From positions 1,294,001 through 1,358,000 of the forward strand of contig NZ_CP027668.1 of NCBI RefSeq assembly GCF_003008515.1: 64,000 bases of DNA, read 5' to 3'. A model generated the notes under the pieces. It was not told the origin of the DNA. It did no database searches and saw nothing but the letters and a program-made list of their open reading frames with translations. This document shows positions 1 through 64,000 of this stretch, one piece after another (within the stretch, counting starts at the first letter, position 1; every line of letters begins with the position of its first letter). The DNA comes from Phreatobacter cathodiphilus. GTDB taxonomy: Bacteria > Pseudomonadota > Alphaproteobacteria > Rhizobiales > Phreatobacteraceae. The translations under genes and the position numbers were made by a program.

Positions 1-360
1 CTTGTCGCCCATGATGCGGATGTGCTCGGCCTTGGGGCCGATGAAGGTGATGCCGTGGCTCTCCAGGATGTCGGCGAAGCGGGCGTTCTCCGACAGGAAG
101 CCGTAGCCCGGATGCACCGCGTCGGCGCCGGTGATCTCGCAGGCCGCCAGCAGCGAGGGGATGTGGAGATAGCTCTCGCGCGCCGAGGGCGGGCCAATGC
201 AGACGCTCTCGTCGGCGAGCTTCACGTGCATGGAATCGGCGTCGGCCGTCGAGTGGACGGCGACGGTGGCGATGTCGAGTTCCTTGCACGCGCGCAGGAC
301 GCGCAGCGCGATCTCACCGCGATTGGCGATCAGCACCTTGTTGAACATCGGGCGACTCAT
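1..360 (-). CDS. accC: Biotin carboxylase subunit of acetyl-CoA carboxylase (N-terminal part, cut by window edge)
   Basis: Only the first 120 codons lie in the window. The protein opens [20 protein letters not shown], the hallmark N-terminus of the biotin-carboxylase pre-ATP-grasp domain. It continues with the usual [10 protein letters not shown] stretch near residue 85. AccC carboxylates the biotin on AccB using ATP and bicarbonate, the first step of malonyl-CoA synthesis in the cytoplasm. Its ATG overlaps the accB stop as ATGA, so the two are translationally coupled. The reading frame runs intact to the window edge. The identification is secure from the motif and the aroQ-accB-accC order. 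Confidence 0.96.
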
Positions 361-839
361 TCGATGATCATCAGCGGCTCGCCGTATTCCACCGGCCGGC
401 CGTCTTCGAACAGGATGCGCGTCACCGTGCCGGAACGCGGCGCGACGATGTCGTTGAAGGTCTTCATCGCCTCGATCAGGCAGAGACGCTCGCCCTCCTT
501 GACGCTCTGGCCGACCTCGACCAGGGGCTTGGCGTCGGGCGAGGGACGACGGTAGGCAGTGCCGACCATGGGCGAAGGCACCACGCCGGGATGCTTGCGC
601 GGGTCGTCGCCCGCGGCGGCGGCGGGGGCCGCCAGCGTCGGTGCGGGGGCGGCGAGGGGGGCCGGTGCTGCGGCGACCGGGGCCGGCGCGGCCACGGTCG
701 CATGGACGGTGACCTGGCGGGCGACGCGGATTTTCAGGGCCTCGAGCTCGATCTCGATCTCGGTGAGGTCGGTGTCGGCCAGGACCTGCGCCAGTTCGCG
801 GATCATCGCCGTGTCGATGGAAGATTTGCCTTTGAGCAT
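357..839 (-). CDS. accB: Biotin carboxyl carrier protein of acetyl-CoA carboxylase
   Basis: The 160-residue protein has a helical N-terminus, an Ala/Pro-rich linker (about residues 45-75) and a C-terminal biotinyl domain. The biotin-attachment motif [12 protein letters not shown] is visible, and the lysine in AMK is the biotinylated residue. The protein carries carboxyl groups between AccC and the carboxyltransferase. The start was chosen at [10 protein letters not shown] because a GAGGG Shine-Dalgarno sits just upstream. The gene ends in an ATGA overlap with accC and follows aroQ by 35 bases, so one operon is expected. Confidence 0.96.
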
Positions 840-874
840 GGTGCCCTCGTGAGGCTGGGCGCGGCGGGGACCGC

Positions 875-1330
875 TCACGCCTTGGCCGGAAGCGCCGCGA
901 CGGCGGCGATGGCGAGCGCATATCCCATGGGGCCGAGCCCCACGATGATGCCGCGCGCGACGGGTGACAGGAAGGAGTGATGCCGCACGGCCTCGCGGGC
1001 GTGGACATTGGTGATGTGCACCTCGATCAGCGGAATGCCGGTGCCGCGGGTCGCGTCGGCGAGCGCCAGCGAGGTGTGGGTATAGGCGCCGGCATTGAAG
1101 ACGACGCCCTTCAGGGTGCCCGCCGCATGGGCGCGGCCCGCCTCGTGGATCCAGTCGACGAGGACGCCCTCGTGGTTGGACTGGCGGAAGTCGACGTCGA
1201 GACCGTGCTTCTCGGCCTCGGTACGGCACAGCGCCTCCACGTCGGCCAGCGTCGTCGATCCGTAGATCGCCGGCTCGCGGGTGCCGAGCAGATTGAGGTT
1301 GGGGCCGTTGAGGACGAGGACGGTGCTCAT
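875..1330 (-). CDS. aroQ: 3-dehydroquinate dehydratase, type II
   Basis: The 151-residue length is typical of type II dehydroquinases, which convert 3-dehydroquinate to 3-dehydroshikimate in the shikimate pathway. The sequence shows [20 protein letters not shown] with the catalytic tyrosine in the flexible lid (about Tyr24), then [10 protein letters not shown] and [17 protein letters not shown], the latter carrying the catalytic histidine region. It is the first gene of aroQ-accB-accC, an arrangement common in alphaproteobacteria. A candidate promoter and a hairpin-rich leader lie upstream (1375-1462). Confidence 0.96.
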
Positions 1331-1374
1331 GCGCCGGGGTCTTGGATCCGCTTCGAGGGTCCGTGTCGCGATCC

Positions 1375-1428
1375 GGGTCCCGTGACCCGGGAATCGCCGG
1401 TAACCCGCACGGCCGGAAGGCCTGCGGG
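1375..1428 (-). promoter_or_regulatory. Structured leader of the aroQ-accBC transcript
   Basis: Two hairpins lie between the predicted transcription start and aroQ. One spans 1404-1428 (CCCGCA/GGCC arms closing on a four-base loop, with one bulged base) and the other spans 1375-1388 (GGGTC/GACCC arms). Neither is followed by a T-run, so they are not simple terminators. No known riboswitch family is recognised. Stable hairpins are common by chance at this GC content, so regulatory function is only a possibility. Confidence 0.3.
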
Positions 1429-1434
1429 CGCGCT

Positions 1435-1462
1435 CTTATAGGCGCAAGCGCCGGGGAAGCAA
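1435..1462 (-). promoter_or_regulatory. Candidate sigma-70-type promoter of aroQ-accB-accC
   Basis: On the minus strand TTGCTT (1457-1462) and TATAAG (1435-1440) are separated by 16 bases. This would start transcription near 1428, about 98 bases before the aroQ ATG. It was assigned by eye from the two hexamers and no other gene intervenes. Confidence 0.4.
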
Positions 1463-1524
1463 AGGGAGGGATGTGGATGGCGGCCGCTGCGGTCGTCCGC
1501 CCTGTGATCAGTCGCCCGCCCGCC

Positions 1525-2439
1525 TCAGAAGGCGGTGCGGTAGGAGACCTGCACGAACAGACCCCAGCGCTCGCTCCACACGCGCTCCGGCGGGTCGGGC
1601 GGACCGAATCGCGCCTTCGCCTTGGCCGTCTGGTAGTACCAGAAGCGTCCGCCTGCACCGAGCGACAGATGGTCCGTCAGGCGATAGGCGAGGCTCGCCT
1701 CCAACTGCGTGCCGATCCCGTGTCCCACTTCCGCCGTGGGGTTGATCTCCGGGCGGTTCCAGTGGTTGTCGAAGGCGTCCAGATGGGCATAGGGCAGAAA
1801 TGCCGCGTCGAGTGTGACCTTGAGCCGGTCGGTGATCGCGAGGTCGGCTACCGCACCGACGCGCAGCACCGTCCAGCGCGCGGTCTGCGACATGTCGAGA
1901 TGACTGAGGGGCGTGGTCGGCACGCACATGGAGGAGGTGGCCGTCTGGCGGCAGCCGTAGGCGTGATATTTCTCGAAGAAGCGGTGCACCCCGACGAAAA
2001 GGCCGAGACGGTTGGCGCCGGACTGCCACACCGTCCCTCCGACGTCGAGGCTCGCATAGTCGATCCGCCCGTTGCGCATCTCGCCGACGGTGCGGGAATA
2101 GGGGGTGAAACCAGGCGGGAAATCCTCGTCGATCAAGGTGCCGCCGGTATGGCTGCCGAAGCCCGCATAGCCTTTGACGAAGACGCCGCCGGGCATGTCG
2201 AGGCGGCCGAACACCTCGCCCGTGACCGCCCGGGTGCCGCCGTAGGTGAGCCGGGAGTTCAGATAGCGCCCGTAGAGGCTCTTCTGGTAGCGCCCGCCGC
2301 TGAAGAAGGCGCGGGTGCCGACCTCCGCCCGCCAGCCGGACACCGGCTCCGGCAGGTCGAAACCCGCCGCGGGCGATGCCGCGACGATCGTCGCCGCCAC
2401 AGTGGCCATGCGCCACGCCGCCGCCCTGCGCCGCCTCAT
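1525..2439 (-). CDS. Putative omptin-family outer-membrane protease, paralogue 2
   Basis: This is a 304-residue exported barrel protein with a basic N-terminus and hydrophobic segment ending near AAG(26). It has alternating beta-strand sequence and ends in aromatic Phe (SYRTAF), as outer-membrane barrels do. The layout can be laid against OmpT: LIDEDF supplies an Asp-x-Asp pair (D104, D106), FDNHW supplies Asp-x-His (D224, H226), and between them lies a segment like OmpT 'LGLMAGY' (LGLFVGV). These match the omptin catalytic set D83/D85 and D210/H212. Two cysteines (C163, C172) could cross-link an outer loop. The gene follows its paralogue after a 60-base gap. An AGGAG-like site precedes the chosen ATG. 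The omptin assignment is by motif and recall and has not been searched. Confidence 0.65.
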
Positions 2440-2499
2440 GTCGCTCTCCTCATGGTTGGCCAGCCGTCGACGGCACGGGTGTCACGCCGGCCCCGTCCC

Positions 2500-3426
2500 T
2501 CAAAACGCCGTGCGATACGAAGCCTGCAGAAAGGCGCCCCACCGTTCGGAGCGGAAATCGAGGTGCGAGGCGTTGGTCTCGCCGGGAAAGCGGGTCTTGG
2601 CGCCGGTCGTGGCGTGGTACCAGTAGCGTCCGCCGGCGCCGAGGCTGAGGGCGTCGGTCAGCCTGTAGGTCAGGCTGGCCTCGACCTGGAAGCCGTAGCC
2701 CTGGCCGCTTTCCGCCATGGGATTGATGTCGGGGCGCATCCAGTGGTTGTCGAAGGCGTCGAGCCGCGAATAGGGCAGGGCCGCCGCTTCCGCCGTCAGC
2801 TTCAGCCGCTCGGTCAGCGCCACGTCGCCGACCACGCCGATGCGCAGCGACGTCCAGCGCGAGGTCTCCGACAGGGTCAGCACGGAGGAGGGGATGGTGA
2901 CATTGCAGAAATTGCCCCCCGAAACCTGGAGACAACCGTAGCCGTTGTACTTTTCCTTGAAGTGGTGGATGCCGGCGAAGGCGCCGATCCGCACGCTCTC
3001 CGACCGCCACACCGTGAACCCGAGATCGAGGCTGCCGTAATCGATCTTGCCGCTGCGCAGGTTCGAATGGGTCTTGGAATAGGGCACGGTGTCGGGCGGA
3101 TAGTCTTCGTCGGTCAGCAGGCCGCCGCCATGTGTGCCGATGCCGGCATAGCCCTTCACGAACCAGCCGGAGGGCGCGTCGAGGCGGCCGAAGAGCTCGC
3201 CCGTCGTCGCCGCCGTGCCGCCATAGGTCAGCCGCGAGTTCATCTGGCGGCGGATGTCGGGATCGTAGAGGTCCTTTTGCAGGCGCCCGCCGCTGAAGAA
3301 GACGCGCGATCCGAATTCCGCCTGCCAGCCGGTGGCGGGCGGGGGCAGGTCGACGGCCGCAGCGTGGGTCGCAGCCGCCGTCAAACCTGCCGCCAGGCAG
3401 ATCCCCAACCGTCTCGACCCCATCAT
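2500..3426 (-). CDS. Putative omptin-family outer-membrane protease, paralogue 1
   Basis: The 308-residue protein has a clear signal peptide (MMGSRRLGICLAAGLTAAAT, cleavage near HAAA-VD) and a terminal Phe typical of BAM substrates. It keeps the same candidate catalytic residues as its neighbour: TDEDY (D106, D108) and FDNHW (D226, H228). It also keeps the paired cysteines (C165, C174) in the loop after the KYNGYG stretch. Omptins cleave peptides at the cell surface between basic residues, but the substrate here is unknown. The start at 3426 is preferred over upstream Met codons because GGAGG lies five bases before it. The two genes look like a recent tandem duplication that has since diverged. 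Confidence 0.65.
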   Translation of the reverse strand: MMGSRRLGICLAAGLTAAATHAAAVDLPPPATGWQAEFGSRVFFSGGRLQKDLYDPDIRRQMNSRLTYGGTAATTGELFGRLDAPSGWFVKGYAGIGTHGGGLLTDEDYPPDTVPYSKTHSNLRSGKIDYGSLDLGFTVWRSESVRIGAFAGIHHFKEKYNGYGCLQVSGGNFCNVTIPSSVLTLSETSRWTSLRIGVVGDVALTERLKLTAEAAALPYSRLDAFDNHWMRPDINPMAESGQGYGFQVEASLTYRLTDALSLGAGGRYWYHATTGAKTRFPGETNASHLDFRSERWGAFLQASYRTAF

Positions 3427-3496
3427 GCCATCCTCCATTCCGTGACACGGAAGGTGGCGGATCGTGGTTAATGCGGGGTAAGCGGCGCCGCTTTCG

Positions 3497-4615
3497 TCAG
3501 CCTTTCGCGGTGGGCCTCGCCAGCGCGGCGCCGGGCCAGACCTTCTTGGCCACACGGGCATATTGCGGCGGATAGGAGAGCTCGGCGCCGAGCTCCTCCG
3601 CCGCGTGCCAGCCCCAGCGGGGATTGTCGAGCATGCCGCGGCCGATGGCGACGAGATCGGCAGCGCCCGAGGCGACGACCTCCTCGGCCTGGGCCGGCGT
3701 GTTGATGAGGCCGACGGCGCGGGTGGTGATGCCGGTGCCGCCCTTCACCGCCTGGGCGAAGGGCACCTGGTATCCCGGCTTCGCCTGGATCCGCACGCGC
3801 GGGTGCGCGCCACCGGAGGAGACGCAGACGAAGTCGAGGCCGACGGCCTTCAGTTCGGTGGCGAGCGCCACCGCGTCGGCCACCTGCAGGCCGTCCTCGG
3901 TCCAGTCCTGGCCGGTGATGCGGGCGCCGACCGCGACCCGGGCCGGCACGGCCGCTTTCACAGCCGCGGCGATCGACAGGGGCCAGGCGAAGCGGTTCTC
4001 GCGGCTGCCGCCGAAGCCGTCGGTGCGGGTGTTGGAGAGCGGGCTCATGACGTTGTGCAGGAGGTAGCCGTGCGCCATGTGCAGCTCGACGGCGTCGAAG
4101 CCGATGCGCACCGCGCGCTCGGCGGCCTGGACGAAGGCGGCGGCGATGCGCACCTTGTCTTGACCGGTCATCTCGCGTGGCATGTGCCAGCCCTCGTCGA
4201 AGGGGATGGCGGAGGCCGCGACCGTGGCCCAGGGGTCGGCGTTGTCCTTGAGCGGCCCGCCGCCCTCCCAGGGACGCTCGGAGGAGGCCTTGCGGCCGGC
4301 GTGACCGATCTGGATGCCGAAGGTCGTGCCCGGCAGGGCGACGGCGCGCGCGGCGTCGATGACCCGCTGCATCGCCCGCTCGTTGGCGTCGCTGTAGAGG
4401 CCGACGCAGCCGTGGGTGATGCGCCCGAGCCGCTCCACCGCGGTCGCCTCCACCACCACCATGCCCGCGCCCGACATGGCGAGGGTCATCAGATGCTGCA
4501 GGTGCCAGTCGTTCATGCAGCCGTCGTCGGCCGAATACTGGCACATCGGCGCGACGACGATGCGGTTCGGGACGGTGACGGGGCCGACGGCGAGGGGCGA
4601 GAAGAGCTGGCTCAT
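3497..4615 (-). CDS. NADH:flavin oxidoreductase of the Old Yellow Enzyme family (YqjM/XenA-like)
   Basis: The 372-residue FMN TIM-barrel enzyme opens SQLFSPLAVGPVTVPNRIVVAPMCQYSA. The cysteine of the MCQY stretch is characteristic of the YqjM/xenobiotic reductase A subgroup. ELHMAHGYLLHNVMSPLSN carries the substrate-binding histidines, and RTDGFGGSRENR is the typical family motif. These enzymes reduce activated C=C bonds of enals, enones or nitro compounds with NAD(P)H. The ATG at 4615 has a GAGAG site upstream. It is divergent from the MFS gene, with no detectable link between them. Confidence 0.9.
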   Translation of the reverse strand: MSQLFSPLAVGPVTVPNRIVVAPMCQYSADDGCMNDWHLQHLMTLAMSGAGMVVVEATAVERLGRITHGCVGLYSDANERAMQRVIDAARAVALPGTTFGIQIGHAGRKASSERPWEGGGPLKDNADPWATVAASAIPFDEGWHMPREMTGQDKVRIAAAFVQAAERAVRIGFDAVELHMAHGYLLHNVMSPLSNTRTDGFGGSRENRFAWPLSIAAAVKAAVPARVAVGARITGQDWTEDGLQVADAVALATELKAVGLDFVCVSSGGAHPRVRIQAKPGYQVPFAQAVKGGTGITTRAVGLINTPAQAEEVVASGAADLVAIGRGMLDNPRWGWHAAEELGAELSYPPQYARVAKKVWPGAALARPTAKG

Positions 4616-4886
4616 GGCGGTCTCTCGAACGAAAGGGAAGGCGAGGGGACAGCAAGGGCCGCACCCAGGCAAGCACCTGGCGCGCAGGACACGTCTGCCA
4701 AGACCCGCCGCGTCGCGGGCGGTGCATGCCCGCGTTGCAGCCCTGCGCGGCGGTTCCCCTGTGGCGAAGAGGCGGCAGGCGGGCTATGGAGGCAGACTTT
4801 CTCCAGCTTCGACGATCGGCAGAGGCGATGTATCGCCGGACGGCCCCGCCGGAGATACGGACCCTGCCGAGCCGCGTGATCCCGCC

Positions 4887-6098
4887 ATGACCAGCACCAC
4901 CCCCGAAGCCATGGCCCGCGGCGACCGGCTCGCCAAGCGCAACGCCTTCATTCTGGCACTCGCCACGGCGCTCGCGGGCGCCAACACGACGGTGATGTTC
5001 GCCACAGGTGCCATCGTCGGCGCCGAGCTCGCGCCCGTGCGCTCGCTCGCGACCCTGCCCATCTCCATCTTCGTGGTCGGTCTCGCCGCCGCCTCCCTGC
5101 CGGTGGGCATGCTGGTGCGCCGCTTCGGCCGCCGCACCGCCTACCAGATCGCCACCGGTGCCGGGGTCCTCACCGGCCTGTTCGGCTATCTCGGGGTGAC
5201 CTTCTCGAGCTTCCCCGTCTTCTGCCTCGCCACCTTCTCGGCCGGCTTCTACGCCTCGGCGGCCCAGAGCTACCGCTTCGCCGCCGCCGACACCGCCTCC
5301 GACGCGTTCCGTCCCAAGGCCATCTCCTGGGTCATGACCGGCGGCATCATCGCCGGCGTGGTCGGCCCGCAGCTCGTCGTCTGGACCAAGGAGGCGCTGC
5401 CGCCCGTGCTCTTCGCCGGCACCTATATCGGCCAGGCGGTGGTGGCGCTGCTGGCCGGCGTCATCCTGTCCTTCGTCGACATTCCGAAGCCGAAGGCGCC
5501 CGCCGCCGGCACCGTGTTCCGTCCGACCTCGGCCTATTTCCGCGACCCCGCCTTCGTCACCGCGGTGATCTGCGGGGCTGCGACCTACATGCTGATGAAT
5601 TTCGTGATGACGGCGGCCCCGCTCGCCATGATCGGCTGCAACCATTCCATCGACGACGCGGCCTACGGCATCCAGTGGCATGTCATCGCCATGTACGCGC
5701 CGAGCTTCTTCACCGGCAGCCTCATCGCCCGGTTCGGCGCGCCGCGCATCGTCGCCCTCGGCCTCGCGCTCACGGCGATCTCCGCCGTGGTGGCGCTGAC
5801 CGGCATCACCGTGCCCCACTTCTACCTCGCCCTCATCCTGCTCGGGCTCGGCTGGAACTTCGGCTATATCGGCGCCAGCGCGATGGTCGCCGCCGCCGCC
5901 CGGCCGGAGGAGCGCACCCGCCTCCAGTCGGTGAACGACTTCTGCGTCTTCGGCGTCATGGCCGTCGGCTCCTTCTCGTCGGGCCAGATCGTCACGACCT
6001 ACGGCTGGGACATGGTCAACTGGGTCGTCTTCCCCATCGTCGCCGTGGGCGCCGTGGCGCTGGTGGTCGGCTCGCGCCGCAAGCCGGCTCTCGCCTGA
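4887..6098 (+). CDS. Major facilitator superfamily transporter
   Basis: The 403-residue integral membrane protein has about 12 hydrophobic segments. The MFS loop motif between segments 2 and 3 is visible as GMLVRRFGRRTAYQIATG, the basic RRFGRR part following the second helix. The substrate cannot be read from the sequence. The chosen start gives MTSTTPEAMARGDRLAKRNA, a short cytoplasmic N-terminus of normal length, whereas the open frame runs far upstream without family similarity. It faces the Old Yellow Enzyme gene across 271 bases in which no other gene was found. Confidence 0.85.
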   Translation: MTSTTPEAMARGDRLAKRNAFILALATALAGANTTVMFATGAIVGAELAPVRSLATLPISIFVVGLAAASLPVGMLVRRFGRRTAYQIATGAGVLTGLFGYLGVTFSSFPVFCLATFSAGFYASAAQSYRFAAADTASDAFRPKAISWVMTGGIIAGVVGPQLVVWTKEALPPVLFAGTYIGQAVVALLAGVILSFVDIPKPKAPAAGTVFRPTSAYFRDPAFVTAVICGAATYMLMNFVMTAAPLAMIGCNHSIDDAAYGIQWHVIAMYAPSFFTGSLIARFGAPRIVALGLALTAISAVVALTGITVPHFYLALILLGLGWNFGYIGASAMVAAAARPEERTRLQSVNDFCVFGVMAVGSFSSGQIVTTYGWDMVNWVVFPIVAVGAVALVVGSRRKPALA

Positions 6099-6330
6099 GG
6101 GCGTTTCCGCCCGAATTGGCGGGAAAACCCCCATCACAGCCAAAAGGACGAGCCGCGCAGCCCTCCCATCCGTTGCTTCGGCTTCCGGACTTTGGCAGAA
6201 ATGCGTCGGACTCGTGGTGGGGTGGGCCTGAGGCCCGTTCACGCCGCATAAGAAACGAGCAGGCACATCCGGTTCCGGGCGGACCGGACGGCTGTCCCCG
6301 CGCGGGGGCGCCGCGACAGAGGAAACATCG

Positions 6331-8487
6331 ATGAATACAGCATTGTGGGTCATCATCGGCTGCGGACTGCTGTCCGTGGTCTATGGCGCGTGGGCGACCA
6401 AGTCGCTGCTGGACGCCGATGCGGGTTCCGCTCGCATGCAGGAGATCGCCGGTGCGGTCGCCGAGGGCGCCGCCGCCTACCTCAAGCGCCAGTACATCAC
6501 CATCGCCATGGTCGGCGCCGTCATCCTCGTCCTGGTCGGCTGGCTGCTCGGCACGGCCGTCGCGGTCGGCTTCCTGATCGGCGCCGTGCTCTCCGGCGCT
6601 GCCGGCTTCATCGGCATGAACGTCTCCGTGCGCGCCAACGTGCGCACCGCCCAGGCCGCCTCCAAGTCCCTCGCCGCGGGCCTCGACATCGCCTTCAAGG
6701 CCGGTGCCGTCACCGGCCTCCTGGTCGCCGGCCTCGCGCTCCTCGGTGTCGCCGTCTATTTCTGGGCCCTGACCGGTCCCGGCGGGCTCGCCCCGAACAG
6801 CCGCACGGTGATCGACGGCCTCGTCGCCCTCGGCTTCGGCGCCTCGCTCATCTCCATCTTCGCCCGTCTCGGCGGCGGCATCTTCACCAAGGGCGCCGAC
6901 GTCGGTGCCGACCTCGTCGGCAAGGTCGAGGCCGGAATTCCGGAGGACGATCCGCGCAACCCCGCCACCATCGCCGACAACGTCGGTGACAACGTCGGTG
7001 ACTGCGCCGGCATGGCCGCCGACCTCTTCGAGACCTATGCGGTGACCGTCGTCGCCACCATGGTCCTCGCCGCCATCTTCTTCGCCGGCACGCCGATGCT
7101 GCAGTCGGCGCTCATCTACCCGCTCGCCATCTGCGCGGTCTGCATCATCACCTCCATCGCCGGCACGTTCTTCGTGAAGCTCGGCGCCAACAACTCGATC
7201 ATGGGCGCCCTGTACAAGGGCCTCATTGTCACCGGCGTGCTCTCCATCGGCGGCCTCGCCCTGGCGACCCAGGCCGTCATCGGCTGGGGCACCATCGGCG
7301 TCGTCGGCGGCAAGACCATCACCGGCTCGGCGCTCTTCGTCTGCGGCCTCATCGGCCTCGTCGTCACCGGCCTCATCGTCTGGATCACGGAGTACTACAC
7401 CGGCACGGGCAAGCGCCCGGTCGTGTCGATCGCCCAGGCCTCGGTCACCGGCCACGGCACCAACGTGATCCAGGGTCTCGCGGTCTCGCTGGAATCCACC
7501 GCCCTGCCGGCCCTCGTCATCGTCGGCGGCATCATCTCCACCTTCCAGCTCGCCGGGCTCTTCGGCACGGCCATCGCGGTGACCACCATGCTCGGCCTCG
7601 CCGGCATGATCGTCGCCCTCGACGCCTTCGGCCCGGTCACCGACAACGCCGGCGGCATCGCCGAAATGGCGGGCCTGCCGAAGGAGGTGCGCCACTCCAC
7701 CGATGCGCTCGACGCCGTCGGCAACACCACCAAGGCCGTCACCAAGGGCTATGCCATCGGTTCGGCCGGCCTCGGCGCGCTGGTTCTCTTCGCCGCCTAC
7801 AGCTACGACCTCAACTACTTCATCACCGAGGCGAACAAGGCCGGCTCCACGGCCTACGGCTACTTCAAGGGCATGAGCCCGGTCACCTTCGACCTCTCCG
7901 ACCCCTACGTCGTCGCCGGCCTGATCTTCGGCGGCCTCATCCCCTACCTGTTCGGCGGAATCGCCATGACCGCCGTCGGCCGCGCCGCCGGTTCGGTCGT
8001 CGAGGAGGTCCGCCGCCAGTTCCGCGAGAAGCCGGGCATCATGGCCGGCACCGACAAGCCGGACTATGCCCGTGCCGTCGACATGCTGACCAAGGCGGCG
8101 ATCAAGGAGATGATCATCCCCTCGCTGTTGCCGGTCCTGGCGCCGCTGGTCGCCTATTTCGGCGTGCTCGCCCTGTCCGGTTCCAAGGCCTCGGCCTTCG
8201 CCGCGCTCGGCGCCTCGCTGCTCGGCGTCATCGTCAACGGCCTCTTCGTCGCCATCTCCATGACCTCGGGCGGCGGCGCCTGGGACAATGCCAAGAAGAG
8301 CTTCGAGGACGGCTTCGTCGACAAGGACGGCGTCACCCACCACAAGGGATCGGACGCCCACAAGGCCTCCGTCACCGGCGACACCGTCGGCGACCCCTAC
8401 AAGGACACGGCGGGTCCCGCCGTGAACCCGGCCATCAAGATCTGCAACATCGTCGCCCTGCTGCTCCTCGCCATCCTGGCGCACTGA
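6331..8487 (+). CDS. hppA: K+-insensitive H+-translocating membrane pyrophosphatase
   Basis: The 718-residue protein has about 16 membrane helices and pumps protons while hydrolysing pyrophosphate. The substrate-binding signature [14 protein letters not shown] lies near residues 187-200, followed by [20 protein letters not shown] with the Mg-binding aspartates. The motif GNTTKA has lysine (K468) where K+-dependent enzymes have alanine, which marks the K+-independent class. A GAGGAAAC ribosome site precedes the ATG. A strong terminator (8512-8544) follows, so it is likely a single-gene unit. Confidence 0.97.
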
Positions 8488-8511
8488 CCGGCGCGACGCC
8501 TGCGAACGAGA

Positions 8512-8544
8512 AACCCCCGCGGAGCGATCCCGCGGGGGTTTTTT
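8512..8544 (+). terminator. Rho-independent terminator after hppA
   Basis: An 11-bp stem (8512-8522 with 8530-8540, core CCCCCGCGG/CCGCGGGGG) has a 7-base loop and runs into a T-tract ending at 8544. It lies 25 bases after the hppA stop and is the clearest intrinsic terminator in the window. Confidence 0.93.
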
Positions 8545-8564
8545 ATGATGGCAGTGCAGGGCGA

Positions 8565-9437
8565 TCAGATGAGCGTCTTGCCGCCCTCGAGCTTGCGGTG
8601 CGAGGCCGCCTCGATGCCGCCGTCGAGGAAGACGAGCAGGTCCGGGTTCAGCCGGTGCTTGTCGGTGAAGAACAGGCCGTGCGGCGCGTCCTCGTAGACC
8701 CGGTAGAGCGCGTTCGGGATCAGCTCGGCGGTGCGGTCGGCGGACTTGTCGATCGGCACCGTGGCGTCGGCGCTGCCGTGGATGATGAGGGTCGGCACGG
8801 TGAACGCGGCCATGTCGCCCCGGAAGTCGGTCTCCGCGAAGGCCTTGACGCAGGCCATGGTGGCGATGGGCGAGGCCAGCATCGCGACATTGGCCGTCCA
8901 GGCCAGCAGCTCGCTGCTCACCTGGAAGTTGAGCATTCCAGCGCCGTAGAACTGCTTGCCGAAGGTCCCGAGGAAGGCGGGCCGGTCGGTCTTCAGCCCC
9001 TCGATCATCTCGGCGAAGACGGAGGCGGGAACGCCGTCCGGGTTGCCGGGGCCTTCGAGCAGGCCGGGCGTGACCGCGGAGATCAGCACGGCGCTCTTCA
9101 CACGCTGCGCACCGTGGCGCGACAGGTAGCGCGCGACCTCGCCGCCGCCCATGGAGAAGCCCACCAGCGTCGCCTGCGGGAGGTCGAGCCCCTCCATCAG
9201 CGCTTTCAGGTCATCGGCGAGCGTGTCGTAGTCGTAGCCGGTCGCCGGCTGGTCCGACCGGCCGAAGCCGCGGCGGTCATAGGCGACGACGCGGTAGCCG
9301 GCGGCGACCAGGTCCGGCACCTGGTATTCCCACATGTCCGCGTCCAACGGCCATCCGTGGATGAGCACGACGGGCCGTCCCGTGCCCCAGTCGTTGTAGA
9401 AGAGGCGGGTTCCGTCGGCTGCGGCGAGATGGGGCAT
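8565..9437 (-). CDS. Alpha/beta hydrolase of the non-haem chloroperoxidase/esterase type
   Basis: The 290-residue enzyme has the serine-hydrolase triad. The nucleophile is Ser95 in GFSMGGGE, the acid lies in the HGSADATVPID stretch, and the histidine is in EDAPHGLFFT. An HGWP oxyanion motif lies near residue 27. This subgroup is annotated as cofactor-free chloroperoxidases or aryl esterases, and the natural substrate is usually unknown. The 290 residues match the family's usual length of about 275. An EcfG-type promoter (9466-9490) sits just upstream, which suggests induction by general stress. It converges on hppA, and the hppA terminator lies between the two stop codons. Confidence 0.88.
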   Translation of the reverse strand: MPHLAAADGTRLFYNDWGTGRPVVLIHGWPLDADMWEYQVPDLVAAGYRVVAYDRRGFGRSDQPATGYDYDTLADDLKALMEGLDLPQATLVGFSMGGGEVARYLSRHGAQRVKSAVLISAVTPGLLEGPGNPDGVPASVFAEMIEGLKTDRPAFLGTFGKQFYGAGMLNFQVSSELLAWTANVAMLASPIATMACVKAFAETDFRGDMAAFTVPTLIIHGSADATVPIDKSADRTAELIPNALYRVYEDAPHGLFFTDKHRLNPDLLVFLDGGIEAASHRKLEGGKTLI

Positions 9438-9465
9438 GGGCGTCCTTTCCGGTGGTTCGGAAAGG

Positions 9466-9490
9466 AACGGCAGCCGGGCTGCTTCGTTCC
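9466..9490 (-). promoter_or_regulatory. EcfG-type general-stress promoter for the hydrolase gene
   Basis: On the minus strand GGAAC (9486-9490) and CGTT (9466-9469) are separated by 16 bases, an exact match to the GGAAC-N16/17-CGTT consensus used by the alphaproteobacterial general-stress sigma factor EcfG. The expected start of transcription lies about 20 bases before the ATG at 9437. Confidence 0.62.
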
Positions 9491-9521
9491 GCCGGCGCCC
9501 GCGATCGGGCGTCGGCCCAAC

Positions 9522-9547
9522 AAAAAGCCCCGCATCGGCGGGGCTTT
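9522..9547 (-). terminator. Rho-independent terminator after bamE
   Basis: Arms AAAGCCCCGC (9524-9533) and GCGGGGCTTT (9538-9547) close on a 4-base loop and are followed on the minus strand by a T-run. It lies 27 bases past the bamE stop and upstream of the hydrolase promoter, so it separates the two genes. Confidence 0.85.
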
Positions 9548-9573
9548 CGGTAAAGGCCGGCGGCGTCGGTGGA

Positions 9574-10068
9574 TCAGGTGCGCGGACCCTGGATGATCTG
9601 GCGCAGGAGATTGGCTTCCTCACCGCCGGTGACGGTCGACCGCGAGATGAAGTCGAAGACTTTGCCGTCCTGCAACCCGTAATTGGCGACGCGCTCCACC
9701 TGGCGCCGTGAGTTGAAATAGACCGCCATCACGTTGCGCTCCACCGTCCGCGGCTGCTGGAAGGTGAAGGTCCGGGTCTGCTTCTCGGAGATGTAGTAGA
9801 AGACGTCGCCGTTGATGGTGGAGATGGTCGTCGGCGTGCCGAGCGCGATCATCACCTGGTCCTGGCTATTGCCCTCCTTCACCTGGGCCAGCGCCTCTTC
9901 GGAGACGACATAGCCGCGGTTGAAGGTCTCGCCGATGCGGAACTGCGTCGGCGTCGGCAGGCTCGGGGTCAGCGACGACACGGAGGGCCCCTGCGAGCAG
10001 GCCGACAGGAGCACCGCGAGACCCGCGACAAGCGCTGCCTGGGCGGAACGTGACGTGACGCGCATCAT
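9574..10068 (-). CDS. bamE: Outer-membrane assembly lipoprotein BamE (SmpA/OmlA family)
   Basis: The 164-residue lipoprotein has the lipobox LLSAC at residues 20-24, so the cysteine should be lipidated and the protein anchored in the outer membrane. The SmpA/OmlA fold is recognisable in VKEGNSQDQVMIALGTPTT (the LGxP turn) followed by beta strands DVFYYISEKQTRTF. BamE stabilises the BAM complex that inserts barrel proteins such as the two barrels at 1.5-3.4 kb. The ATG at 10068 gives a normal signal peptide. It diverges from the Cbp3-type gene. Confidence 0.93.
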   Translation of the reverse strand: MMRVTSRSAQAALVAGLAVLLSACSQGPSVSSLTPSLPTPTQFRIGETFNRGYVVSEEALAQVKEGNSQDQVMIALGTPTTISTINGDVFYYISEKQTRTFTFQQPRTVERNVMAVYFNSRRQVERVANYGLQDGKVFDFISRSTVTGGEEANLLRQIIQGPRT

Positions 10069-10189
10069 TCTCGGCCGACCTTCTCAATCCCGATGCCGCC
10101 GGCGGGGGCGGCAAGCCGCCGCTTGAAGACGACGGCGCGTTGACTTAACTCCCGTCGGCAACCATTTCAACCCGAAGGCGCCGAAGCCG

Positions 10190-10729
10190 ATGATTCTGAG
10201 CCTGTTCCGGCGGAAGAAGCAGGACGCGACCATCGAGACGCTTTACGGCGCCATCGTGGCGCAGGCCCGCAATCCCCTGTTCTACCGGGACCACGGCGTA
10301 CCCGACACGGTGCAGGGGCGTTTCGAGATGGTGGTTCTCCACGCCTTCCTCGTACTCCATCGGCTGAAGGAGGAGAGCGAGGAGCGCCGGCAGCTCGGCC
10401 AGGAGCTCTTCGACATGCTGTTCCTCGACTTCGACCGCGGCCTGCGCGAACTCGGCGTCTCCGACACCAAGGTGCCGAAGAAGATCCGGCAGATGGGCGA
10501 GTCCTTCTACGGCCGCGTCCAGGCCTACGACACGGCGCTGGCGGGCGGGGAGGGAGAAACGCTGGAGGGCGCGCTCGCCCGCAACGTCCTCGCTGATCTC
10601 TCGGGCGATACGCGCGTGCTCGCCGCCTATGTCCGCCAGGCGGCAGCGGCGCTCGCCGCGCGCCCCTACGAATCGTTCCTGGCCGGGGACATCGAGTTCC
10701 CTGCCGTTCCGGCGGGAGGCCGCTCATGA
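10190..10729 (+). CDS. Ubiquinol-cytochrome c chaperone family protein (Cbp3/UQCC1-like)
   Basis: The 179-residue protein resembles the mitochondrial cytochrome-b assembly factor Cbp3. It shows LYGAIVAQARNPLFYRDHGVPDTVQGRF at the N-terminus and LFDMLFLDFDRGLRELGVSD in the middle, both typical of the bacterial family. It is inferred to aid bc1 complex assembly in the cytoplasm or at the membrane. It ends in an ATGA overlap with the DUF177 gene, so the two are coupled. Upstream, TTGACT at 10140 is a possible -35, but no good -10 is visible. Confidence 0.9.
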   Translation: MILSLFRRKKQDATIETLYGAIVAQARNPLFYRDHGVPDTVQGRFEMVVLHAFLVLHRLKEESEERRQLGQELFDMLFLDFDRGLRELGVSDTKVPKKIRQMGESFYGRVQAYDTALAGGEGETLEGALARNVLADLSGDTRVLAAYVRQAAAALAARPYESFLAGDIEFPAVPAGGRS

Positions 10730-11289
10730 CCGGACAGAGCAGCGGCGAAGGCCGGCGCCCGGGTGCAGCCCTGCCGCGTTGGCCGGTGCGGATCGCCGAC
10801 GTTCCCGCCGGCGGCATTCATGTGCGCCGCCGCGACGTGCCGGCCGAGGACCTCGCCGCCTTCGCCGCCTGGATCGGCGTCGACGCCATGAGCGCCCTCG
10901 ACCTGGACATCCACGTCAGGCCCTATCGCGGCGACGGCCTGGCGGTGGAGGGGACGGTGAGCGCCACCGTCACCCAGACCTGCGTCGTCACTCTGGAGCC
11001 CATGGAGAACGCCATCGCGGAGGAGGTCGAGGCGACCTTCCGCCCGGAGGGCAAGCTCAAGGCGCATCTGGTGCACGACGAGGAGGACGGGCTATCCATC
11101 GACGCCTCCGTAGCCGCCGACGATCCGCTCATCGGCAACGGCATCGACGCGGCCGCCATCGCCGCGGAATTTCTCGCCCTCGGCGTCGACCCCTATCCGC
11201 GCAAGCCCGACGCCGACTTCGCGCCGCCGGAGGACGGCGCCGAGGTGTCGCCGTTCGCGGGGCTTTCCAAACTGAAGCGCGGCACCTAA
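10726..11289 (+). CDS. DUF177/YceD family protein
   Basis: The 187-residue protein has the YceD pattern: VEGTVSATVTQTCVVTLEPM, with the conserved cysteine around residue 85, then EEDGLSIDASVAADDPLIGNGID near residue 125. Family members are tied to 23S rRNA and ribosome assembly and often sit beside rpmF and plsX. Here rpmF is absent and plsX follows after 138 bases. It overlaps the preceding gene by four bases. The assignment is by family pattern and gene order. Confidence 0.88.
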   Translation: MTGQSSGEGRRPGAALPRWPVRIADVPAGGIHVRRRDVPAEDLAAFAAWIGVDAMSALDLDIHVRPYRGDGLAVEGTVSATVTQTCVVTLEPMENAIAEEVEATFRPEGKLKAHLVHDEEDGLSIDASVAADDPLIGNGIDAAAIAAEFLALGVDPYPRKPDADFAPPEDGAEVSPFAGLSKLKRGT

Positions 11290-11427
11290 ACAGGCGGCGG
11301 TTTGCTGTTCGTGCTGCCTGCCCCTTGTGCAGGCGTTGCCAGTCGCTATTGTCCCGGCGTCTCGCGCCGTCGGCTCCGAAGTCTTTCGTGACTCCCGGCT
11401 CCGGGCGTCGGTCATACGGATAGGTGC

Positions 11428-12492
11428 ATGTCCGAAAAGGTACGGCTGGCCCTCGACGTGATGGGGGGCGATTTCGGTCCCTCCGTCGTCGTGCCGGGCG
11501 CGGAAATCGCCCTGTCGCGCCACGGCGACATCGAATTCGTCCTGGTCGGCGACGAGCGGCAGATCGCACCGCTGCTCGCCGCCAATCCGCGGGTCCGTGC
11601 CCGCTCCGAGATCGTCCACGCCGACGTCGCCATCCGGATGGACGACAAGCCGTCCAAGGCGCTGCGCTACGGGCGCCGAGTCTCGTCCATGTGGCGGGCC
11701 CTCGACGAGGTGAAGTTCGGCAGGGCCGCGGCCGCGGTCTCGGCCGGCAATACCGGCGCGCTGATGGCCATGGCCGCCTTCAACCTGAAGACCATGGAGG
11801 GGGTCGAGCGCCCGGCTCTCGCCGCCCTCTGGCCGACGCTGAGGGGCGAATCCATCGTCCTCGACATGGGCGCCTCCATCGGCGCCGATGCCGCCGCCCT
11901 CGTCGACATGGCGGTGATGGGCGCCGCGATGGCGCGGGTGGTCTTCGATCTGGACCGCCCCACCGTCGGTCTCCTCAATATCGGGGTGGAGGAGGTCAAG
12001 GGCCTCGAGTTCATCCGCGAGGCCGGCCAGATCCTGCGCGACGCCGACATGCCGACGCTGGACTACCGCGGCTTCGTGGAGGGGGACGACATCGGCAAAG
12101 GCGTCACCGACGTGATCGTCACCGAGGGCTTCACCGGCAATATCGCGCTGAAGACCGGCGAGGGCACCGCCAAGCAGATCGGCGAATATCTGCGCGCCGC
12201 CATGTCGCGCACCTGGCGCGCCAAGCTCGGCTATCTGCTCGCCCGCAACGCCTTTTCGACGCTGCGCGAGAAGATGGACCCGCGCAAGAGCAACGGCGCG
12301 GTGTTCCTCGGCCTCAATGGCGTCGTGATCAAGAGCCATGGTGGCACCGACCCGCTCGGCTTTGCCAGCGCGATCGATCTCGCCTACGACATGGCCCGCT
12401 ACGATCTCCAGTCGAAGATCCGTTCCATGCTGGACGCCTACCATGCTTCGCGTCCGGCCCCGCCGGTCGCCCCTCTCGAGGCCACATCGTGA
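11428..12492 (+). CDS. plsX: Phosphate acyltransferase PlsX
   Basis: The 354-residue enzyme makes acyl-phosphate from acyl-ACP, feeding the glycerol-3-phosphate acyltransferase PlsY. Diagnostic stretches are [20 protein letters not shown] at the start, [12 protein letters not shown] near residue 105, and [19 protein letters not shown] near residue 230. The length is normal. Its TGA stop overlaps the fabH GTG start, so phospholipid and fatty-acid synthesis genes are translationally coupled. Confidence 0.96.
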
Positions 12493-13463
12493 CACTTCGT
12501 TCCGTGGTGCGCGGCGTGGGCAGCTATCTGCCCGCCCGCGTCCTGACAAATGCCGAACTCTCGACGCTGGTGGACACGTCGGACGAGTGGATCGTCCAGC
12601 GGTCGGGAATCCGCGAGCGCCATATCGCTGCCGAGGGGGAGACCACCTCCGACCTCGGCCTTGCGGCGGCCAGGGCGGCGCTCGCCGCCGCCGGCATGGA
12701 CGCCCAGGACATCGACCTGATCGTCCTCGCGACCTCCACGCCGGATCGCACCTTTCCCGCCAGCGCCACCACCATCCAGGATCGCCTCGGCATCCGCCAC
12801 GGTGCTGCCTTCGACCTGCAGGCGGTCTGCTCGGGCTTCGTCTTCGCCCTGTCGACCGCCGACAAGTTCCTGCGCTCGGGAAGCCACAAGCGGGCCCTGG
12901 TGATCGGCGCGGAAACCTTCTCGCGCATCCTCGACTGGACCGACCGCACCACCTGCGTGCTCTTCGGCGACGGCGCCGGCGCCGTGGTCCTCGAGGCGCA
13001 GGAGCAGCCCGACGGCCTGGCCGGCCGCGGCATCCTGACGACGCATCTGCGCTCCGACGGCCGCCACACCGCCAAGCTCTATGTCGACGGCGGCCCCTCG
13101 CTGACCCAGACCGTGGGCCATCTGCGGATGGAGGGCCGCGAGGTCTTCAAACATGCCGTGGGCATGATCACCGACGTGATGAACGACGCCTATGCCGCCA
13201 CCGGTACCACCTCGGACGATCTCGACTGGTTCGTGCCGCACCAGGCCAACAAACGGATCATCGACGCCTCCGCCGAGAAGCTGAAGATCGCGCCCGAGAA
13301 GGTCGTCATCACGGTGGACCGCCACGGCAACACCTCCGCCGCCTCCATTCCGCTGGCTCTCGACGTGGCCGTGCGCGACGGACGCATCCGCGAAGGCCAT
13401 CTCGTCATGCTGGAGGCGATGGGCGGCGGATTCACCTGGGGCTCGGCGCTGATCCGCTGGTGA
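12489..13463 (+). CDS. fabH: 3-oxoacyl-ACP synthase III (FabH)
   Basis: The 324-residue condensing enzyme starts type II fatty-acid synthesis from acetyl-CoA and malonyl-ACP. The catalytic triad is visible: Cys114 in LQAVCSGF, His251 in VPHQANKRI and Asn281 in RHGNTSAAS. The GTG start overlaps the plsX stop, and the protein begins [20 protein letters not shown] as expected for the family. A GC-rich hairpin (13475-13505) follows the stop but lacks a T-run. Confidence 0.96.
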
Positions 13464-13603
13464 AGCGCGGCGTTCGGCCCGCAATGGGTTGACCGCCGCG
13501 GGCCGAGTCCATAGTGATAGGAAAATCAGAGTGATAAGAGCGGTTTCGGTGCGATGTGCCGAAGCAAGGCCGCCATATCCAGGTACAAGTGGTGGGGGTC
13601 GAA

Positions 13604-13918
13604 ATGGCGGGCAAGACAGTCACGCGAGCTGATCTTTGCGAGGCCGTCTATCAAAAGGTGGGTCTGTCGCGGACCGAGTCGGCACAACTCGTCGAACTGG
13701 TCCTGAAGGAGATCACCGACTGCCTCGCAGACGGCGAGACGGTGAAGCTCTCCTCCTTCGGCTCCTTCGTCGTCCGCTCCAAGGGCGAACGGGTCGGGCG
13801 CAACCCCAAGACCGGCCAGGAAGTGCCGATCGCGCCCCGCCGCGTCATGGTCTTCAAGCCGTCGAACATCCTCAAGGCCAAGATCAACGGCCAGAGCGTC
13901 GACGGCGTCCGCGACTGA
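13604..13918 (+). CDS. ihfA: Integration host factor subunit alpha
   Basis: The 104-residue DNA-bending protein shows the HU/IHF core: [20 protein letters not shown], then [20 protein letters not shown], and the beta-arm [20 protein letters not shown] with the intercalating proline. It pairs with IHF-beta to bend DNA. The start at 13604 is preferred to the longer frame because GGGGG lies just upstream and [13 protein letters not shown] matches family N-termini. The plsX-fabH-ihfA-merR order is conserved in the group. IHF would also be needed to activate the sigma-54 promoter near 52.3 kb. Confidence 0.95.
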
Positions 13919-14045
13919 CGGCCGGTGCGCGCCGGCCGCGGCAGGCGTCGGTTCGGCGTTGCCGCATCGCCCCGAATCCGCCACCGTTGCGCGGCCCGAT
14001 GCCTTCGCGCCATCGCGCGCGCCCTCACACAGAGCCCGGATCGTG

Positions 14046-14840
14046 GTGGACAAGGCCCCTGACGCATACCGCACGATCAGCGAGGTCGCCGACGACCTTG
14101 ACCTGCCGCAGCACGTGCTGCGGTTCTGGGAGACGCGTTTCGGCCAGATCCGGCCGTTGAAGCGCGGCGGCGGCCGCCGCTATTACCGTCCCGAGGATAT
14201 CGACCTCCTGAAGGGCATCCGCCATCTCCTCTACGGCGAGGGCTACACGATCCGCGGCGTGCAGCGGATCATCAAGGAGAGCGGCGTCAAGGCGATCCAG
14301 GCCCTGGGTCGCGGGGAGGGCGCCGCCGCCCTGCAGAAGCCCAAGGGGCCCGAGATCATCGATCCCGCAGCCGGCGACGACGAGCCGATGGAGATGGGGC
14401 GCCCGCCCGCTCTCGGCGGTGCGGTGCCGCCTTTCGCCCCGGCCTCCTATGGCGAACCACCCTTCGCCGCGCCCGGCCATGGGGACGACGAGGACGAGGG
14501 TGACATGGCCGACGAGCCGATGCGGCTCGAGCCCGTCCTGGCGCCGCGGCCGGCTCCCGTCCCGGCGGAAGAGCCCGCCATCCAGCGCCATGCGCCGGTG
14601 CAGCAAGCGGTCCGGGCACCGGAACCCGTGCCGGTACCGCCCCCGTCGGCACCCGAACCGCGGCCCGTGGTGCGGCCGGCCGACATGCCCTCCATGAGGC
14701 CTGCGTCGCCCGCCGGCGCCGCTGTTGCCGCACCGGCCCCGGCGCGACTCGCCGCCGACGACGTGCGCCGCCTGCAGGCCGCCCTCTACGAGCTTCTGGA
14801 ATGCCGCAAGCGGCTGGACGCGGCCTTCGACGACCGCTGA
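14046..14840 (+). CDS. MerR-family transcriptional regulator
   Basis: The 264-residue protein carries one MerR helix-turn-helix at its N-terminus ([20 protein letters not shown], then [20 protein letters not shown] and a second helix [18 protein letters not shown]). About 130 residues of Pro/Ala-rich disordered sequence follow, and then a short C-terminal helix. There is no metal-binding cysteine set. The start is uncertain: GTG at 14046 is used because homologues begin close to DKxPDAYRTI, but GTG 14043 or TTG 13959 are possible. The gene regularly follows ihfA in this order of bacteria, and its target is unknown. Confidence 0.85.
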
Positions 14841-14849
14841 ACGCTCGCG

Positions 14850-15257
14850 CTAGCGCCGCCAGCTCGGCGGCACGGGAGGCGGCGGCGGAGCGCGCACGCC
14901 TTCCTCGATCCTGCGGCGCATGTGGTCGGCGACGTCCCTGACGGGCTCAAGCCCGCGGTCGAGTTCGCCTGCCTGCACATTGGCGAACTCGAGTTCCGAA
15001 ATGATCTTGTCGATCTTGGCGAGGGCCTCGGGGTCCGGCCGCGTCACCAGTTCCGCACCGAAGACGATGAGCAGCGGGCCGACGGGTACGAAGAGCAGCA
15101 GGCCGATGGTGACCTGCCAGAGCAGGGTCCGGTCGTCGAGCGTCGGAGCGTTGAACGCGCCGAGATAGGCCGCGCCGATGGCGGGCGGCAACAGCAGGAC
15201 GATGGCGATGCCCACCCATCCGATGAACCGCGGCCTCAATCGCGTCGTGATCTGCAT
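14850..15257 (-). CDS. Small two-helix membrane protein of unknown function
   Basis: The 135-residue protein has two hydrophobic helices (about residues 12-34 and 44-66), a charged helical segment (PEALAKIDKIISELEFANVQ) and a proline-rich tail. No family is recognised. It converges with the MerR gene with ten bases between stops. The ATG at 15257 is the only reasonable start, and no strong ribosome site is apparent. Confidence 0.6.
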   Translation of the reverse strand: MQITTRLRPRFIGWVGIAIVLLLPPAIGAAYLGAFNAPTLDDRTLLWQVTIGLLLFVPVGPLLIVFGAELVTRPDPEALAKIDKIISELEFANVQAGELDRGLEPVRDVADHMRRRIEEGVRAPPPPPVPPSWRR

Positions 15258-15336
15258 GGCCCGTCCCGTCCGAACGCCCGTCGGGCTTCAGTGTGGGACG
15301 AGGCGAGGGTCACCGGCAAGACCCCATGCCGTCGCG

Positions 15337-15666
15337 TCAGGGGCGAGAGGCGGTGGGTGGGGTAGAAGACGGCGTCGCCGGGACACCACCGGAGGCGGGA
15401 CTGCGGGGATCGGGGCGGGGATCGACCTGAACCGCCTCGCGGCCGCGCTCGGCGTTCTCCCGGTCGCGGACGGTGCGGCCCTCCCGCCCGGCCTCGACGC
15501 CCTGGGCGTCTTCGTCGTCGGCAGTCATGCCGCCGCCCGACGATCCGCCGGCGGAGCTCGCGCCACCCATCCCGCCGTCAGGCTGGGCGGGCGGTACCTG
15601 CGCATACGCCGCGGCGAGCGGAACGGCGAGCAAGGCGGCGGCGGTCATCAGGCGGCGGGTGATCAT
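15337..15666 (-). CDS. Small secreted Gly/Ser/Pro-rich protein, unknown function
   Basis: The 109-residue protein has a classical signal peptide (MITRRLMTAAALLAVPLAAA, cleavage at AYAQ). A low-complexity mature part follows, with Gly/Ser-rich, acidic and proline-rich stretches. GAGGAG lies six bases before the ATG. No fold is predictable. It lies 41 bases downstream of another small envelope protein gene on the same strand and may share its transcript. Confidence 0.55.
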   Translation of the reverse strand: MITRRLMTAAALLAVPLAAAYAQVPPAQPDGGMGGASSAGGSSGGGMTADDEDAQGVEAGREGRTVRDRENAERGREAVQVDPRPDPRSPASGGVPATPSSTPPTASRP

Positions 15667-15707
15667 GTCGGCTCCTCGGGGGGCGGCGCGGCGGGACGGG
15701 GGGTGGC

Positions 15708-16007
15708 TCAAGGCGCCTGGCGCGGCGTCGAGCCGGTCGCCGACGGATCGGCGGGGGCGGGGGCGGGCGCCGTCGTGGTCTGGTTCCGCTCCATGGTGGT
15801 CTGGCCGCTGGGGTTGCCGCCCATCATTGAGAAGACGACGAGTCCGAGGACGAGAACCACGCCGAGGCCGCCGATCAGGCCCCAGTTGCCGGAGGTGCTG
15901 CGGGTGACGCGCGGATCGGTCGGCGGGTCGAGATCGGCGCGCCGTCCCCCGTCGAGGCGGGTCGGCTCGGCGGCGAGGCGGTCGTCGCGGGGATCGTGCT
16001 GGGTCAT
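15708..16007 (-). CDS. Small single-pass membrane protein, unknown function, EcfG-type promoter
   Basis: The 99-residue protein has a charged cytoplasmic N-terminus, one hydrophobic helix (about residues 42-62) and a Thr/Pro/Ala-rich tail. AGGAGG is positioned before the ATG at 16007. An EcfG-type promoter (16031-16055) lies directly upstream, so it is likely induced by general stress. It may be cotranscribed with the secreted protein downstream. No family is recognised. Confidence 0.6.
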   Translation of the reverse strand: MTQHDPRDDRLAAEPTRLDGGRRADLDPPTDPRVTRSTSGNWGLIGGLGVVLVLGLVVFSMMGGNPSGQTTMERNQTTTAPAPAPADPSATGSTPRQAP

Positions 16008-16030
16008 GTGGGGAATCCTCCTGCCGCATG

Positions 16031-16055
16031 AACCCCCGGGACGCACCGCGGTTCC
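16031..16055 (-). promoter_or_regulatory. EcfG-type general-stress promoter
   Basis: On the minus strand GGAAC (16051-16055) and GTT (16031-16033) are separated by 17 bases. This fits the EcfG spacing, though the base before GTT is G rather than the preferred C. The predicted start is just ahead of the AGGAGG of the 99-residue membrane protein. Confidence 0.5.
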
Positions 16056-16117
16056 GCGGAGGCACGGCGATGCGCCGTCGCAGGGCGCCGGCGGGACGAG
16101 GAAGATGTGGGAGGAAT

Positions 16118-16194
16118 TGGTCGGAGTGCCGAGATTTGAACTCGGGACCCCTTGCACCCCATGCAAGTGCGCTACCGGGCTGCGCTACACTCCG
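16118..16194 (-). tRNA. tRNA-Pro (anticodon GGG)
   Basis: The 77-base gene includes an encoded CCA end. The acceptor stem is CGGAGTG/CACTCCG. The anticodon stem CTTGC/GCAAG closes on a seven-base loop with GGG at positions 34-36, reading CCC/CCU. The T-arm GTTCAAAT is present. It lies between the small envelope genes and the polysaccharide locus, and no integration repeat is seen next to it. Confidence 0.96.
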
Positions 16195-16208
16195 ACCGTG
16201 CGGGGGAT

Positions 16209-17444
16209 TTAGGACGTTTCGCGCGCCGCCGCAACCCGCTTGGTGACGGCGAGGCCCCAGAGCAGTCCTGCCAGCACCCAGAAGTGCCGCCAGTGGTCGC
16301 TGTCAATGATCTGCCCTTCGAAGGCGAGGCCGCAGAAAGTGGCGAAAACCGCGATGGTGAGGGGCTGCCAGGGCGTCCGGATGAGGGATGCGACCAGTCC
16401 GACGATCAGCGTCGATCCCGTCAGCACGAGATAGCCGATGCCGCCCATCCAGCCGCCGGCCATGAAGGAATTGAGGTAGACGTTGTGCGGATCCTCCGGA
16501 AAGAACCGGGCGAACTGCAGGGGGCCGATACCGAAAGGCTTGTCCAGGGCGATCTGCCAGCCATAGGCGTGCCGGCCGAATCGGCCCATCGGCCCCGAAT
16601 CGTAGCTCTGGTTGAGGCTGGCGCGCTCCCGCATCAGGTCTGCCACCTTGTCGATGCTGAGGAGGACGGCGACGAAGGCCATCAGCAGGACGAGGCCGGC
16701 GGCGACCACCAGAAGGATGCGGAACCGCTGCGCCGGCGTCTCCGCCGTCAGCACCATCAGGGCGATCATGATCACCGCCGACAGGCCGAAATGGATCCAG
16801 GCGCCGCGCGAGAAGGATAGCAGGAGCGCGACGAGCAGCACCGCGAAGACGGAGCCGGCCCTGACCATCGAGCCCGGCGAGGCTCTGAGGAAGGCCTGCA
16901 TCGCCACCAGCATGGGCAGCACCAGGAAGGGGCCGAAGACGTTGGGGTCGTTGAACGTGCCCTTGGCGCGGCCATAGAGGGTGAAGAGGTCGAAGGCGCC
17001 GGGAAAGAGACGGAAATAGCCGGCGATACCCGCCAGCGCCGCGATCAGCGCCGCCAGCGTCCAGCCGCGGAGGATCACCCTCATGCGGGCCGTCGTGTTG
17101 TCCGCCGCCACGACGGCGAAGAAGACCATGGTGAGGGCGAGATACCAGGAGACGGCGATCCAGGCCGCCACTTTCGGCCCCGCCATGACCGGGATGGCGG
17201 CGATGGTCAGGCCGAGGCAATAGAGGACGAGGACGACGAGGAGCGGCGCATGGGCGGCGCGGAGCTTCAGGCCGCCGGTGAGCGCGAAGGCGGCGATGGC
17301 GAGGAGCGCACCGACCTCGTAAGGGGAGGGCTCGGCGAAGACGAAGGCTCCACCCACCATCATCAGCCAGAGGGCGGCGAGCCGGAAGGGCTCACCGCCG
17401 CTGCGAATCCCCCCGGCCCGGGGCGCGGGGAGAGCGAGGGTCAA
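16209..17444 (-). CDS. O-antigen ligase/polymerase-like polysaccharide protein (Wzy family)
   Basis: The 411-residue membrane protein has about 11 hydrophobic helices. The family region is visible as GTFNDPNVFGPFLVLPM near residue 175, then a periplasmic loop with GPLQFARFFPEDPHNVYLN, including the DPHNxYL motif of Wzy/WaaL proteins. It probably polymerises or ligates the product of the neighbouring genes. The start is TTG, overlapping the TGA of the upstream transferase gene (TTGA). The open frame continues upstream only because it shadows that gene. Confidence 0.82.
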   Translation of the reverse strand: MTLALPAPRAGGIRSGGEPFRLAALWLMMVGGAFVFAEPSPYEVGALLAIAAFALTGGLKLRAAHAPLLVVLVLYCLGLTIAAIPVMAGPKVAAWIAVSWYLALTMVFFAVVAADNTTARMRVILRGWTLAALIAALAGIAGYFRLFPGAFDLFTLYGRAKGTFNDPNVFGPFLVLPMLVAMQAFLRASPGSMVRAGSVFAVLLVALLLSFSRGAWIHFGLSAVIMIALMVLTAETPAQRFRILLVVAAGLVLLMAFVAVLLSIDKVADLMRERASLNQSYDSGPMGRFGRHAYGWQIALDKPFGIGPLQFARFFPEDPHNVYLNSFMAGGWMGGIGYLVLTGSTLIVGLVASLIRTPWQPLTIAVFATFCGLAFEGQIIDSDHWRHFWVLAGLLWGLAVTKRVAAARETS

Positions 17445-18979
17445 AACGCGTTCTCGCGGTGCCTGGCCAGCGAGATCGGCGTCTTGGCGAGGATGTAGAG
17501 GTCGAAGAGCACCGACCAGTTCTCGATATAGTAGAGATCGTGCTCGACGCGCCGCTGGATCTTCTCCGGCGTGTCGGTTTCGCCGCGCCAGCCGTTGATC
17601 TGCGCCCAGCCGGTGATGCCCGGCTTCACCTTGTGGCGGGCGAAATAGCCGTCGACCACGTCGTCGTAGAGCTTGTCGGCGGCCTTGGCATGGGCGGCGT
17701 GGGGGCGCGGGCCGACCAGAGACAGGTTGCCCTTGAAGACCACGTTGAAGAGCTGCGGCAGCTCGTCGATGGAGGTCTTGCGGATGAAGCGGCCGACGCG
17801 GGTGACGCGGGGGTCGCCCTTGGTGACGAGCTTCGAGGCGGTGGCGTCGCTCATGTCGGTGTACATGGAGCGGAACTTGAACACCTCGATCATCTCGTTG
17901 TTGAAGCCGTAGCGCTTCTGCCGGAAGAACACCGGGCCCTTGGAATCGAGCTTCACGGCGATGGCGGTGGCGATGAAGATCGGCGACAGCGCGATCAGTG
18001 CGGCGGTGCCGACGATCTTGTCGAAGACCCATTTGAGAACGACGTCCCAGTCCTGGATCGGCTTGTCGAAGACGTCGAGCACGGGGACGTTGCCGATATA
18101 GGAATAGGCACGCGGCCGGAACCTGAGCTTGGCGGTGTGCGCCGCCAGTCGGATGTCCACCGGCAGCACCCAGAGCTTGCGCAGCATGTCGAGCACGCGC
18201 TTCTCGGCGCTCATCGGGATGGTGACGATGACGAGGTCGACGCGGGTGCGGCGGGCGAACTCCAGGAGGTCGTCCACCGTGCCGAGCTTCGGCACATGGG
18301 CGGCATGGGCCGGCGAGCGCTCGTCGGTGCGGTCGTCGAACGTGCCGCAGATGGTCACGTCGGTGTCGGACTGGGCGAGGATCGAGCGGATCAGCTCCTC
18401 CGCCGGCTCGCCGCCGCCGACCACGACGGCACGGCGCTGCAGGCGCCCGGCGCGCGACCATGTGCGCACGAGCTGGGCGAGCCCGATCCTGAGCGCCATC
18501 AGGGAGAGCAGGCCGGCCACGTACCAGGATCCCAGCCACACCCGCGAGAAGGCGTCACCCGCCTTGGCGAAGAAGGCCACCGCCATGGCGACGAGAAAGA
18601 CCATGGTCCAGGTGAAGAACAGCCGGCTGAACTGCGCCACATGGGTGCGGAAGAGGTGGACGTCGTAGAGTCCGGCGGACTGGAAGGCCGCCAGCGCCAG
18701 AGCGGAGAGGCCGAAGAGCCCGACTAGCGAGGTCCACTGCACCCCGTGCTGCGGATAGACCCAGCCGAGATAGATCGCCGCGCCCAGCGCCAGGACGATG
18801 ACGAATTCCACCAGCCGGACGAGGCCGGAGAGGACCACCGGCGAATAGACCGGCCCCACCGCCTCGTCGGCGATCCGCGCCGCGAGCTCCGACAGAGGGC
18901 GGCGGCCCTCCGCAGCCGGCTGGCCCGTGCGGCCCGCCTCCGTCGCCTGGATGATGTCCCGACCGGTGAATCCCAACAT
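17441..18979 (-). CDS. Undecaprenyl-phosphate glucose/galactose phosphotransferase (initiating glycosyltransferase)
   Basis: The 512-residue polyprenyl-phosphate hexose-1-phosphate transferase has about four N-terminal membrane helices and a nucleotide-binding-like middle domain ([13 protein letters not shown] near residue 185). Its C-terminal catalytic domain shows [19 protein letters not shown]-like [21 protein letters not shown] and [19 protein letters not shown], all classic for the WcaJ/ExoY family. It transfers sugar-phosphate to the lipid carrier at the inner membrane to start repeat-unit synthesis. The ATG at 18979 has GGAG upstream, and it is coupled to the downstream polymerase by a four-base overlap. 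Confidence 0.93.
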
Positions 18980-19076
18980 GTTCCGGCTACTCCGTCGCGC
19001 CACCCAAGCGCGTGACTGCACTCGCCGGACAGCATTAACCGCCAAAGGTTGCTTTTCGCTTGATCCCGCGACGGGT

Positions 19077-20198
19077 TCAGCCGGCCCTGCGGGCCGCCAG
19101 TGCCGCGCCGTAGGCGGTCAGCACGCCCTCGGCCATGGCGTCGACCGAGAAGCCGGCCTGAATGCGGTCGCGCAGCCGCGCCGCCGTCGCGCGTGTCTCG
19201 TCGGGATCGTCGAGAGCGGCCTCGATGGCGCCGGCCAGCGCCCAGTCACTGCCCGCAGCGACCAGCCTGTCGGCATCGGGTCCGAAGATCTCGCCGATGC
19301 CGCCCACGGCGCTCGCCAGCACTGGTAGGCCCGCCGCGCCCGCCTCGAGGACGACGTAGGGTAGGGATTCCGCGCGCGAGGGAACGACGAGGAGGCGGCC
19401 GCGGGCGAAGGCCTCGCGCGCCGGCAGGGCGCCGGCGAAGGTCACCGCCCCCGACAATCCCGCATCCATCGCCTTCTGCCGGAACAGCCCGGCGTCGGGT
19501 CCGTCGCCGACGATGGTGGCGGTGAGGGCCCGGCCGCGGCCGCGCAGGAGGGCGATGGCGTCGATGAGAACGTCGATGCCCTTGAGGTGCCTGAGCTCGC
19601 CGATGAACAGCAGGTCGGTCGCGTCCTGTCGCAGGGGCACGGCCGCGAACTCCCCTTCGCTGACCCCGTTATGGACCACGCGCACCGTGCCGCGCGGCTT
19701 GCAGACCTTGGCGGCGAAGGCGTTGAGGCCGAACAGGCTCTCGAACAGGAAGAGATCGGTGCGCGCGGCGAGCACCCGTTCGAGGGTCAGGTAGACGAAG
19801 CCCACGGGCGTGCCGCGCGAATAGTGCAGGCTTCCGCCGTGGGGCGTGTAGACCTTCAGCCGCGAGCCGCCGGCGAGGCGCGCGAAGGCGCCGCCCTTGG
19901 ATCCATGGCCGTGGACGACGTCCACCTGCTTGTCGGCGATGAAGCGGGCCACCGCCCGGCCGGCGGACCAGTCGGCGGCGCCCAGTTCGCGGCTCATCGG
20001 CACGCGGGCGAGGCCGAGGGCGAGCGCGGATTTCAGCCCTTCGAAGACGGCGGCCGCCCGGTCTCCGCCGGTGCTGGCGTCGGCGACGATCCCGACGCGG
20101 TGGCCGCGCGCCGCCTGCGCCGCCGCCAGGTCGACGACATGGCGGAACAGGCCGCCGACCGGCGCCCGCATGACGTGGAGGATCGAAAGCTGCTCCAC
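19077..20198 (-). CDS. Glycosyltransferase, GT4-like family
   Basis: The 373-residue GT-B enzyme shows an N-terminal acceptor domain starting with a glycine-rich loop (HVMRAPVGGLFRHVVDL). The C-terminal donor domain has the EX7E pair in ESLPYVVLEAGAAGLPVLA near residue 285. It probably adds one sugar of the repeat unit. The GTG at 20198 is used because the upstream frame overlaps the wza-like gene, whose stop is eight bases away. It belongs to the same minus-strand transcript as the wza-like gene. Confidence 0.87.
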   Translation of the reverse strand: MEQLSILHVMRAPVGGLFRHVVDLAAAQAARGHRVGIVADASTGGDRAAAVFEGLKSALALGLARVPMSRELGAADWSAGRAVARFIADKQVDVVHGHGSKGGAFARLAGGSRLKVYTPHGGSLHYSRGTPVGFVYLTLERVLAARTDLFLFESLFGLNAFAAKVCKPRGTVRVVHNGVSEGEFAAVPLRQDATDLLFIGELRHLKGIDVLIDAIALLRGRGRALTATIVGDGPDAGLFRQKAMDAGLSGAVTFAGALPAREAFARGRLLVVPSRAESLPYVVLEAGAAGLPVLASAVGGIGEIFGPDADRLVAAGSDWALAGAIEAALDDPDETRATAARLRDRIQAGFSVDAMAEGVLTAYGAALAARRAG

Positions 20199-20205
20199 GG
20201 CGGAA

Positions 20206-20829
20206 TCAGAACCAGCGCTCGCGCACCACCACCGTGTCGCCGGGGGCAAGCGGATGGGTCAGGGGCACGTCGGCGCGGTAGAGCTGGCCGTTGATCTTGC
20301 GGGTGACCTCGATGTTCCAGCGGTTGGCGCGCGGCGTGAAGCCGCCGGCGATGGCGATGGCGTTCTGCGCCGTCATGCCGGTGACGAAGGGAAACTGCCC
20401 GCCGGCGGCGACCTCGCCCATGATGAAGAAGGGGCGGTAGGTCTCGACCTCGACCGAGACGCTGGGTTCGCGGATGAAGCCGCCGCGCAGCTTGGCGGCG
20501 ATCTCCCGCGCCAGCACCTCGGTGGAGCGGCCGGCAGCCGGCACCAGACCGATCAGCGGCATCGCGATCGCGCCCGTGGCGTCCACGGCATAGGAATTGG
20601 TGAGGCCCTCCTGGCCGAAGACCACCACCCGCAGGCGGTCGCCCGTGTCGAGGAGATAGGGGCCGCGCGGCATGATCTGCTCATGCGGCACGAGGGTGCC
20701 GCGCGGGTCGACGGGGCCGACCGTACCGCGTGTGGTGTCGACGAGCGTGCCGGGGCCGGCGCCCGGCCGGCCCGCGCAGCCGGCCACGGCCAACGCCGCC
20801 GCCGCAACCAGCAGGATGGAGCGCTTCAC
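20206..20829 (-). CDS. Wza-like polysaccharide export outer-membrane lipoprotein
   Basis: The 207-residue protein has a lipobox (AVAGC, Cys about residue 17). A Poly_export domain follows (YLLDTGDRLRVVVFGQEGLT) with SLBB-like repeats (FFIMGEVAAGGQFPFVTGMT). Such proteins form the outer-membrane exit channel for capsule or exopolysaccharide. It is shorter than E. coli Wza (379 residues), as many rhizobial homologues are. The GTG start has GAGGTG upstream. It is divergent from the wzc-like gene across 158 bases that must hold both promoters. Confidence 0.9.
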   Translation of the reverse strand: MKRSILLVAAAALAVAGCAGRPGAGPGTLVDTTRGTVGPVDPRGTLVPHEQIMPRGPYLLDTGDRLRVVVFGQEGLTNSYAVDATGAIAMPLIGLVPAAGRSTEVLAREIAAKLRGGFIREPSVSVEVETYRPFFIMGEVAAGGQFPFVTGMTAQNAIAIAGGFTPRANRWNIEVTRKINGQLYRADVPLTHPLAPGDTVVVRERWF

Positions 20830-20987
20830 GGCTGCACCTCGATACCTGTCATGCTCATGGGTTTCATCATCGGCCAACGTGGTTAAGAAAGCCTCACCGG
20901 CCACAGCTTCGGGAGGCGGATTAACCCGATGGCAACCCTAATGATTTCTAATCAGTCCCGTGAGCGTCGCATGAAGAAGGTGGCATT

Positions 20988-23111
20988 ATGGGCGGGGCAG
21001 GAGATACGGTACCGGCAGGGCGCGGCAGGGCGTCCCTGATCGACCTCGATCTCGCCGGGCTCGCCCGCGCGGTCTGGGCGGCGCGCCTGTGGATCGCCGT
21101 TCCCACGCTCGTCGCCCTCGGCGGCAGCTTCGCCGCCGTCACCCTGAAGACACCCACCTATCGGTCGGAGGCGCGCATTCTCGTCGAGAACGGCGAGAGC
21201 GCCTTCACCCGCCCCGAGAGCGACCGCTCGGGCGGCGAGCGCGCCGCCATCGATCAGGAGACGGTGCTCAGCCAGGTCCAGCTCATTCTCTCCCGCGACG
21301 TCGCCAAGGCCGTGGCGCAGAAGCTCGATCTCGCCCGCAAGCCGGAATTCGATCCGGCACTGCGCAGCTTCAACCCTGTCAGGCAGGTGCTGATCTTCCT
21401 CGGCCTCGCCGAAAACCCGATGCGCATGACGGCCGAGGAAAGGGTGCTGCGCAGCTATTTCGAGAAGCTGACGGCCTTTCAGGTCGACAAGTCGCGCATC
21501 ATCTCGATCCAGTTCGATTCGCACGATCCGGCGCTCGCCGCCGAGGCGGCCAACATGGTCGCCGCGCAGTTCATCGAGGCGCAGCAGGCGAACAAGCGCA
21601 GCCAGACGCGCAATGCCAGCCAATGGCTCTCCGGTGAGGTCGACGGCCTGCGCCGCAAGGTGGAGGAGGCCGAGGGCCGCGTCGAGAGCTTCCGCGCCCG
21701 CGCCAATCTCTTCGTCGGCTCCAACAACACCAGCCTCACCGCCCAGCAGCTCGCCGAGGTCAACAGCCAGATCGCCGCCGCCCGCGCCCAGCAGTCCGAT
21801 GCCCAGACCCGCGCGCGTCTGCTGCGCGACTTCCTGAGGACGGGCCGACCGATCGAATCGGGCGAGATCCTCAATTCGGAGATCATTCGCCGCCTCAACG
21901 AGCAACGCGCCGCCGTTCTCGCCCAGCTCGCCGAGCAGTCTTCCACGCTCGGCCCGCGTCATCCGCGCATCGCCGAGCTCCAGGCCCAGCGCGTCAATCT
22001 CGACGGACAGATCCGGACCGAGGCCGAAAAGCTCGTGCGGGTGCTGGAGAACGACGCCCGTTTCGCCGGCGCCCGCGTCGAGGCCCTGCAGCAGAACCTC
22101 GATCAGGTGAAGCGCCAGGCCGGGGAGGCGAGCGAGCAGGAGGTGCAGTTGCGCGTGCTGGAGCGCGAGGCGAAGTCGCTGCGCGACCAGCTCGAGACCC
22201 TGCTCGCCCGCTACCGCGACGCTTCCGCCCGCGACACGCTGGCCGCCCTGCCGGCCGACGCCCGCGTCATATCCCGCGCCCTCGTCTCCAACGTTCCGGC
22301 CTTCCCCAAGAAGCTGCCGACCATCCTGGTCGTGACGCTCGGCACCATGCTGCTGGCGATCACCGTCGTCGTGACCCTGGCCCTGCTCGCCGGGGCGCCG
22401 GTGAATGCCGCCGAGGGTTCCGACACGGGGCCGGCGGCCCCCGATCGCCTCCAGGCGGTCGAAGCCCCGCCGCTCGCCGCGGCCGGCGAGCCTTTCATGG
22501 ACGAGGTCGGGCAGCCGCCGGTTCCGGCGACGCCGGACAGCATCGCGGCCCTCGCCCATATGCTGGAGGCGGGGCCGGATGATGCCGGCTGCCGCCGGAC
22601 CCTGGTGATCGCCACCCGCGACGGGCTCGCCGCCTCGGGCGTGGCGCTCGCCCTCGGCCGTGAACTCGCGGCCGGCGGCCGGCGGGTGGTCCTGGTCGAT
22701 CTCGATGAGGAAAACGCCTTCCTCTCCCTCATGGTCGGGCAGGGGGCCGCGGGCCTGTCCGACTTCGCCGCCGGCGCCGCCGGTTTCGGCGACATCATCC
22801 ACACCGATGCGCAATCGGCCTGCCACGTCGTGCCGGCCGGCAATCTCGGCGCTCCGGGCGCCGACATGACCGCCTTCGCGGTCGAGGCGCTGTCGCGGAG
22901 CTACGAGGCCGTCGTGCTGTCCGCCGGCGTCATCCCGGCGGAAGCCGAAACCTTCGACGCCATGGGCGCCATGGCCGGCGATGCGGTGGTCGTCGCCGAG
23001 GGCGAGGCGACGGATCCCGAGGTGCGGGCGGCCCATGACAGGCTGGTGGGTGCCGGGCTGAAGCCGGTGGTGGTGATGCTGGCGACCGCCGACGAGATGG
23101 TCGCCGCCTGA
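20988..23111 (+). CDS. Wzc/GumC-like chain-length determinant with degenerate tyrosine-kinase domain
   Basis: The 707-residue protein has an N-terminal Wzz domain with a first membrane helix (about 30-50) and long periplasmic coiled coils (about 190-400). A GNVR-type region and second helix follow (about 430-465), then a cytoplasmic BY-kinase-like domain (from about 535). The usual P-loop GxGKS/T is absent, and the position reads IATRDGLAASGVALALG. The Walker A' stretch VVLVDLDEEN is kept. No C-terminal tyrosine cluster is present. It probably sets polymer length with the Wza-like protein but without autophosphorylation. Confidence 0.87.
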   Translation: MGGAGDTVPAGRGRASLIDLDLAGLARAVWAARLWIAVPTLVALGGSFAAVTLKTPTYRSEARILVENGESAFTRPESDRSGGERAAIDQETVLSQVQLILSRDVAKAVAQKLDLARKPEFDPALRSFNPVRQVLIFLGLAENPMRMTAEERVLRSYFEKLTAFQVDKSRIISIQFDSHDPALAAEAANMVAAQFIEAQQANKRSQTRNASQWLSGEVDGLRRKVEEAEGRVESFRARANLFVGSNNTSLTAQQLAEVNSQIAAARAQQSDAQTRARLLRDFLRTGRPIESGEILNSEIIRRLNEQRAAVLAQLAEQSSTLGPRHPRIAELQAQRVNLDGQIRTEAEKLVRVLENDARFAGARVEALQQNLDQVKRQAGEASEQEVQLRVLEREAKSLRDQLETLLARYRDASARDTLAALPADARVISRALVSNVPAFPKKLPTILVVTLGTMLLAITVVVTLALLAGAPVNAAEGSDTGPAAPDRLQAVEAPPLAAAGEPFMDEVGQPPVPATPDSIAALAHMLEAGPDDAGCRRTLVIATRDGLAASGVALALGRELAAGGRRVVLVDLDEENAFLSLMVGQGAAGLSDFAAGAAGFGDIIHTDAQSACHVVPAGNLGAPGADMTAFAVEALSRSYEAVVLSAGVIPAEAETFDAMGAMAGDAVVVAEGEATDPEVRAAHDRLVGAGLKPVVVMLATADEMVAA

Positions 23112-23256
23112 GAGGATTGATCGCGTCGGAGAGGCGCCTGCGGCGATCGGATACCGCGTCTTTTGGGCGACCCTCCCGAGCGGAGCGTCGTGCTCAATCC
23201 GCCGCCGGCGAATGACCACCGCGATAGTGCGGTCGGCCGGCGGTACCGCGGCCAGG

Positions 23257-23285
23257 TTGCAGAGTGGTTAGAAGTCAGGATTATG
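23257..23285 (+). promoter_or_regulatory. Candidate promoter for the methyltransferase gene
   Basis: TTGCAG (23257-23262) and ATTATG (23280-23285) are separated by 17 bases in an unusually AT-rich stretch directly before the methyltransferase gene. The assignment is by eye only. Confidence 0.3.
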
Positions 23286-23324
23286 GAGCGCAAAAATTAG
23301 GCAGCAAAAAATGGGAGGTTAACG

Positions 23325-24392
23325 ATGGCATTCGGGCTGGAGCGGATGATGCCCATCCTGCGTTGTCCGTGGTCGGGCGAGGCACTTACCCGCCAGTCCG
23401 ACGAGTTGGTCTCCCCGAGCGGTCACCGGTATCCGATCATCAACGGCAAGCCGGTTTTGGTGCGGCACATCCGCGGCCTGCATGTCACCCCGCCGGACCC
23501 CGCGCACATCTCCCGAACGATCGACGAGTTCTCGGTGGACAGCAGCTACGCGGGCCCCGTGCTCAACCTCGGCTCCGGCAACGTGCCTTCGTCAGACCCA
23601 AGGGTGATATCCCTCGACATCTTGCCGGCCGAGAACGTTGATCTGGTCGCAGAGGCGGAGAACCTGCCCTTCGCCACCGGCACTTTCGGACTCGTCTGCT
23701 CGGGAGCCGTCTTTGAGCACGTTCACAACCCGCTGGCCGCCGCGGCGGAGGTGCGCCGCGTTTTGCGCGATCAGGGCAGCTTCTATATCGATACGGCCTT
23801 CCTGCAAGGCTACCACGGCTTCCCGAGCCACTTCTTCAACATGACAGCACAGGCGGTCGAGACCTATCTCGTCGGCGACTTCGTTCTCGAGCACTCCGTC
23901 GTGCCCGACAGCGGCTCCCCCACCATGGCCGTTTCGATGCTTCTCCGGCGCTACCTCGATGCGCTTGGGGCGGCCGAGCGGTATCGGCTCGAGCAGATGA
24001 CCGTCGCCGAAGCGCTCGCCGCGATGGACGCCGGCCGGGTGTCGGCGGACATGACCGAGCACGACCGCCGCTCTCTCGCGGCCTCCCTGGTCGTCGTCGG
24101 CCGAAAACCCAATGGCTACGACGGCCCGCGCGAACCCGTGGCCGAGCACATCGTCCGCGACTACTACGCGGCGCGGGCGCTGGTCATCGCCCGACACCAC
24201 GAGTGCGATTTCTATCGGCACAAGACGAGCGCCCGCGATGTTCCGGCCTACGGGCAGCTTTACCAAGCGCTGGCGGCCGGGGCGGTGATGAACCCGCTGT
24301 CGGAGGACTCCTTCACGCGGGCGACGGAGCAACTGAACGCGGAGGAGCGGCGGCTTCGCAGGATCCGAGACCGGCTGGTAGCGGGGCTTTGA
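23325..24392 (+). CDS. SAM-dependent methyltransferase with Trm112-like N-terminus
   Basis: The 355-residue protein starts with a short Trm112-like segment (ILRCPWSGEALTRQ ... YPIINGKPVLV). A class I methyltransferase fold follows, with motif I as VLNLGSGN (near residue 80) and the acidic strand VISLDILPAEN. The AEXLPFATGTF stretch ends motif II and VFEHVHNP is the catalytic loop. The remaining 150 residues are helical and of unknown role. The substrate is probably a glycan or lipid-linked sugar, given the neighbours. GGGAGG precedes the ATG, and the leader is strikingly AT-rich for this genome, hinting at transfer. Confidence 0.8.
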   Translation: MAFGLERMMPILRCPWSGEALTRQSDELVSPSGHRYPIINGKPVLVRHIRGLHVTPPDPAHISRTIDEFSVDSSYAGPVLNLGSGNVPSSDPRVISLDILPAENVDLVAEAENLPFATGTFGLVCSGAVFEHVHNPLAAAAEVRRVLRDQGSFYIDTAFLQGYHGFPSHFFNMTAQAVETYLVGDFVLEHSVVPDSGSPTMAVSMLLRRYLDALGAAERYRLEQMTVAEALAAMDAGRVSADMTEHDRRSLAASLVVVGRKPNGYDGPREPVAEHIVRDYYAARALVIARHHECDFYRHKTSARDVPAYGQLYQALAAGAVMNPLSEDSFTRATEQLNAEERRLRRIRDRLVAGL

Positions 24393-24588
24393 GCGCACCG
24401 GGGCCGACGCCCGCCGACGTTGTCTCGAAAAGCCTCTTTACACGCTTGGACAGCTTTCGGCCATCGTTACTCAGCGTCGAACCGGTCTGACGAGAAGACG
24501 AGGGCGTCAAAGAAGTCTCAAGACATCATCGGCAATGTTTCTGGCAGGAAACCCGCAGAAGCGCGGGACTGCACGGGAGGGCGAGAGC

Positions 24589-25644
24589 ATGAGCGATCTC
24601 AGGATGAACGTCTTCAAGGCCGGCCTGGAGGCGCTCTACCTGACCAAAGCCCATCGGCTGATGCGCCCCTATGTCGGCGGTGTCGGCGCCGTCCTCATGC
24701 TCCACCACGTCCGCCCGGCCCGGCAGCAGGATTTTGCGCCCAACGCCCTGCTCGAGGTGACGCCGGACTATCTCGACGGCGTCGTCGAGCGCGTCCGCGC
24801 CAACGGCTTCGACATCGTGACCATGGACGAGGCCCATGACCGTCTCGTCGCGGGGGAGGAGGGCCGGCCCTTCGTCACCTTCACCTTCGACGACGGCTAC
24901 CGCGACAATGCGGAATATGCCTATCCCGTGCTGAAGAAACACGGCGTACCCTTCACCATCTATCTGCCGACCTCCTTCATGGACCACGAGGGCGAGCTCT
25001 GGTGGCTGGTGCTGGAACACACCATCCGCAACGAGCAGACGGTGACGGCGACGATCGCCGGCGAGACCGTGCAGCTCGACTGCTCGACGCCCCAGCGCAA
25101 GCGTGAGGCGTTTCACCGGATCTACTGGTTGCTGCGCTCGCTCCCCGAGACGGAGCTGCGCGCCTGCGTCCGTGACCTTGCCGGCCGCCACGGCTTCGAT
25201 TTCCGCAGCACCTGCCGCGACCTCTGCATGACCTGGGACGAGGTGCGGGCGCTCGGCACCGATGCGCTCGTCACCTACGGCGCTCATACGGTCGACCATC
25301 TCATGCTGGCGAAATTCCCCGAGGAGACGGTGCGGCGGGAGATGAGCGTGTCGCGCCAGCGCATCGAGGCCGAACTCGGCCGCAAGATCGAGCATTTCGC
25401 CTATCCGGTCGGCGATCCGACCTCGGCCGGTCCCCGCGAATTCTCGATCGCCCGCGAACTCGGCTTCAAGACCGCGGTGACGACCCGGCCCGGCCTCCTG
25501 TTCCCCGAGCACCGCGACCACCTCACCGCATTGCCGCGTGTCTCGCTCAACGGCCATTTCCAATCGATGCGCTATGTCGACGTGCTGCTCTCGGGCGCTG
25601 CCTTCGCCGTTTTCAACAGGTTTCGGCGGGTCAATGCGGCCTGA
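24589..25644 (+). CDS. Polysaccharide deacetylase family protein
   Basis: The 351-residue protein has the NodB-homology domain: FTFDDGYRDNAEYAYPVLKK near residue 100 supplies the catalytic Asp and metal-binding Asp, and TYGAHTVDH near residue 225 supplies the HxxxH metal pair. It removes N- or O-acetyl groups from glycans. No signal peptide or membrane helix is evident, so it may act in the cytoplasm on lipid-linked precursors or be exported by an unseen route. GGGAGG precedes the ATG. It closes the polysaccharide locus. Confidence 0.88.
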   Translation: MSDLRMNVFKAGLEALYLTKAHRLMRPYVGGVGAVLMLHHVRPARQQDFAPNALLEVTPDYLDGVVERVRANGFDIVTMDEAHDRLVAGEEGRPFVTFTFDDGYRDNAEYAYPVLKKHGVPFTIYLPTSFMDHEGELWWLVLEHTIRNEQTVTATIAGETVQLDCSTPQRKREAFHRIYWLLRSLPETELRACVRDLAGRHGFDFRSTCRDLCMTWDEVRALGTDALVTYGAHTVDHLMLAKFPEETVRREMSVSRQRIEAELGRKIEHFAYPVGDPTSAGPREFSIARELGFKTAVTTRPGLLFPEHRDHLTALPRVSLNGHFQSMRYVDVLLSGAAFAVFNRFRRVNAA

Positions 25645-25752
25645 TCGGCCTGTTCCCGTAAATTCCGCCGCGCCCCCGTCGCGAGAAGGCCTGAATCAGA
25701 TAGTTTGTGCTGGCTGACCCGCTCCCCGCGGATCAACCATCATGATCGGCCG

Positions 25753-27021
25753 ATGTCAGAAGCCACCGGAACACGACCCTTCTCCGCTTTCGAATGGATG
25801 CTCTCGCTGCGCTACCTCCGGGCGCGCCGCAAGGAGGGCTTCATCTCGGTCATCGCCGGGTTCTCCTTCATCGGCATCATGCTGGGGGTGGCCACGCTCA
25901 TCATCGTCATGGCGGTGATGAACGGCTTCCGGAAGGAGCTGCTCGGCAAGATTCTCGGCGTCCAGGGCCACATGGTGCTCCAGCCCATCGACACGCCTCT
26001 GACGGACTATGCCGAGGTGGCCCAGAGGCTGATGCGCATCCAGGGCGTCCGCCTCGCGGCCCCGGTCATCGAGGGCCAGGCGCTGGCCTCCTCCGCCTTC
26101 AATGCCGGCGGCGCCATCGTGCGCGGCATGCGCGCCGAGGACCTGCGCCGCCTTCCGCTGATCTCCACCAACATCAAGCAGGGCGGGCTCGAGGATTTCG
26201 ACACCAGCGAGGGCGTGATGGTGGGCCAGCGCCTCGCCAACCAGCTCTCGCTCCGCCTCGGCGACAGCCTCACCCTCGTCTCGCCGAAGGGTTCGTCCAC
26301 GCCCATGGGCATGACGCCGCGGATCAAGGCCTATCCGATCGTGGCGATCTTCGAGGTGGGCATGACGGAATATGATTCCGCCTTCGTCTTCATGCCCTTC
26401 ACCGAGGCACAGGCCTATTTCAACCGCGAGGGCGATGCCTCCTCCATCGAGGTCTACACCGATAACGCCGACCGCATCGAAGAGTACCGGCGACGGGTCT
26501 CGGAGGGGGTCGAGCGGCCGGTCTTCATCGTCGACTGGCGACAGCGCAACGCCACCTTCTTCTCGGCCCTGCAGGTCGAGCGCAACGTCATGTTCATGAT
26601 CCTGACGCTGATCGTCTTCGTCGCGGCGCTGAACATCATCTCCGGCCTCATCATGCTGGTGAAGGACAAGGGGCGCGACATCGCGATCCTCAGGACCATG
26701 GGCGCGACGCGCGGCGCGGTGATGCGCATCTTCCTCATCACCGGCGCCTCCATCGGCGTGGTCGGCACCATCGCCGGCTTCATCCTCGGCGTCGTCGTCT
26801 GCCTGAACATCGAGAAGATCCAGGAATTCGTCTCCTGGGCGACGGGCACCACGCTCTGGGATCCGACGGTGCGCTTCCTCACCCAGATCCCCGCCGACAT
26901 GTCGACGGGCGAGACGCTGACCGTGCTGGTCATGGCGCTGGTCCTCTCCCTGCTCGCCACCCTCTACCCGTCCTGGCGGGCGGCCAAGCTCGATCCGGTC
27001 GAGGCGCTGCGCTATGAGTGA
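25753..27021 (+). CDS. lolC: Lipoprotein-releasing ABC transporter permease LolC/LolE
   Basis: The 422-residue inner-membrane protein has one N-terminal helix ([20 protein letters not shown]), a large periplasmic domain (about 70-275) and three C-terminal FtsX-type helices. It releases outer-membrane lipoproteins from the inner membrane to LolA. Alphaproteobacteria generally have one LolC/E-type permease that forms a homodimer, as seen here. It overlaps lolD by eight bases, confirming a joint operon. Its clients would include BamE and the Wza-like lipoprotein in this window. Confidence 0.95.
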
Positions 27022-27742
27022 TGTCGTGACCGCCGAAGCCGCCGTGGCCGCCCCCGCCGGCGAGGAAGCCCCCGTCCTGTGGATGGAGAAAGTCGAGCGC
27101 CGCTATGCGGAAGCCGGCGCGCCGCTGGAAATCCTCAAAGGCGCCGACTTCGCCATCTGGCCCGGCGAGACCGTGGCGCTGATCGCGCCCTCCGGCACCG
27201 GCAAATCCACGCTCCTGCATCTCGCCGGCCTGCTCGAAGCCCCCGATGGCGGCGAGGTCTATATCAGCGGGCAGGCGACCTCGAAGCTCGCCGACAAGGA
27301 GCGCACCCGCATCCGCCGGCTGGAGATCGGCTTCGTCTACCAGTTCCACCACCTCCTGCCCGAGTTCTCGGCCCTGGAGAACGTCATCCTGCCGCAGATG
27401 ATCCGGGGGCTGACCTACAAGGAAGCCAAGGACCGCGCGAGCGAGCTCCTGACCTATCTCGGCCTCGGCGAGCGCCAGACGCACCGGCCGGCCGAAATGT
27501 CCGGCGGCGAGCAGCAGCGCGTCGCCATCGCACGCGCCGTCGCCAACGCCCCGCGGCTCCTTCTGGCGGACGAACCCACGGGCAATCTCGACCCGAAGAC
27601 CGCCGACCACGTCTTCTCCGCGCTCGGGCAACTGGTGCGCGCCTCGCGGCTGGCGGCCGTCGTCGCCACCCACAACATGGACCTCGCCGGCCGCATGGAC
27701 CGGCGGGTGACCATCCGCGACGGGCTCATCGTCGAGCTCTAG
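27014..27742 (+). CDS. lolD: Lipoprotein-releasing ABC transporter ATP-binding protein LolD
   Basis: The 242-residue ATPase has Walker [13 protein letters not shown] (near residue 60), the LolD-type loop [18 protein letters not shown], the signature [14 protein letters not shown] and Walker [14 protein letters not shown]. It powers lipoprotein extraction by LolC. The start overlaps the lolC end. Immediately after its stop lie a CtrA-like site and two LexA boxes that control the next transcript. Confidence 0.96.
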
Positions 27743-27745
27743 CGA

Positions 27746-27760
27746 TTAACCTTCCGGTAA
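27746..27760 (+). promoter_or_regulatory. Near-match to a CtrA-binding site
   Basis: TTAA, seven bases, then GTAA (27746-27760) differs by one base from the CtrA consensus TTAA-N7-TTAA. It lies just upstream of the twin LexA boxes. A one-mismatch site can occur by chance. Confidence 0.25.
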
Positions 27761-27768
27761 CTCCGATC

Positions 27769-27783
27769 GTTCCGAGTTTGTTC
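27769..27783 (+). promoter_or_regulatory. LexA (SOS) box 1
   Basis: The site is a perfect GTTC-N7-GTTC direct repeat (27769-27772 and 27780-27783), the operator recognised by alphaproteobacterial LexA. Its second half forms part of a possible -35 (TTGTTC, 27778-27783) for the downstream microprotein. Confidence 0.82.
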
Positions 27784-27799
27784 TCGTGGATTGCGAGTG

Positions 27800-27814
27800 G
27801 AACAAAAAAGGAAC
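27800..27814 (+). promoter_or_regulatory. LexA (SOS) box 2
   Basis: GAAC-N7-GAAC (27800-27803 and 27811-27814) is the same operator on the other strand. It is centred 31 bases, about three helical turns, from box 1. It would overlap the -10 region and transcription start, so LexA bound here should block the promoter. Confidence 0.82.
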
Positions 27815-27850
27815 ATGATGTCCTGGCTTTCGGAAACGCGGGAGGACATC

Positions 27851-27946
27851 ATGATCCGCAGCTTCATCGAAGACGCAGCCGCCCTTGTCGCCCTCGGGCT
27901 CTTCACCGGCATGATCACCGTCTGGGCGCAGGCGCTTCAGGGGTAG
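27851..27946 (+). CDS. SOS-controlled single-pass membrane microprotein (SidA-like by context)
   Basis: The 31-residue protein MIRSFIEDAAALVALGLFTG followed by MITVWAQALQG has a short amphipathic start and one hydrophobic helix (residues 9-27). GGGAGG sits six bases before the ATG. An in-frame upstream ATG at 27815 would give 43 residues but lies at the predicted transcription start. Two perfect LexA boxes lie directly upstream. Caulobacter's SidA is a 29-residue LexA-controlled inner-membrane protein that blocks division through FtsW. Size, topology and control match here, but sequence homology has not been tested. The gene overlaps the convergent Imm50-like gene by ten bases and precedes dnaE. 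Confidence 0.72.
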   Translation: MIRSFIEDAAALVALGLFTGMITVWAQALQG

Positions 27947-28407
27947 GTCAGGCGAGGCAGGCGCCCCTCTACGACGGGCTCCGCCGCCACGACCTCGATA
28001 CCGAGACAGCGGAGCTGGGCCGCGAGGCCGACGCCGCGTTCGAACGAGACGATGTGGTGGGGCGGCAGCGCCTCGCCACTGGAAAAATGGCCGCGCGCTT
28101 CCGTCGAGATTGTGAGATCGACAATCTGATTGATGCCGTCGAAGCCGTCCAGCCGGAATGAATCGACATCGTGGAAGCGCAGCGTCGCAAGCACATCGGG
28201 TCCGCGCCAGTCGATCTGGGTCGCCCGCAGCACGAGGATGCTGGCGGTGGCGACCGGCAAGCAGTTGCTCTCGCTCCAGTCGCCCGGCGCGATTTGCCCG
28301 CGCCAGAGATGGAGGTCGATCACTTCCGCATCGTGAAACGATGGCCACCGGCCGAAATGGCTGGTCAATCGGTGATGATGAAGGATGGAGGCGATATCGA
28401 AGGACAT
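27937..28407 (-). CDS. Imm50-like immunity-family protein
   Basis: The 156-residue protein shows FGRWPSFHDAEVIDLHLWRG near residue 18 and ATLRFHDVDSFRLDGFDGIN near residue 85. The HDAEV and LRF...GF patterns are those of Imm50, a family named for guarding against contact-dependent or secreted toxins. No toxin gene is adjacent, so it may be an orphan or have another role. It stands alone on the minus strand between the SOS microprotein and dnaE. The start is chosen at MSFDIAS and the ribosome site is weak. Confidence 0.62.
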   Translation of the reverse strand: MSFDIASILHHHRLTSHFGRWPSFHDAEVIDLHLWRGQIAPGDWSESNCLPVATASILVLRATQIDWRGPDVLATLRFHDVDSFRLDGFDGINQIVDLTISTEARGHFSSGEALPPHHIVSFERGVGLAAQLRCLGIEVVAAEPVVEGRLPRLTYP

Positions 28408-28536
28408 CCGGGCCGGCTCCCGTCGATACGGGACTGTGCATCGTGCACGCCGGCCGCGCAATCCGCATTGCCCGGCGACTGATGGGCGGGCAAGAGTGAG
28501 CCTCACAGACTCAACCTCGCGACGGGACCAGACGCT

Positions 28537-31500
28537 TTGGCCGACCAGCATTTCGTCCACCTGCGGGTCCATTCCTCCTTCTCGCTGCTCGAGGGGGCGC
28601 TCTCCATCGGCAAGCTCGCCAAGCTCGCCGGCCACGACCGGATGCCGGCGGTGGCCGTCACCGACACCAACAATTTGTTCGCCGCGCTCGAATTCTCCGA
28701 GAAGATGAAGGGCGAGGGCATCCAGCCCATCGTCGGCCTCACCCTCGGTCTCGACTGCGGCGACAGGACCGTCGATCCCAAGCGGCCCAATCTCCAGGCG
28801 GCCAAGCCCCGCATCGCCCTGCTGGCGGCGAGCGAGGAGGGCTACCGCAACCTCATGGCGCTATCCTCGCGCGCCTTCATGGAGAGCGCCGACGTCGGCG
28901 ATGCCAGTGTCCCGCTCGCCGTGCTCGCCGCCCATGGCGACGGTCTGATCGCGCTGACCGGTGGCCCCGGCGGCCCGGTCGACCAGGCCTTCCGCGACAG
29001 CCAGGCGGACCTTGCCCGCGGCCGCCTCGACCGGCTGGAGGCGATCTTCGGCGACAGGCTCTATGTGGAGCTTCAGCGCCATGGCCTCGAGGAGGAGAAG
29101 GCGGTGGAGCCGGACCTCATTCAGGAGGCCTACCGGCGCGGCCTGCCGCTGGTCGCCACCAACCAGTGCTATTTCGCTTCCCTCGGCGACTATGAGAGCC
29201 ACGACGCGCTGATCGCCATCGCCGAGGGGCGGGTGCTCGGCGATTCCGAGCGGCGGCAGTTGACGCCCGAACACCGGTTCAAGACGCAAGCCGAGATGGT
29301 GGCGCTCTTCGCCGACCTGCCGGAGGCGGTGGCCTCCACGGTGGAGATCGCCCGCCGCTGCCACTTCCGCCCGAAGACCCGCAAGCCGATCCTGCCGAGC
29401 TTCACCGAGGAGGCCGGCGGCGTCGCCCTCGACGAGGCGGCAGCCCTCGCCCGCCAGGCCCGCGAGGGCCTCGACCGGCGTCTCGCGGTGCACGGGCCGG
29501 CGCCGGGCCTCACCGAGCAGGACTATCGCGACCGCCTCGACTTCGAGCTCTCGATCATCGAGCGCATGAAGTTCCCCGGCTACTTCCTCATCGTCTCGGA
29601 CTTCATCAAATGGGCCAAGGCCCAGGACATTCCCGTCGGTCCCGGCCGCGGCTCGGGCGCCGGCTCGCTCGTCGCCTATGCGCTCACCATCACCGACCTC
29701 GACCCGCTGCGCTTCGCGCTGCTCTTCGAGCGCTTCCTCAATCCCGAGCGCGTCTCGATGCCGGACTTCGACATCGACTTCTGCCAGGACCGGCGCGACG
29801 AGGTGATCCGCTACGTGCAGGAGCGCTACGGCCGCGCCCAGGTGGCACAGATCATCACCTTCGGCACCCTGCAGGCGCGCGGCGTGCTGCGCGACGTCGG
29901 CCGCGTCCTCGAATTGCCCTACGGCCAGGTCGACAAGCTCTGCAAGCTCGTGCCGCAGAACCCCGCGGCCCCGGTGACGCTGGACAAGGCCATCGAGGGC
30001 GAGCCCAAGCTCCAGGCCGCCCGCGACGAGGACCCCGTCGTCGCCCGCCTCTTCGGCATCGCCACGAAGCTCGAAGGTCTCAACCGCCACGCCTCCACCC
30101 ACGCCGCCGGCCTCGTCATCGGCGACCGGCCGCTGGTCGAGCTGGTGCCGCTCTACCGAGACCCGAAGACCGACATGCCGGTCACCCAGTTCAACATGAA
30201 GTGGGTCGAGCAGGCGGGCCTCGTGAAGTTCGACTTCCTCGGCCTGAAGACGCTGACCGTCCTCCAGAAGGTTGTGGACCTGATCGCCCGGCGCGGCATC
30301 GCCATCGATCTCGCCACCATCCCGCTGGACGATGCGAAGACCTACGACATGCTGGCGCGCGGCGAGACGGTCGGCGTGTTCCAGGTGGAAAGCGCGGGCA
30401 TGCGCAAGGCCCTCGTCGAGATGAAGGCGAGCCGGTTCGAGGACATCATCGCCCTCGTCGCCCTCTACCGTCCGGGCCCGATGGCCAACATCCCGGTCTA
30501 TTGCGCCCGCAAGCACGGCCTCGAAAAGGCCGAATATCCCCATCCGCTGCTGGAACAGGTGCTCTCCGAGACCCACGGCATCATCGTCTACCAGGAACAG
30601 GTGATGCAGGCGGCGCAGATTCTGTCGGGCTATTCGCTCGGCGAGGCCGACCTCTTGCGCCGCGCCATGGGCAAGAAGATCAAGGCTGAGATGGACAAGC
30701 AGCGTGAGCGCTTCGTCTCCGGCTGCGTCGAGCGGTCGATCCCCAAGGCCAAGGCGGATGAGATTTTCGACCTTCTCGCCAAGTTCGCCGATTACGGCTT
30801 CAACAAGAGCCACGCCGCCGCCTACGCCCTCGTATCCTACCATACGGCCTATCTGAAGGCGAATTACCCCGTCGAGTTCATGGCGGCCTCCATGACTCTC
30901 GACCTCTCCAATACCGACAAGCTCTCCGAATTCCGCCGCGAGGCAGTGCGCCTCGGCATCCCCGTCGATCCCCCCAGCATCAACCGCTCCGGCGTCCATT
31001 TCGACGTCTCCGAGGGGCGCATTCTCTACGCCTTGGCGGCGGTGAAGGGTGTCGGCCAGCAGGCGGTGGAGGCCATCGTCGCGGCCCGCGACGGCGAACC
31101 CTTCCGCGACCTCGGCGACTTCGCCCAGCGCATCAACCCGCGCATGCTCAACCGCAAGACGCTGGAGAACCTCGCCTCCGCCGGCGCCTTCGACGACCTG
31201 GAACCGAACCGGGCCGCCGCCTTCGCCGCCATCGATCAGGTCCTCGCCGAAGCCCAGCGCCAGGCCGAGGGCAGGGCGCTCGGCCAGAACGAGCTCTTCG
31301 GCGGCTCGGGCGCGCCGCTCATCCGCGTGCCCAAGGTCGAACCCTGGCTGCCGGCCGAGAAGCTCGACGAGGAATACAAAGCTATCGGCTTCTTCCTGTC
31401 GGGCCACCCGCTGGACGACTATCAGGCGGCGCTGAAGCGCCTGCGCATCGAGCCCTTCGCCGATTTCTCCCGCAGCGTCCGCCAGGGCGCCAGCGCCGGG

Positions 31501-31971
31501 CGGCTGGCGGGCGTCGTCACCTCGCGCCAGGAGCGCCGCACCAAGACCGGCAACAAGATGGGCATCGTCACCTTCTCGGACCCCTCGGGCCACTACGAGG
31601 GCGTGCTCTTCTCCGAGGGGTTGGCGCTCTACCGCGATCTGCTGGAGCCCGGCAAGGCGGTGCTGCTCGCGGTAGGCGCCGAGCTGCAGGGCGACGACGT
31701 GCGCGTGCGCATCCAGTCCGTCGAGCCGCTCGATGCGGCGGCCGTGCGCGTCCAAAAGGGCTTCCGCGTCTTCGTGGAAGACCTCGGCGCCATCGATTCC
31801 ATCGCCCGCCGTCTGCCTTCCAAGGGCGACGGCGAGGTCAGCCTCGTCATCCGCCTCACCGATGCCGCGAGCGAGGTGGAGGTCAAGCTGCCGGGCCGTT
31901 TCGCCGTCTCGCCGCAGATCGCGGGGGCCATCAAGGCCGTGCCCGGCGTTCAGGCCGTCATGGAAATGTAG
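28537..31971 (+). CDS. dnaE: DNA polymerase III alpha subunit
   Basis: The 1144-residue replicative polymerase has an N-terminal PHP domain (VHLRVHSSFSLLEGALSIGK, then VTDTNNLF). The palm GPGRGSGAGSLVAY leads to catalytic aspartates in MPDFDIDFCQDRRDEVIRY (about D410, D412). Fingers with YGFNKSHAAAYALVSY, a helix-hairpin-helix region and an OB fold (about residues 990-1060) follow. It is the DnaE1 type, longer than the mutagenic DnaE2 and without an imuAB context. The TTG start has GGGA upstream. The SOS microprotein lies upstream on the same strand, so part of dnaE expression may be LexA-linked. Confidence 0.96.
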   Translation: MADQHFVHLRVHSSFSLLEGALSIGKLAKLAGHDRMPAVAVTDTNNLFAALEFSEKMKGEGIQPIVGLTLGLDCGDRTVDPKRPNLQAAKPRIALLAASEEGYRNLMALSSRAFMESADVGDASVPLAVLAAHGDGLIALTGGPGGPVDQAFRDSQADLARGRLDRLEAIFGDRLYVELQRHGLEEEKAVEPDLIQEAYRRGLPLVATNQCYFASLGDYESHDALIAIAEGRVLGDSERRQLTPEHRFKTQAEMVALFADLPEAVASTVEIARRCHFRPKTRKPILPSFTEEAGGVALDEAAALARQAREGLDRRLAVHGPAPGLTEQDYRDRLDFELSIIERMKFPGYFLIVSDFIKWAKAQDIPVGPGRGSGAGSLVAYALTITDLDPLRFALLFERFLNPERVSMPDFDIDFCQDRRDEVIRYVQERYGRAQVAQIITFGTLQARGVLRDVGRVLELPYGQVDKLCKLVPQNPAAPVTLDKAIEGEPKLQAARDEDPVVARLFGIATKLEGLNRHASTHAAGLVIGDRPLVELVPLYRDPKTDMPVTQFNMKWVEQAGLVKFDFLGLKTLTVLQKVVDLIARRGIAIDLATIPLDDAKTYDMLARGETVGVFQVESAGMRKALVEMKASRFEDIIALVALYRPGPMANIPVYCARKHGLEKAEYPHPLLEQVLSETHGIIVYQEQVMQAAQILSGYSLGEADLLRRAMGKKIKAEMDKQRERFVSGCVERSIPKAKADEIFDLLAKFADYGFNKSHAAAYALVSYHTAYLKANYPVEFMAASMTLDLSNTDKLSEFRREAVRLGIPVDPPSINRSGVHFDVSEGRILYALAAVKGVGQQAVEAIVAARDGEPFRDLGDFAQRINPRMLNRKTLENLASAGAFDDLEPNRAAAFAAIDQVLAEAQRQAEGRALGQNELFGGSGAPLIRVPKVEPWLPAEKLDEEYKAIGFFLSGHPLDDYQAALKRLRIEPFADFSRSVRQGASAGRLAGVVTSRQERRTKTGNKMGIVTFSDPSGHYEGVLFSEGLALYRDLLEPGKAVLLAVGAELQGDDVRVRIQSVEPLDAAAVRVQKGFRVFVEDLGAIDSIARRLPSKGDGEVSLVIRLTDAASEVEVKLPGRFAVSPQIAGAIKAVPGVQAVMEM

Positions 31972-31977
31972 GCGGCG

Positions 31978-33159
31978 TCAGGGTGCGAGGCCGCCGAGCC
32001 GGCCGGGCAGGGTGGCGATCGCCGCCTCGTCGGCATTGGCGAAGGCGAAGCGCAGGTGGCCCTCCTGTCCGGGGCCGAAGAAGGAGCCCGGCAGGCCGAG
32101 CACGCCCCGCTGGCGCGCCAGCGCCTCCGCCACGCGCTCGGCGGCGACCCCCGCGAAGGGATGGCGCACATAGGCGAAATAGGCACCGATGGAGGAGATC
32201 TGCCAGCCCTCGCAGGCGTTCACTACGGTCTCGAAGGCCGCGATCCGGCGATTGATCGTCGCCCGGGTCTCGGCCCGCCACTCGGCGACGCCGGTGATTC
32301 CCCAGGCGAGCGCGTCCTGCGCGGGACGGGCGGCACAGATCTGGAAACTGTCGAGGACCTTGAGGATCTGCCCCATGGCCTGCGGTCCGGCCGTGATCGC
32401 GCCGATGCGATGGCCCGGCACCGCATAGGCCTTGGAGAAGGAATAGAGCTGGACGACCGTGCCGCGCCATCCCGGCGCCGCCAGCAGGCCGTGCGCCCGG
32501 TTCGTGCCGTTGCTGAGGAAGTCGCGGTAGGTCTCGTCGATGATCAGCGCGAGGCCGCGACGGCGGCAGAGCGCCTCGAAGGCGGCGATGACCCCTTCCG
32601 GATAGATGGCCCCGGTCGGATTGTTCGGGGTCACCAGCACGATGGCTCGCGTCGTCGCGTCGATCAGCGCCTCGGCCGCAGTCGGATTCGGCACGAAGCC
32701 GTCTTCGGGCCGGCAGGCGAGGGGCGTGACCCCGATGCCCAGCATCTGCAGCGTCATCTGGTGGTTGAAATACCAGGGAGCCGGCAGGATCACCGAAGCG
32801 CCGGGACCGGCCACCGCCAGGGCGGCGGCGAGGAAGGCGAGGTTGCACCCGGCGGTGACGGCGATGTCGTCGGGGCCGGCATCCGCGCCATAAAGCCGTG
32901 ACACCTCGCCCGCGTAGGCCTCGCGCAGCGGCGCATCGCCGAGGATCGCGCCGTAGCGGGCGATGTCGGGACGCCCGGCGGCGGCGGCGAGCCGCTCGAG
33001 CAGGGCAGGGGGCGGCGGCGAGCCGGGGGCCGCCTGCGACAGGTCGATCGGCGGCCCGGCGGCGCCGTCATAGGCGGCCATCCAGGCGCGCGCCGCCGGG
33101 ATCGGCGGCGTGCCGGTGTCGACAACGTTGGAATTGAGCGCGAACAAGCGGCTTACCAC
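31978..33159 (-). CDS. PLP-dependent aminotransferase, class I/II
   Basis: The fold-type I aminotransferase is about 393 residues long. It shows [15 protein letters not shown] near residue 180, the Asp binding the PLP ring in [11 protein letters not shown], and the Schiff-base lysine in [16 protein letters not shown] near residue 245. A C-terminal arginine for substrate carboxylate lies in [10 protein letters not shown]. The amino donor cannot be predicted. The GTG at 33159 overlaps the gloA stop by seven bases, though a later start is possible. It converges on dnaE with six bases between them. Confidence 0.88.
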
Positions 33160-33611
33160 GCGCCCGTGTTCGGCATGGAGGCCCAGGGTTCGGCCGGGGC
33201 CTTGGCCTCGCCCTTCTGCAGGATCTCGATGGAGATGTTGTCCGGCGAGCGGACGAAGGCCATGCGGCCGTCGCGCGGCGGGCGGTTGATGGTGACGCCG
33301 GCCTTCTGCAGCTTCTCGCAGGTGGCGTAGATGTCGTCGACCTCATAGGCGAGGTGGCCGAAATTGCGGCCGCCCGAATAGGCTTCCGGATCCCAGTTGT
33401 AGGTGAGCTCGAGCATCGGCGCGTCGCGCCGGCCGGCGGCGATGTCGGCCTCCGCCGCCGCCTTGTCCTCCGGCGCGCAGAGGAAGACGAGCGTGAACTT
33501 TCCCTGCGGAAAATCGTTCTTGCGAACCTGAACCAGACCCAGCTTGTTGCAGTAGAAATCGAGCGACTGGTCGAGATCGGTCACACGGACCATGGTGTGC
33601 AGATAGCGCAT
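33153..33611 (-). CDS. gloA: Lactoylglutathione lyase (glyoxalase I)
   Basis: The 152-residue vicinal-oxygen-chelate enzyme isomerises the methylglyoxal-glutathione adduct. Metal ligands are visible as His5 ([10 protein letters not shown]), a Glu in [10 protein letters not shown], His in NFGHLAYEV and Glu in [10 protein letters not shown]. The length is slightly above the E. coli enzyme (135), mainly from a C-terminal tail. It is divergent from the sirtuin with 30 bases between start codons and overlaps the aminotransferase gene. Confidence 0.94.
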
Positions 33612-33641
33612 GGGGAACCCTCGTTCTCGCCGGAGGTGTCG

Positions 33642-34427
33642 ATGACGGAAGCGGAGTTGAAGACTGCCACGGATGATCTGGCAAGTCTGTTCCGGCAGTC
33701 CAGCCGCGCGGTGGCCTTCACCGGAGCGGGCATCTCCACCGAGAGCGGCATTCCCGATTTCCGCTCGCCGGGCGGGCTGTGGACGCAGAACAAGCCCATC
33801 CCCTTCCAGGCCTTCATACAGAGCCGCGAGGCCCGGGCCGAGGCCTGGCGCCGCAAGTTCACCATGGACGACAGCTATCGCGGGGCGGCGCCCGCCCGCG
33901 GCCATCTCGCCCTCGCGGCCATGATCCGCGCCGGGCACCTCTCCGGCATCATCACCCAGAACATCGACAACCTGCACCAGGACGCCGGCACTCCCGATCC
34001 GCAGCTCATCGAGATCCACGGAAACGGCACTTATGCCACCTGCCTCGCCTGCGGCCGGCGCCACGAACTCTCCTGGGTGCGGCAGCGCTTCGAGGCGAGC
34101 GGCGGCGAGCCGCCGGACTGCGAGGCCTGCGGCGGACCGGTGAAGTCCGCCACCATCTCCTTCGGCCAGGCCATGCCGGAGGCCAAGATGCGCCAGGCCG
34201 CAGCCTGGTCGACCGATTGCGACCTCTTCCTCGCCATCGGCTCCTCGCTCGTCGTCTACCCCGCCGCCGGCCTTCCCCTGGCGGCCCGGGAGAGCGGCGC
34301 GCACCTGGTCATCATCAACCGCGAGGAGACCCCGCTCGACGAGGCCGCCCACCTCATCATCCGGGCCGATATCGGCGAGGTGCTGGAGGGCCTCACCCGC
34401 CGGCTCGGCATCGGTGGCCTTTCCTGA
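33642..34427 (+). CDS. NAD-dependent protein deacylase, sirtuin family
   Basis: The 261-residue Sir2 protein has the NAD-binding loop [20 protein letters not shown] (from about residue 24), [12 protein letters not shown] and the catalytic histidine in [11 protein letters not shown]. Four zinc cysteines lie in CLAC and CEAC. It removes acyl groups from lysines using NAD. It belongs to the broad bacterial class rather than clear CobB desuccinylase type, since the Tyr/Arg pair is not obvious. CGGAGG precedes the ATG. Confidence 0.93.
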
Positions 34428-34582
34428 CGATCGTCAACCCGCCATCCACCAAAGTGCTGGGGACGACTGGCCGCGACTGCATTTTGGGCTTTGCCGAAGC
34501 CGGGCGGGTGTTATCCTTTCAGTCGAGAATCAGGGTGGGGCGGGATCGAGGCCACGATCCCGATAGCGCGGCGGTGAGAGTG

Positions 34583-35191
34583 ATGACGTCGGACGGTTCC
34601 GATGCAGACGGCCTCGGCGGCAAGAGCGGGCTGGCATTGCGGGCGGACGTATCCTCCGCTCCGGAAGCCGCGCCCACCGACCTGGTCGAGATTTCCGGCG
34701 CCATCAAATGGTTCGATGTCGCCAAGGGCTACGGCTTCATCGTTCCCGACGGCGGCGGATCGGACGTGCTGCTGCACGTGACCACGCTGCGCCGGGACGG
34801 CTTCCAGACCGCGCTCGAGGGCGCCCGCATCGTCGTCGAGGCGACGGCCAGGGCCCGTGGCCTCCAGGCCTTCCGTGTCCTGTCCATGGACGATTCGACG
34901 GCCATCCATCCGGCGCAGATGCCGCCGGCCCGCACCCATGTCGCCGTCGTGCCGACCAGCGGGCTGGAACGGGCCGAGGTCAAGTGGTTCAACCGCCTGC
35001 GCGGTTTCGGCTTCCTGTCGCGCGGTCCCGGCACGCCGGACATCTTCGTGCACATGGAGACCCTGCGCCGCTACGGCATGACCGAGCTGCGCCCGGGCCA
35101 GTGGGTGCTGGTCCGCTTCGGCGACGGCTCGAAGGGCCTGATGGCGGCCGAGGTCCGGCCCGACGGAGCGCCCTTTCCAGCCTCCCACTGA
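34583..35191 (+). CDS. Double cold-shock-domain protein
   Basis: The 202-residue protein has two CSD modules. The first begins GAIKWFDVAKGYGFIVPDGG with DVLLHVTTL (about 40-100). The second begins AEVKWFNRLRGFGFLSRGPG with DIFVHMETL (about 130-195). They are joined by a Pro-rich linker. Each has RNP-like aromatic strands for single-stranded nucleic acid binding, as in the two-CSD proteins of alphaproteobacteria. A 35-residue disordered N-terminus precedes the first module. The start at 34583 follows a GTGAGAG stretch. Confidence 0.91.
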   Translation: MTSDGSDADGLGGKSGLALRADVSSAPEAAPTDLVEISGAIKWFDVAKGYGFIVPDGGGSDVLLHVTTLRRDGFQTALEGARIVVEATARARGLQAFRVLSMDDSTAIHPAQMPPARTHVAVVPTSGLERAEVKWFNRLRGFGFLSRGPGTPDIFVHMETLRRYGMTELRPGQWVLVRFGDGSKGLMAAEVRPDGAPFPASH

Positions 35192-35209
35192 CGGGCTAGA
35201 ACAGCGGCC

Positions 35210-35665
35210 ATGATGATCGATCGCCGCCGTCTCCTCGCCGCTGCCCTCGTCCTGCCCGCAGCACCCGCCCTGGCGCGCGGCGATACCGGCCGCCTGACCA
35301 TCGTCACCCGCGCCGGCGTCAGCCATCCCTTCGTCCTAGAGATCGCCAATACGCCCGAGACCCGCTCGCGCGGCCTGATGTTCCGCCGTGAACTGCCCGA
35401 CGGTCGCGGCATGCTCTTCGACTTCGGCCCCCGCGAGACCGAGGTCACCATGTGGATGAAGAACACCTACATTCCGCTCGACATGGTCTTCATCCGCGCC
35501 AACGGCCTCATCAACCACATCGCCGAGAACACCACGCCCCTGTCGGAGGCAACGATCTCGTCGAACGGTCCGGTGAAGGGCGTGCTCGAGGTCATCGGCG
35601 GCACGGCGCGTCGCCTCGGCATCGCCGCCGGCGACCGGGTCGAGCATCCCTTCTTCCGCGGCTGA
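35210..35665 (+). CDS. DUF192 family exported protein
   Basis: The 151-residue protein has an N-terminal hydrophobic signal (MMIDRRRLLAAALVLPAAPA, cleavage near ALA-RG). The DUF192 core follows: ANTPETRSRGLMFRRELPD, MWMKNTYIPLDMVFI and EVIGGTARRLGI. The RGLM and MWMKNT motifs define the family, whose function is unknown. It is just downstream of the cold-shock gene (18 bases) and may share its message. A tRNA follows. Confidence 0.88.
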   Translation: MMIDRRRLLAAALVLPAAPALARGDTGRLTIVTRAGVSHPFVLEIANTPETRSRGLMFRRELPDGRGMLFDFGPRETEVTMWMKNTYIPLDMVFIRANGLINHIAENTTPLSEATISSNGPVKGVLEVIGGTARRLGIAAGDRVEHPFFRG

Positions 35666-35722
35666 GCGGCCACCGGCCATCCTGCTTGCCGCTGCCCGTC
35701 GCCTCGGCTATTGCCAAGCTGA

Positions 35723-35799
35723 CGGGGCGTAGCGCAGCCTGGTAGCGCGAGAGTTTTGGGTACTCTAGGTCGCTGGTTCGAATCCAGTCGCCCCGACCA
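35723..35799 (+). tRNA. tRNA-Pro (anticodon TGG)
   Basis: The 77-base gene ends in an encoded CCA. The acceptor stem is CGGGGCG/CGCCCCG. The anticodon stem AGAGT/ACTCT closes a loop with TGG at 34-36. The T-arm GTTCGAAT is present. It is the second proline tRNA in the window, reading CCA/CCG. Confidence 0.97.
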
Positions 35800-35815
35800 G
35801 ATCCGGAGGAACAAC

Positions 35816-36121
35816 GTGGTCGCCCGCATCTACAAGCCCGCCAGGACCGCCACCCAGTCGGGTCTCGCCAAGACCGACCATTGGCGTCTCGAATTCGAGC
35901 CGGAGGCCCCGCGCACGGTGGAGCCGCTGATGGGCTATACGAGCTCGACCGACATGGCCCAGCAGGTGCGCCTCTCCTTCGACACGCGCGAGGAGGCGAT
36001 CGCCTATGCGGAGAAGAACGGCATCGCCTATCAGGTCTTCGAGGCCGAGGCCCCGAAGCGCCGCCTCGCCGCCTATTCCGACAATTTCAAGTTCAACCGG
36101 GTCGGCGCCTGGACCCATTGA
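35816..36121 (+). CDS. NADH dehydrogenase accessory subunit, NDUFS4-like (ETC complex I subunit)
   Basis: The 101-residue protein matches the 18-kDa accessory subunit conserved between mitochondria and alphaproteobacteria. It shows ARIYKPARTATQSG at the start, HWRLEFEPEAPRTVEPLMGY and the end region YSDNFKFNR. It binds complex I near its NADH-oxidising arm. The GTG at 35816 with GGAGG upstream is chosen, and the frame continues upstream only through the tRNA. It lies 16 bases after tRNA-Pro and 24 before tRNA-Arg, an arrangement that may place all three in one transcript. Confidence 0.93.
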   Translation: MVARIYKPARTATQSGLAKTDHWRLEFEPEAPRTVEPLMGYTSSTDMAQQVRLSFDTREEAIAYAEKNGIAYQVFEAEAPKRRLAAYSDNFKFNRVGAWTH

Positions 36122-36145
36122 GGGCGAGGGCGGCGGCCGGGTTCC

Positions 36146-36222
36146 GGTCCCGTAGCTCAGCAGGATAGAGCATCTGCCTTCTAAGCAGAATGTCGCAGGT
36201 TCGAGCCCTGCCGGGATCGCCA
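36146..36222 (+). tRNA. tRNA-Arg (anticodon TCT)
   Basis: The 77-base gene includes CCA. The acceptor stem GGTCCCG/CGGGATC has one G-U pair. The anticodon stem TCTGC/GCAGA closes a loop with TCT at 34-36, reading AGA/AGG. The T-arm GTTCGAGC is present. Confidence 0.96.
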
Positions 36223-36365
36223 AGATCTGCTTTGCCACGTCCTGCCGGGTCGAGCCGAAAGTCTATTCGGCCACCGAAGTGGCACACAGCCCTCCGTTGC
36301 GTTGACCCGTCACCCGCCCGCGGCACGGCCAGGTAGCGCTGTCTCACGGCTGCAGCGTACCGCTT

Positions 36366-36391
36366 GGAACCGCAGCCCCTAATCGCCTGTT
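36366..36391 (+). promoter_or_regulatory. EcfG-type general-stress promoter (looser match)
   Basis: GGAAC (36366-36370) and GTT (36389-36391) are separated by 18 bases, and T rather than C precedes GTT. The transcript would begin near the small hairpin before the 68-residue gene. The spacing is at the upper edge of the usual range. Confidence 0.42.
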
Positions 36392-36418
36392 GCTCACCCA
36401 GCAACGGGGAGACGAGCC

Positions 36419-36625
36419 ATGAGCAAGACGCGGGATCTGACCGGCACGGACGACAAGACCCTCGACGATCAGGCGCACTGGGACGTCGCGCGCCGCGGCC
36501 AGAAGCCGGCCGGAGGCGCTTCACAGGCGACCGACCAGCCGGCCGGCGTCCCCGACCGCACGCGCAAGCCCGACGAGGCCCAGCCGCGCGACGTCGACGA
36601 GGGCGACGGCCGCAGCGGCAACTAG
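36419..36625 (+). CDS. Small hydrophilic disordered protein, likely stress-related
   Basis: The 68-residue protein is almost entirely polar and charged (MSKTRDLTGTDDKTLDDQAH ... DVDEGDGRSGN), with no hydrophobic core, cysteine or predicted fold. Such proteins are often general-stress products in this order. GGGGAGACGAGCC precedes the ATG, and an EcfG-like promoter lies upstream. No named family is recognised. Confidence 0.65.
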   Translation: MSKTRDLTGTDDKTLDDQAHWDVARRGQKPAGGASQATDQPAGVPDRTRKPDEAQPRDVDEGDGRSGN

Positions 36626-36642
36626 CCTGCGGCCGACGTCTT

Positions 36643-37041
36643 TCAGCGCGCCTGATACTGGGCGTCGGTGACCGGCTCCATCCAGTCGACATGCTTGCCG
36701 TCGAGCGCCTCGTGAATGGCGATATGGGTCATGGCGGTTCCCGGCGCGGCGCCGTGCCAGTGCTTCTCGCCCGGCGGGATCCACACGGTGTCGCCGGCCC
36801 TGATCTCCTGGATCGGGCCGCCGAGCGTCTGGGCGAGGCCGGCGCCCTCGATCACGTAGAGCGTCTGCCCCAGCGGGTGGGTGTGCCAGTTTGTGCGGGC
36901 GCCCGGGTCGAAGCGGACGACCGCGGCGCGCACGCGGGCCGGCGCCTCGGCCTCCACGATGGGATCCTGCCAGACGCTGCCGGTGAACCAGTCGGCGGGA
37001 GGGCGGCGGGACTCGATCGAGCCGCAGCGGCGGATGTCCAT
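36643..37041 (-). CDS. Cupin-domain protein (ManHNL/YP-cupin type)
   Basis: The 132-residue single cupin has metal-binding motif 1 as TNWHTHPLGQTLYVIEGAG (near residue 50) and motif 2 as IPPGEKHWHGAAP (near residue 90). This subgroup includes bacterial hydroxynitrile lyase-like and carboxymuconolactone-type cupins, with Mn or Fe expected. The reaction is unknown. It lies downstream of the DUF924 gene on the same strand (99-base gap). Confidence 0.88.
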   Translation of the reverse strand: MDIRRCGSIESRRPPADWFTGSVWQDPIVEAEAPARVRAAVVRFDPGARTNWHTHPLGQTLYVIEGAGLAQTLGGPIQEIRAGDTVWIPPGEKHWHGAAPGTAMTHIAIHEALDGKHVDWMEPVTDAQYQAR

Positions 37042-37140
37042 GGTGTCTCCTCGAATGGTGTTGTCGTGGGCACCGCCGCGTGCGGGGCGGGGCGGGCGCG
37101 GCAGTAAAGACGCAAGTGCCGGCCCTGTCGAGCGAGCGGC

Positions 37141-37686
37141 TCAGCCGGCGAAACCTCCCTCCGCCAGGAAGGCGCGCTCCTCCTCCGCCGTCTCCCGCCC
37201 CATGAGGGCGTTGCGGTGGGGAAACCGTCCGAACCGCGCGACGACGTCGAGGTGGCCGACGGCGTGGTCGAGATAGGGGGCGCCGATGCGCCGGTTGAGC
37301 GCCACGGCGCGCTCCTGGTCGGCCAGAACCTCGGAATGGGAATAGGGCAGGTAGAGGAAGACACGCAGCGCCGGGTCGATGCGCCCGTCGTCGCCGCGCG
37401 TATCGGCGCGGCGGGCGAAGGAGAGGGCGAGCGGGTCGGTCGCATACATGTGGCCGGTGCCGCGGAAGCAGTTGCGGGGGAACTGGTCGAGCAGGATCAT
37501 CAGCGCCAGCATGCCGTCGGCGCTCTCCGTCCATCTGTCGAGATCGCGTCGCGCCGCGGCGAAATGGTCGTCGAGAAACGCGTCCCGGAACCGCGCGTCG
37601 AAGGCGGCGTCCTTGGTGAACCAGGCGTCGGGGCCCGCTTCGCGCCAGAAGGCGATGACGTCGGCGGGCGTTGTCGGGGAAGCCAT
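37141..37686 (-). CDS. DUF924 family protein
   Basis: The 181-residue helical protein has the family pattern DVIAFWREAGPDAWFTKDAAFD at the start, LILLDQFPRNCFRGTGHMYATD near residue 65 and GRFPHRNALMGRETAEEERAF at the end. It is a TPR-like all-alpha fold of unknown function. The length is typical. The start at MASPTTPAD fits the family and is preceded by GGAGCGCCC. Confidence 0.88.
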   Translation of the reverse strand: MASPTTPADVIAFWREAGPDAWFTKDAAFDARFRDAFLDDHFAAARRDLDRWTESADGMLALMILLDQFPRNCFRGTGHMYATDPLALSFARRADTRGDDGRIDPALRVFLYLPYSHSEVLADQERAVALNRRIGAPYLDHAVGHLDVVARFGRFPHRNALMGRETAEEERAFLAEGGFAG

Positions 37687-37829
37687 GGGCGCTCCTCAGG
37701 CGGTGGACGGGCGACGAGGGTATCACCGGCACGGGACCAGCCACGCCGGCAGCGCACTGGTCCGGGCGCCGGACCTCGTTCTAACGTGGCGGCCGAATAC
37801 CGCTCGCGCCAGTCCAACGGGTGTATTGC

Positions 37830-38819
37830 ATGCCGGTTCCCGCATCCCGCCCCTTCACGGTCGACGGCGCCCAGTACGCGAACTGGTCGCGCAAGATCTT
37901 CGAGGAGATGCGGGCCGGCGGCGTCGGCGCCGTCCATGCCACCGTCGGCTATCACGAGAATTTCCGCGAGACGGTCGATCTCCTCGTCGCGTGGAACCGC
38001 CGGTTCGCCGAACATGGCGATCTCATCGCCCGGGCGCGGTCTGTCGCCGAGATCGAGGCGGCGCGCGCCTCCGGCCGCACGGCCATCCTCTTCGGCATGC
38101 AGAACCCGTCCGCGATCGAGGCCGATCTCGGCCTTCTCGAAGTGCTGCGCGACTGCGGCCTCACCTTCCTCCAGCTTACCTACAACAACCAGTCGCTGCT
38201 CGGCGCCGGCTGGCAGGAATTCGAGGACGGCGGCATCACCCGCATGGGGCGGGAGGTGATCACCGAGATGAACCGCCTCGGCATGGTCATCGACATGTCC
38301 CATGCCGGCGAGCGCACGACGGTCGAGGCCATCGAGCGCTCGGCCCGCCCCGTCACCGTCTCCCATGCCAATCCACGCTGGTGGCGCGACACGCCGCGCA
38401 ACGTCTCCGACCGCATCATCGACGCGCTCGAGGCCCATGACGGGCTTCTCGGCCTGTCGCTCTATCCCCATCACATGGCCGGCGGGTCCGCCTGCACGCT
38501 CGCCGATTTCGCGGTCATGGCGGCGCGGCTCGCCGAGCAGATCGGACCCGAGCGCATCGGCATCGGCTCCGACCTCTGCCAGGACAGGCCGGATTCGGCC
38601 ATCGCCTGGATGCGTGACGGGCGCTGGACCTTCGAGACGGCGGCCAATCCGAACGGACCGCCGGTCTTCCCGGCGCAGCCCGCGTGGTTTCGCTCGAATG
38701 CCGATTTTCCCGGCATCGCCGCCGGGCTTCGTGCCGCAGGTTTCGCCCCGGACGAGGTCGACGGCATCATGGGTGAGAACTGGATGCGTTTTCTCAGGCG
38801 GACCCTCGGGACCGTGTGA
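37830..38819 (+). CDS. Membrane (renal-type) dipeptidase family M19
   Basis: The 329-residue amidohydrolase shows MGREVITEMNRLGMVIDMSH near residue 140 and ARPVTVSHANPR with the second metal histidine. IGIGSDLCQD carries the catalytic Asp. The usual N-terminal HxD zinc motif of M19 enzymes is not obvious here: the start reads FTVDGAQYANW. This subgroup may therefore bind metal differently or act on another substrate. ATG 37830 is preferred to the in-frame GTG nine bases earlier. Confidence 0.8.
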   Translation: MPVPASRPFTVDGAQYANWSRKIFEEMRAGGVGAVHATVGYHENFRETVDLLVAWNRRFAEHGDLIARARSVAEIEAARASGRTAILFGMQNPSAIEADLGLLEVLRDCGLTFLQLTYNNQSLLGAGWQEFEDGGITRMGREVITEMNRLGMVIDMSHAGERTTVEAIERSARPVTVSHANPRWWRDTPRNVSDRIIDALEAHDGLLGLSLYPHHMAGGSACTLADFAVMAARLAEQIGPERIGIGSDLCQDRPDSAIAWMRDGRWTFETAANPNGPPVFPAQPAWFRSNADFPGIAAGLRAAGFAPDEVDGIMGENWMRFLRRTLGTV

Positions 38820-38908
38820 GCTTGGCCCGAACCGTGCTTGGACGCGGCTGCGCCCAGGCGCGGCGGCGGACAAGGGTCCGGTAGGCCGCGAAAGGGTGAG
38901 GATTGCAG

Positions 38909-39919
38909 ATGCCGCGCATGACCGTCGATGCCATCGAGACCCTCGCCGCCGCGGCGCTTCGCCGGCATGGTGCGAGCGAGGCGCAGGCGAGGGCGCTGGC
39001 CGCCGGTCTCGCGGGCGCGGAGCGCGACGGCATCCGCTCGCACGGCCTCATGTACCTGCCGGTCTATTGCGAGCACCTGACCTGCGGCAAGGTCGTCGGC
39101 GGCGCCGAGCCCGTGTTCTCGCGCCCGGCGCCGGCGAGCCTCGTCGTCGATGCCGGCTCCGGTTTCGCCCATGCCGCCATCGACCTCGGCCTGCCGGCGC
39201 TCCTCGACACGGCGCGCAGCCAGGGCATCGCCAGCCTCGCCATCCGCAACTCCTACAATTGCGGCATCCTCGCCTATCACACCGAGCGCATCGCCGAAGC
39301 GGGCCTCGTCGGCCTCGGCTTCACCAATGCCCCGGCCTCCATCGCGCCCTGGGGCGGCCGCAGGGCGGTGCTGGGCACCAATCCCTGGTCGCTCGCCGTG
39401 CCGGACGGGAAGGGCGGCGCGCGCTTCGTCATCGACCAGAGCGCCAGCGTCATCGCCAAGAGCGAGGTGATCAAGCGTTCCAAGTCCGGCGAGGCCATCC
39501 CCGAGGGCTGGGCGCTCGACGCCGAGGGCAAGCCGACCACCGATGCCGCCGCGGGCCTCAAGGGCACGATGGTGCCGTCTGGCGGCTACAAGGGCGTCGG
39601 CGCGGCTCTTCTCGTCGAGGTCTTCGCCGCCTGCCTCGCCGGCGCGACGCCCGGCATCCAGGCGAGCCCCTTCTCCGGTCCCGCCGGCGGCCCGCCTAAG
39701 ACGGGCCAGTTCTTCATCGCGCTCGCCCCCGACATCTCCTCCGGCGGCGCCTTCGCCGACCGCCTCGCCGTGGTGGTGGAGGCGCTCGGCGCCGAGACCG
39801 GCGGCCGGCTGCCCGGCGGCCGGCGCGCGGCAGCCAGGGCGCGCATCGCGTCCGAGGGTGTCGAGGTGGATGAGACGACCGAGGCCATGCTGCTGCGGCT
39901 CGCAGGGCAGGGCGCATGA
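38909..39919 (+). CDS. Ldh2-type NAD(P)-dependent malate/lactate/ureidoglycolate dehydrogenase
   Basis: The 336-residue member of the LDH2/MDH2 family shows DGIRSHGLMYLPVYCEHL with the catalytic His near residue 45, then AIRNSYNCGILAYHTERIAE and a cofactor site around TNAPASIAPWGG. The C-terminal part has GGYKGVGAALLVEVFAACLAG. It probably oxidises a 2-hydroxy acid such as sulfolactate, malate or a ureido acid. It overlaps the next gene by four bases (ATGA), so the pair is translationally linked. Confidence 0.87.
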   Translation: MPRMTVDAIETLAAAALRRHGASEAQARALAAGLAGAERDGIRSHGLMYLPVYCEHLTCGKVVGGAEPVFSRPAPASLVVDAGSGFAHAAIDLGLPALLDTARSQGIASLAIRNSYNCGILAYHTERIAEAGLVGLGFTNAPASIAPWGGRRAVLGTNPWSLAVPDGKGGARFVIDQSASVIAKSEVIKRSKSGEAIPEGWALDAEGKPTTDAAAGLKGTMVPSGGYKGVGAALLVEVFAACLAGATPGIQASPFSGPAGGPPKTGQFFIALAPDISSGGAFADRLAVVVEALGAETGGRLPGGRRAAARARIASEGVEVDETTEAMLLRLAGQGA

Positions 39920-41568
39920 CCGCGGCGCTGCGTTCGCCCGACGAGGTGATGAGGCTGGACCGGCTCGGCGCCGCCCATGCCACCCGCCTCAGTTTCCTTC
40001 GCGCCCTGTTGCGGCGGGTGGAGGCCGAGGGCTGGACCTATTCCCGCACCGCGTGGGAGATCGACCCGGAGGGCTTCGGCCATGCGGTGCTCACCGTGGC
40101 TTCGCCCCGCAGCACCTATTCCCTCGTCGCCTTCTCCACTCCGCTCGCCGACGAGATGCGCACGGACCGGGTCATCGCCGAGGCCTGGGACACGAGCTAT
40201 GTGCTCTATGACGGCGTGCCGGCTGCCGCCGAGATCGAGCGACTGCGCGCCAATGCACCACGGCAGGAGGCCGGCCGCTTCACCGAACGCGACCTGGTCC
40301 TCGCCCGCGCCAACAAGAGCGTGCGGCTCTTCGCCCATGTCGCCGACAGCCTCGCGGGGGGGCGCCAGCCCGATGCCGCGCTGCTGGCCGGCGTCGGCTA
40401 TCTGATGCGCACCACCGCAGTTTACGGCAACGGCAAGTTCGGCATCGCCGACCGCGACCACATCGCCGGCCGGCCGGAACTCGCCGGCCCCTTCCGCGCC
40501 GAGATGCTGGCGGTCTGGCTCATCCGCTCCTTCACCCTCGATCTCGTCGAGCATGTCGCCGCGGCCCGCGGCGGAGCCTCGGCGGTCCGCCTCGATCCCG
40601 ATTTGCGCCGCAGTCTCGGGGTCGGCAATTCCACCGGCCTCGGCATGGCGCCCTTCCTCGTCCGCCACCCCCTCCTGGTCCACCGCTGGTTCAACGCGCG
40701 CGAGACGGCGCTGGCGCGGGTGCGCGCGCTGCCCGCCGCCTCGCAGACACAGCAGGCGGTCTTCCGTGCGGCGCTGACGGCGATGCGCTCCACCGTCGCC
40801 CGGTGGCACACCGAGGATCCCGTCCAGGCGCCGCGCGTCGCCGGGCTCGCGGCCGATCTGGACGCGCTGGCTGAGGCGGCCGGTCCGCTCCTCGTCGGGC
40901 CGGCACCCTGGGACGCGCTCTATCGCCATGCCGAGGCGTGCCTCTCGCTCGAGGCGCAGGAGGCGGTCGTCGCCCTCGTCCTCGAACCCAACGGCGCCGT
41001 CGTCGACGATCTCGCCGACGCCATGGGCGCCGACGAGGACGCCGTTTTCCGCATCGACGGCCGGATGAGCGTTGCGGACCTTCGCGCCCGGCTCGGCGAG
41101 GCCTATGCCTGGGTTCGCCGCTTCGACTTTGCCGATCCCGCGAACGATGCCCGCTTCTGGTACGTCTCGGAGGAAAAGCTGGAGCCGAGACTGGGCGAGC
41201 GCCGGGCGGAGGAGGGCGCCGAGCGCGAGCAGCCCCTCGCCGTGGCGCGGGATATGAGCCGGCTCATCGATACCCTTGCGGCCGCCCCTGCGGAGGAGAG
41301 CCTCGCCGCCTTCCTCATGCGCCGGCCGGACGTCCGCCACCTGGTGCGGCGGGCGCAGATCGCCGTCGCCCACCCCTATGCCGAGGTGCGCGACAATCTC
41401 GTGGCGGCCGGCATGCGCCCCGTCGATCTCCTGCGCGCCAAGCTCGCCTTCTTCGGCGCCAGCCGCTTCGATCCGCGCTCCGACCGCTGGCTGCGCATCG
41501 CGCTCTTCGCCGATGCGCCCTTTCCGGAGGAGATCTGCCGCCTCGCGGCGGAGCGCATGGCGTCGTGA
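39916..41568 (+). CDS. Conserved protein of unknown function (550 residues)
   Basis: The large soluble alpha-helical protein is rich in Ala, Arg and Asp/Glu. No catalytic motif, signal peptide or membrane helix is visible. Stretches such as RLSFLRALLRRVEAEGWTYS, TRTAVYGNGKFGIADRD-like TTAVYGNGKFGIADRD and FFGASRFDPRSDRW look structured. It overlaps the Ldh2-type gene and is followed after ten bases by a DUF3726 gene, so it probably works with both. No annotated family is recognised. Confidence 0.78.
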   Translation: MTAALRSPDEVMRLDRLGAAHATRLSFLRALLRRVEAEGWTYSRTAWEIDPEGFGHAVLTVASPRSTYSLVAFSTPLADEMRTDRVIAEAWDTSYVLYDGVPAAAEIERLRANAPRQEAGRFTERDLVLARANKSVRLFAHVADSLAGGRQPDAALLAGVGYLMRTTAVYGNGKFGIADRDHIAGRPELAGPFRAEMLAVWLIRSFTLDLVEHVAAARGGASAVRLDPDLRRSLGVGNSTGLGMAPFLVRHPLLVHRWFNARETALARVRALPAASQTQQAVFRAALTAMRSTVARWHTEDPVQAPRVAGLAADLDALAEAAGPLLVGPAPWDALYRHAEACLSLEAQEAVVALVLEPNGAVVDDLADAMGADEDAVFRIDGRMSVADLRARLGEAYAWVRRFDFADPANDARFWYVSEEKLEPRLGERRAEEGAEREQPLAVARDMSRLIDTLAAAPAEESLAAFLMRRPDVRHLVRRAQIAVAHPYAEVRDNLVAAGMRPVDLLRAKLAFFGASRFDPRSDRWLRIALFADAPFPEEICRLAAERMAS

Positions 41569-41578
41569 GGATCCCGTC

Positions 41579-41962
41579 GTGAGCCTTTCGTCGGTCGATC
41601 TCTCGCTCAACGAGGTGGAGACCCTCGCCGCCAAGGCGGCGCGGGGGGCGGGGCTCTCCTGGGGCGGCGCGGAGGAGGTCGGCCGTGCCGCCCGCACTCT
41701 CGCGCGCGCCGGTGCCGACTGGACGGCCCTCGTGCTGGCGCTGGACGGGCCGGCCTATGCGGAGCCGGCCGCCGAGACATCGGCTCTGGCGCGGGTCGAG
41801 GCGGCGCTGGCGGCGGTGGACGGGTCGCAGATGCGCACCCGCTCCGCCGTGGCCGCCGAGACGGTCGCCGCGCTCGAGGCGCTGGCGGCGATGACCTATG
41901 TGCCGGCCTCGGCGCGCTCGCGCGTGTCGGGGGCCGGGGCAGGGCTGACCGACAATGACTGA
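41579..41962 (+). CDS. DUF3726-like protein, short form
   Basis: The 127-residue protein begins VSLSSVDLSLNEVETLAAKAARGAG-type sequence (LSLNEVETLAAKAARGAG), the start typical of DUF3726, and continues SWGGAEEVGRAARTLARAG. Family members are usually nearer 200 residues, so the C-terminal half is missing or the domain is minimal here. GTG is used with GAGG upstream. It is the third gene of the Ldh2 module and its function is unknown. Confidence 0.72.
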   Translation: MSLSSVDLSLNEVETLAAKAARGAGLSWGGAEEVGRAARTLARAGADWTALVLALDGPAYAEPAAETSALARVEAALAAVDGSQMRTRSAVAAETVAALEALAAMTYVPASARSRVSGAGAGLTDND

Positions 41963-42050
41963 TCCGGAGAATACCGCAGGTGTTTTCGCGTTGCGTCAGT
42001 GACCGTTGCAGATAGGCTGTTCTTTCAAACCCGCACGTAGGGGAATGCGC

Positions 42051-43169
42051 ATGGCAGGCAAGGCATCGGCCCAGGTGATCGCGATGCGCGGCGCCGGCTA
42101 CTATTCCTCCAATACGGTCGGGGCCAAGGCCGTCATCGACAAGGCCGGCGATCTCGTGGTCGAGGCGCTCGGGTCCATGGCCCTGGAGGCGGCCGAGACC
42201 ACCTTCTCGGTTTGTGACTACGGCGCGGCGGACGGCGGAACCTCGCTCGACATGATGCGGCGGCTGGTCGACACCGTCAGGCAGCGGGCGCCCGGCCGCG
42301 CCATCCAGATCACCTATACGGACCTGCCGCACAACGACTTCTCGGCTCTGTTCCGGCTGACCCAGGGTCTGCTCGGCGATCAGGCGAAACCGCCCATTGC
42401 CGACACGCCGAACCTCTATATCCTCGGCTCGGGGACGAGCTTTTATCGGCAGATCGTGCCGGACGGGACGCTCAATCTCGGCTTTTCCGCTACCGCCATG
42501 CATTGGCTCAGCAAGCGCCCGGGGCTGATCGCGGACCACGTCCAGGCGGTGGGCGCGACGCCGGAGGAGCAGGCCCTGTTCCGCCGGCAGGCCATGGCCG
42601 ACTGGGACACGATCCTGCTCGCGCGGGCGAGGGAACTCGCCCCCGGCGGCAAGCTGGTGCTCGCCAATTTCTGCGCCGACGAGCAGGGCCGCTATCTCGG
42701 TCATACCGGCGGCGTCAACATGTTCGACGAATTCGCCCGCCACTGGCGCGATCTGTGGAAGGCGGGCCGCATCACCGAGGCCGAATATCGCGGCGCCACC
42801 TTCCAGCAGTTCTACAAGACCCCGGACGAGTTCGCCGCGCCCTTCCGCGACCCGGCCTCCGCCGTCGCGAAGGCCGGCCTCGTTCTCGATCACATCTCCA
42901 CCACGGTGACCGCCTGTCCCTATGCGGCGGATTTCGCCCGCCACGGCGACGCCGCGGCCTTCGCCCGGGCCTATGTGCCGACGCTGCGCTCCTGGTCGGA
43001 GACGGTCTTCGCCGGGGCCCTCGACGCACACCGCACCGCCCATGAGCGGGCCGCCATCGTCGACGCCTTCTACGGCGCCTACGAGGCGGAGGTCGCCGCC
43101 AATCCCGCCGGTCACGCCATGGATTACGTCCACTGCGTCACCGTCATCAGCAAGAAGGCCGGCACCTGA
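42051..43169 (+). CDS. SABATH-family (salicylate/jasmonate-type) carboxyl methyltransferase, bacterial
   Basis: The 372-residue protein follows the plant SABATH pattern: a GxxYYSSNT start (residues 14-22), the SAM site VCDYGAADGGTSLDMM (near 55), and the signature YTDLPHNDFSALFR (near 95). LYILGSGTSFYRQIVPDGTL leads to FSATAMHWLSKRPG, equivalent to the plant active-site Ser-x-x-x-Leu-His-Trp-Leu-Ser. Plant members methylate carboxyls or nitrogen of small acids and purines. The bacterial substrate is unknown. ATG 42051 with AGGGG eight bases upstream is preferred over ATG 42045. Confidence 0.84.
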   Translation: MAGKASAQVIAMRGAGYYSSNTVGAKAVIDKAGDLVVEALGSMALEAAETTFSVCDYGAADGGTSLDMMRRLVDTVRQRAPGRAIQITYTDLPHNDFSALFRLTQGLLGDQAKPPIADTPNLYILGSGTSFYRQIVPDGTLNLGFSATAMHWLSKRPGLIADHVQAVGATPEEQALFRRQAMADWDTILLARARELAPGGKLVLANFCADEQGRYLGHTGGVNMFDEFARHWRDLWKAGRITEAEYRGATFQQFYKTPDEFAAPFRDPASAVAKAGLVLDHISTTVTACPYAADFARHGDAAAFARAYVPTLRSWSETVFAGALDAHRTAHERAAIVDAFYGAYEAEVAANPAGHAMDYVHCVTVISKKAGT

Positions 43170-43250
43170 CGCATCGCACGACCAGTCTTTGGGGGAACGT
43201 CGAGGAAGGCACACAAAGTGCCACCGACGCCGAACACACGGGAGACCAGC

Positions 43251-44339
<1,089 letters not shown>

Positions 44340-44414
44340 GCCCGGCGGGTTGGCCGCGCCGATGTCGGCATCCCTGGCGGCGCAGCCCCGTGCTGCGCTG
44401 CACAGGAATCTGCG

Positions 44415-44424
44415 GCGTATACGC
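44415..44424 (+). promoter_or_regulatory. Palindrome upstream of the ABC operon, candidate operator
   Basis: GCGTATACGC is a perfect ten-base palindrome lying 91 bases before the start of the binding-protein gene. A related CGTATGCCGC half follows eight bases on. No regulator gene is adjacent and the site is assigned only from its symmetry. Confidence 0.28.
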
Positions 44425-44514
44425 AGAAGTCCGTATGCCGCGGGATGGAAGCTCCCCCCTAGAGTGACGGCAGAAGCGGTTCATGTTCGTCAGAGCCGCC
44501 AGAGGAGAACGACG

Positions 44515-45477
44515 ATGTCGCAACCGTCCACCCTGCGCGGCCTCATGGCCGGCGCGGCCCTTGCCGCCGGCCTGGCACTCGCCGGTCCGGCCTTCGCCCA
44601 GACCAAGGTCGCCATCGGCATTTCCGGCTGGACCGGCTTCGCGCCGCTCACCCTGGCCAAGGAAGCCGGCATCTTCGCCCGCAACGGCCTCGACGTGACG
44701 ATCCGCAAGATCCCGCAGGCGAGCCGGCACCTCGCCATCGCCTCCGGCGACATCCAGTGCGCCGCCACCACGGTGGAGACCTGGATCTCGTGGAACGCCA
44801 GCGGCATCGCCACGACGCAGATCTTCCAGCTCGACAAGAGCTACGGCGCCGACGGCATGGTGGTGCGCAACGGCATCAACTCGATCCGCGACCTGCGCGG
44901 CAAGACGGTGGCGGCCTCGGCGCCCGGCACCTCGCCCTATTTCGCGCTCGCTTGGTTCCTCAAGGAGAACGGCATGTCGGTGCGCGACGTCACCGTCGTG
45001 AACATGGAGCCGGGCCCGGCGGCCCAGGCCTTCGTCGCCGGCCAGAACGACGCCGCCATGACCTACGAGCCCTACCTGTCCTCGGTGCGCGCCGCGCCGC
45101 AGTCCGGCAAGATCATCGCCACCACCCTCGACTATCCCATGGTGATGGACACCTTCGGCTGCACGCCGGCATTCCTCCAGGCCAACGAAGCCGCCGCCCG
45201 GGCGCTCGCCAAGAGCTATTTCGAGGCGCTGGAGATGATCAAGACCAACCAGGCCGAGGCCTACCGGATCATGGGAGCCGACGTGCGCCAGACCGCCGAG
45301 CAGTTCGGCAATTCGGCGCAGTACCTGCGCTGGCAGGACCGCGAGGCCAACAAGACCTTCTTCGCCGGCGAATGGCGCCGCTTCACCGAGAAGGCGGCGG
45401 ACCTGCTGCTGGAGATCGGCGTCATCCGGCAGAAGCCGAACTTCGACACCATGGTCGACACGCGCTTCATCCAGTAA
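44515..45477 (+). CDS. ABC transporter substrate-binding protein, taurine/nitrate (NMT1/SsuA-like) family
   Basis: The 320-residue periplasmic protein has a signal peptide (MSQPSTLRGLMAGAALAAGL, cleavage at AFA-QT). The NMT1 core follows: GISGWTGFAPLTLAKEAGIF, IASGDIQCAATTVETWISW and AASAPGTSPYFALAWFLKEN. The ligand could be a sulfonate, an aminopyrimidine or a similar anion. AGAGGAG precedes the ATG. It heads a gene set with the permease and ATPase at 46-47.5 kb, interrupted by a repeat and a small gene. Confidence 0.9.
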   Translation: MSQPSTLRGLMAGAALAAGLALAGPAFAQTKVAIGISGWTGFAPLTLAKEAGIFARNGLDVTIRKIPQASRHLAIASGDIQCAATTVETWISWNASGIATTQIFQLDKSYGADGMVVRNGINSIRDLRGKTVAASAPGTSPYFALAWFLKENGMSVRDVTVVNMEPGPAAQAFVAGQNDAAMTYEPYLSSVRAAPQSGKIIATTLDYPMVMDTFGCTPAFLQANEAAARALAKSYFEALEMIKTNQAEAYRIMGADVRQTAEQFGNSAQYLRWQDREANKTFFAGEWRRFTEKAADLLLEIGVIRQKPNFDTMVDTRFIQ

Positions 45478-45525
45478 GCGCGGACCAGTGCGGTGGTCGT
45501 GCGCGAAGGCCGCGACCGCCTAAGT

Positions 45526-45616
45526 CGTCATGCCCGGGCTTGGCCCGGGCATCCACGAATTTCTCTCATCGGCAGTGTTCAAGTCGTGGATGGCCGGGAC
45601 GAGCCCGGCCATGACG
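45526..45616. repeat. Palindromic intergenic repeat element
   Basis: A 91-base element is bounded by CGTCATG (45526-45532) and its complement CATGACG (45610-45616). Inside are GCCCGGGC arms and a matched ATCCACGA/TCGTGGAT pair, so it folds into a branched hairpin. Sequences of this type (CGTCATGCCCGG...CCGGCCATGACG) are dispersed between genes in Bradyrhizobium-like genomes. Here it splits the binding-protein gene from the rest of the ABC operon. Confidence 0.72.
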
Positions 45617-45630
45617 CGTTGGAGGTCGCA

Positions 45631-45963
45631 TTGGCGACTACAGTCAACCTTGAGAAGCTGAAGGCCGTGGTTTGCCGCCTCATCGATGAGTTCGCCGTCA
45701 CTGCGAACACCACGGAGGTGGCGTTGCCGGAAAGCGACTTCTATTGGCAACTCGATCCGGCACAGAAGCGGGACATGGCAACTCGGCCTGTTGCAACTGA
45801 AGTGGGCCGCCTGCGGGATGATTGGGAGCTGACGCATCATCTGGCTGACGGACCTGAGCAAGTGAGCGCCTACTCCCTGACCGAGGTCGCGGAGCTTCTC
45901 ATGTACTTTGGCGAGGTCGCCGCGACCTTGCCCTATCGTCCCCGCGAACAGGACACGCCATGA
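45631..45963 (+). CDS. Small protein of unknown function inside the ABC operon
   Basis: The 110-residue acidic protein starts at TTG with GGAGG five bases upstream, immediately after the repeat. Translating through the repeat gives a longer but spurious N-terminus (RHARAWPGHP...). The sequence has LKAVVCRLIDEFAVTANTTE, a tryptophan-rich middle (ESDFYWQLDPAQKRDMA) and VAELLMYFGEVAATLPY. No family is recognised. Its stop overlaps the permease ATG (ATGA), which strongly suggests it is a translated member of the operon. Confidence 0.65.
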   Translation: MATTVNLEKLKAVVCRLIDEFAVTANTTEVALPESDFYWQLDPAQKRDMATRPVATEVGRLRDDWELTHHLADGPEQVSAYSLTEVAELLMYFGEVAATLPYRPREQDTP

Positions 45964-46733
45964 AACCCCTCGAGCCCGTATCGGCGACGGCGCGCGTCGT
46001 CCTCGGCATCGCCTTCTTCGTGATCTTCTTCGCCGCCTGGGCCGCCATCACCTTCGGCGGCCTGGTGCCGCGCATCTTCCTCGCCGACCCCGTGACCATG
46101 GTGCGTGAGGGCTGGAACCTCATCACCAACCACGGCTTCCTCGTCGACATCGGCGTCACCGTCTGGCGCGTCGTCGGCGGCTTCGTCCTGGCGGCGCTCA
46201 TCGCAGTGCCGCTGGGGCTCGCCATGGGCGCCTACAAGCCGGTGGAGGCCTTCTTCGAGCCCTTCGTCTCCTTTGCCCGCTACCTGCCGGCCTCGGCCTT
46301 CATCCCGCTCTTCATCCTCTGGGCTGGCGTCGGCGAGAAGCAGAAGCTGCTCGTCATCTTCGTCGGCTCGGTGTTCCAGATCGTGCTGATGGTGGCGGTG
46401 GCGGTCGGCTCGATTCGCCGCGACCTCGTCGAGGCGGCGCTGACCCTCGGCGCCCGCGACGCCGGCATCGTCGGCCGCGTCATGGTGCCCTATGCGGCCC
46501 CGCAGATCGCCGAGATCCTGCGCCTCGTCCTCGGATGGGCCTGGACCTACGTCATCGTCGCCGAACTCATCGGCTCGTCCTCGGGCATCGGCCACATGAT
46601 CATCGAGAGCCAGGCGCTGCTCGCCACGGGCCAGATGATCTTCGGCATCATCATCATCGGCGTCATCGGCCTCATCTCCGACTTCTTGTTCAAGGCGGTC
46701 AACCAGAAGCTGTTTCCCTGGAGCACGATATGA
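45960..46733 (+). CDS. ABC transporter permease, TauC/SsuC-like
   Basis: The 257-residue permease has six predicted membrane helices. The BPD-type coupling loop is visible as EAALTLGARDAGIVGRVMVPYAAPQI (EAA...G motif, near residue 160). An N-terminal helix starts after MKPLEPVSATARVVLG. It partners the binding protein and ATPase to import a sulfonate-like anion. It overlaps both neighbours by four bases. Confidence 0.92.
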   Translation: MKPLEPVSATARVVLGIAFFVIFFAAWAAITFGGLVPRIFLADPVTMVREGWNLITNHGFLVDIGVTVWRVVGGFVLAALIAVPLGLAMGAYKPVEAFFEPFVSFARYLPASAFIPLFILWAGVGEKQKLLVIFVGSVFQIVLMVAVAVGSIRRDLVEAALTLGARDAGIVGRVMVPYAAPQIAEILRLVLGWAWTYVIVAELIGSSSGIGHMIIESQALLATGQMIFGIIIIGVIGLISDFLFKAVNQKLFPWSTI

Positions 46734-47518
46734 GTGGCGTCGTCGTCAGGGGCGTCTCGCGCACCTTCCCGGCCGTGCGCGGCGGCGAGCCCGTCCAGGC
46801 GCTGGCACCGGTCGACCTGACGGTGGGCGAGGGCGACTTCGTCGCCATCCTCGGACCTTCCGGGTGTGGCAAGTCCACGCTCCTGCGCATCGTCGCCGGC
46901 CTCGACCGGCCGACCACCGGCACCGTCACGCTCGACGGCAAGCCCGTCACGGGCCCCGGCGCCGACCGCGGCATGGTCTTCCAGAGCTACACGCTGTTTC
47001 CGTGGCTGACCGTCGCGGAGAACATCGCGTTCGGCCCGCGCGAGCGCGGCGTACCCCCGGCGGAAAGGCGCGCCGTCGCCGAGAAACTGATGGCGCAGGT
47101 GGGCCTCACCCAGTTCGCCAATCATTACCCAAAACAGCTCTCCGGCGGCATGCAGCAGCGCGCGGCGCTGGCCCGGGCGCTCGCCAACGATCCCAAGGTG
47201 CTGCTGCTGGACGAGCCCTTCGGCGCCCTCGACCACCAGACCCGCTCCCTGATGCAGGAACTGCTGCTCTCCATCTGGGAGCAGCACCGCAAGACCGTGC
47301 TCTTCGTCACCCACGACATCGAGGAGGCCGTGTTCATGGCCAACCGGGTGCTGGTGATGAGCGCGAGGCCCGGCCGGTTCAAGAGCGAGGTCCAGGTGCC
47401 CTTTGCCCATCCGCGGTCCTACAAGCTCAAGACCACGCCCGATTTCGGCCGGCTCGAGGAACAGCTCACCGAGGATATCCGCGGCGAGACGATCATCGCG
47501 GTGCAGGCGGGGTTCTGA
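46730..47518 (+). CDS. ABC transporter ATP-binding protein, TauB/SsuB-like
   Basis: The 262-residue ATPase has Walker A LGPSGCGKSTLL near residue 42, the Q-loop FQSYTLFPWLTV, the signature LSGGMQQRAALARA and Walker B VLLLDEPFGALD. The nitrate/taurine subgroup is indicated by the LFPWLTVAEN stretch and the C-terminal region. It ends four bases before the BLUF gene, which points the other way. It completes the operon begun at 44.5 kb. Confidence 0.94.
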   Translation: MSGVVVRGVSRTFPAVRGGEPVQALAPVDLTVGEGDFVAILGPSGCGKSTLLRIVAGLDRPTTGTVTLDGKPVTGPGADRGMVFQSYTLFPWLTVAENIAFGPRERGVPPAERRAVAEKLMAQVGLTQFANHYPKQLSGGMQQRAALARALANDPKVLLLDEPFGALDHQTRSLMQELLLSIWEQHRKTVLFVTHDIEEAVFMANRVLVMSARPGRFKSEVQVPFAHPRSYKLKTTPDFGRLEEQLTEDIRGETIIAVQAGF

Positions 47519-47522
47519 GGCG

Positions 47523-48002
47523 TCAGTCCGTCAGCCGCTTCAGGGCGGCGAGGTCGGTCGCGAGGTCGTGGAAGTCGCGCGGCTGCCGGCCGTGCGGCGC
47601 CTCGACCTCGGAGAAGTCCAGCGTGGCGAAGACCATGCCGGCCTGGGGCGAGGCATGGCCGATGGCCATGTGCCAGTCGGGAAAGAGGCGCCGCTCGGCG
47701 GCGATGTGCTCGACCACCTGCAGGGAATGGTGCCGCGGATCACCCTCGATCTCCGCGTAGAGCTGCTCGATGCTCGCCGCCGGTCCCTCGATGACCTGGG
47801 CGAACCAGGCGCGGGCGCAGATCAGAAAGCCGGTGACGCCGATATCGCCGTTGCGCGGCACCGCCACCTGTTCGATCGCGGTGAAGGCGGGGTTGAACCC
47901 GTCGGCGTCGCAGGGGAGGTCGTGGCGGCTGAAATAGGTCAGGCGCATGAGGTCGGTGGTGTCGCTCATGCGCGGGTCGCGGGTGTCGGTCGTCCTGTCC
48001 AT
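47523..48002 (-). CDS. BLUF-domain blue-light photoreceptor
   Basis: The 159-residue flavin photoreceptor consists of a single BLUF domain with short ends. All key residues are present against AppA: Tyr23 (LTYFSR), Asn51 (RNGDIGVTGFL), Gln69 (WFAQVIEGP), and Trp110/Met112 (PDWHMAIG). Light causes a hydrogen-bond switch around FAD. With no effector domain attached it must act through a partner protein. The start at 48002 gives a 20-residue N-terminus, and a later ATG at 47969 is possible. It lies between the two ABC systems with no clear partner gene. Confidence 0.91.
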   Translation of the reverse strand: MDRTTDTRDPRMSDTTDLMRLTYFSRHDLPCDADGFNPAFTAIEQVAVPRNGDIGVTGFLICARAWFAQVIEGPAASIEQLYAEIEGDPRHHSLQVVEHIAAERRLFPDWHMAIGHASPQAGMVFATLDFSEVEAPHGRQPRDFHDLATDLAALKRLTD

Positions 48003-48112
48003 CGCGCATCATGCTCATAGTCGGACGCAAGCCAAGTGTCTTTTGACAGGTGCGGCCTGCATTTTTGCGCGCGGCGTGGCCGGGCGGGGCGGCGCCCGGC
48101 CTGTCGTGGAGC

Positions 48113-48601
48113 TTACGCCTCCTTGAAGCCGTAATCGGGAATGCCCTGCTCGTTGCCGTAATATTTGAACGGCAGGAACTTGCCGGACATGGTGATCTTC
48201 ACCCGGTCGCCCTTCGGGTTCGGCTCGCGCTCGAACTCCATGTTGAAGTCGATGGCCGACATGATGCCGTCGCCGAACTCCTCCTCGATGATCGCCTTCC
48301 AGGCGGGACCGTTGACCAGCACGAGCTCGTAGAAGCGGTAGATCAGCGGGTCGGTCGGCGGCATGGAGGTGCCGGTGCCGCGCATCGGCACCTCGTTCAG
48401 CATGGCCTCCTCGGCGCTCGTGAGGCCGAACAGGGCCGCCGCCTTCTTGGCCAGCGGCTTCACCAGCTTGTGCTGGCCGAGCAGCGCGCCGATGACCAGG
48501 ACCGGCGACATGCCGCCGATCTCGTCGGTGATGTGCTTCCAGGTCCAGCCCTTCTCGCGCTTGATGTCGAGGATCTTTTCCGTGAGCTCTTCGCGGATCA
48601 T
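48113..48601 (-). CDS. cynS: Cyanate hydratase (cyanase)
   Basis: The 162-residue cyanase converts cyanate and bicarbonate to ammonia and CO2 via carbamate, working as a decamer. The active-site residues fit E. coli positions with the right spacing: Arg89 and Glu92 in IYRFYELV and Ser115 in DGIMSAIDF. The N-terminal helical domain (LTEKILDIKREKGWTWKHI) is also typical. It is the last gene of the sigma-54-linked nrtA-type operon, and its product supplies nitrogen from the imported cyanate. Confidence 0.97.
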   Translation of the reverse strand: MIREELTEKILDIKREKGWTWKHITDEIGGMSPVLVIGALLGQHKLVKPLAKKAAALFGLTSAEEAMLNEVPMRGTGTSMPPTDPLIYRFYELVLVNGPAWKAIIEEEFGDGIMSAIDFNMEFEREPNPKGDRVKITMSGKFLPFKYYGNEQGIPDYGFKEA

Positions 48602-48638
48602 CGTCCGTCTCCTTGGGGATTGTTCTGGGGGTTGAGGG

Positions 48639-49538
48639 TCAGACCGCGCGGACCAGCGGCGGAACGCCGCCGGGAGCGCCGGGCGTGACGAGGGGCGGTG
48701 CCCGGCGGTTCCACACCTTGCCGGGCTGTGCGAGTTCGGCCGCGAAGCTCTTCGACCGCGCCACGAGGAAATCGATGATGTGGTTGCGCACGGGATAGTA
48801 GGCGGGGTGCTTGTGCACCTCGTTGCGCGAACGGTCAGCCGGCAAAGGATTGACGACGATCTCCGCGACGCGCGCATCGGGGCCGTTGGTCATCAGCACG
48901 ATCTTGTCGGCCAGGTAAATGGCCTCGTCGACGTCGTGGGTGATCATGAAGACGGTCTGGCCCGTGGTGCGGCAGATGCCACGGACCTCGTCCTGCAGCG
49001 TGCCGCGGGTCAGCGCGTCGAGGGCCGAGAAGGGCTCGTCCATCAGCATGATCTTCGGCTCGATGGAGAGCGCGCGGGCGATGCCGACGCGCTGCTTCAT
49101 GCCGCCGGAGAGCTGGGCCGGCTTCTTCCCCTCGGCGCCCGACAGGCCGACCGTGGCGATGGCCTTGCGCGCGTGATCCTCCACCTTCGCCTTCGGCCAA
49201 TCGCGCCATTTCGACGAGACGGCGTAGGCGACGTTGCCGAGGACCGTGCGCCAGGGCAGCAGCCCGTGGCTCTGGAAGATCACGGCGCGGTCGAGGCTCG
49301 GCCCCTCGATGGCCTTGCCGTCGATGATGACGGCCCCTTCGCTCGGCTCGTCGAGGCCGGCCAGGATGTTCAGCACCGTCGTCTTGCCGCAGCCGGAATG
49401 GCCGATGACGCAGACGAATTCGCCGCGCTCCATCGCGAACCACAGATCCTCGAAGATGGTGGTCCTGCCGCCCTCGGGGGCGGGGAAGCGGCGGGCAATG
49501 CCCTCGATGGAGATGTAGGAACCGGCCACGCGCGTCAC
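48639..49538 (-). CDS. Nitrate/cyanate ABC transporter ATP-binding protein (NrtD/CynD-like)
   Basis: The 299-residue ATPase has Walker [15 protein letters not shown], the Q-loop [12 protein letters not shown], the signature [14 protein letters not shown] and Walker [13 protein letters not shown]. The HGLLPW pattern and C-terminal extension fit the NrtCD subgroup. The GTG start overlaps the permease stop (GTGA), so the frame before it is not used. It pairs with the permease and binding protein and precedes cynS by 37 bases. Confidence 0.93.
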
Positions 49539-50380
49539 TCCGGATAGGTCACGAGGCGCGTGAGCCGCGCCAGGATCTGGTCCAGGGCCATGCCGACGAG
49601 GCCGATCAGCAGGATGGCCGTGATGATGTCGGTGAGCGACAGGTTGTTCCACTGGTTCCAGACGAAATAGCCGATGCCCGTGCCGCCCACGAGCATCTCG
49701 GCGGCGACGATGACGAGCCAGGCGATGCCGACGGAGATGCGCATGCCCGTGAGGATCGTCGGCGCCGCCGCGGGCAGGATCACCGTGAAGGCCTTGCGCA
49801 CCGGTCCGACCTCGAGCGTGCGGGCGACGTTGAGCCAGTCCTTGCGCACCGAGGCCACGCCGAAGGCCGTGTTGATCAGCATCGGCCAGAGCGAGCAGAT
49901 GAAGATGACGAAGATCGAGGAGAGCGAGGAATCCTTGATCGTGTAGAGGGCGAGTGGCATCCAGGCGAGCGGCGAGATCGGTTTCATCACCTGGATGAAG
50001 GGGTCGAGCGCCCGGTAGACGACGGGCGACATGCCGATGAGAAAGCCGAGCGGCACGGCGACCGCCACGGCGATGCCGAAGCCGATCAGCACGCGGGCGA
50101 GCGAATAGGCGAGCTGAATGCCGATTCCCATGTCGTTGGTGCCGCGCACGTAGAACGGGTCGGACAGGTGCTTCCAGATCGCCTTGCCGACGTCCACGGG
50201 CCCGGGCATGGGCGTCTGGCCGCCGGTGGCGGCCGCCGCGCCCACGAGCTTGGCATATTCCGGATCCACCGCCTGGCCGCCGGCGCCGCCGCTGCTGACG
50301 GCGACGTGCCAGGCGGCGAGGAAGACGCCGAGGATGACGAGGGAGAGGACGAGCGCGCGCGCGCCGACCGAACGGGTCAT
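49535..50380 (-). CDS. Nitrate/cyanate ABC transporter permease (NrtB/CynB-like)
   Basis: The 281-residue permease has an N-terminal helix ([20 protein letters not shown]), a periplasmic insertion of about 70 residues and then five helices. The coupling motif is [23 protein letters not shown] near residue 190. It is the NrtB type because the loop before the second helix is long. It overlaps the ATPase gene by four bases and follows the NTF2-like gene by 25. Confidence 0.92.
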
Positions 50381-50405
50381 GTCGGGGTCTCCTGGCTTGC
50401 CGGCG

Positions 50406-50870
50406 TCACAGTCCGAGCTCCGTCAGACCGGGGAAACCGGCCGGACGCGGGCCCGGGTCCCATGTGAACAGCCGATCCGCCTCGCGGATCGGCACGTCGT
50501 TGATGCTGGCCTCGCGCCGCTCCATGTAGCCCTCGGCGTCGAACTGCCACTGCTCGTTGCCGTAGGAGCGGAACCACCGGCCGGCATCGTCGTGCCACTC
50601 GTACTGAAAGCGCACGGCGATGCGGTTCTCGTGGAAGGCCCAGAGCTCCTTGATCAGCCGGTAGTCCTGTTCCTTCGCCCATTTCGCCGCGAGGAAGGCG
50701 CGGATCGCCGGCCGGCCGGAGAAGAACTCCGATCGGTTCCGCCAGGTGCTGCCCTCGGTATAGGCCAGCGCCACGCGGTCGGGATCGCGCGTGTTCCACG
50801 CATCCTCGGCGGCGCGCACCTTCTGGCGCGCCGTCTCCGGCGTGAACGGCGGCAGGGGAGGCCGGGTCAT
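50406..50870 (-). CDS. DUF1348/NTF2-like protein in the cyanate operon
   Basis: The 154-residue SnoaL/NTF2-fold protein shows [20 protein letters not shown] at the start, [20 protein letters not shown] and [20 protein letters not shown], all typical of DUF1348. A small cone-shaped barrel with a hydrophobic pocket is expected. It sits between the binding-protein and permease genes (26- and 25-base gaps), an unusual position in a cyanate operon. A role in substrate handling is possible but only suggested by context. Confidence 0.88.
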
Positions 50871-50896
50871 CGGCTGGGCTCCGGTTTCCGCCGCGC

Positions 50897-52279
50897 TTAG
50901 GTCCGCTTGATGGCGAAGGAGGCGATGTAGTCCTCCGGCTTGGCGGGATCGAAGGCCTTGCCCATGACGGAGAAGGTCTTGCTCGACGCCGTCGGCGGGG
51001 TGAGGCCGAGCTCCTTCATCATCGCCGCGGCATCGGTCGCCAGGAACACCTGGCGGGTGATGCCGGCATAGTCGACGTCGCCCTTGATCTGGCCCCAGCG
51101 CTTCATCTGCGTGAGGATCCAGACCGAGAAGCTCTCCCACGGGAAGGGGTCGAACTGGATGCGGTTCGGGTCGCGCTTCACCTGGCCGAGCCCGTCGGCA
51201 TAGGTGCCGGTGAGGATCTGCTCCAGCACCGTCACCGGCTGGTTGAGGTAGTTGGGCGCGGCGATCGCCTCGGCGATCTGCTTGCGGTTCTCCGGCTTCT
51301 GCGCATGGGCCGTGGCGTCGATGATGCCCTTCAGCAGCGCCCGGTAGGTGTTGGGCATGCCGGTGACGAATTCGCGGCTGGCAGCGAAGGCGCAGCAGGG
51401 ATGGCCGTCCCACAGCTCCTTCGACAGAATGTGGATGAAGCCGACGCCGTCGAAGACCGCGCGCTGGTTGAACGGATCGGGGCCGAGATAGCCGTCGATG
51501 TTGTCGGCGCGCAGGTTGGCGACCATTTCCGGCGGCGGCACCGAGCGGATCTGCACGTCGCGGTCCGGATCGATGCCGTGCTCGGCGAGATAGTAGCGCA
51601 GCAGGTAGTTGTGCATGGAATAGTCGAAGGGCACGGCGAAGCGGAAGCCCTTCCACTGCCGCGGATCGCGCTTGTCCTTGTGCTTGTTGGCGAGCGTGAT
51701 CGCCTGCCCGTTGATGTTCTCGATGGCCGAGACGGCATAGGGGATCGGGTTCGAGCCGGCGCCCATGGTGATGGCGAGCGGCATCGGCGCCAGCATGTGG
51801 GCGGCGTCGTATTCCTTGTTGATGGTCTTGTCGCGGATGACGGCCCAGCCGGCCGTGCGCACCACCTCCACGTTGAGGCCGTGTTTGGAATAGAAGCCGA
51901 GCGGATGCGCCATGATGATCGGCGTCGCGCAGGTGATCGGGATGAAGCCGACCTTCAAATCCTTCTTCTCGATCGGTCCGGTCTGGGCGAGGGCCTCCGT
52001 GGCGGCGCCGATGGGGAAGAAGGTGGCGATGGCGGCGGCGGCCGTGGAGGCACCCACCGCCTTCAGGAAGGCGCGGCGCTGGTGGTCCTCGGGGAAGAGG
52101 GCCCGCATCACCGCCTGCTCGACGATGCGCCGGTAGCGGCTCTCCTCGCCGGCGGCCTCGACCGCGACGGCCTCGGCCTTGATCGACGCCTCGTGCTCGG
52201 CATCGGAGGCGTGCCGGCCGCAGACGCAGCCCTTGAGGAAACGCTTCGCGGCATTGAACGGGTTGTCGAACAGGGCCAT
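50897..52279 (-). CDS. Nitrate/cyanate ABC transporter substrate-binding protein (NrtA/CynA-like)
   Basis: The 460-residue binding protein starts [20 protein letters not shown], a cytoplasmic-looking extension of about 65 residues with Cys18 and Cys20. A Tat motif QRRAFLK (R68, R69) and hydrophobic stretch then precede the mature protein. The NrtA core follows: [20 protein letters not shown] and [20 protein letters not shown]. The ligand is probably cyanate, given cynS downstream. AAGGA lies upstream of the ATG. It leads the operon and is preceded by a sigma-54 promoter. Confidence 0.91.
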
Positions 52280-52328
52280 GGGATCATCCTTCGGCGTTGC
52301 GGTGGACGGCGATCGCATGTCCGGGGCT

Positions 52329-52344
52329 TGCAAGGTCGAGGCCA
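52329..52344 (-). promoter_or_regulatory. Sigma-54 (RpoN) promoter for the cyanate operon
   Basis: On the minus strand TGGCCTC-N4-TTGCA has GG and GC exactly ten bases apart, matching the -24/-12 consensus TGGCACG-N4-TTGCW at its key bases. The start would be near 52318, giving a 39-base leader before nrtA. A sigma-54 activator gene is divergent from it. Confidence 0.72.
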
Positions 52345-52416
52345 GTTTCCACGGAGGGCGCAAAACCGCAGCCGGGCTGAAAAGTGCGGCCCGGGGTGCT
52401 GATGACGAAAAATCGG

Positions 52417-52460
52417 AATTGACGACATCTCATGAGGGTGCTCACGATAAGTCGTCATTC
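52417..52460. promoter_or_regulatory. Inverted repeat, candidate enhancer site for the sigma-54 activator
   Basis: GAATTGACGAC (52416-52426) and GTCGTCATTC (52451-52460) form an imperfect inverted repeat, with the core TGACGAC/GTCGTCA separated by 24 bases. It lies about 90 bases upstream of the -24/-12 promoter and just before the activator gene, where an upstream activator site and autoregulation would be expected. A second TGATGACGA lies at 52400. Confidence 0.45.
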
Positions 52461-52475
52461 CAGGAGCCGCCGCCC

Positions 52476-54373
<1,898 letters not shown>

Positions 54374-54377
<4 letters not shown>

Positions 54378-55849
54378 AGGATCAGGCGACCGGCCGCCTC
54401 GGCATCCATCGGCCATTTGGGCCGGGCGATGCGCGTGTAGTGGTGCTTCTCGTAGCGCTGGGTCGAGGGGCCCTGGGTCTCCGAATAGAAGACCTGGGAG
54501 GCGAGCGGCCCATAGGCCGCCATGAAATGCTGCGCCGACTTCAGCACCAGCAGCTTGTAGGACGAGGGATCGAGACCGAGCTCGGTGAACAGCTCCCGCC
54601 CCAGCGCCTGGGCGCGGTTGCTGTTCATGACGACGGTGACCCCGCCGATCTTCACCGCCGCGAGGTCGCCGACCGGCCCCTTGGCCTCGCCGAAGCTCTG
54701 GTGGCAGTCCTTCGCCACCGCCAGCACCTCGCAATCGGCGTCGAAGGGGTCGCCGGAGAGTTCCGAGGTCTTGCCGCCGATCCGCAGCCGCAGCCGCCCG
54801 CCGGCGCCCACCGCATGGCAGAAGGCGACCGCCATCGGGTCCCAGAGCGGCGCGACCGCGGCATTCTCGACGCCGCGGGCGACGAGTTCGCGCAGCGACA
54901 TCGTGTTGTCGGAGGCCGAGCCGCCGCCGGCATTGTCGGCGGGCTCGGCGATGATGGCGGGACCCTTCGCCGTATCGGCCGCCAGCGCCTGGTCCAGCGC
55001 CTCGGCGAAATCGAGATTGGGCGGCGCCGTCTTGCCGCGCAGCGCGATGATCTCCTCGCCGAGCCGTGTCGCCAGGGCGTCGCCGGCCGGCTTGGCGCCG
55101 TCCGTATAGACCAGCACGCGGGTTCCCATCTCCGGCACGTCGGCATGGGGAAAACCGTGGACCAGCGAGACCGAGAGCACGCCGTCGCGGCCCTCGAAGC
55201 TCTTCTGCCGGGCGACGAAGGACGTATTGGGCTCGGACGTCGTCGGGAAGAAGGCGATCATGCCGCAGTCGTAGAGCGAGGCGACGGGGCGAATCTCCTT
55301 GCGGATGGTCTTCAGCACCAGCGTCACCAGCTCCTCGGCGCGCGGCACGATGTCCACGTGCGGGTATTCCTTGAAGCAGATGATGATGTCGGCGAGGCCG
55401 ACCCGCTTCAGCGTCATGTGGTTGTGCGGGTCGAGTTCGACGCCGATGACGCAGTCGGGACCGACCAGGGCGCGCACGCGCTCCAGCATGTCGCCCTCGC
55501 AGTCCTCGTAGCCGTCCGCCACCATGGCGCCGTGCATGCCGAGCAGCACGCCCTCCACCGGCAGCGCCGCCTCGAGCTGGACGAGGATCTCGTCGCGCAT
55601 CGTCTCGTAGGCGACCTTGGTCGTCGGCCCGGCGGGCTGGGCGAAGAAGCACGAGCCCTCGATCAGCGTGAAACCCTCCTGCGCCGCGCGGCGTCGGGCG
55701 ACGAAGAGCGGCGCGGTGCAGAGCGTCGGCTTGTCCGTCGGGTGCTCGCCGGGGCGCGCCGCCAGGCTCGTCAGGTAGCTCTCCATCGAGGTCGGGATGG
55801 GGGAGAAGGTGTTCGTCTCCGTCGCGATACTGGCCGTGAAGATGCGCAT
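54374..55849 (-). CDS. M81-family metallopeptidase (MlrC-like)
   Basis: The 491-residue protein shows [20 protein letters not shown] at the start, [20 protein letters not shown] near residue 110 and [14 protein letters not shown], motifs of the DUF1485/MlrC N-domain that binds zinc. The C-domain contains [13 protein letters not shown]. MlrC cleaves the final peptide products of microcystin in sphingomonads, but most family members act on unknown substrates. Its stop overlaps the convergent activator gene's stop by four bases. It is divergent from the catabolic operon. Confidence 0.9.
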
Positions 55850-55983
55850 GGCTGCCGTGTCCCCCGAGGGTCTGCCCAACGTTTCGCCTTGACCCTTTCA
55901 TGGTCGCGCGTGCTTTTCCACGGAAGCGCCGGCGCGGAGGCCATCCGTTCTGCGCATGCCTCGGGACAGGGAAGGGGGTTCCC

Positions 55984-56859
55984 GTGACCGCACTGACCAT
56001 CGGCATCGTCGGCCTTGGCCGGATGGGGCTCGGGATGGCCGCGAACTGCGCCGCCAAGGGGTTCCGCACCTTGGGCAGCGATCCGTCGCCCGAGCGCATG
56101 GCGATGGCGGCCGGTAAAGGGGTCATGCTCGCCGCCGGACTCGCCGACCTCGTCGCGGCGAGCGACGTGGTGATCGCCTCGCTCCCCACCGCCGATGTCG
56201 TCGCCGCCGTCGTCGAGGGACCGGGCGGCTTTCTGGCCAGGGCGCCCGCCCATGCCGTCTTAGTGGACACGTCGACCTCCGAGGCCGGTGTCTCCCGCCG
56301 CCTCGCGGCGCTCGCGGCCGCCAAGGGGCTCGGCTTCGTCGATGCGCCCGTCTCCGGCGGCCCGTCCGGCGCCGAGGCCGGCACGCTCACGATGATGATC
56401 GGCGGCGAGGCCCGCCATCTCGCCCGCGCCCTGCCGGCGCTGGAGGCGATCAGCGCGAAGCGGCTGCATGTGGGCGGCCCCGGCGCCGGCAATGTCGCCA
56501 AGCTCGTCAACAACCTGCTGGTCGGCGCCCATCTCCTGACCGTCTCCGAGGCGGTGCGCCTGTCGGAGGCGGCGGGCGTGCCCGCGGCGGATGTCCTCGC
56601 CGTGGTCAACGCGGCCTCCGGACGCTCGGCGGTCTCCGAGGTCAACTATCCCCGCTGGGTGCTGAATGGCGCCTTCGATTCCGGCTTCACCATGGGGCTC
56701 ATGCGCAAGGACGTGCGCCTCGCTGCGGCACTGGCGGCCGAAAGCGGCGTCGATCTGCCGGTCAGCGAGCTGGTGGCCAGGATCTGGGCCGACAGCGCCG
56801 CCCGCCTCGCCGACGGCGAGGATTTCAACCGCATCGTCGAGGACAGGCCGACCCCATGA
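55984..56859 (+). CDS. NAD(P)-dependent beta-hydroxyacid dehydrogenase (3-hydroxyisobutyrate dehydrogenase family)
   Basis: The 291-residue enzyme has the Rossmann loop GIVGLGRMGLGMAANCAAKG at the start, the substrate motif FVDAPVSGGPSGAEAGTLT (near residue 120) and the catalytic lysine in GNVAKLVNNLLVGAH (near residue 175). It oxidises or reduces a beta-hydroxyacid or tartronate semialdehyde-like compound. The GTG start has GGGGG upstream. Its stop overlaps the aldehyde dehydrogenase ATG, so the two steps are probably consecutive. Confidence 0.92.
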   Translation: MTALTIGIVGLGRMGLGMAANCAAKGFRTLGSDPSPERMAMAAGKGVMLAAGLADLVAASDVVIASLPTADVVAAVVEGPGGFLARAPAHAVLVDTSTSEAGVSRRLAALAAAKGLGFVDAPVSGGPSGAEAGTLTMMIGGEARHLARALPALEAISAKRLHVGGPGAGNVAKLVNNLLVGAHLLTVSEAVRLSEAAGVPAADVLAVVNAASGRSAVSEVNYPRWVLNGAFDSGFTMGLMRKDVRLAAALAAESGVDLPVSELVARIWADSAARLADGEDFNRIVEDRPTP

Positions 56860-58385
56860 CGCTCCACCACCGTCCCGACACCGCCTCCCGCGTCGCGACG
56901 CTCTTCGCCTCGCTCGTCCCCGGCGGCCTCCTCGGCAGCCGCATCGCCGGCGAGAGCCTGGCGGGTGCCGGCGAGGTCATCACCCTCGTCGATCCCGTCA
57001 CCGGCGCGCCCTTCGCCACCTTCCGCGACGGCGGCGAGGCCGCAGCCGCCCAGGCGCTGGAGGCGACCGTCCCCGCCTTCGCCGCCTGGACCTCCATGCC
57101 CGCTTCCGCCCGCGGCCGCGTCATCTGGGCGATTGGGCAGGGGGTGCGCGCCAAGGCGGCGGCGCTGGCCGAGCTCGAGACGCTCGCCTCGGGCAAGCCG
57201 ATCCGCGACACCCGCGTCGAGGTCGCCAAGGTCGCCGAGATGTTCGAGTACTATGCCGGCTGGGCCGACAAGCTCCACGGCGACGTCATTCCCGTGCCGA
57301 CCTCGCATCTGAACTATGTGCGCCGCGAGCCTTTCGGCGCGGTGGTCCAGATCACGCCCTGGAACGCACCGCTGTTCACCGCCGGGTGGCAGATCGCCCC
57401 CGCCATCGCCGCCGGCAATGCGGTGGTGCTGAAGCCCTCCGAACTCACCCCTTTCACATCGCTCGCGCTCGCGGTGATCTGCGAGGAGGCCGGCGTGCCC
57501 AAGGGCCTCGTCAACGTCGTCGCAGGCTACGGCGCGACGACCGGCGCGGCGGCCGTCGCCCATCCGCTGACGCGGCTCGTCGTCTTCGTCGGCTCCCGCG
57601 AGACCGGCGCGCGCATTGCGGCGACCGCCGCCCGGCGTGTCGTGCCCTCGCTCCTGGAGCTCGGCGGCAAGTCCGCCAACATCGTCTTCCCCGACGCCGA
57701 TCTCGACCGGGCGGTGCTCGGCGCGCAGGCCGCGATCTTCTCCGGCGCCGGCCAGTCCTGCGTCGCCGGCTCGCGGCTGCTCGTCCATCGCCAGATCCAC
57801 GCCGAATTCGTGGAGCGGCTGGCCGCGGCGGCGCCCCGCATTCCCGTCGGTGATCCGCTCGACGAGGCGACCCAGATCGGCCCCATCGTCCATGGCGGGC
57901 AATGGGCGAAGATCGACGGCATGGTGAAGGCCGGCGTCGGACAGGGCGCCGTCGTGGCCACAGGCGGCGGGCGACCGGAGGGCCGGAATGACGGGTTCTT
58001 CTATGCGCCGACCGTGCTCGACCGCGTCGCGCCCACCATGGAGATCGCCCGCGAGGAGGTTTTCGGTCCGGTCGTGGCGGTGACCCCCTTCGACTGCGAG
58101 GAGGCGGCGGTGAGCCTCGCCAACGCGACCGATTACGGCCTTGCCGGGGCGGTCTGGACGCGGGATGTCGGCTGCGCCCACCGCGTCGCCGCCAAGGTGC
58201 GCGCCGGCACGTTCTGGATCAATTCCTACAAGACGATCAGCGTGATGACGCCGTTTGGCGGTTTCGGTCAGTCGGGCTACGGTCGCTCCTCCGGTCTCGA
58301 GGCCCTGCACGCCTACACCACCACGAAGAGCGTGTGGGTCGAGACCGCCGAAGCGCCCCCCGTCGGCTTCGGCTATGCCGGTTGA
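56856..58385 (+). CDS. Aldehyde dehydrogenase family protein
   Basis: The 509-residue enzyme has the cofactor motif VQITPWNAPLF, the general base Glu in LLELGGKSANIVF and the catalytic Cys302 in GAGQSCVAGSR. The conserved EVFGPVVAV end motif is also present. It oxidises an aldehyde to an acid with NAD(P). It is the second gene of the catabolic operon and follows the hydroxyacid dehydrogenase with a four-base overlap. Confidence 0.94.
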   Translation: MTLHHRPDTASRVATLFASLVPGGLLGSRIAGESLAGAGEVITLVDPVTGAPFATFRDGGEAAAAQALEATVPAFAAWTSMPASARGRVIWAIGQGVRAKAAALAELETLASGKPIRDTRVEVAKVAEMFEYYAGWADKLHGDVIPVPTSHLNYVRREPFGAVVQITPWNAPLFTAGWQIAPAIAAGNAVVLKPSELTPFTSLALAVICEEAGVPKGLVNVVAGYGATTGAAAVAHPLTRLVVFVGSRETGARIAATAARRVVPSLLELGGKSANIVFPDADLDRAVLGAQAAIFSGAGQSCVAGSRLLVHRQIHAEFVERLAAAAPRIPVGDPLDEATQIGPIVHGGQWAKIDGMVKAGVGQGAVVATGGGRPEGRNDGFFYAPTVLDRVAPTMEIAREEVFGPVVAVTPFDCEEAAVSLANATDYGLAGAVWTRDVGCAHRVAAKVRAGTFWINSYKTISVMTPFGGFGQSGYGRSSGLEALHAYTTTKSVWVETAEAPPVGFGYAG

Positions 58386-58427
58386 GCCGGCTCGAGCCGT
58401 CCATCAGGGAGCGTCCACCGCGCCATC

Positions 58428-59579
58428 ATGCCCGACATCCTGACCGTCTCCGGCGACAGCCGGCTTCTCGCCAATCCCGGTCTCGACCGTCGGCGACCCT
58501 ATGGGGCCGACGAGCGCGCCATCCTGTCGCTGGAGGGCGCGCGCGCCGCCCATGCCGCGATCACGGCGTGGGAGGGCTACCGGCCGACCCCGCTCCTGTC
58601 GCTGGACGGTCTCGCCCGCGAGGCCGCCGTCGGCTCCATCCTCTACAAGCACGAGGCGCATCGCTTCGTGCTGAAGAGCTTCAAGGCGCTGGGCGGCGCC
58701 TATGCGGTGGAGCGTCTGGTCGCCGCCCGCGGCTCGGCGGAAGGCCTGACGGTGACCTGCGCCACCGACGGCAATCACGGCCGCGCCGTCGCCTGGGGCG
58801 CGCGCCGGCTCGGCGTCCGCGCGGTGATCTATGTCCACGAGACGGTGAGCCAGGGCCGCGTCGACGCCATCGCCGCCTATGGTGCCGAGGTCCGCCGTGT
58901 CTCCGGCAATTACGACGACGCCGTGCGCGCCTCGGCGGAGGCCGCCGCGGCCAACGGCTGGACCATCGTCTCCGACACCTCCTGGCCGGGCTACGACCTG
59001 ATCCCCCGAGACGTCATGCAAGGCTATGCCGTGCTCGGCATCGAGGCGGAGGGGCAGGGCGCGCGCCCGACCCATATCTTCGTCCAGGGCGGCGTCGGCG
59101 GCATCGCCGCGGCGATCCTCTCCTGGACCTGGGAGAGCCTCGGCGCCGACCGGCCGATCCTCGTCGTGGTCGAGCCGGAACGGGCCGCCTGCCTGCTCGA
59201 AAGCGCCGCGGCCCGCCGCTGGACCACCGTCGGCGGAGACCTCGACACGATCATGGCGGGCCTTGCCTGCGGCGAACCCTCCGAGCTCGCCTGGGCGCTG
59301 CTGTCGCCGGGCGCCGACGCCTTCATGGCCATTCCAGACACCCGCGCCGCAGAGACCATGCGCCGGCTGGCGCAGGACGGCATCGCCGCCGGCGAGTCGG
59401 GGGTCGCCGGCCTCGCCGGCCTCGTCGCCGCGGCTGCCGACCCTGCGGCACGACGGTTGCTGCGACTGGATGCCGGCTCCCGCGTCCTGTGCATCGGCAC
59501 CGAGGGAGCCACGGACCCCGCCATCTACCGCGAGATCGTCGGCCGTGACGCCGCCGAGGTCGAGAAGGAGCCTGCATGA
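58428..59579 (+). CDS. Diaminopropionate ammonia-lyase (YgeX-like)
   Basis: The 383-residue fold-type II PLP enzyme shows YRPTPLLSLDGLAR followed by KHEAHRFVLKSFKALGGAYA, in which the Schiff-base lysine is Lys86. TCATDGNHGRAVAWGARRLG and DTSWPGYDLIPRDVMQGYAV complete the family pattern. It cleaves 2,3-diaminopropionate to pyruvate and two ammonia. The length is near that of E. coli YgeX (398). It overlaps the amidohydrolase gene by four bases. Confidence 0.91.
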   Translation: MPDILTVSGDSRLLANPGLDRRRPYGADERAILSLEGARAAHAAITAWEGYRPTPLLSLDGLAREAAVGSILYKHEAHRFVLKSFKALGGAYAVERLVAARGSAEGLTVTCATDGNHGRAVAWGARRLGVRAVIYVHETVSQGRVDAIAAYGAEVRRVSGNYDDAVRASAEAAAANGWTIVSDTSWPGYDLIPRDVMQGYAVLGIEAEGQGARPTHIFVQGGVGGIAAAILSWTWESLGADRPILVVVEPERAACLLESAAARRWTTVGGDLDTIMAGLACGEPSELAWALLSPGADAFMAIPDTRAAETMRRLAQDGIAAGESGVAGLAGLVAAAADPAARRLLRLDAGSRVLCIGTEGATDPAIYREIVGRDAAEVEKEPA

Positions 59580-60505
59580 GCCGTATCGTCACCGTCGGCG
59601 CCGCCCAGATGGGCGCCATCCAGCGGGCCCATTCCCGGCGCGAGGTCGTCGCCCGCATGGTCGAGCTCATGCGCGAGGCGGCGTCCCACCGCTGCGACCT
59701 CGTCGTCTTTCCCGAACTGACCCTCACCACCTTCTTCCCGCGCTGGTGGATGGAGAGCCAGGAGGAGATCGACAGCTTCTACGAGCGGGAGATGCCCTCG
59801 AACGAGACCGCACCGCTGTTCAACGAGGCCGCGCGGCTCGGCATCGGCTTCTCGCTAGGCTATGCGGAGCTCACCCCCGAGGGGCGGCGCTTCAACACCG
59901 CAATCCTCGTGAACAAGTCTGCGCAGATCGTTGGCAAATATCGGAAAATCCATCTTCCGGGCCATGCGGGGCACGAGCCCTGGCGCGCCTTCCAGCATCT
60001 GGAGAAGCGCTATTTCGAGGTCGGCGACCTCTCTTGGGGCGTTTGGAACGCCCTCAATGGCCATATGGGCATGATGATCTGCAACGACCGCCGCTGGCCG
60101 GAGAGCTACCGGGTCATGGGCCTGCAGTCGGTGGAGATGATCCTCCTCGGTTACAACACGCCGCGCCACAACCCGCCGGCCCCCGACCACGACCGCCTGT
60201 CGGAGTTCCACAACCAGCTCGTCATGCAGGCCGGCGCCTACCAGAACGGCACGTGGGTCGTCGGCGTCGCCAAATGTGGCGTGGAGGAGGGCTGCGAGAT
60301 GATCGGCGGCTCCTCCATCATCGCCCCCACCGGCGAGGTGATCGGCCAGGCTCTCACTCAAGAGGACGAGCTGGTCGTCGCCCGCTGCGACCTCGACCTG
60401 ACGAAGAGCTACAAGGCGACCATCTTCAACTTCGACATGCACCGCCAGCCGGACCATTATAGGCGGATTGTCGAGCAGCGGGGGGCGGTGGCGCCGCAGG
60501 GGTGA
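59576..60505 (+). CDS. N-carbamoyl-D-amino acid hydrolase-like nitrilase-superfamily amidase
   Basis: The 309-residue carbon-nitrogen hydrolase has the catalytic triad Glu47 (VFPELTLTTFFP), Lys124 (KYRKIHLPG) and Cys169 (MMICNDRRWPE). NTPRHNPPAPDH is typical of D-carbamoylases. It releases ammonia and CO2 from N-carbamoyl amino acids, the last step of hydantoin or ureido-acid breakdown. It ends the operon and would hand a free amino acid to the ammonia-lyase or others. Confidence 0.91.
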   Translation: MSRIVTVGAAQMGAIQRAHSRREVVARMVELMREAASHRCDLVVFPELTLTTFFPRWWMESQEEIDSFYEREMPSNETAPLFNEAARLGIGFSLGYAELTPEGRRFNTAILVNKSAQIVGKYRKIHLPGHAGHEPWRAFQHLEKRYFEVGDLSWGVWNALNGHMGMMICNDRRWPESYRVMGLQSVEMILLGYNTPRHNPPAPDHDRLSEFHNQLVMQAGAYQNGTWVVGVAKCGVEEGCEMIGGSSIIAPTGEVIGQALTQEDELVVARCDLDLTKSYKATIFNFDMHRQPDHYRRIVEQRGAVAPQG

Positions 60506-60859
60506 TCAACGTGCAAGGCCTGCCAGGATTCGCCGGCAGGCGTCTTCGAGCGGCTCGAGTTCATAGAGGACGATGTCATGGAGCACGCCGGGATCGATCC
60601 GCTCGTAATCGTGCCGGATGATGTTGCCGATGCCGCGGATCTTGTTCCATGGGACCGCCGGATAGCCATCGGTCACGTCCGCGGGGACATGCCGCAAAGC
60701 CTCCGAGATGACTGAAACACAGCGTTCGATCGCATTGCGATAGACGGGATCGGCGATGGCGCTAGGCAATGTGACCCGTCGCACGGCTTCTCTCGCAATT
60801 GCGATTTGCTCAAGAACATCCTCGAACCGAAGAGGGATGCTTCTGACGGCTTTCGGCAT
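60506..60859 (-). CDS. HepT-like ribonuclease toxin (DUF86)
   Basis: The 117-residue helical HEPN protein has the RX4-6HXY active-site motif as RGIGNIIRHDYERI (near residue 75). HepT toxins are RNases held inactive by a cognate nucleotidyltransferase that adds AMP groups to the HXY tyrosine. Its start overlaps the MntA-like gene's stop (TGATG), the normal gene order. The stop is immediately next to the end of the convergent amidohydrolase gene. Confidence 0.88.
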   Translation of the reverse strand: MPKAVRSIPLRFEDVLEQIAIAREAVRRVTLPSAIADPVYRNAIERCVSVISEALRHVPADVTDGYPAVPWNKIRGIGNIIRHDYERIDPGVLHDIVLYELEPLEDACRRILAGLAR

Positions 60860-61155
60860 CAGAAGACGCGAATGGAATCGCGGTCGATCTCGGCACGGAC
60901 GAGGCGATGAAAGCCTTCCGCGGTTCCAACGTCGACAGGCCTGCCGACGGCGTCCTGAATCACGTCGATTGACGTCATGAACGTGCGGAAGCGATTGCCG
61001 GAATCTGGCGCGAACGCCACCATCACGTCCACGTCGCTGTCCTCGGTCGCCTCGCCGCGGGCATAGGATCCGAAAAGGTAAAGCTCGCCGATGCCGAGCG
61101 CGCGCAGGTCGCTCTCGGCTGATTTCAGGCGGGCGATGACCTCCTCACGTGTCAT
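60859..61155 (-). CDS. MntA-like nucleotidyltransferase antitoxin
   Basis: The 98-residue minimal nucleotidyltransferase has the GSX10DXD signature as LFGSYARGEATEDSDVDVMV (near residue 30) and a later Asp in RPVDVGT. It probably AMPylates the HepT partner, neutralising it. It is upstream of the toxin gene and coupled to it by a one-base overlap. Toxin-antitoxin pairs of this type are mobile, but no flanking repeats are seen. Confidence 0.9.
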   Translation of the reverse strand: MTREEVIARLKSAESDLRALGIGELYLFGSYARGEATEDSDVDVMVAFAPDSGNRFRTFMTSIDVIQDAVGRPVDVGTAEGFHRLVRAEIDRDSIRVF

Positions 61156-61193
61156 GAGCCGAATTTAGCATGGGTCGAGGTCGTGGCCCAAGC

Positions 61194-62579
61194 CTACTCC
61201 GCCGCCTGCTGCGCCTCTGCTTCCCAGCCGAGGAGCTTGCCCGGGTTCATCAGCCCGTGCGGGTCGGCGAGCCGCTTGAACTCCGGCTGCGGCGCATCGA
61301 TCCGCTTCCAGCCGGCATTGTTGAGAACGAAGGTGTGGGCGTTCGACGGCTGCACGCCGCCCTCCGCCGCACGCGCCATGATCTCCTCGAGCCGCGCCTG
61401 GGTCGTGTACTTCACCAGCGGCAGCGAGGAGGTGATGACCTTGCCCTCCCGGCGCTGGAATTCGAGGTGGAAATAGACGTCCTCCTCGAACTCCTTCGCC
61501 GCCCATTCCACCAGCGCGAGATTGTTCGGCGCCGGGAAGCGGAGCTGCAGATAGGTGATGGAAGGGTCCATCTTCAGGGCGTGCAGCGTCGTGTGGTTCC
61601 AGGTGTATTCGTAGAGCGGGCCGGGGCCGCCGCGGCCCTTGTGTGTCCCGAAGGCCACCGCCTTGGCCTCCGCCGCGCCGCGGCGGAACGTCACCTCGCC
61701 CTTGTGGTCGGCGATGAGGAGGTCGAGCGTGTCCGCCTGCGGCTCCGACACCATCAGGATGGCGAAGGCGCGGCCCTCCTGGAGGTAGGGCGCGAGGCGC
61801 TTGAGGTAGGGCACGATGCGGGGGTCGTGGACCGAGACGAGCTTCTTGGCGATGCCGTCGCATTCCATGAAGGCCTGGCCGAAGCGCGCCGCCGCCGTCA
61901 GGCTGTCGAAGGTGACGATGCGCTCGGCCCAGTCGTGGGCGGGGGCGGTCGGCACCTCCACCTCGGTGATGATGCCGTTGACGCCATAGGCATGCATGAC
62001 CTTGAGGATCTCGCGTCCCCGCAGCTCGATCAGCCGCGGCTCGGCCTCCACCGTCATGACCTCGAGCGCCGTCACCGCGCCGAGATTGTCGATCTGGCCC
62101 CAGGTGCAGGAGCCCGCTCCAGCAGCCCCGCCGGCGACGAAGCCGCCGATGGTGGCCTGCGCCCGAGTCGAGGGGTGGAAGCGCAGCTCCTGGCCGTGCG
62201 GGTCGAGGAGCTTGTCGATGTCGAGCATGTTGGCCCCGGCCTCGAAGCGCGCTCCGCCCGGCTTCGCGAAGACCATGCGATTCATCTGCCGCATGTCGAC
62301 CACCACGCCGCCGGCGAGCGGAACGGCCTGGCCGTAATTGCCGGTGCCGCCGCCGCGGATCACCAGGGGCACGCGGTGGCGCGCGCAGGCCGCCGCGATA
62401 CGGCGGAGCTCGTCCTTGTCGGCAGGCGTGGCGACGAGGTCGGCGACCTTGCCCTCGAGTTCGGGCTTCAGCACCGGCGAGAACCAGAAGAAGTCGCGGC
62501 TCGCCATCCGCACGGTGGCGGCATCTTCGGCGAGGGCGATGCCGGCAAGGTCGGCGCGAAGGCGATCGAGAGCACTCAT
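61194..62579 (-). CDS. FAD-linked oxidase/dehydrogenase (GlcD/VAO type)
   Basis: The 461-residue flavoprotein has the FAD-binding PP-loop RGGGTGNYGQAVPLAGGVVV (near residue 75) and FHPSTRAQATIGGFVAGGAA. A C-terminal substrate domain ends in PHGLMNPGKLLG, the typical end of the family. It oxidises a hydroxyacid or similar donor, passing electrons to quinone or cytochrome. No GlcE/F partner is nearby. It is divergent from the ABC binding-protein gene across 245 bases with an operator-like palindrome. Confidence 0.9.
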   Translation of the reverse strand: MSALDRLRADLAGIALAEDAATVRMASRDFFWFSPVLKPELEGKVADLVATPADKDELRRIAAACARHRVPLVIRGGGTGNYGQAVPLAGGVVVDMRQMNRMVFAKPGGARFEAGANMLDIDKLLDPHGQELRFHPSTRAQATIGGFVAGGAAGAGSCTWGQIDNLGAVTALEVMTVEAEPRLIELRGREILKVMHAYGVNGIITEVEVPTAPAHDWAERIVTFDSLTAAARFGQAFMECDGIAKKLVSVHDPRIVPYLKRLAPYLQEGRAFAILMVSEPQADTLDLLIADHKGEVTFRRGAAEAKAVAFGTHKGRGGPGPLYEYTWNHTTLHALKMDPSITYLQLRFPAPNNLALVEWAAKEFEEDVYFHLEFQRREGKVITSSLPLVKYTTQARLEEIMARAAEGGVQPSNAHTFVLNNAGWKRIDAPQPEFKRLADPHGLMNPGKLLGWEAEAQQAAE

Positions 62580-62731
62580 GACAGGATCCGTTCGAAGAGG
62601 GGGGCACAGTGCCAAATCGCGATCGGCTCCGCCATGCCGGAGGGTCGGCGAAATCCGCAGCGCAAGGATGAGAATTTGCGCGACCGGTTGGTCCAGTGCC
62701 TAAACAATGTGCAACATGATCCCGGGGGCTT

Positions 62732-62743
62732 TACGATATCGTA
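62732..62743 (+). promoter_or_regulatory. Palindrome TACGATATCGTA, candidate operator
   Basis: This perfect 12-base palindrome lies in the divergent region between the FAD oxidase and ABC transporter genes, 82 bases before the latter's ATG. Dyads of this kind serve GntR-type and related repressors, but no regulator gene is in view. Confidence 0.42.
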
Positions 62744-62824
62744 GGATAAGCCGGCATGCCCGTTGCTCTGGCCGCCATCATGGATTTCAAGGGTCTCCGC
62801 AAGGCCCGCTTCAGGAGAGGTCGC

Positions 62825-63859
62825 ATGTCCGTCACGTCCCCCGCTTTCCGCATCACCCGCCGCCGCGCCCTGGCGCTCGGAGCCGGCCTCGCCGCCGCCC
62901 ACGTGATGCGGTCCGATCTCGTCACGGCCCAGGGCCTCGACAAGGTGTCCTACCAGACCAACTGGCGCGCCCAGGCCGAGCATGGCGGCTTCTATCAGGC
63001 CGTCGCCGCCGGCATCTACAAGAAGTACGGCATCGAGGCCGACATCCGCATGGGCGGCCCCCAGCAGAACCCGTCGCAGCTCCTGCTCGGCGGCCGGGTC
63101 GACATGATCATGTCGAACTCCTTCGAAGCCATCCGCTATGTCCAGGAGAACCTGCCCTTCCTGTGCATCGGGTCGATCTTCCAGAAGGACCCGCAGGTCA
63201 TCATCTGCCATCCCGGCGTCGGCAACGACACTTTCGCCGCGCTGAAGGGCAAGACGATCCTGGTCGGCGCCGGCGGGCGCACCTCGTTCTGGCCTTACCT
63301 CAAGGCGCGCTTCGGCTTCACCGACGAGCAGGTGCGCCCCTATACCTTCAACATGGCGCCCTTCCTGGCCGACAAGAACATCTGCCAGCAGGGCTTTCTG
63401 TCCTCCGAGCCCTTCGCCATCGAGCAGCAAGGCGGGGTGAAGCCGCTGGTCCACCTCATCGCCGATGCCGGCTTCGCCAATTACAACACCACCATCAACA
63501 TCTCGAAGAAGATGGTCGACGAGCGCACCGACGTGGTGCAGCGCTTCGTCACCGCCTCGCTCGAGGGCTGGGCCGAGTACATGAAGGGTGGGCCGGCCAT
63601 CGCCGAGGCCAACAAGCTCATCATGCGCGACAACCCGGATATGGACCAGAAGAAGATCGACTACGCGATCAAGGTGATGACCGAGAACGGCATCGTCCTG
63701 TCGGGCGACGCCACCACACTCGGCATCGGCGCCATGACCGATGCGCGCTGGCAGACCTTCTACACCCAGATGCGTGACGCCGGAGTCTTCCCGGCCGGCA
63801 TCGACGTGAAGAAGGCCTACGACCTGCGCTTCGTCAACAAGGGCGTGGGCAAGGCCTGA
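62825..63859 (+). CDS. ABC transporter substrate-binding protein, NMT1/THI5-like, Tat-exported
   Basis: The 344-residue protein has a Tat signal (FRITRRRALALGAGLAAAHV). The NMT1 fold shows YQTNWRAQAEHGGFYQAVAA and LLLGGRVDMIMSNSFEAIRY. It binds a small molecule, perhaps a pyrimidine or hydantoin-like compound, and the amidohydrolase cluster nearby fits the latter. GGAGAGG precedes the ATG at 62825, which is preferred to an upstream frame. The ATPase gene follows by one base. Confidence 0.9.
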   Translation: MSVTSPAFRITRRRALALGAGLAAAHVMRSDLVTAQGLDKVSYQTNWRAQAEHGGFYQAVAAGIYKKYGIEADIRMGGPQQNPSQLLLGGRVDMIMSNSFEAIRYVQENLPFLCIGSIFQKDPQVIICHPGVGNDTFAALKGKTILVGAGGRTSFWPYLKARFGFTDEQVRPYTFNMAPFLADKNICQQGFLSSEPFAIEQQGGVKPLVHLIADAGFANYNTTINISKKMVDERTDVVQRFVTASLEGWAEYMKGGPAIAEANKLIMRDNPDMDQKKIDYAIKVMTENGIVLSGDATTLGIGAMTDARWQTFYTQMRDAGVFPAGIDVKKAYDLRFVNKGVGKA

Positions 63860-63860
63860 G

Positions 63861-64000
63861 GTGGCGCAGGTCTCCACACGGGAGCGGCCGGTGGCGATGG
63901 GCGCATCCACGCTCGTCGCCGTCCGCCATGTCTCCAAGCAGTTCGCCAACGGCACCATCGCCGTCCGCGACGTGAACCTTGACCTGGCACGCGGCGAGTT
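63861..64000 (+). CDS. ABC transporter ATP-binding protein (N-terminal part, cut by window edge)
   Basis: Only about 46 codons are present. AVRHVSKQFANGTIAVRDVN followed by LDLARGE is the usual start of an ABC ATPase before its Walker A. The GTG at 63861 directly follows the binding-protein stop, and GTG 63891 or ATG 63897 are alternatives with GGAG upstream. It is the expected partner of the binding protein and continues beyond the window. Confidence 0.85.
   Translation, partial: MAQVSTRERPVAMGASTLVAVRHVSKQFANGTIAVRDVNLDLARGE

Follow-up and report, generated by a model that had tools for sequence, protein, structure and literature searches.

A microprotein gene behind twin LexA boxes near dnaE in Phreatobacter cathodiphilus is very probably a diverged ortholog of the division inhibitor gene sidA

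Introduction

In Caulobacter, the main SOS-induced inhibitor of cell division is SidA, a 29-residue inner-membrane protein which is controlled by LexA and acts via FtsW (PMC4211646). Deletion of lexA in Caulobacter results in filamentation due to sidA (PMC12700426). In C. crescentus, sidA is CCNA_02004 (PMC10769358) and dnaE is CC1926 (PMC1839093). Caulobacter also has DidA, and comparable inhibitors have been described in other bacteria, including YneA in Bacillus, SosA in Staphylococcus and ChiZ in Mycobacterium (PMC4211646, PMC13396833). In work on YneA, the helix of such inhibitors was argued to dock on FtsW, and SidA was predicted to do likewise with low confidence (PMC13396833). A 2014 paper groups sidA with inhibitors from various species which are unrelated to one another (PMC4211646). 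The literature searched, in which subscription papers were thinly covered, contained no description of SidA beyond the relatives of Caulobacter, which is weak evidence.

Here, we analysed a stretch of 64,000 nucleotides (64 kb) from P. cathodiphilus, hereafter the window, in which an earlier note, made from the sequence alone, had proposed a SidA-like gene of 31 codons. To our knowledge, how division is arrested on DNA damage in most Alphaproteobacteria, such as methylobacteria, bradyrhizobia and many others, is unsettled outside Caulobacter. The microprotein described below is comparable to DidA, a small inhibitor of division with a single helix which DNA damage induces (PMC4211646), but DidA has 71 residues, is LexA-independent (DriD), targets FtsN and is encoded at another locus. 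YneA, SosA and ChiZ likewise have one helix and inhibit a late stage of division after induction by damage (PMC13396833); in contrast, they are larger, have extracytoplasmic parts (LysM in YneA and ChiZ) and are unrelated in sequence.

Results

Twin LexA boxes and a small gene between lolD and dnaE

Upstream in the locus lies a window ORF for a lolD-type ABC transporter ATPase (27014..27742, + strand), a conserved neighbour; a lolD query matched this position in relatives as well as in Caulobacteraceae. This ORF is followed by two exact matches to GTTC-N7-GTTC, a distal box GTTCCGAGTTTGTTC on the + strand (27769..27783) and a proximal box GTTCCTTTTTTGTTC on the − strand (27800..27814; GAACAAAAAAGGAAC when read on the + strand). 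The gap between the two boxes is 16 bp, and both fall within 46 bp. They have opposite orientations and starts 31 bp apart, just as the earlier note had described for two perfect boxes. Its further claim that they flank a promoter was not borne out, as searches between the boxes and in the region found no sigma-70 consensus promoter. Just 5' of the microprotein ORF (27851..27946, + strand, ATG start and TAG stop) is a GGAGG-type stretch resembling a ribosome-binding site when read from the sequence (gcgggaggac, 27838..27847, + strand), and ggagg-type stretches are also found in relatives. Downstream are a 156-aa Imm50-type gene on the − strand (~27937..28407; Pfam PF15594, E = 9e-8, above the cut-off) and the conserved neighbour dnaE, which encodes the replicative polymerase alpha subunit (28537..31971, + strand, TTG start, PF07733 match).

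In the same genome, the motif also occurs 5' of lexA, where it again forms an inverted twin box, and 5' of recA, a divergent uvrA/ssb pair, imuA near a second dnaE, an Lhr-type helicase gene and parC, these genes being identified from sequence. The whole genome contains 106 matches to the motif, compared with 23 to the reversed pattern. Judged by its association with SOS genes, GTTC-N7-GTTC is the LexA box of this organism. The two boxes described here are the only exact matches in the window. Because shuffled sequences predict 1.46 matches per 64-kb window, two boxes within 46 bp are not a product of chance. The proximal box starts 48–52 nt 5' of the start codon in 11 of the 12 genus genomes and occupies a similar place across the order, whereas the distal position holds an exact box in seven of the 12 and an imperfect one or none in the other five. 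It is the proximal box that is conserved, and an exact distal box is a trait of part of the genus.

Other LexA-type boxes were seen at further loci. At L253 (G000:C1:4098400-4100400), two divergent genes, one matching a CBASS oligonucleotide cyclase and the other a patatin-type phospholipase effector, have a LexA-like box GTTCGCTTTATGTTC between them, and this CBASS-type defence system may be under SOS control. Near G000:C1 2984206-2984243 (L243) and 3599919-3599952 (L244) there are two more inverted twins of LexA-type boxes, behind which no long or membrane ORF is obvious; these may mark small SOS genes or RNAs. At two nearby loci, near G000:C1 3317803 (L252) and 3324004 (L254), a LexA-type box precedes ORFs sharing MGGKVDHPFKV, which are candidate paralogous SOS-linked proteins.

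The microprotein gene is under purifying selection

The ORF at 27851-27946 encodes a product of 31 aa, MIRSFIEDAAALVALGLFTGMITVWAQALQG, for which AlphaFold2 yielded one helix covering residues 2-30 (pLDDT 96); a hydrophobic 17-mer is present in its relatives as well. The gene was found in all 12 genus genomes with identities of 77-100%. Across these genomes, 26 of the 31 third codon positions are variable, compared with 11 first and only three second positions. Mean pS was 0.51 and mean pN 0.10, and the other two frames showed the reverse pattern. Between the gene of the window and that of L031, there are 12 synonymous changes and no amino-acid change. These data strongly indicate that the microprotein is under selection at the amino-acid level, and since pN is far below pS, the ORF is a real gene. 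The single modelled helix and the coding selection thus confirm the one-helix microprotein of 31 residues of the earlier note. A functionless chance ORF behind chance boxes, in whose favour one could point out that, at the expectation given above, one GTTC-N7-GTTC in 64 kb is nothing unusual, is refuted by the two boxes in 46 bp, the order-wide conservation and the low pN, and its probability is negligible.

Gene order and profile comparison point to SidA

NF033228, the NCBIfam model of SidA, gave matches above its cut-off solely in Caulobacteraceae and in a single genome of the 14 named controls, evidently that of Caulobacter vibrioides. The Caulobacteraceae SidA genes found with this model encode 29-31 residues (e.g. 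MVQFTRETLALASVASFVWMMVEVARMFA). At 24 of their loci dnaE comes right after, and at 20 of these 24 an exact LexA box comes right before. The suggestion in the earlier note that sidA lies beside dnaE was therefore right, the Caulobacteraceae genes being directly upstream of it. Often lolD is further upstream, giving the order lolD, LexA box, sidA, dnaE, and the position between lolD and dnaE is seen at L106, L107, L215, L219 and other Caulobacteraceae loci. The gene of the window, lying between lolD and dnaE, matches this slot. In one Caulobacteraceae genome (G786), a second SidA-like ORF of 37 aa, MTRLIRETLAFAAAATFVWAV..., is located away from dnaE and has no box (L232).

Further comparison was made with a Hyphomicrobiales family profile built without SidA sequences. 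Aligned with SidA by hhalign, this profile scored 23.3 in a gap-free, co-linear alignment over 27 columns (20.3 with a smaller sequence set), compared with 8.2 ± 2.4 (maximum 18.0) for 300 column-shuffled profiles and 8.9 for the reversed profile. With the family HMM, most SidA sequences outscored all or nearly all of their own 500 shuffles. When the peptide of the window alone was scored against the SidA profile, 121 of 500 shuffles scored as high. None of 23 family members came near the NF033228 cut-off (35 bits), the best match being E = 0.067 for one member; several SidA genes of the Caulobacteraceae genus g204 also missed this cut-off. Scans of the 23 members against Pfam and NCBIfam found no family above cut-off. 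A class-wide search with NF033228 gave many weak matches, which fell within long frames or at a distance from dnaE and were dismissed as chance.

Taken together, family profile, locus and promoter make it very probable that the 31-aa gene is an ortholog of SidA which has diverged, falls under the NCBI SidA cut-off and is so far unrecognised. Position and the profile-profile test now support the likeness to SidA which had been proposed from size, topology and control. Like the Caulobacter SidA of NF033228, the predicted ortholog has about 29-31 residues and one helix, with a basic N-terminus followed by an acidic residue, a LexA box just upstream, the slot between lolD and dnaE and a co-linear profile alignment. 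On the other hand, the Hyphomicrobiales proteins carry the motif LF......W, with a conserved LF and a C-terminal W, in place of the SidA motif FVWM, and the locus of the window has inverted twin boxes and an Imm50-type gene before dnaE. Size, a single helix and LexA control are also shared with SOS-induced membrane-damaging peptides of the TisB/DinQ type (DinQ: PMC3567139), which would lower the proton motive force and lead to dormancy. Such a role is very improbable, as no match to those families was found in Pfam or NCBIfam, inheritance is vertical at a single locus by dnaE rather than patchy and toxin-like, and both sequence and locus fit SidA.

The small gene is widespread in Hyphomicrobiales

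Searching 398 genomes of the order with the profile identified further members, nearly all of which adjoin dnaE and have a box upstream. For the class as a whole, the peptide profile by itself lacked sensitivity, but anchoring on dnaE worked. The dnaE-anchored set comprised 80 further genomes, for the most part a single one from each family, from which 72 regions were scored, and 80 named genomes, mainly of Methylobacterium, Microvirga, Chelatococcus, Ancylobacter and Xanthobacteraceae, with Methylorubrum, Rhodoplanes and others. An exact box was found within 600 bp upstream of dnaE in 37 of the 72 regions and upstream of dnaE in 62 of the 80 named genomes, compared with about one by shuffling and one or none with the reversed motif. 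A hydrophobic ORF of 24-44 aa with a ribosome site, starting 5-110 nt past the box, was present in 31 of the 37 regions and in 61 of the 62 named genomes with a box; at random positions this was the case in 0.3%. In L175 and L178, the box is followed by a 47-residue version of the peptide.

In total, at least 26 of the 51 Hyphomicrobiales families sampled have a one-helix protein of about 30 residues encoded between a LexA box and dnaE. The small ORFs and boxes upstream of dnaE which the earlier note suggested looking for in this order thus exist, and the gene is conserved both in the 12 genus genomes and across the order. About half of the sampled families have neither box nor peptide at the dnaE locus; in L140 and L179 the peptide is absent and lolD directly adjoins dnaE. 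In L141 and L151 (families f31 and f10), a LexA box stands right before dnaE with no peptide between, an arrangement which suggests direct SOS control of dnaE in these families. In family f11 (L137), the box is followed by a small gene of another kind (MTTIHFVRTADGWG...), with a family-like helix ORF further on, before dnaE.

An Imm50-type insertion separates the peptide from dnaE in two genomes

In Caulobacteraceae and most relatives, dnaE starts shortly after the peptide (about 130 bp in most genus relatives), which would allow the two genes to share a transcript. The Imm50-type insertion is confined, among the 12 genus genomes, to that of the window and L038, with 71% identity between the two. 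The statement that dnaE follows the microprotein gene accordingly holds insofar as dnaE is downstream, but the two do not directly adjoin. With an opposite-strand gene in between, coupling of peptide and dnaE is doubtful in the genome of the window, and the suggestion that DNA damage links checkpoint and replication through dnaE is unsupported there. The persistence of the peptide in both genomes despite the insertion indicates that it matters in its own right and not merely as a leader of dnaE.

In Sinorhizobium meliloti, Ribo-seq detected a translated small ORF, sORF25, in the 5'-UTR of dnaE1, and the authors suggested uORFs (PMC10117765). By its place at dnaE1, sORF25 is probably the same gene; it was regarded there as a possible uORF. 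A leader or uORF tuning dnaE expression, with LexA truly controlling dnaE and the peptide itself having no job, would be in line with this proposal, with the ORF lying upstream of dnaE almost everywhere and with L141 and L151, which keep the box before dnaE without the peptide. We regard it as unlikely, however, because the peptide is under selection over its full length at the amino-acid level, its hydrophobic helix is kept across families, the gene has been retained in the two genomes where an opposite-strand gene separates it from dnaE, and the homologous sidA acts in trans.

Discussion

We propose that the small gene of the window is a sidA ortholog gated by LexA, whose product would be a membrane helix that holds the late divisome, and we consider this model as a whole likely. 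Given the identity of the motif and the shared regulon, LexA bound to both boxes would keep the 31-codon gene silent. Upon DNA damage, RecA would become active and LexA would cleave itself, allowing the peptide to be made. Based on hydropathy and the helix model, the peptide would enter the inner membrane as one helix with its N-terminus probably inside. There it would bind the late divisome at the level of FtsW, FtsI or FtsN and hold septal wall synthesis until LexA recovers. A FtsW/RodA-type gene is present in the genome of the window, and the division block and FtsW as its target are predicted by homology, from SidA biology.

A SidA homolog could also block division through another partner, either FtsN as for DidA or FtsI, or through another envelope enzyme. 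On part of the helix the motif is unlike that of SidA, and DidA illustrates that a change of target is possible (PMC4211646). Nevertheless, FtsW seems to be a common target of unrelated SOS inhibitors, which has been shown for YneA and predicted for SidA, ChiZ and SosA (PMC13396833), and we consider a different partner possible but rather doubtful. The leader-peptide, toxin and chance readings discussed above rank low.

With regard to evolution, it is on balance probable that SidA is not a speciality of Caulobacter but an ancient SOS checkpoint of Alphaproteobacteria with a fixed place beside dnaE, and that division arrest and supply of the replicative polymerase may, in many lineages, be joined on one transcript under LexA control. 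Under this interpretation, SidA has been overlooked by annotation because it has only about 30 codons and evolves fast. Family models for proteins of 30 residues can overlook orthologs, which locus and promoter expose. Moreover, a likely function can be offered for a translated small ORF of S. meliloti which had been taken as a possible uORF. The SidA-type checkpoint probably occurs far more widely than has been recognised, and a conserved, predicted and unrecognised gene whose mechanism is known in one relative makes alphaproteobacterial division arrest directly testable.
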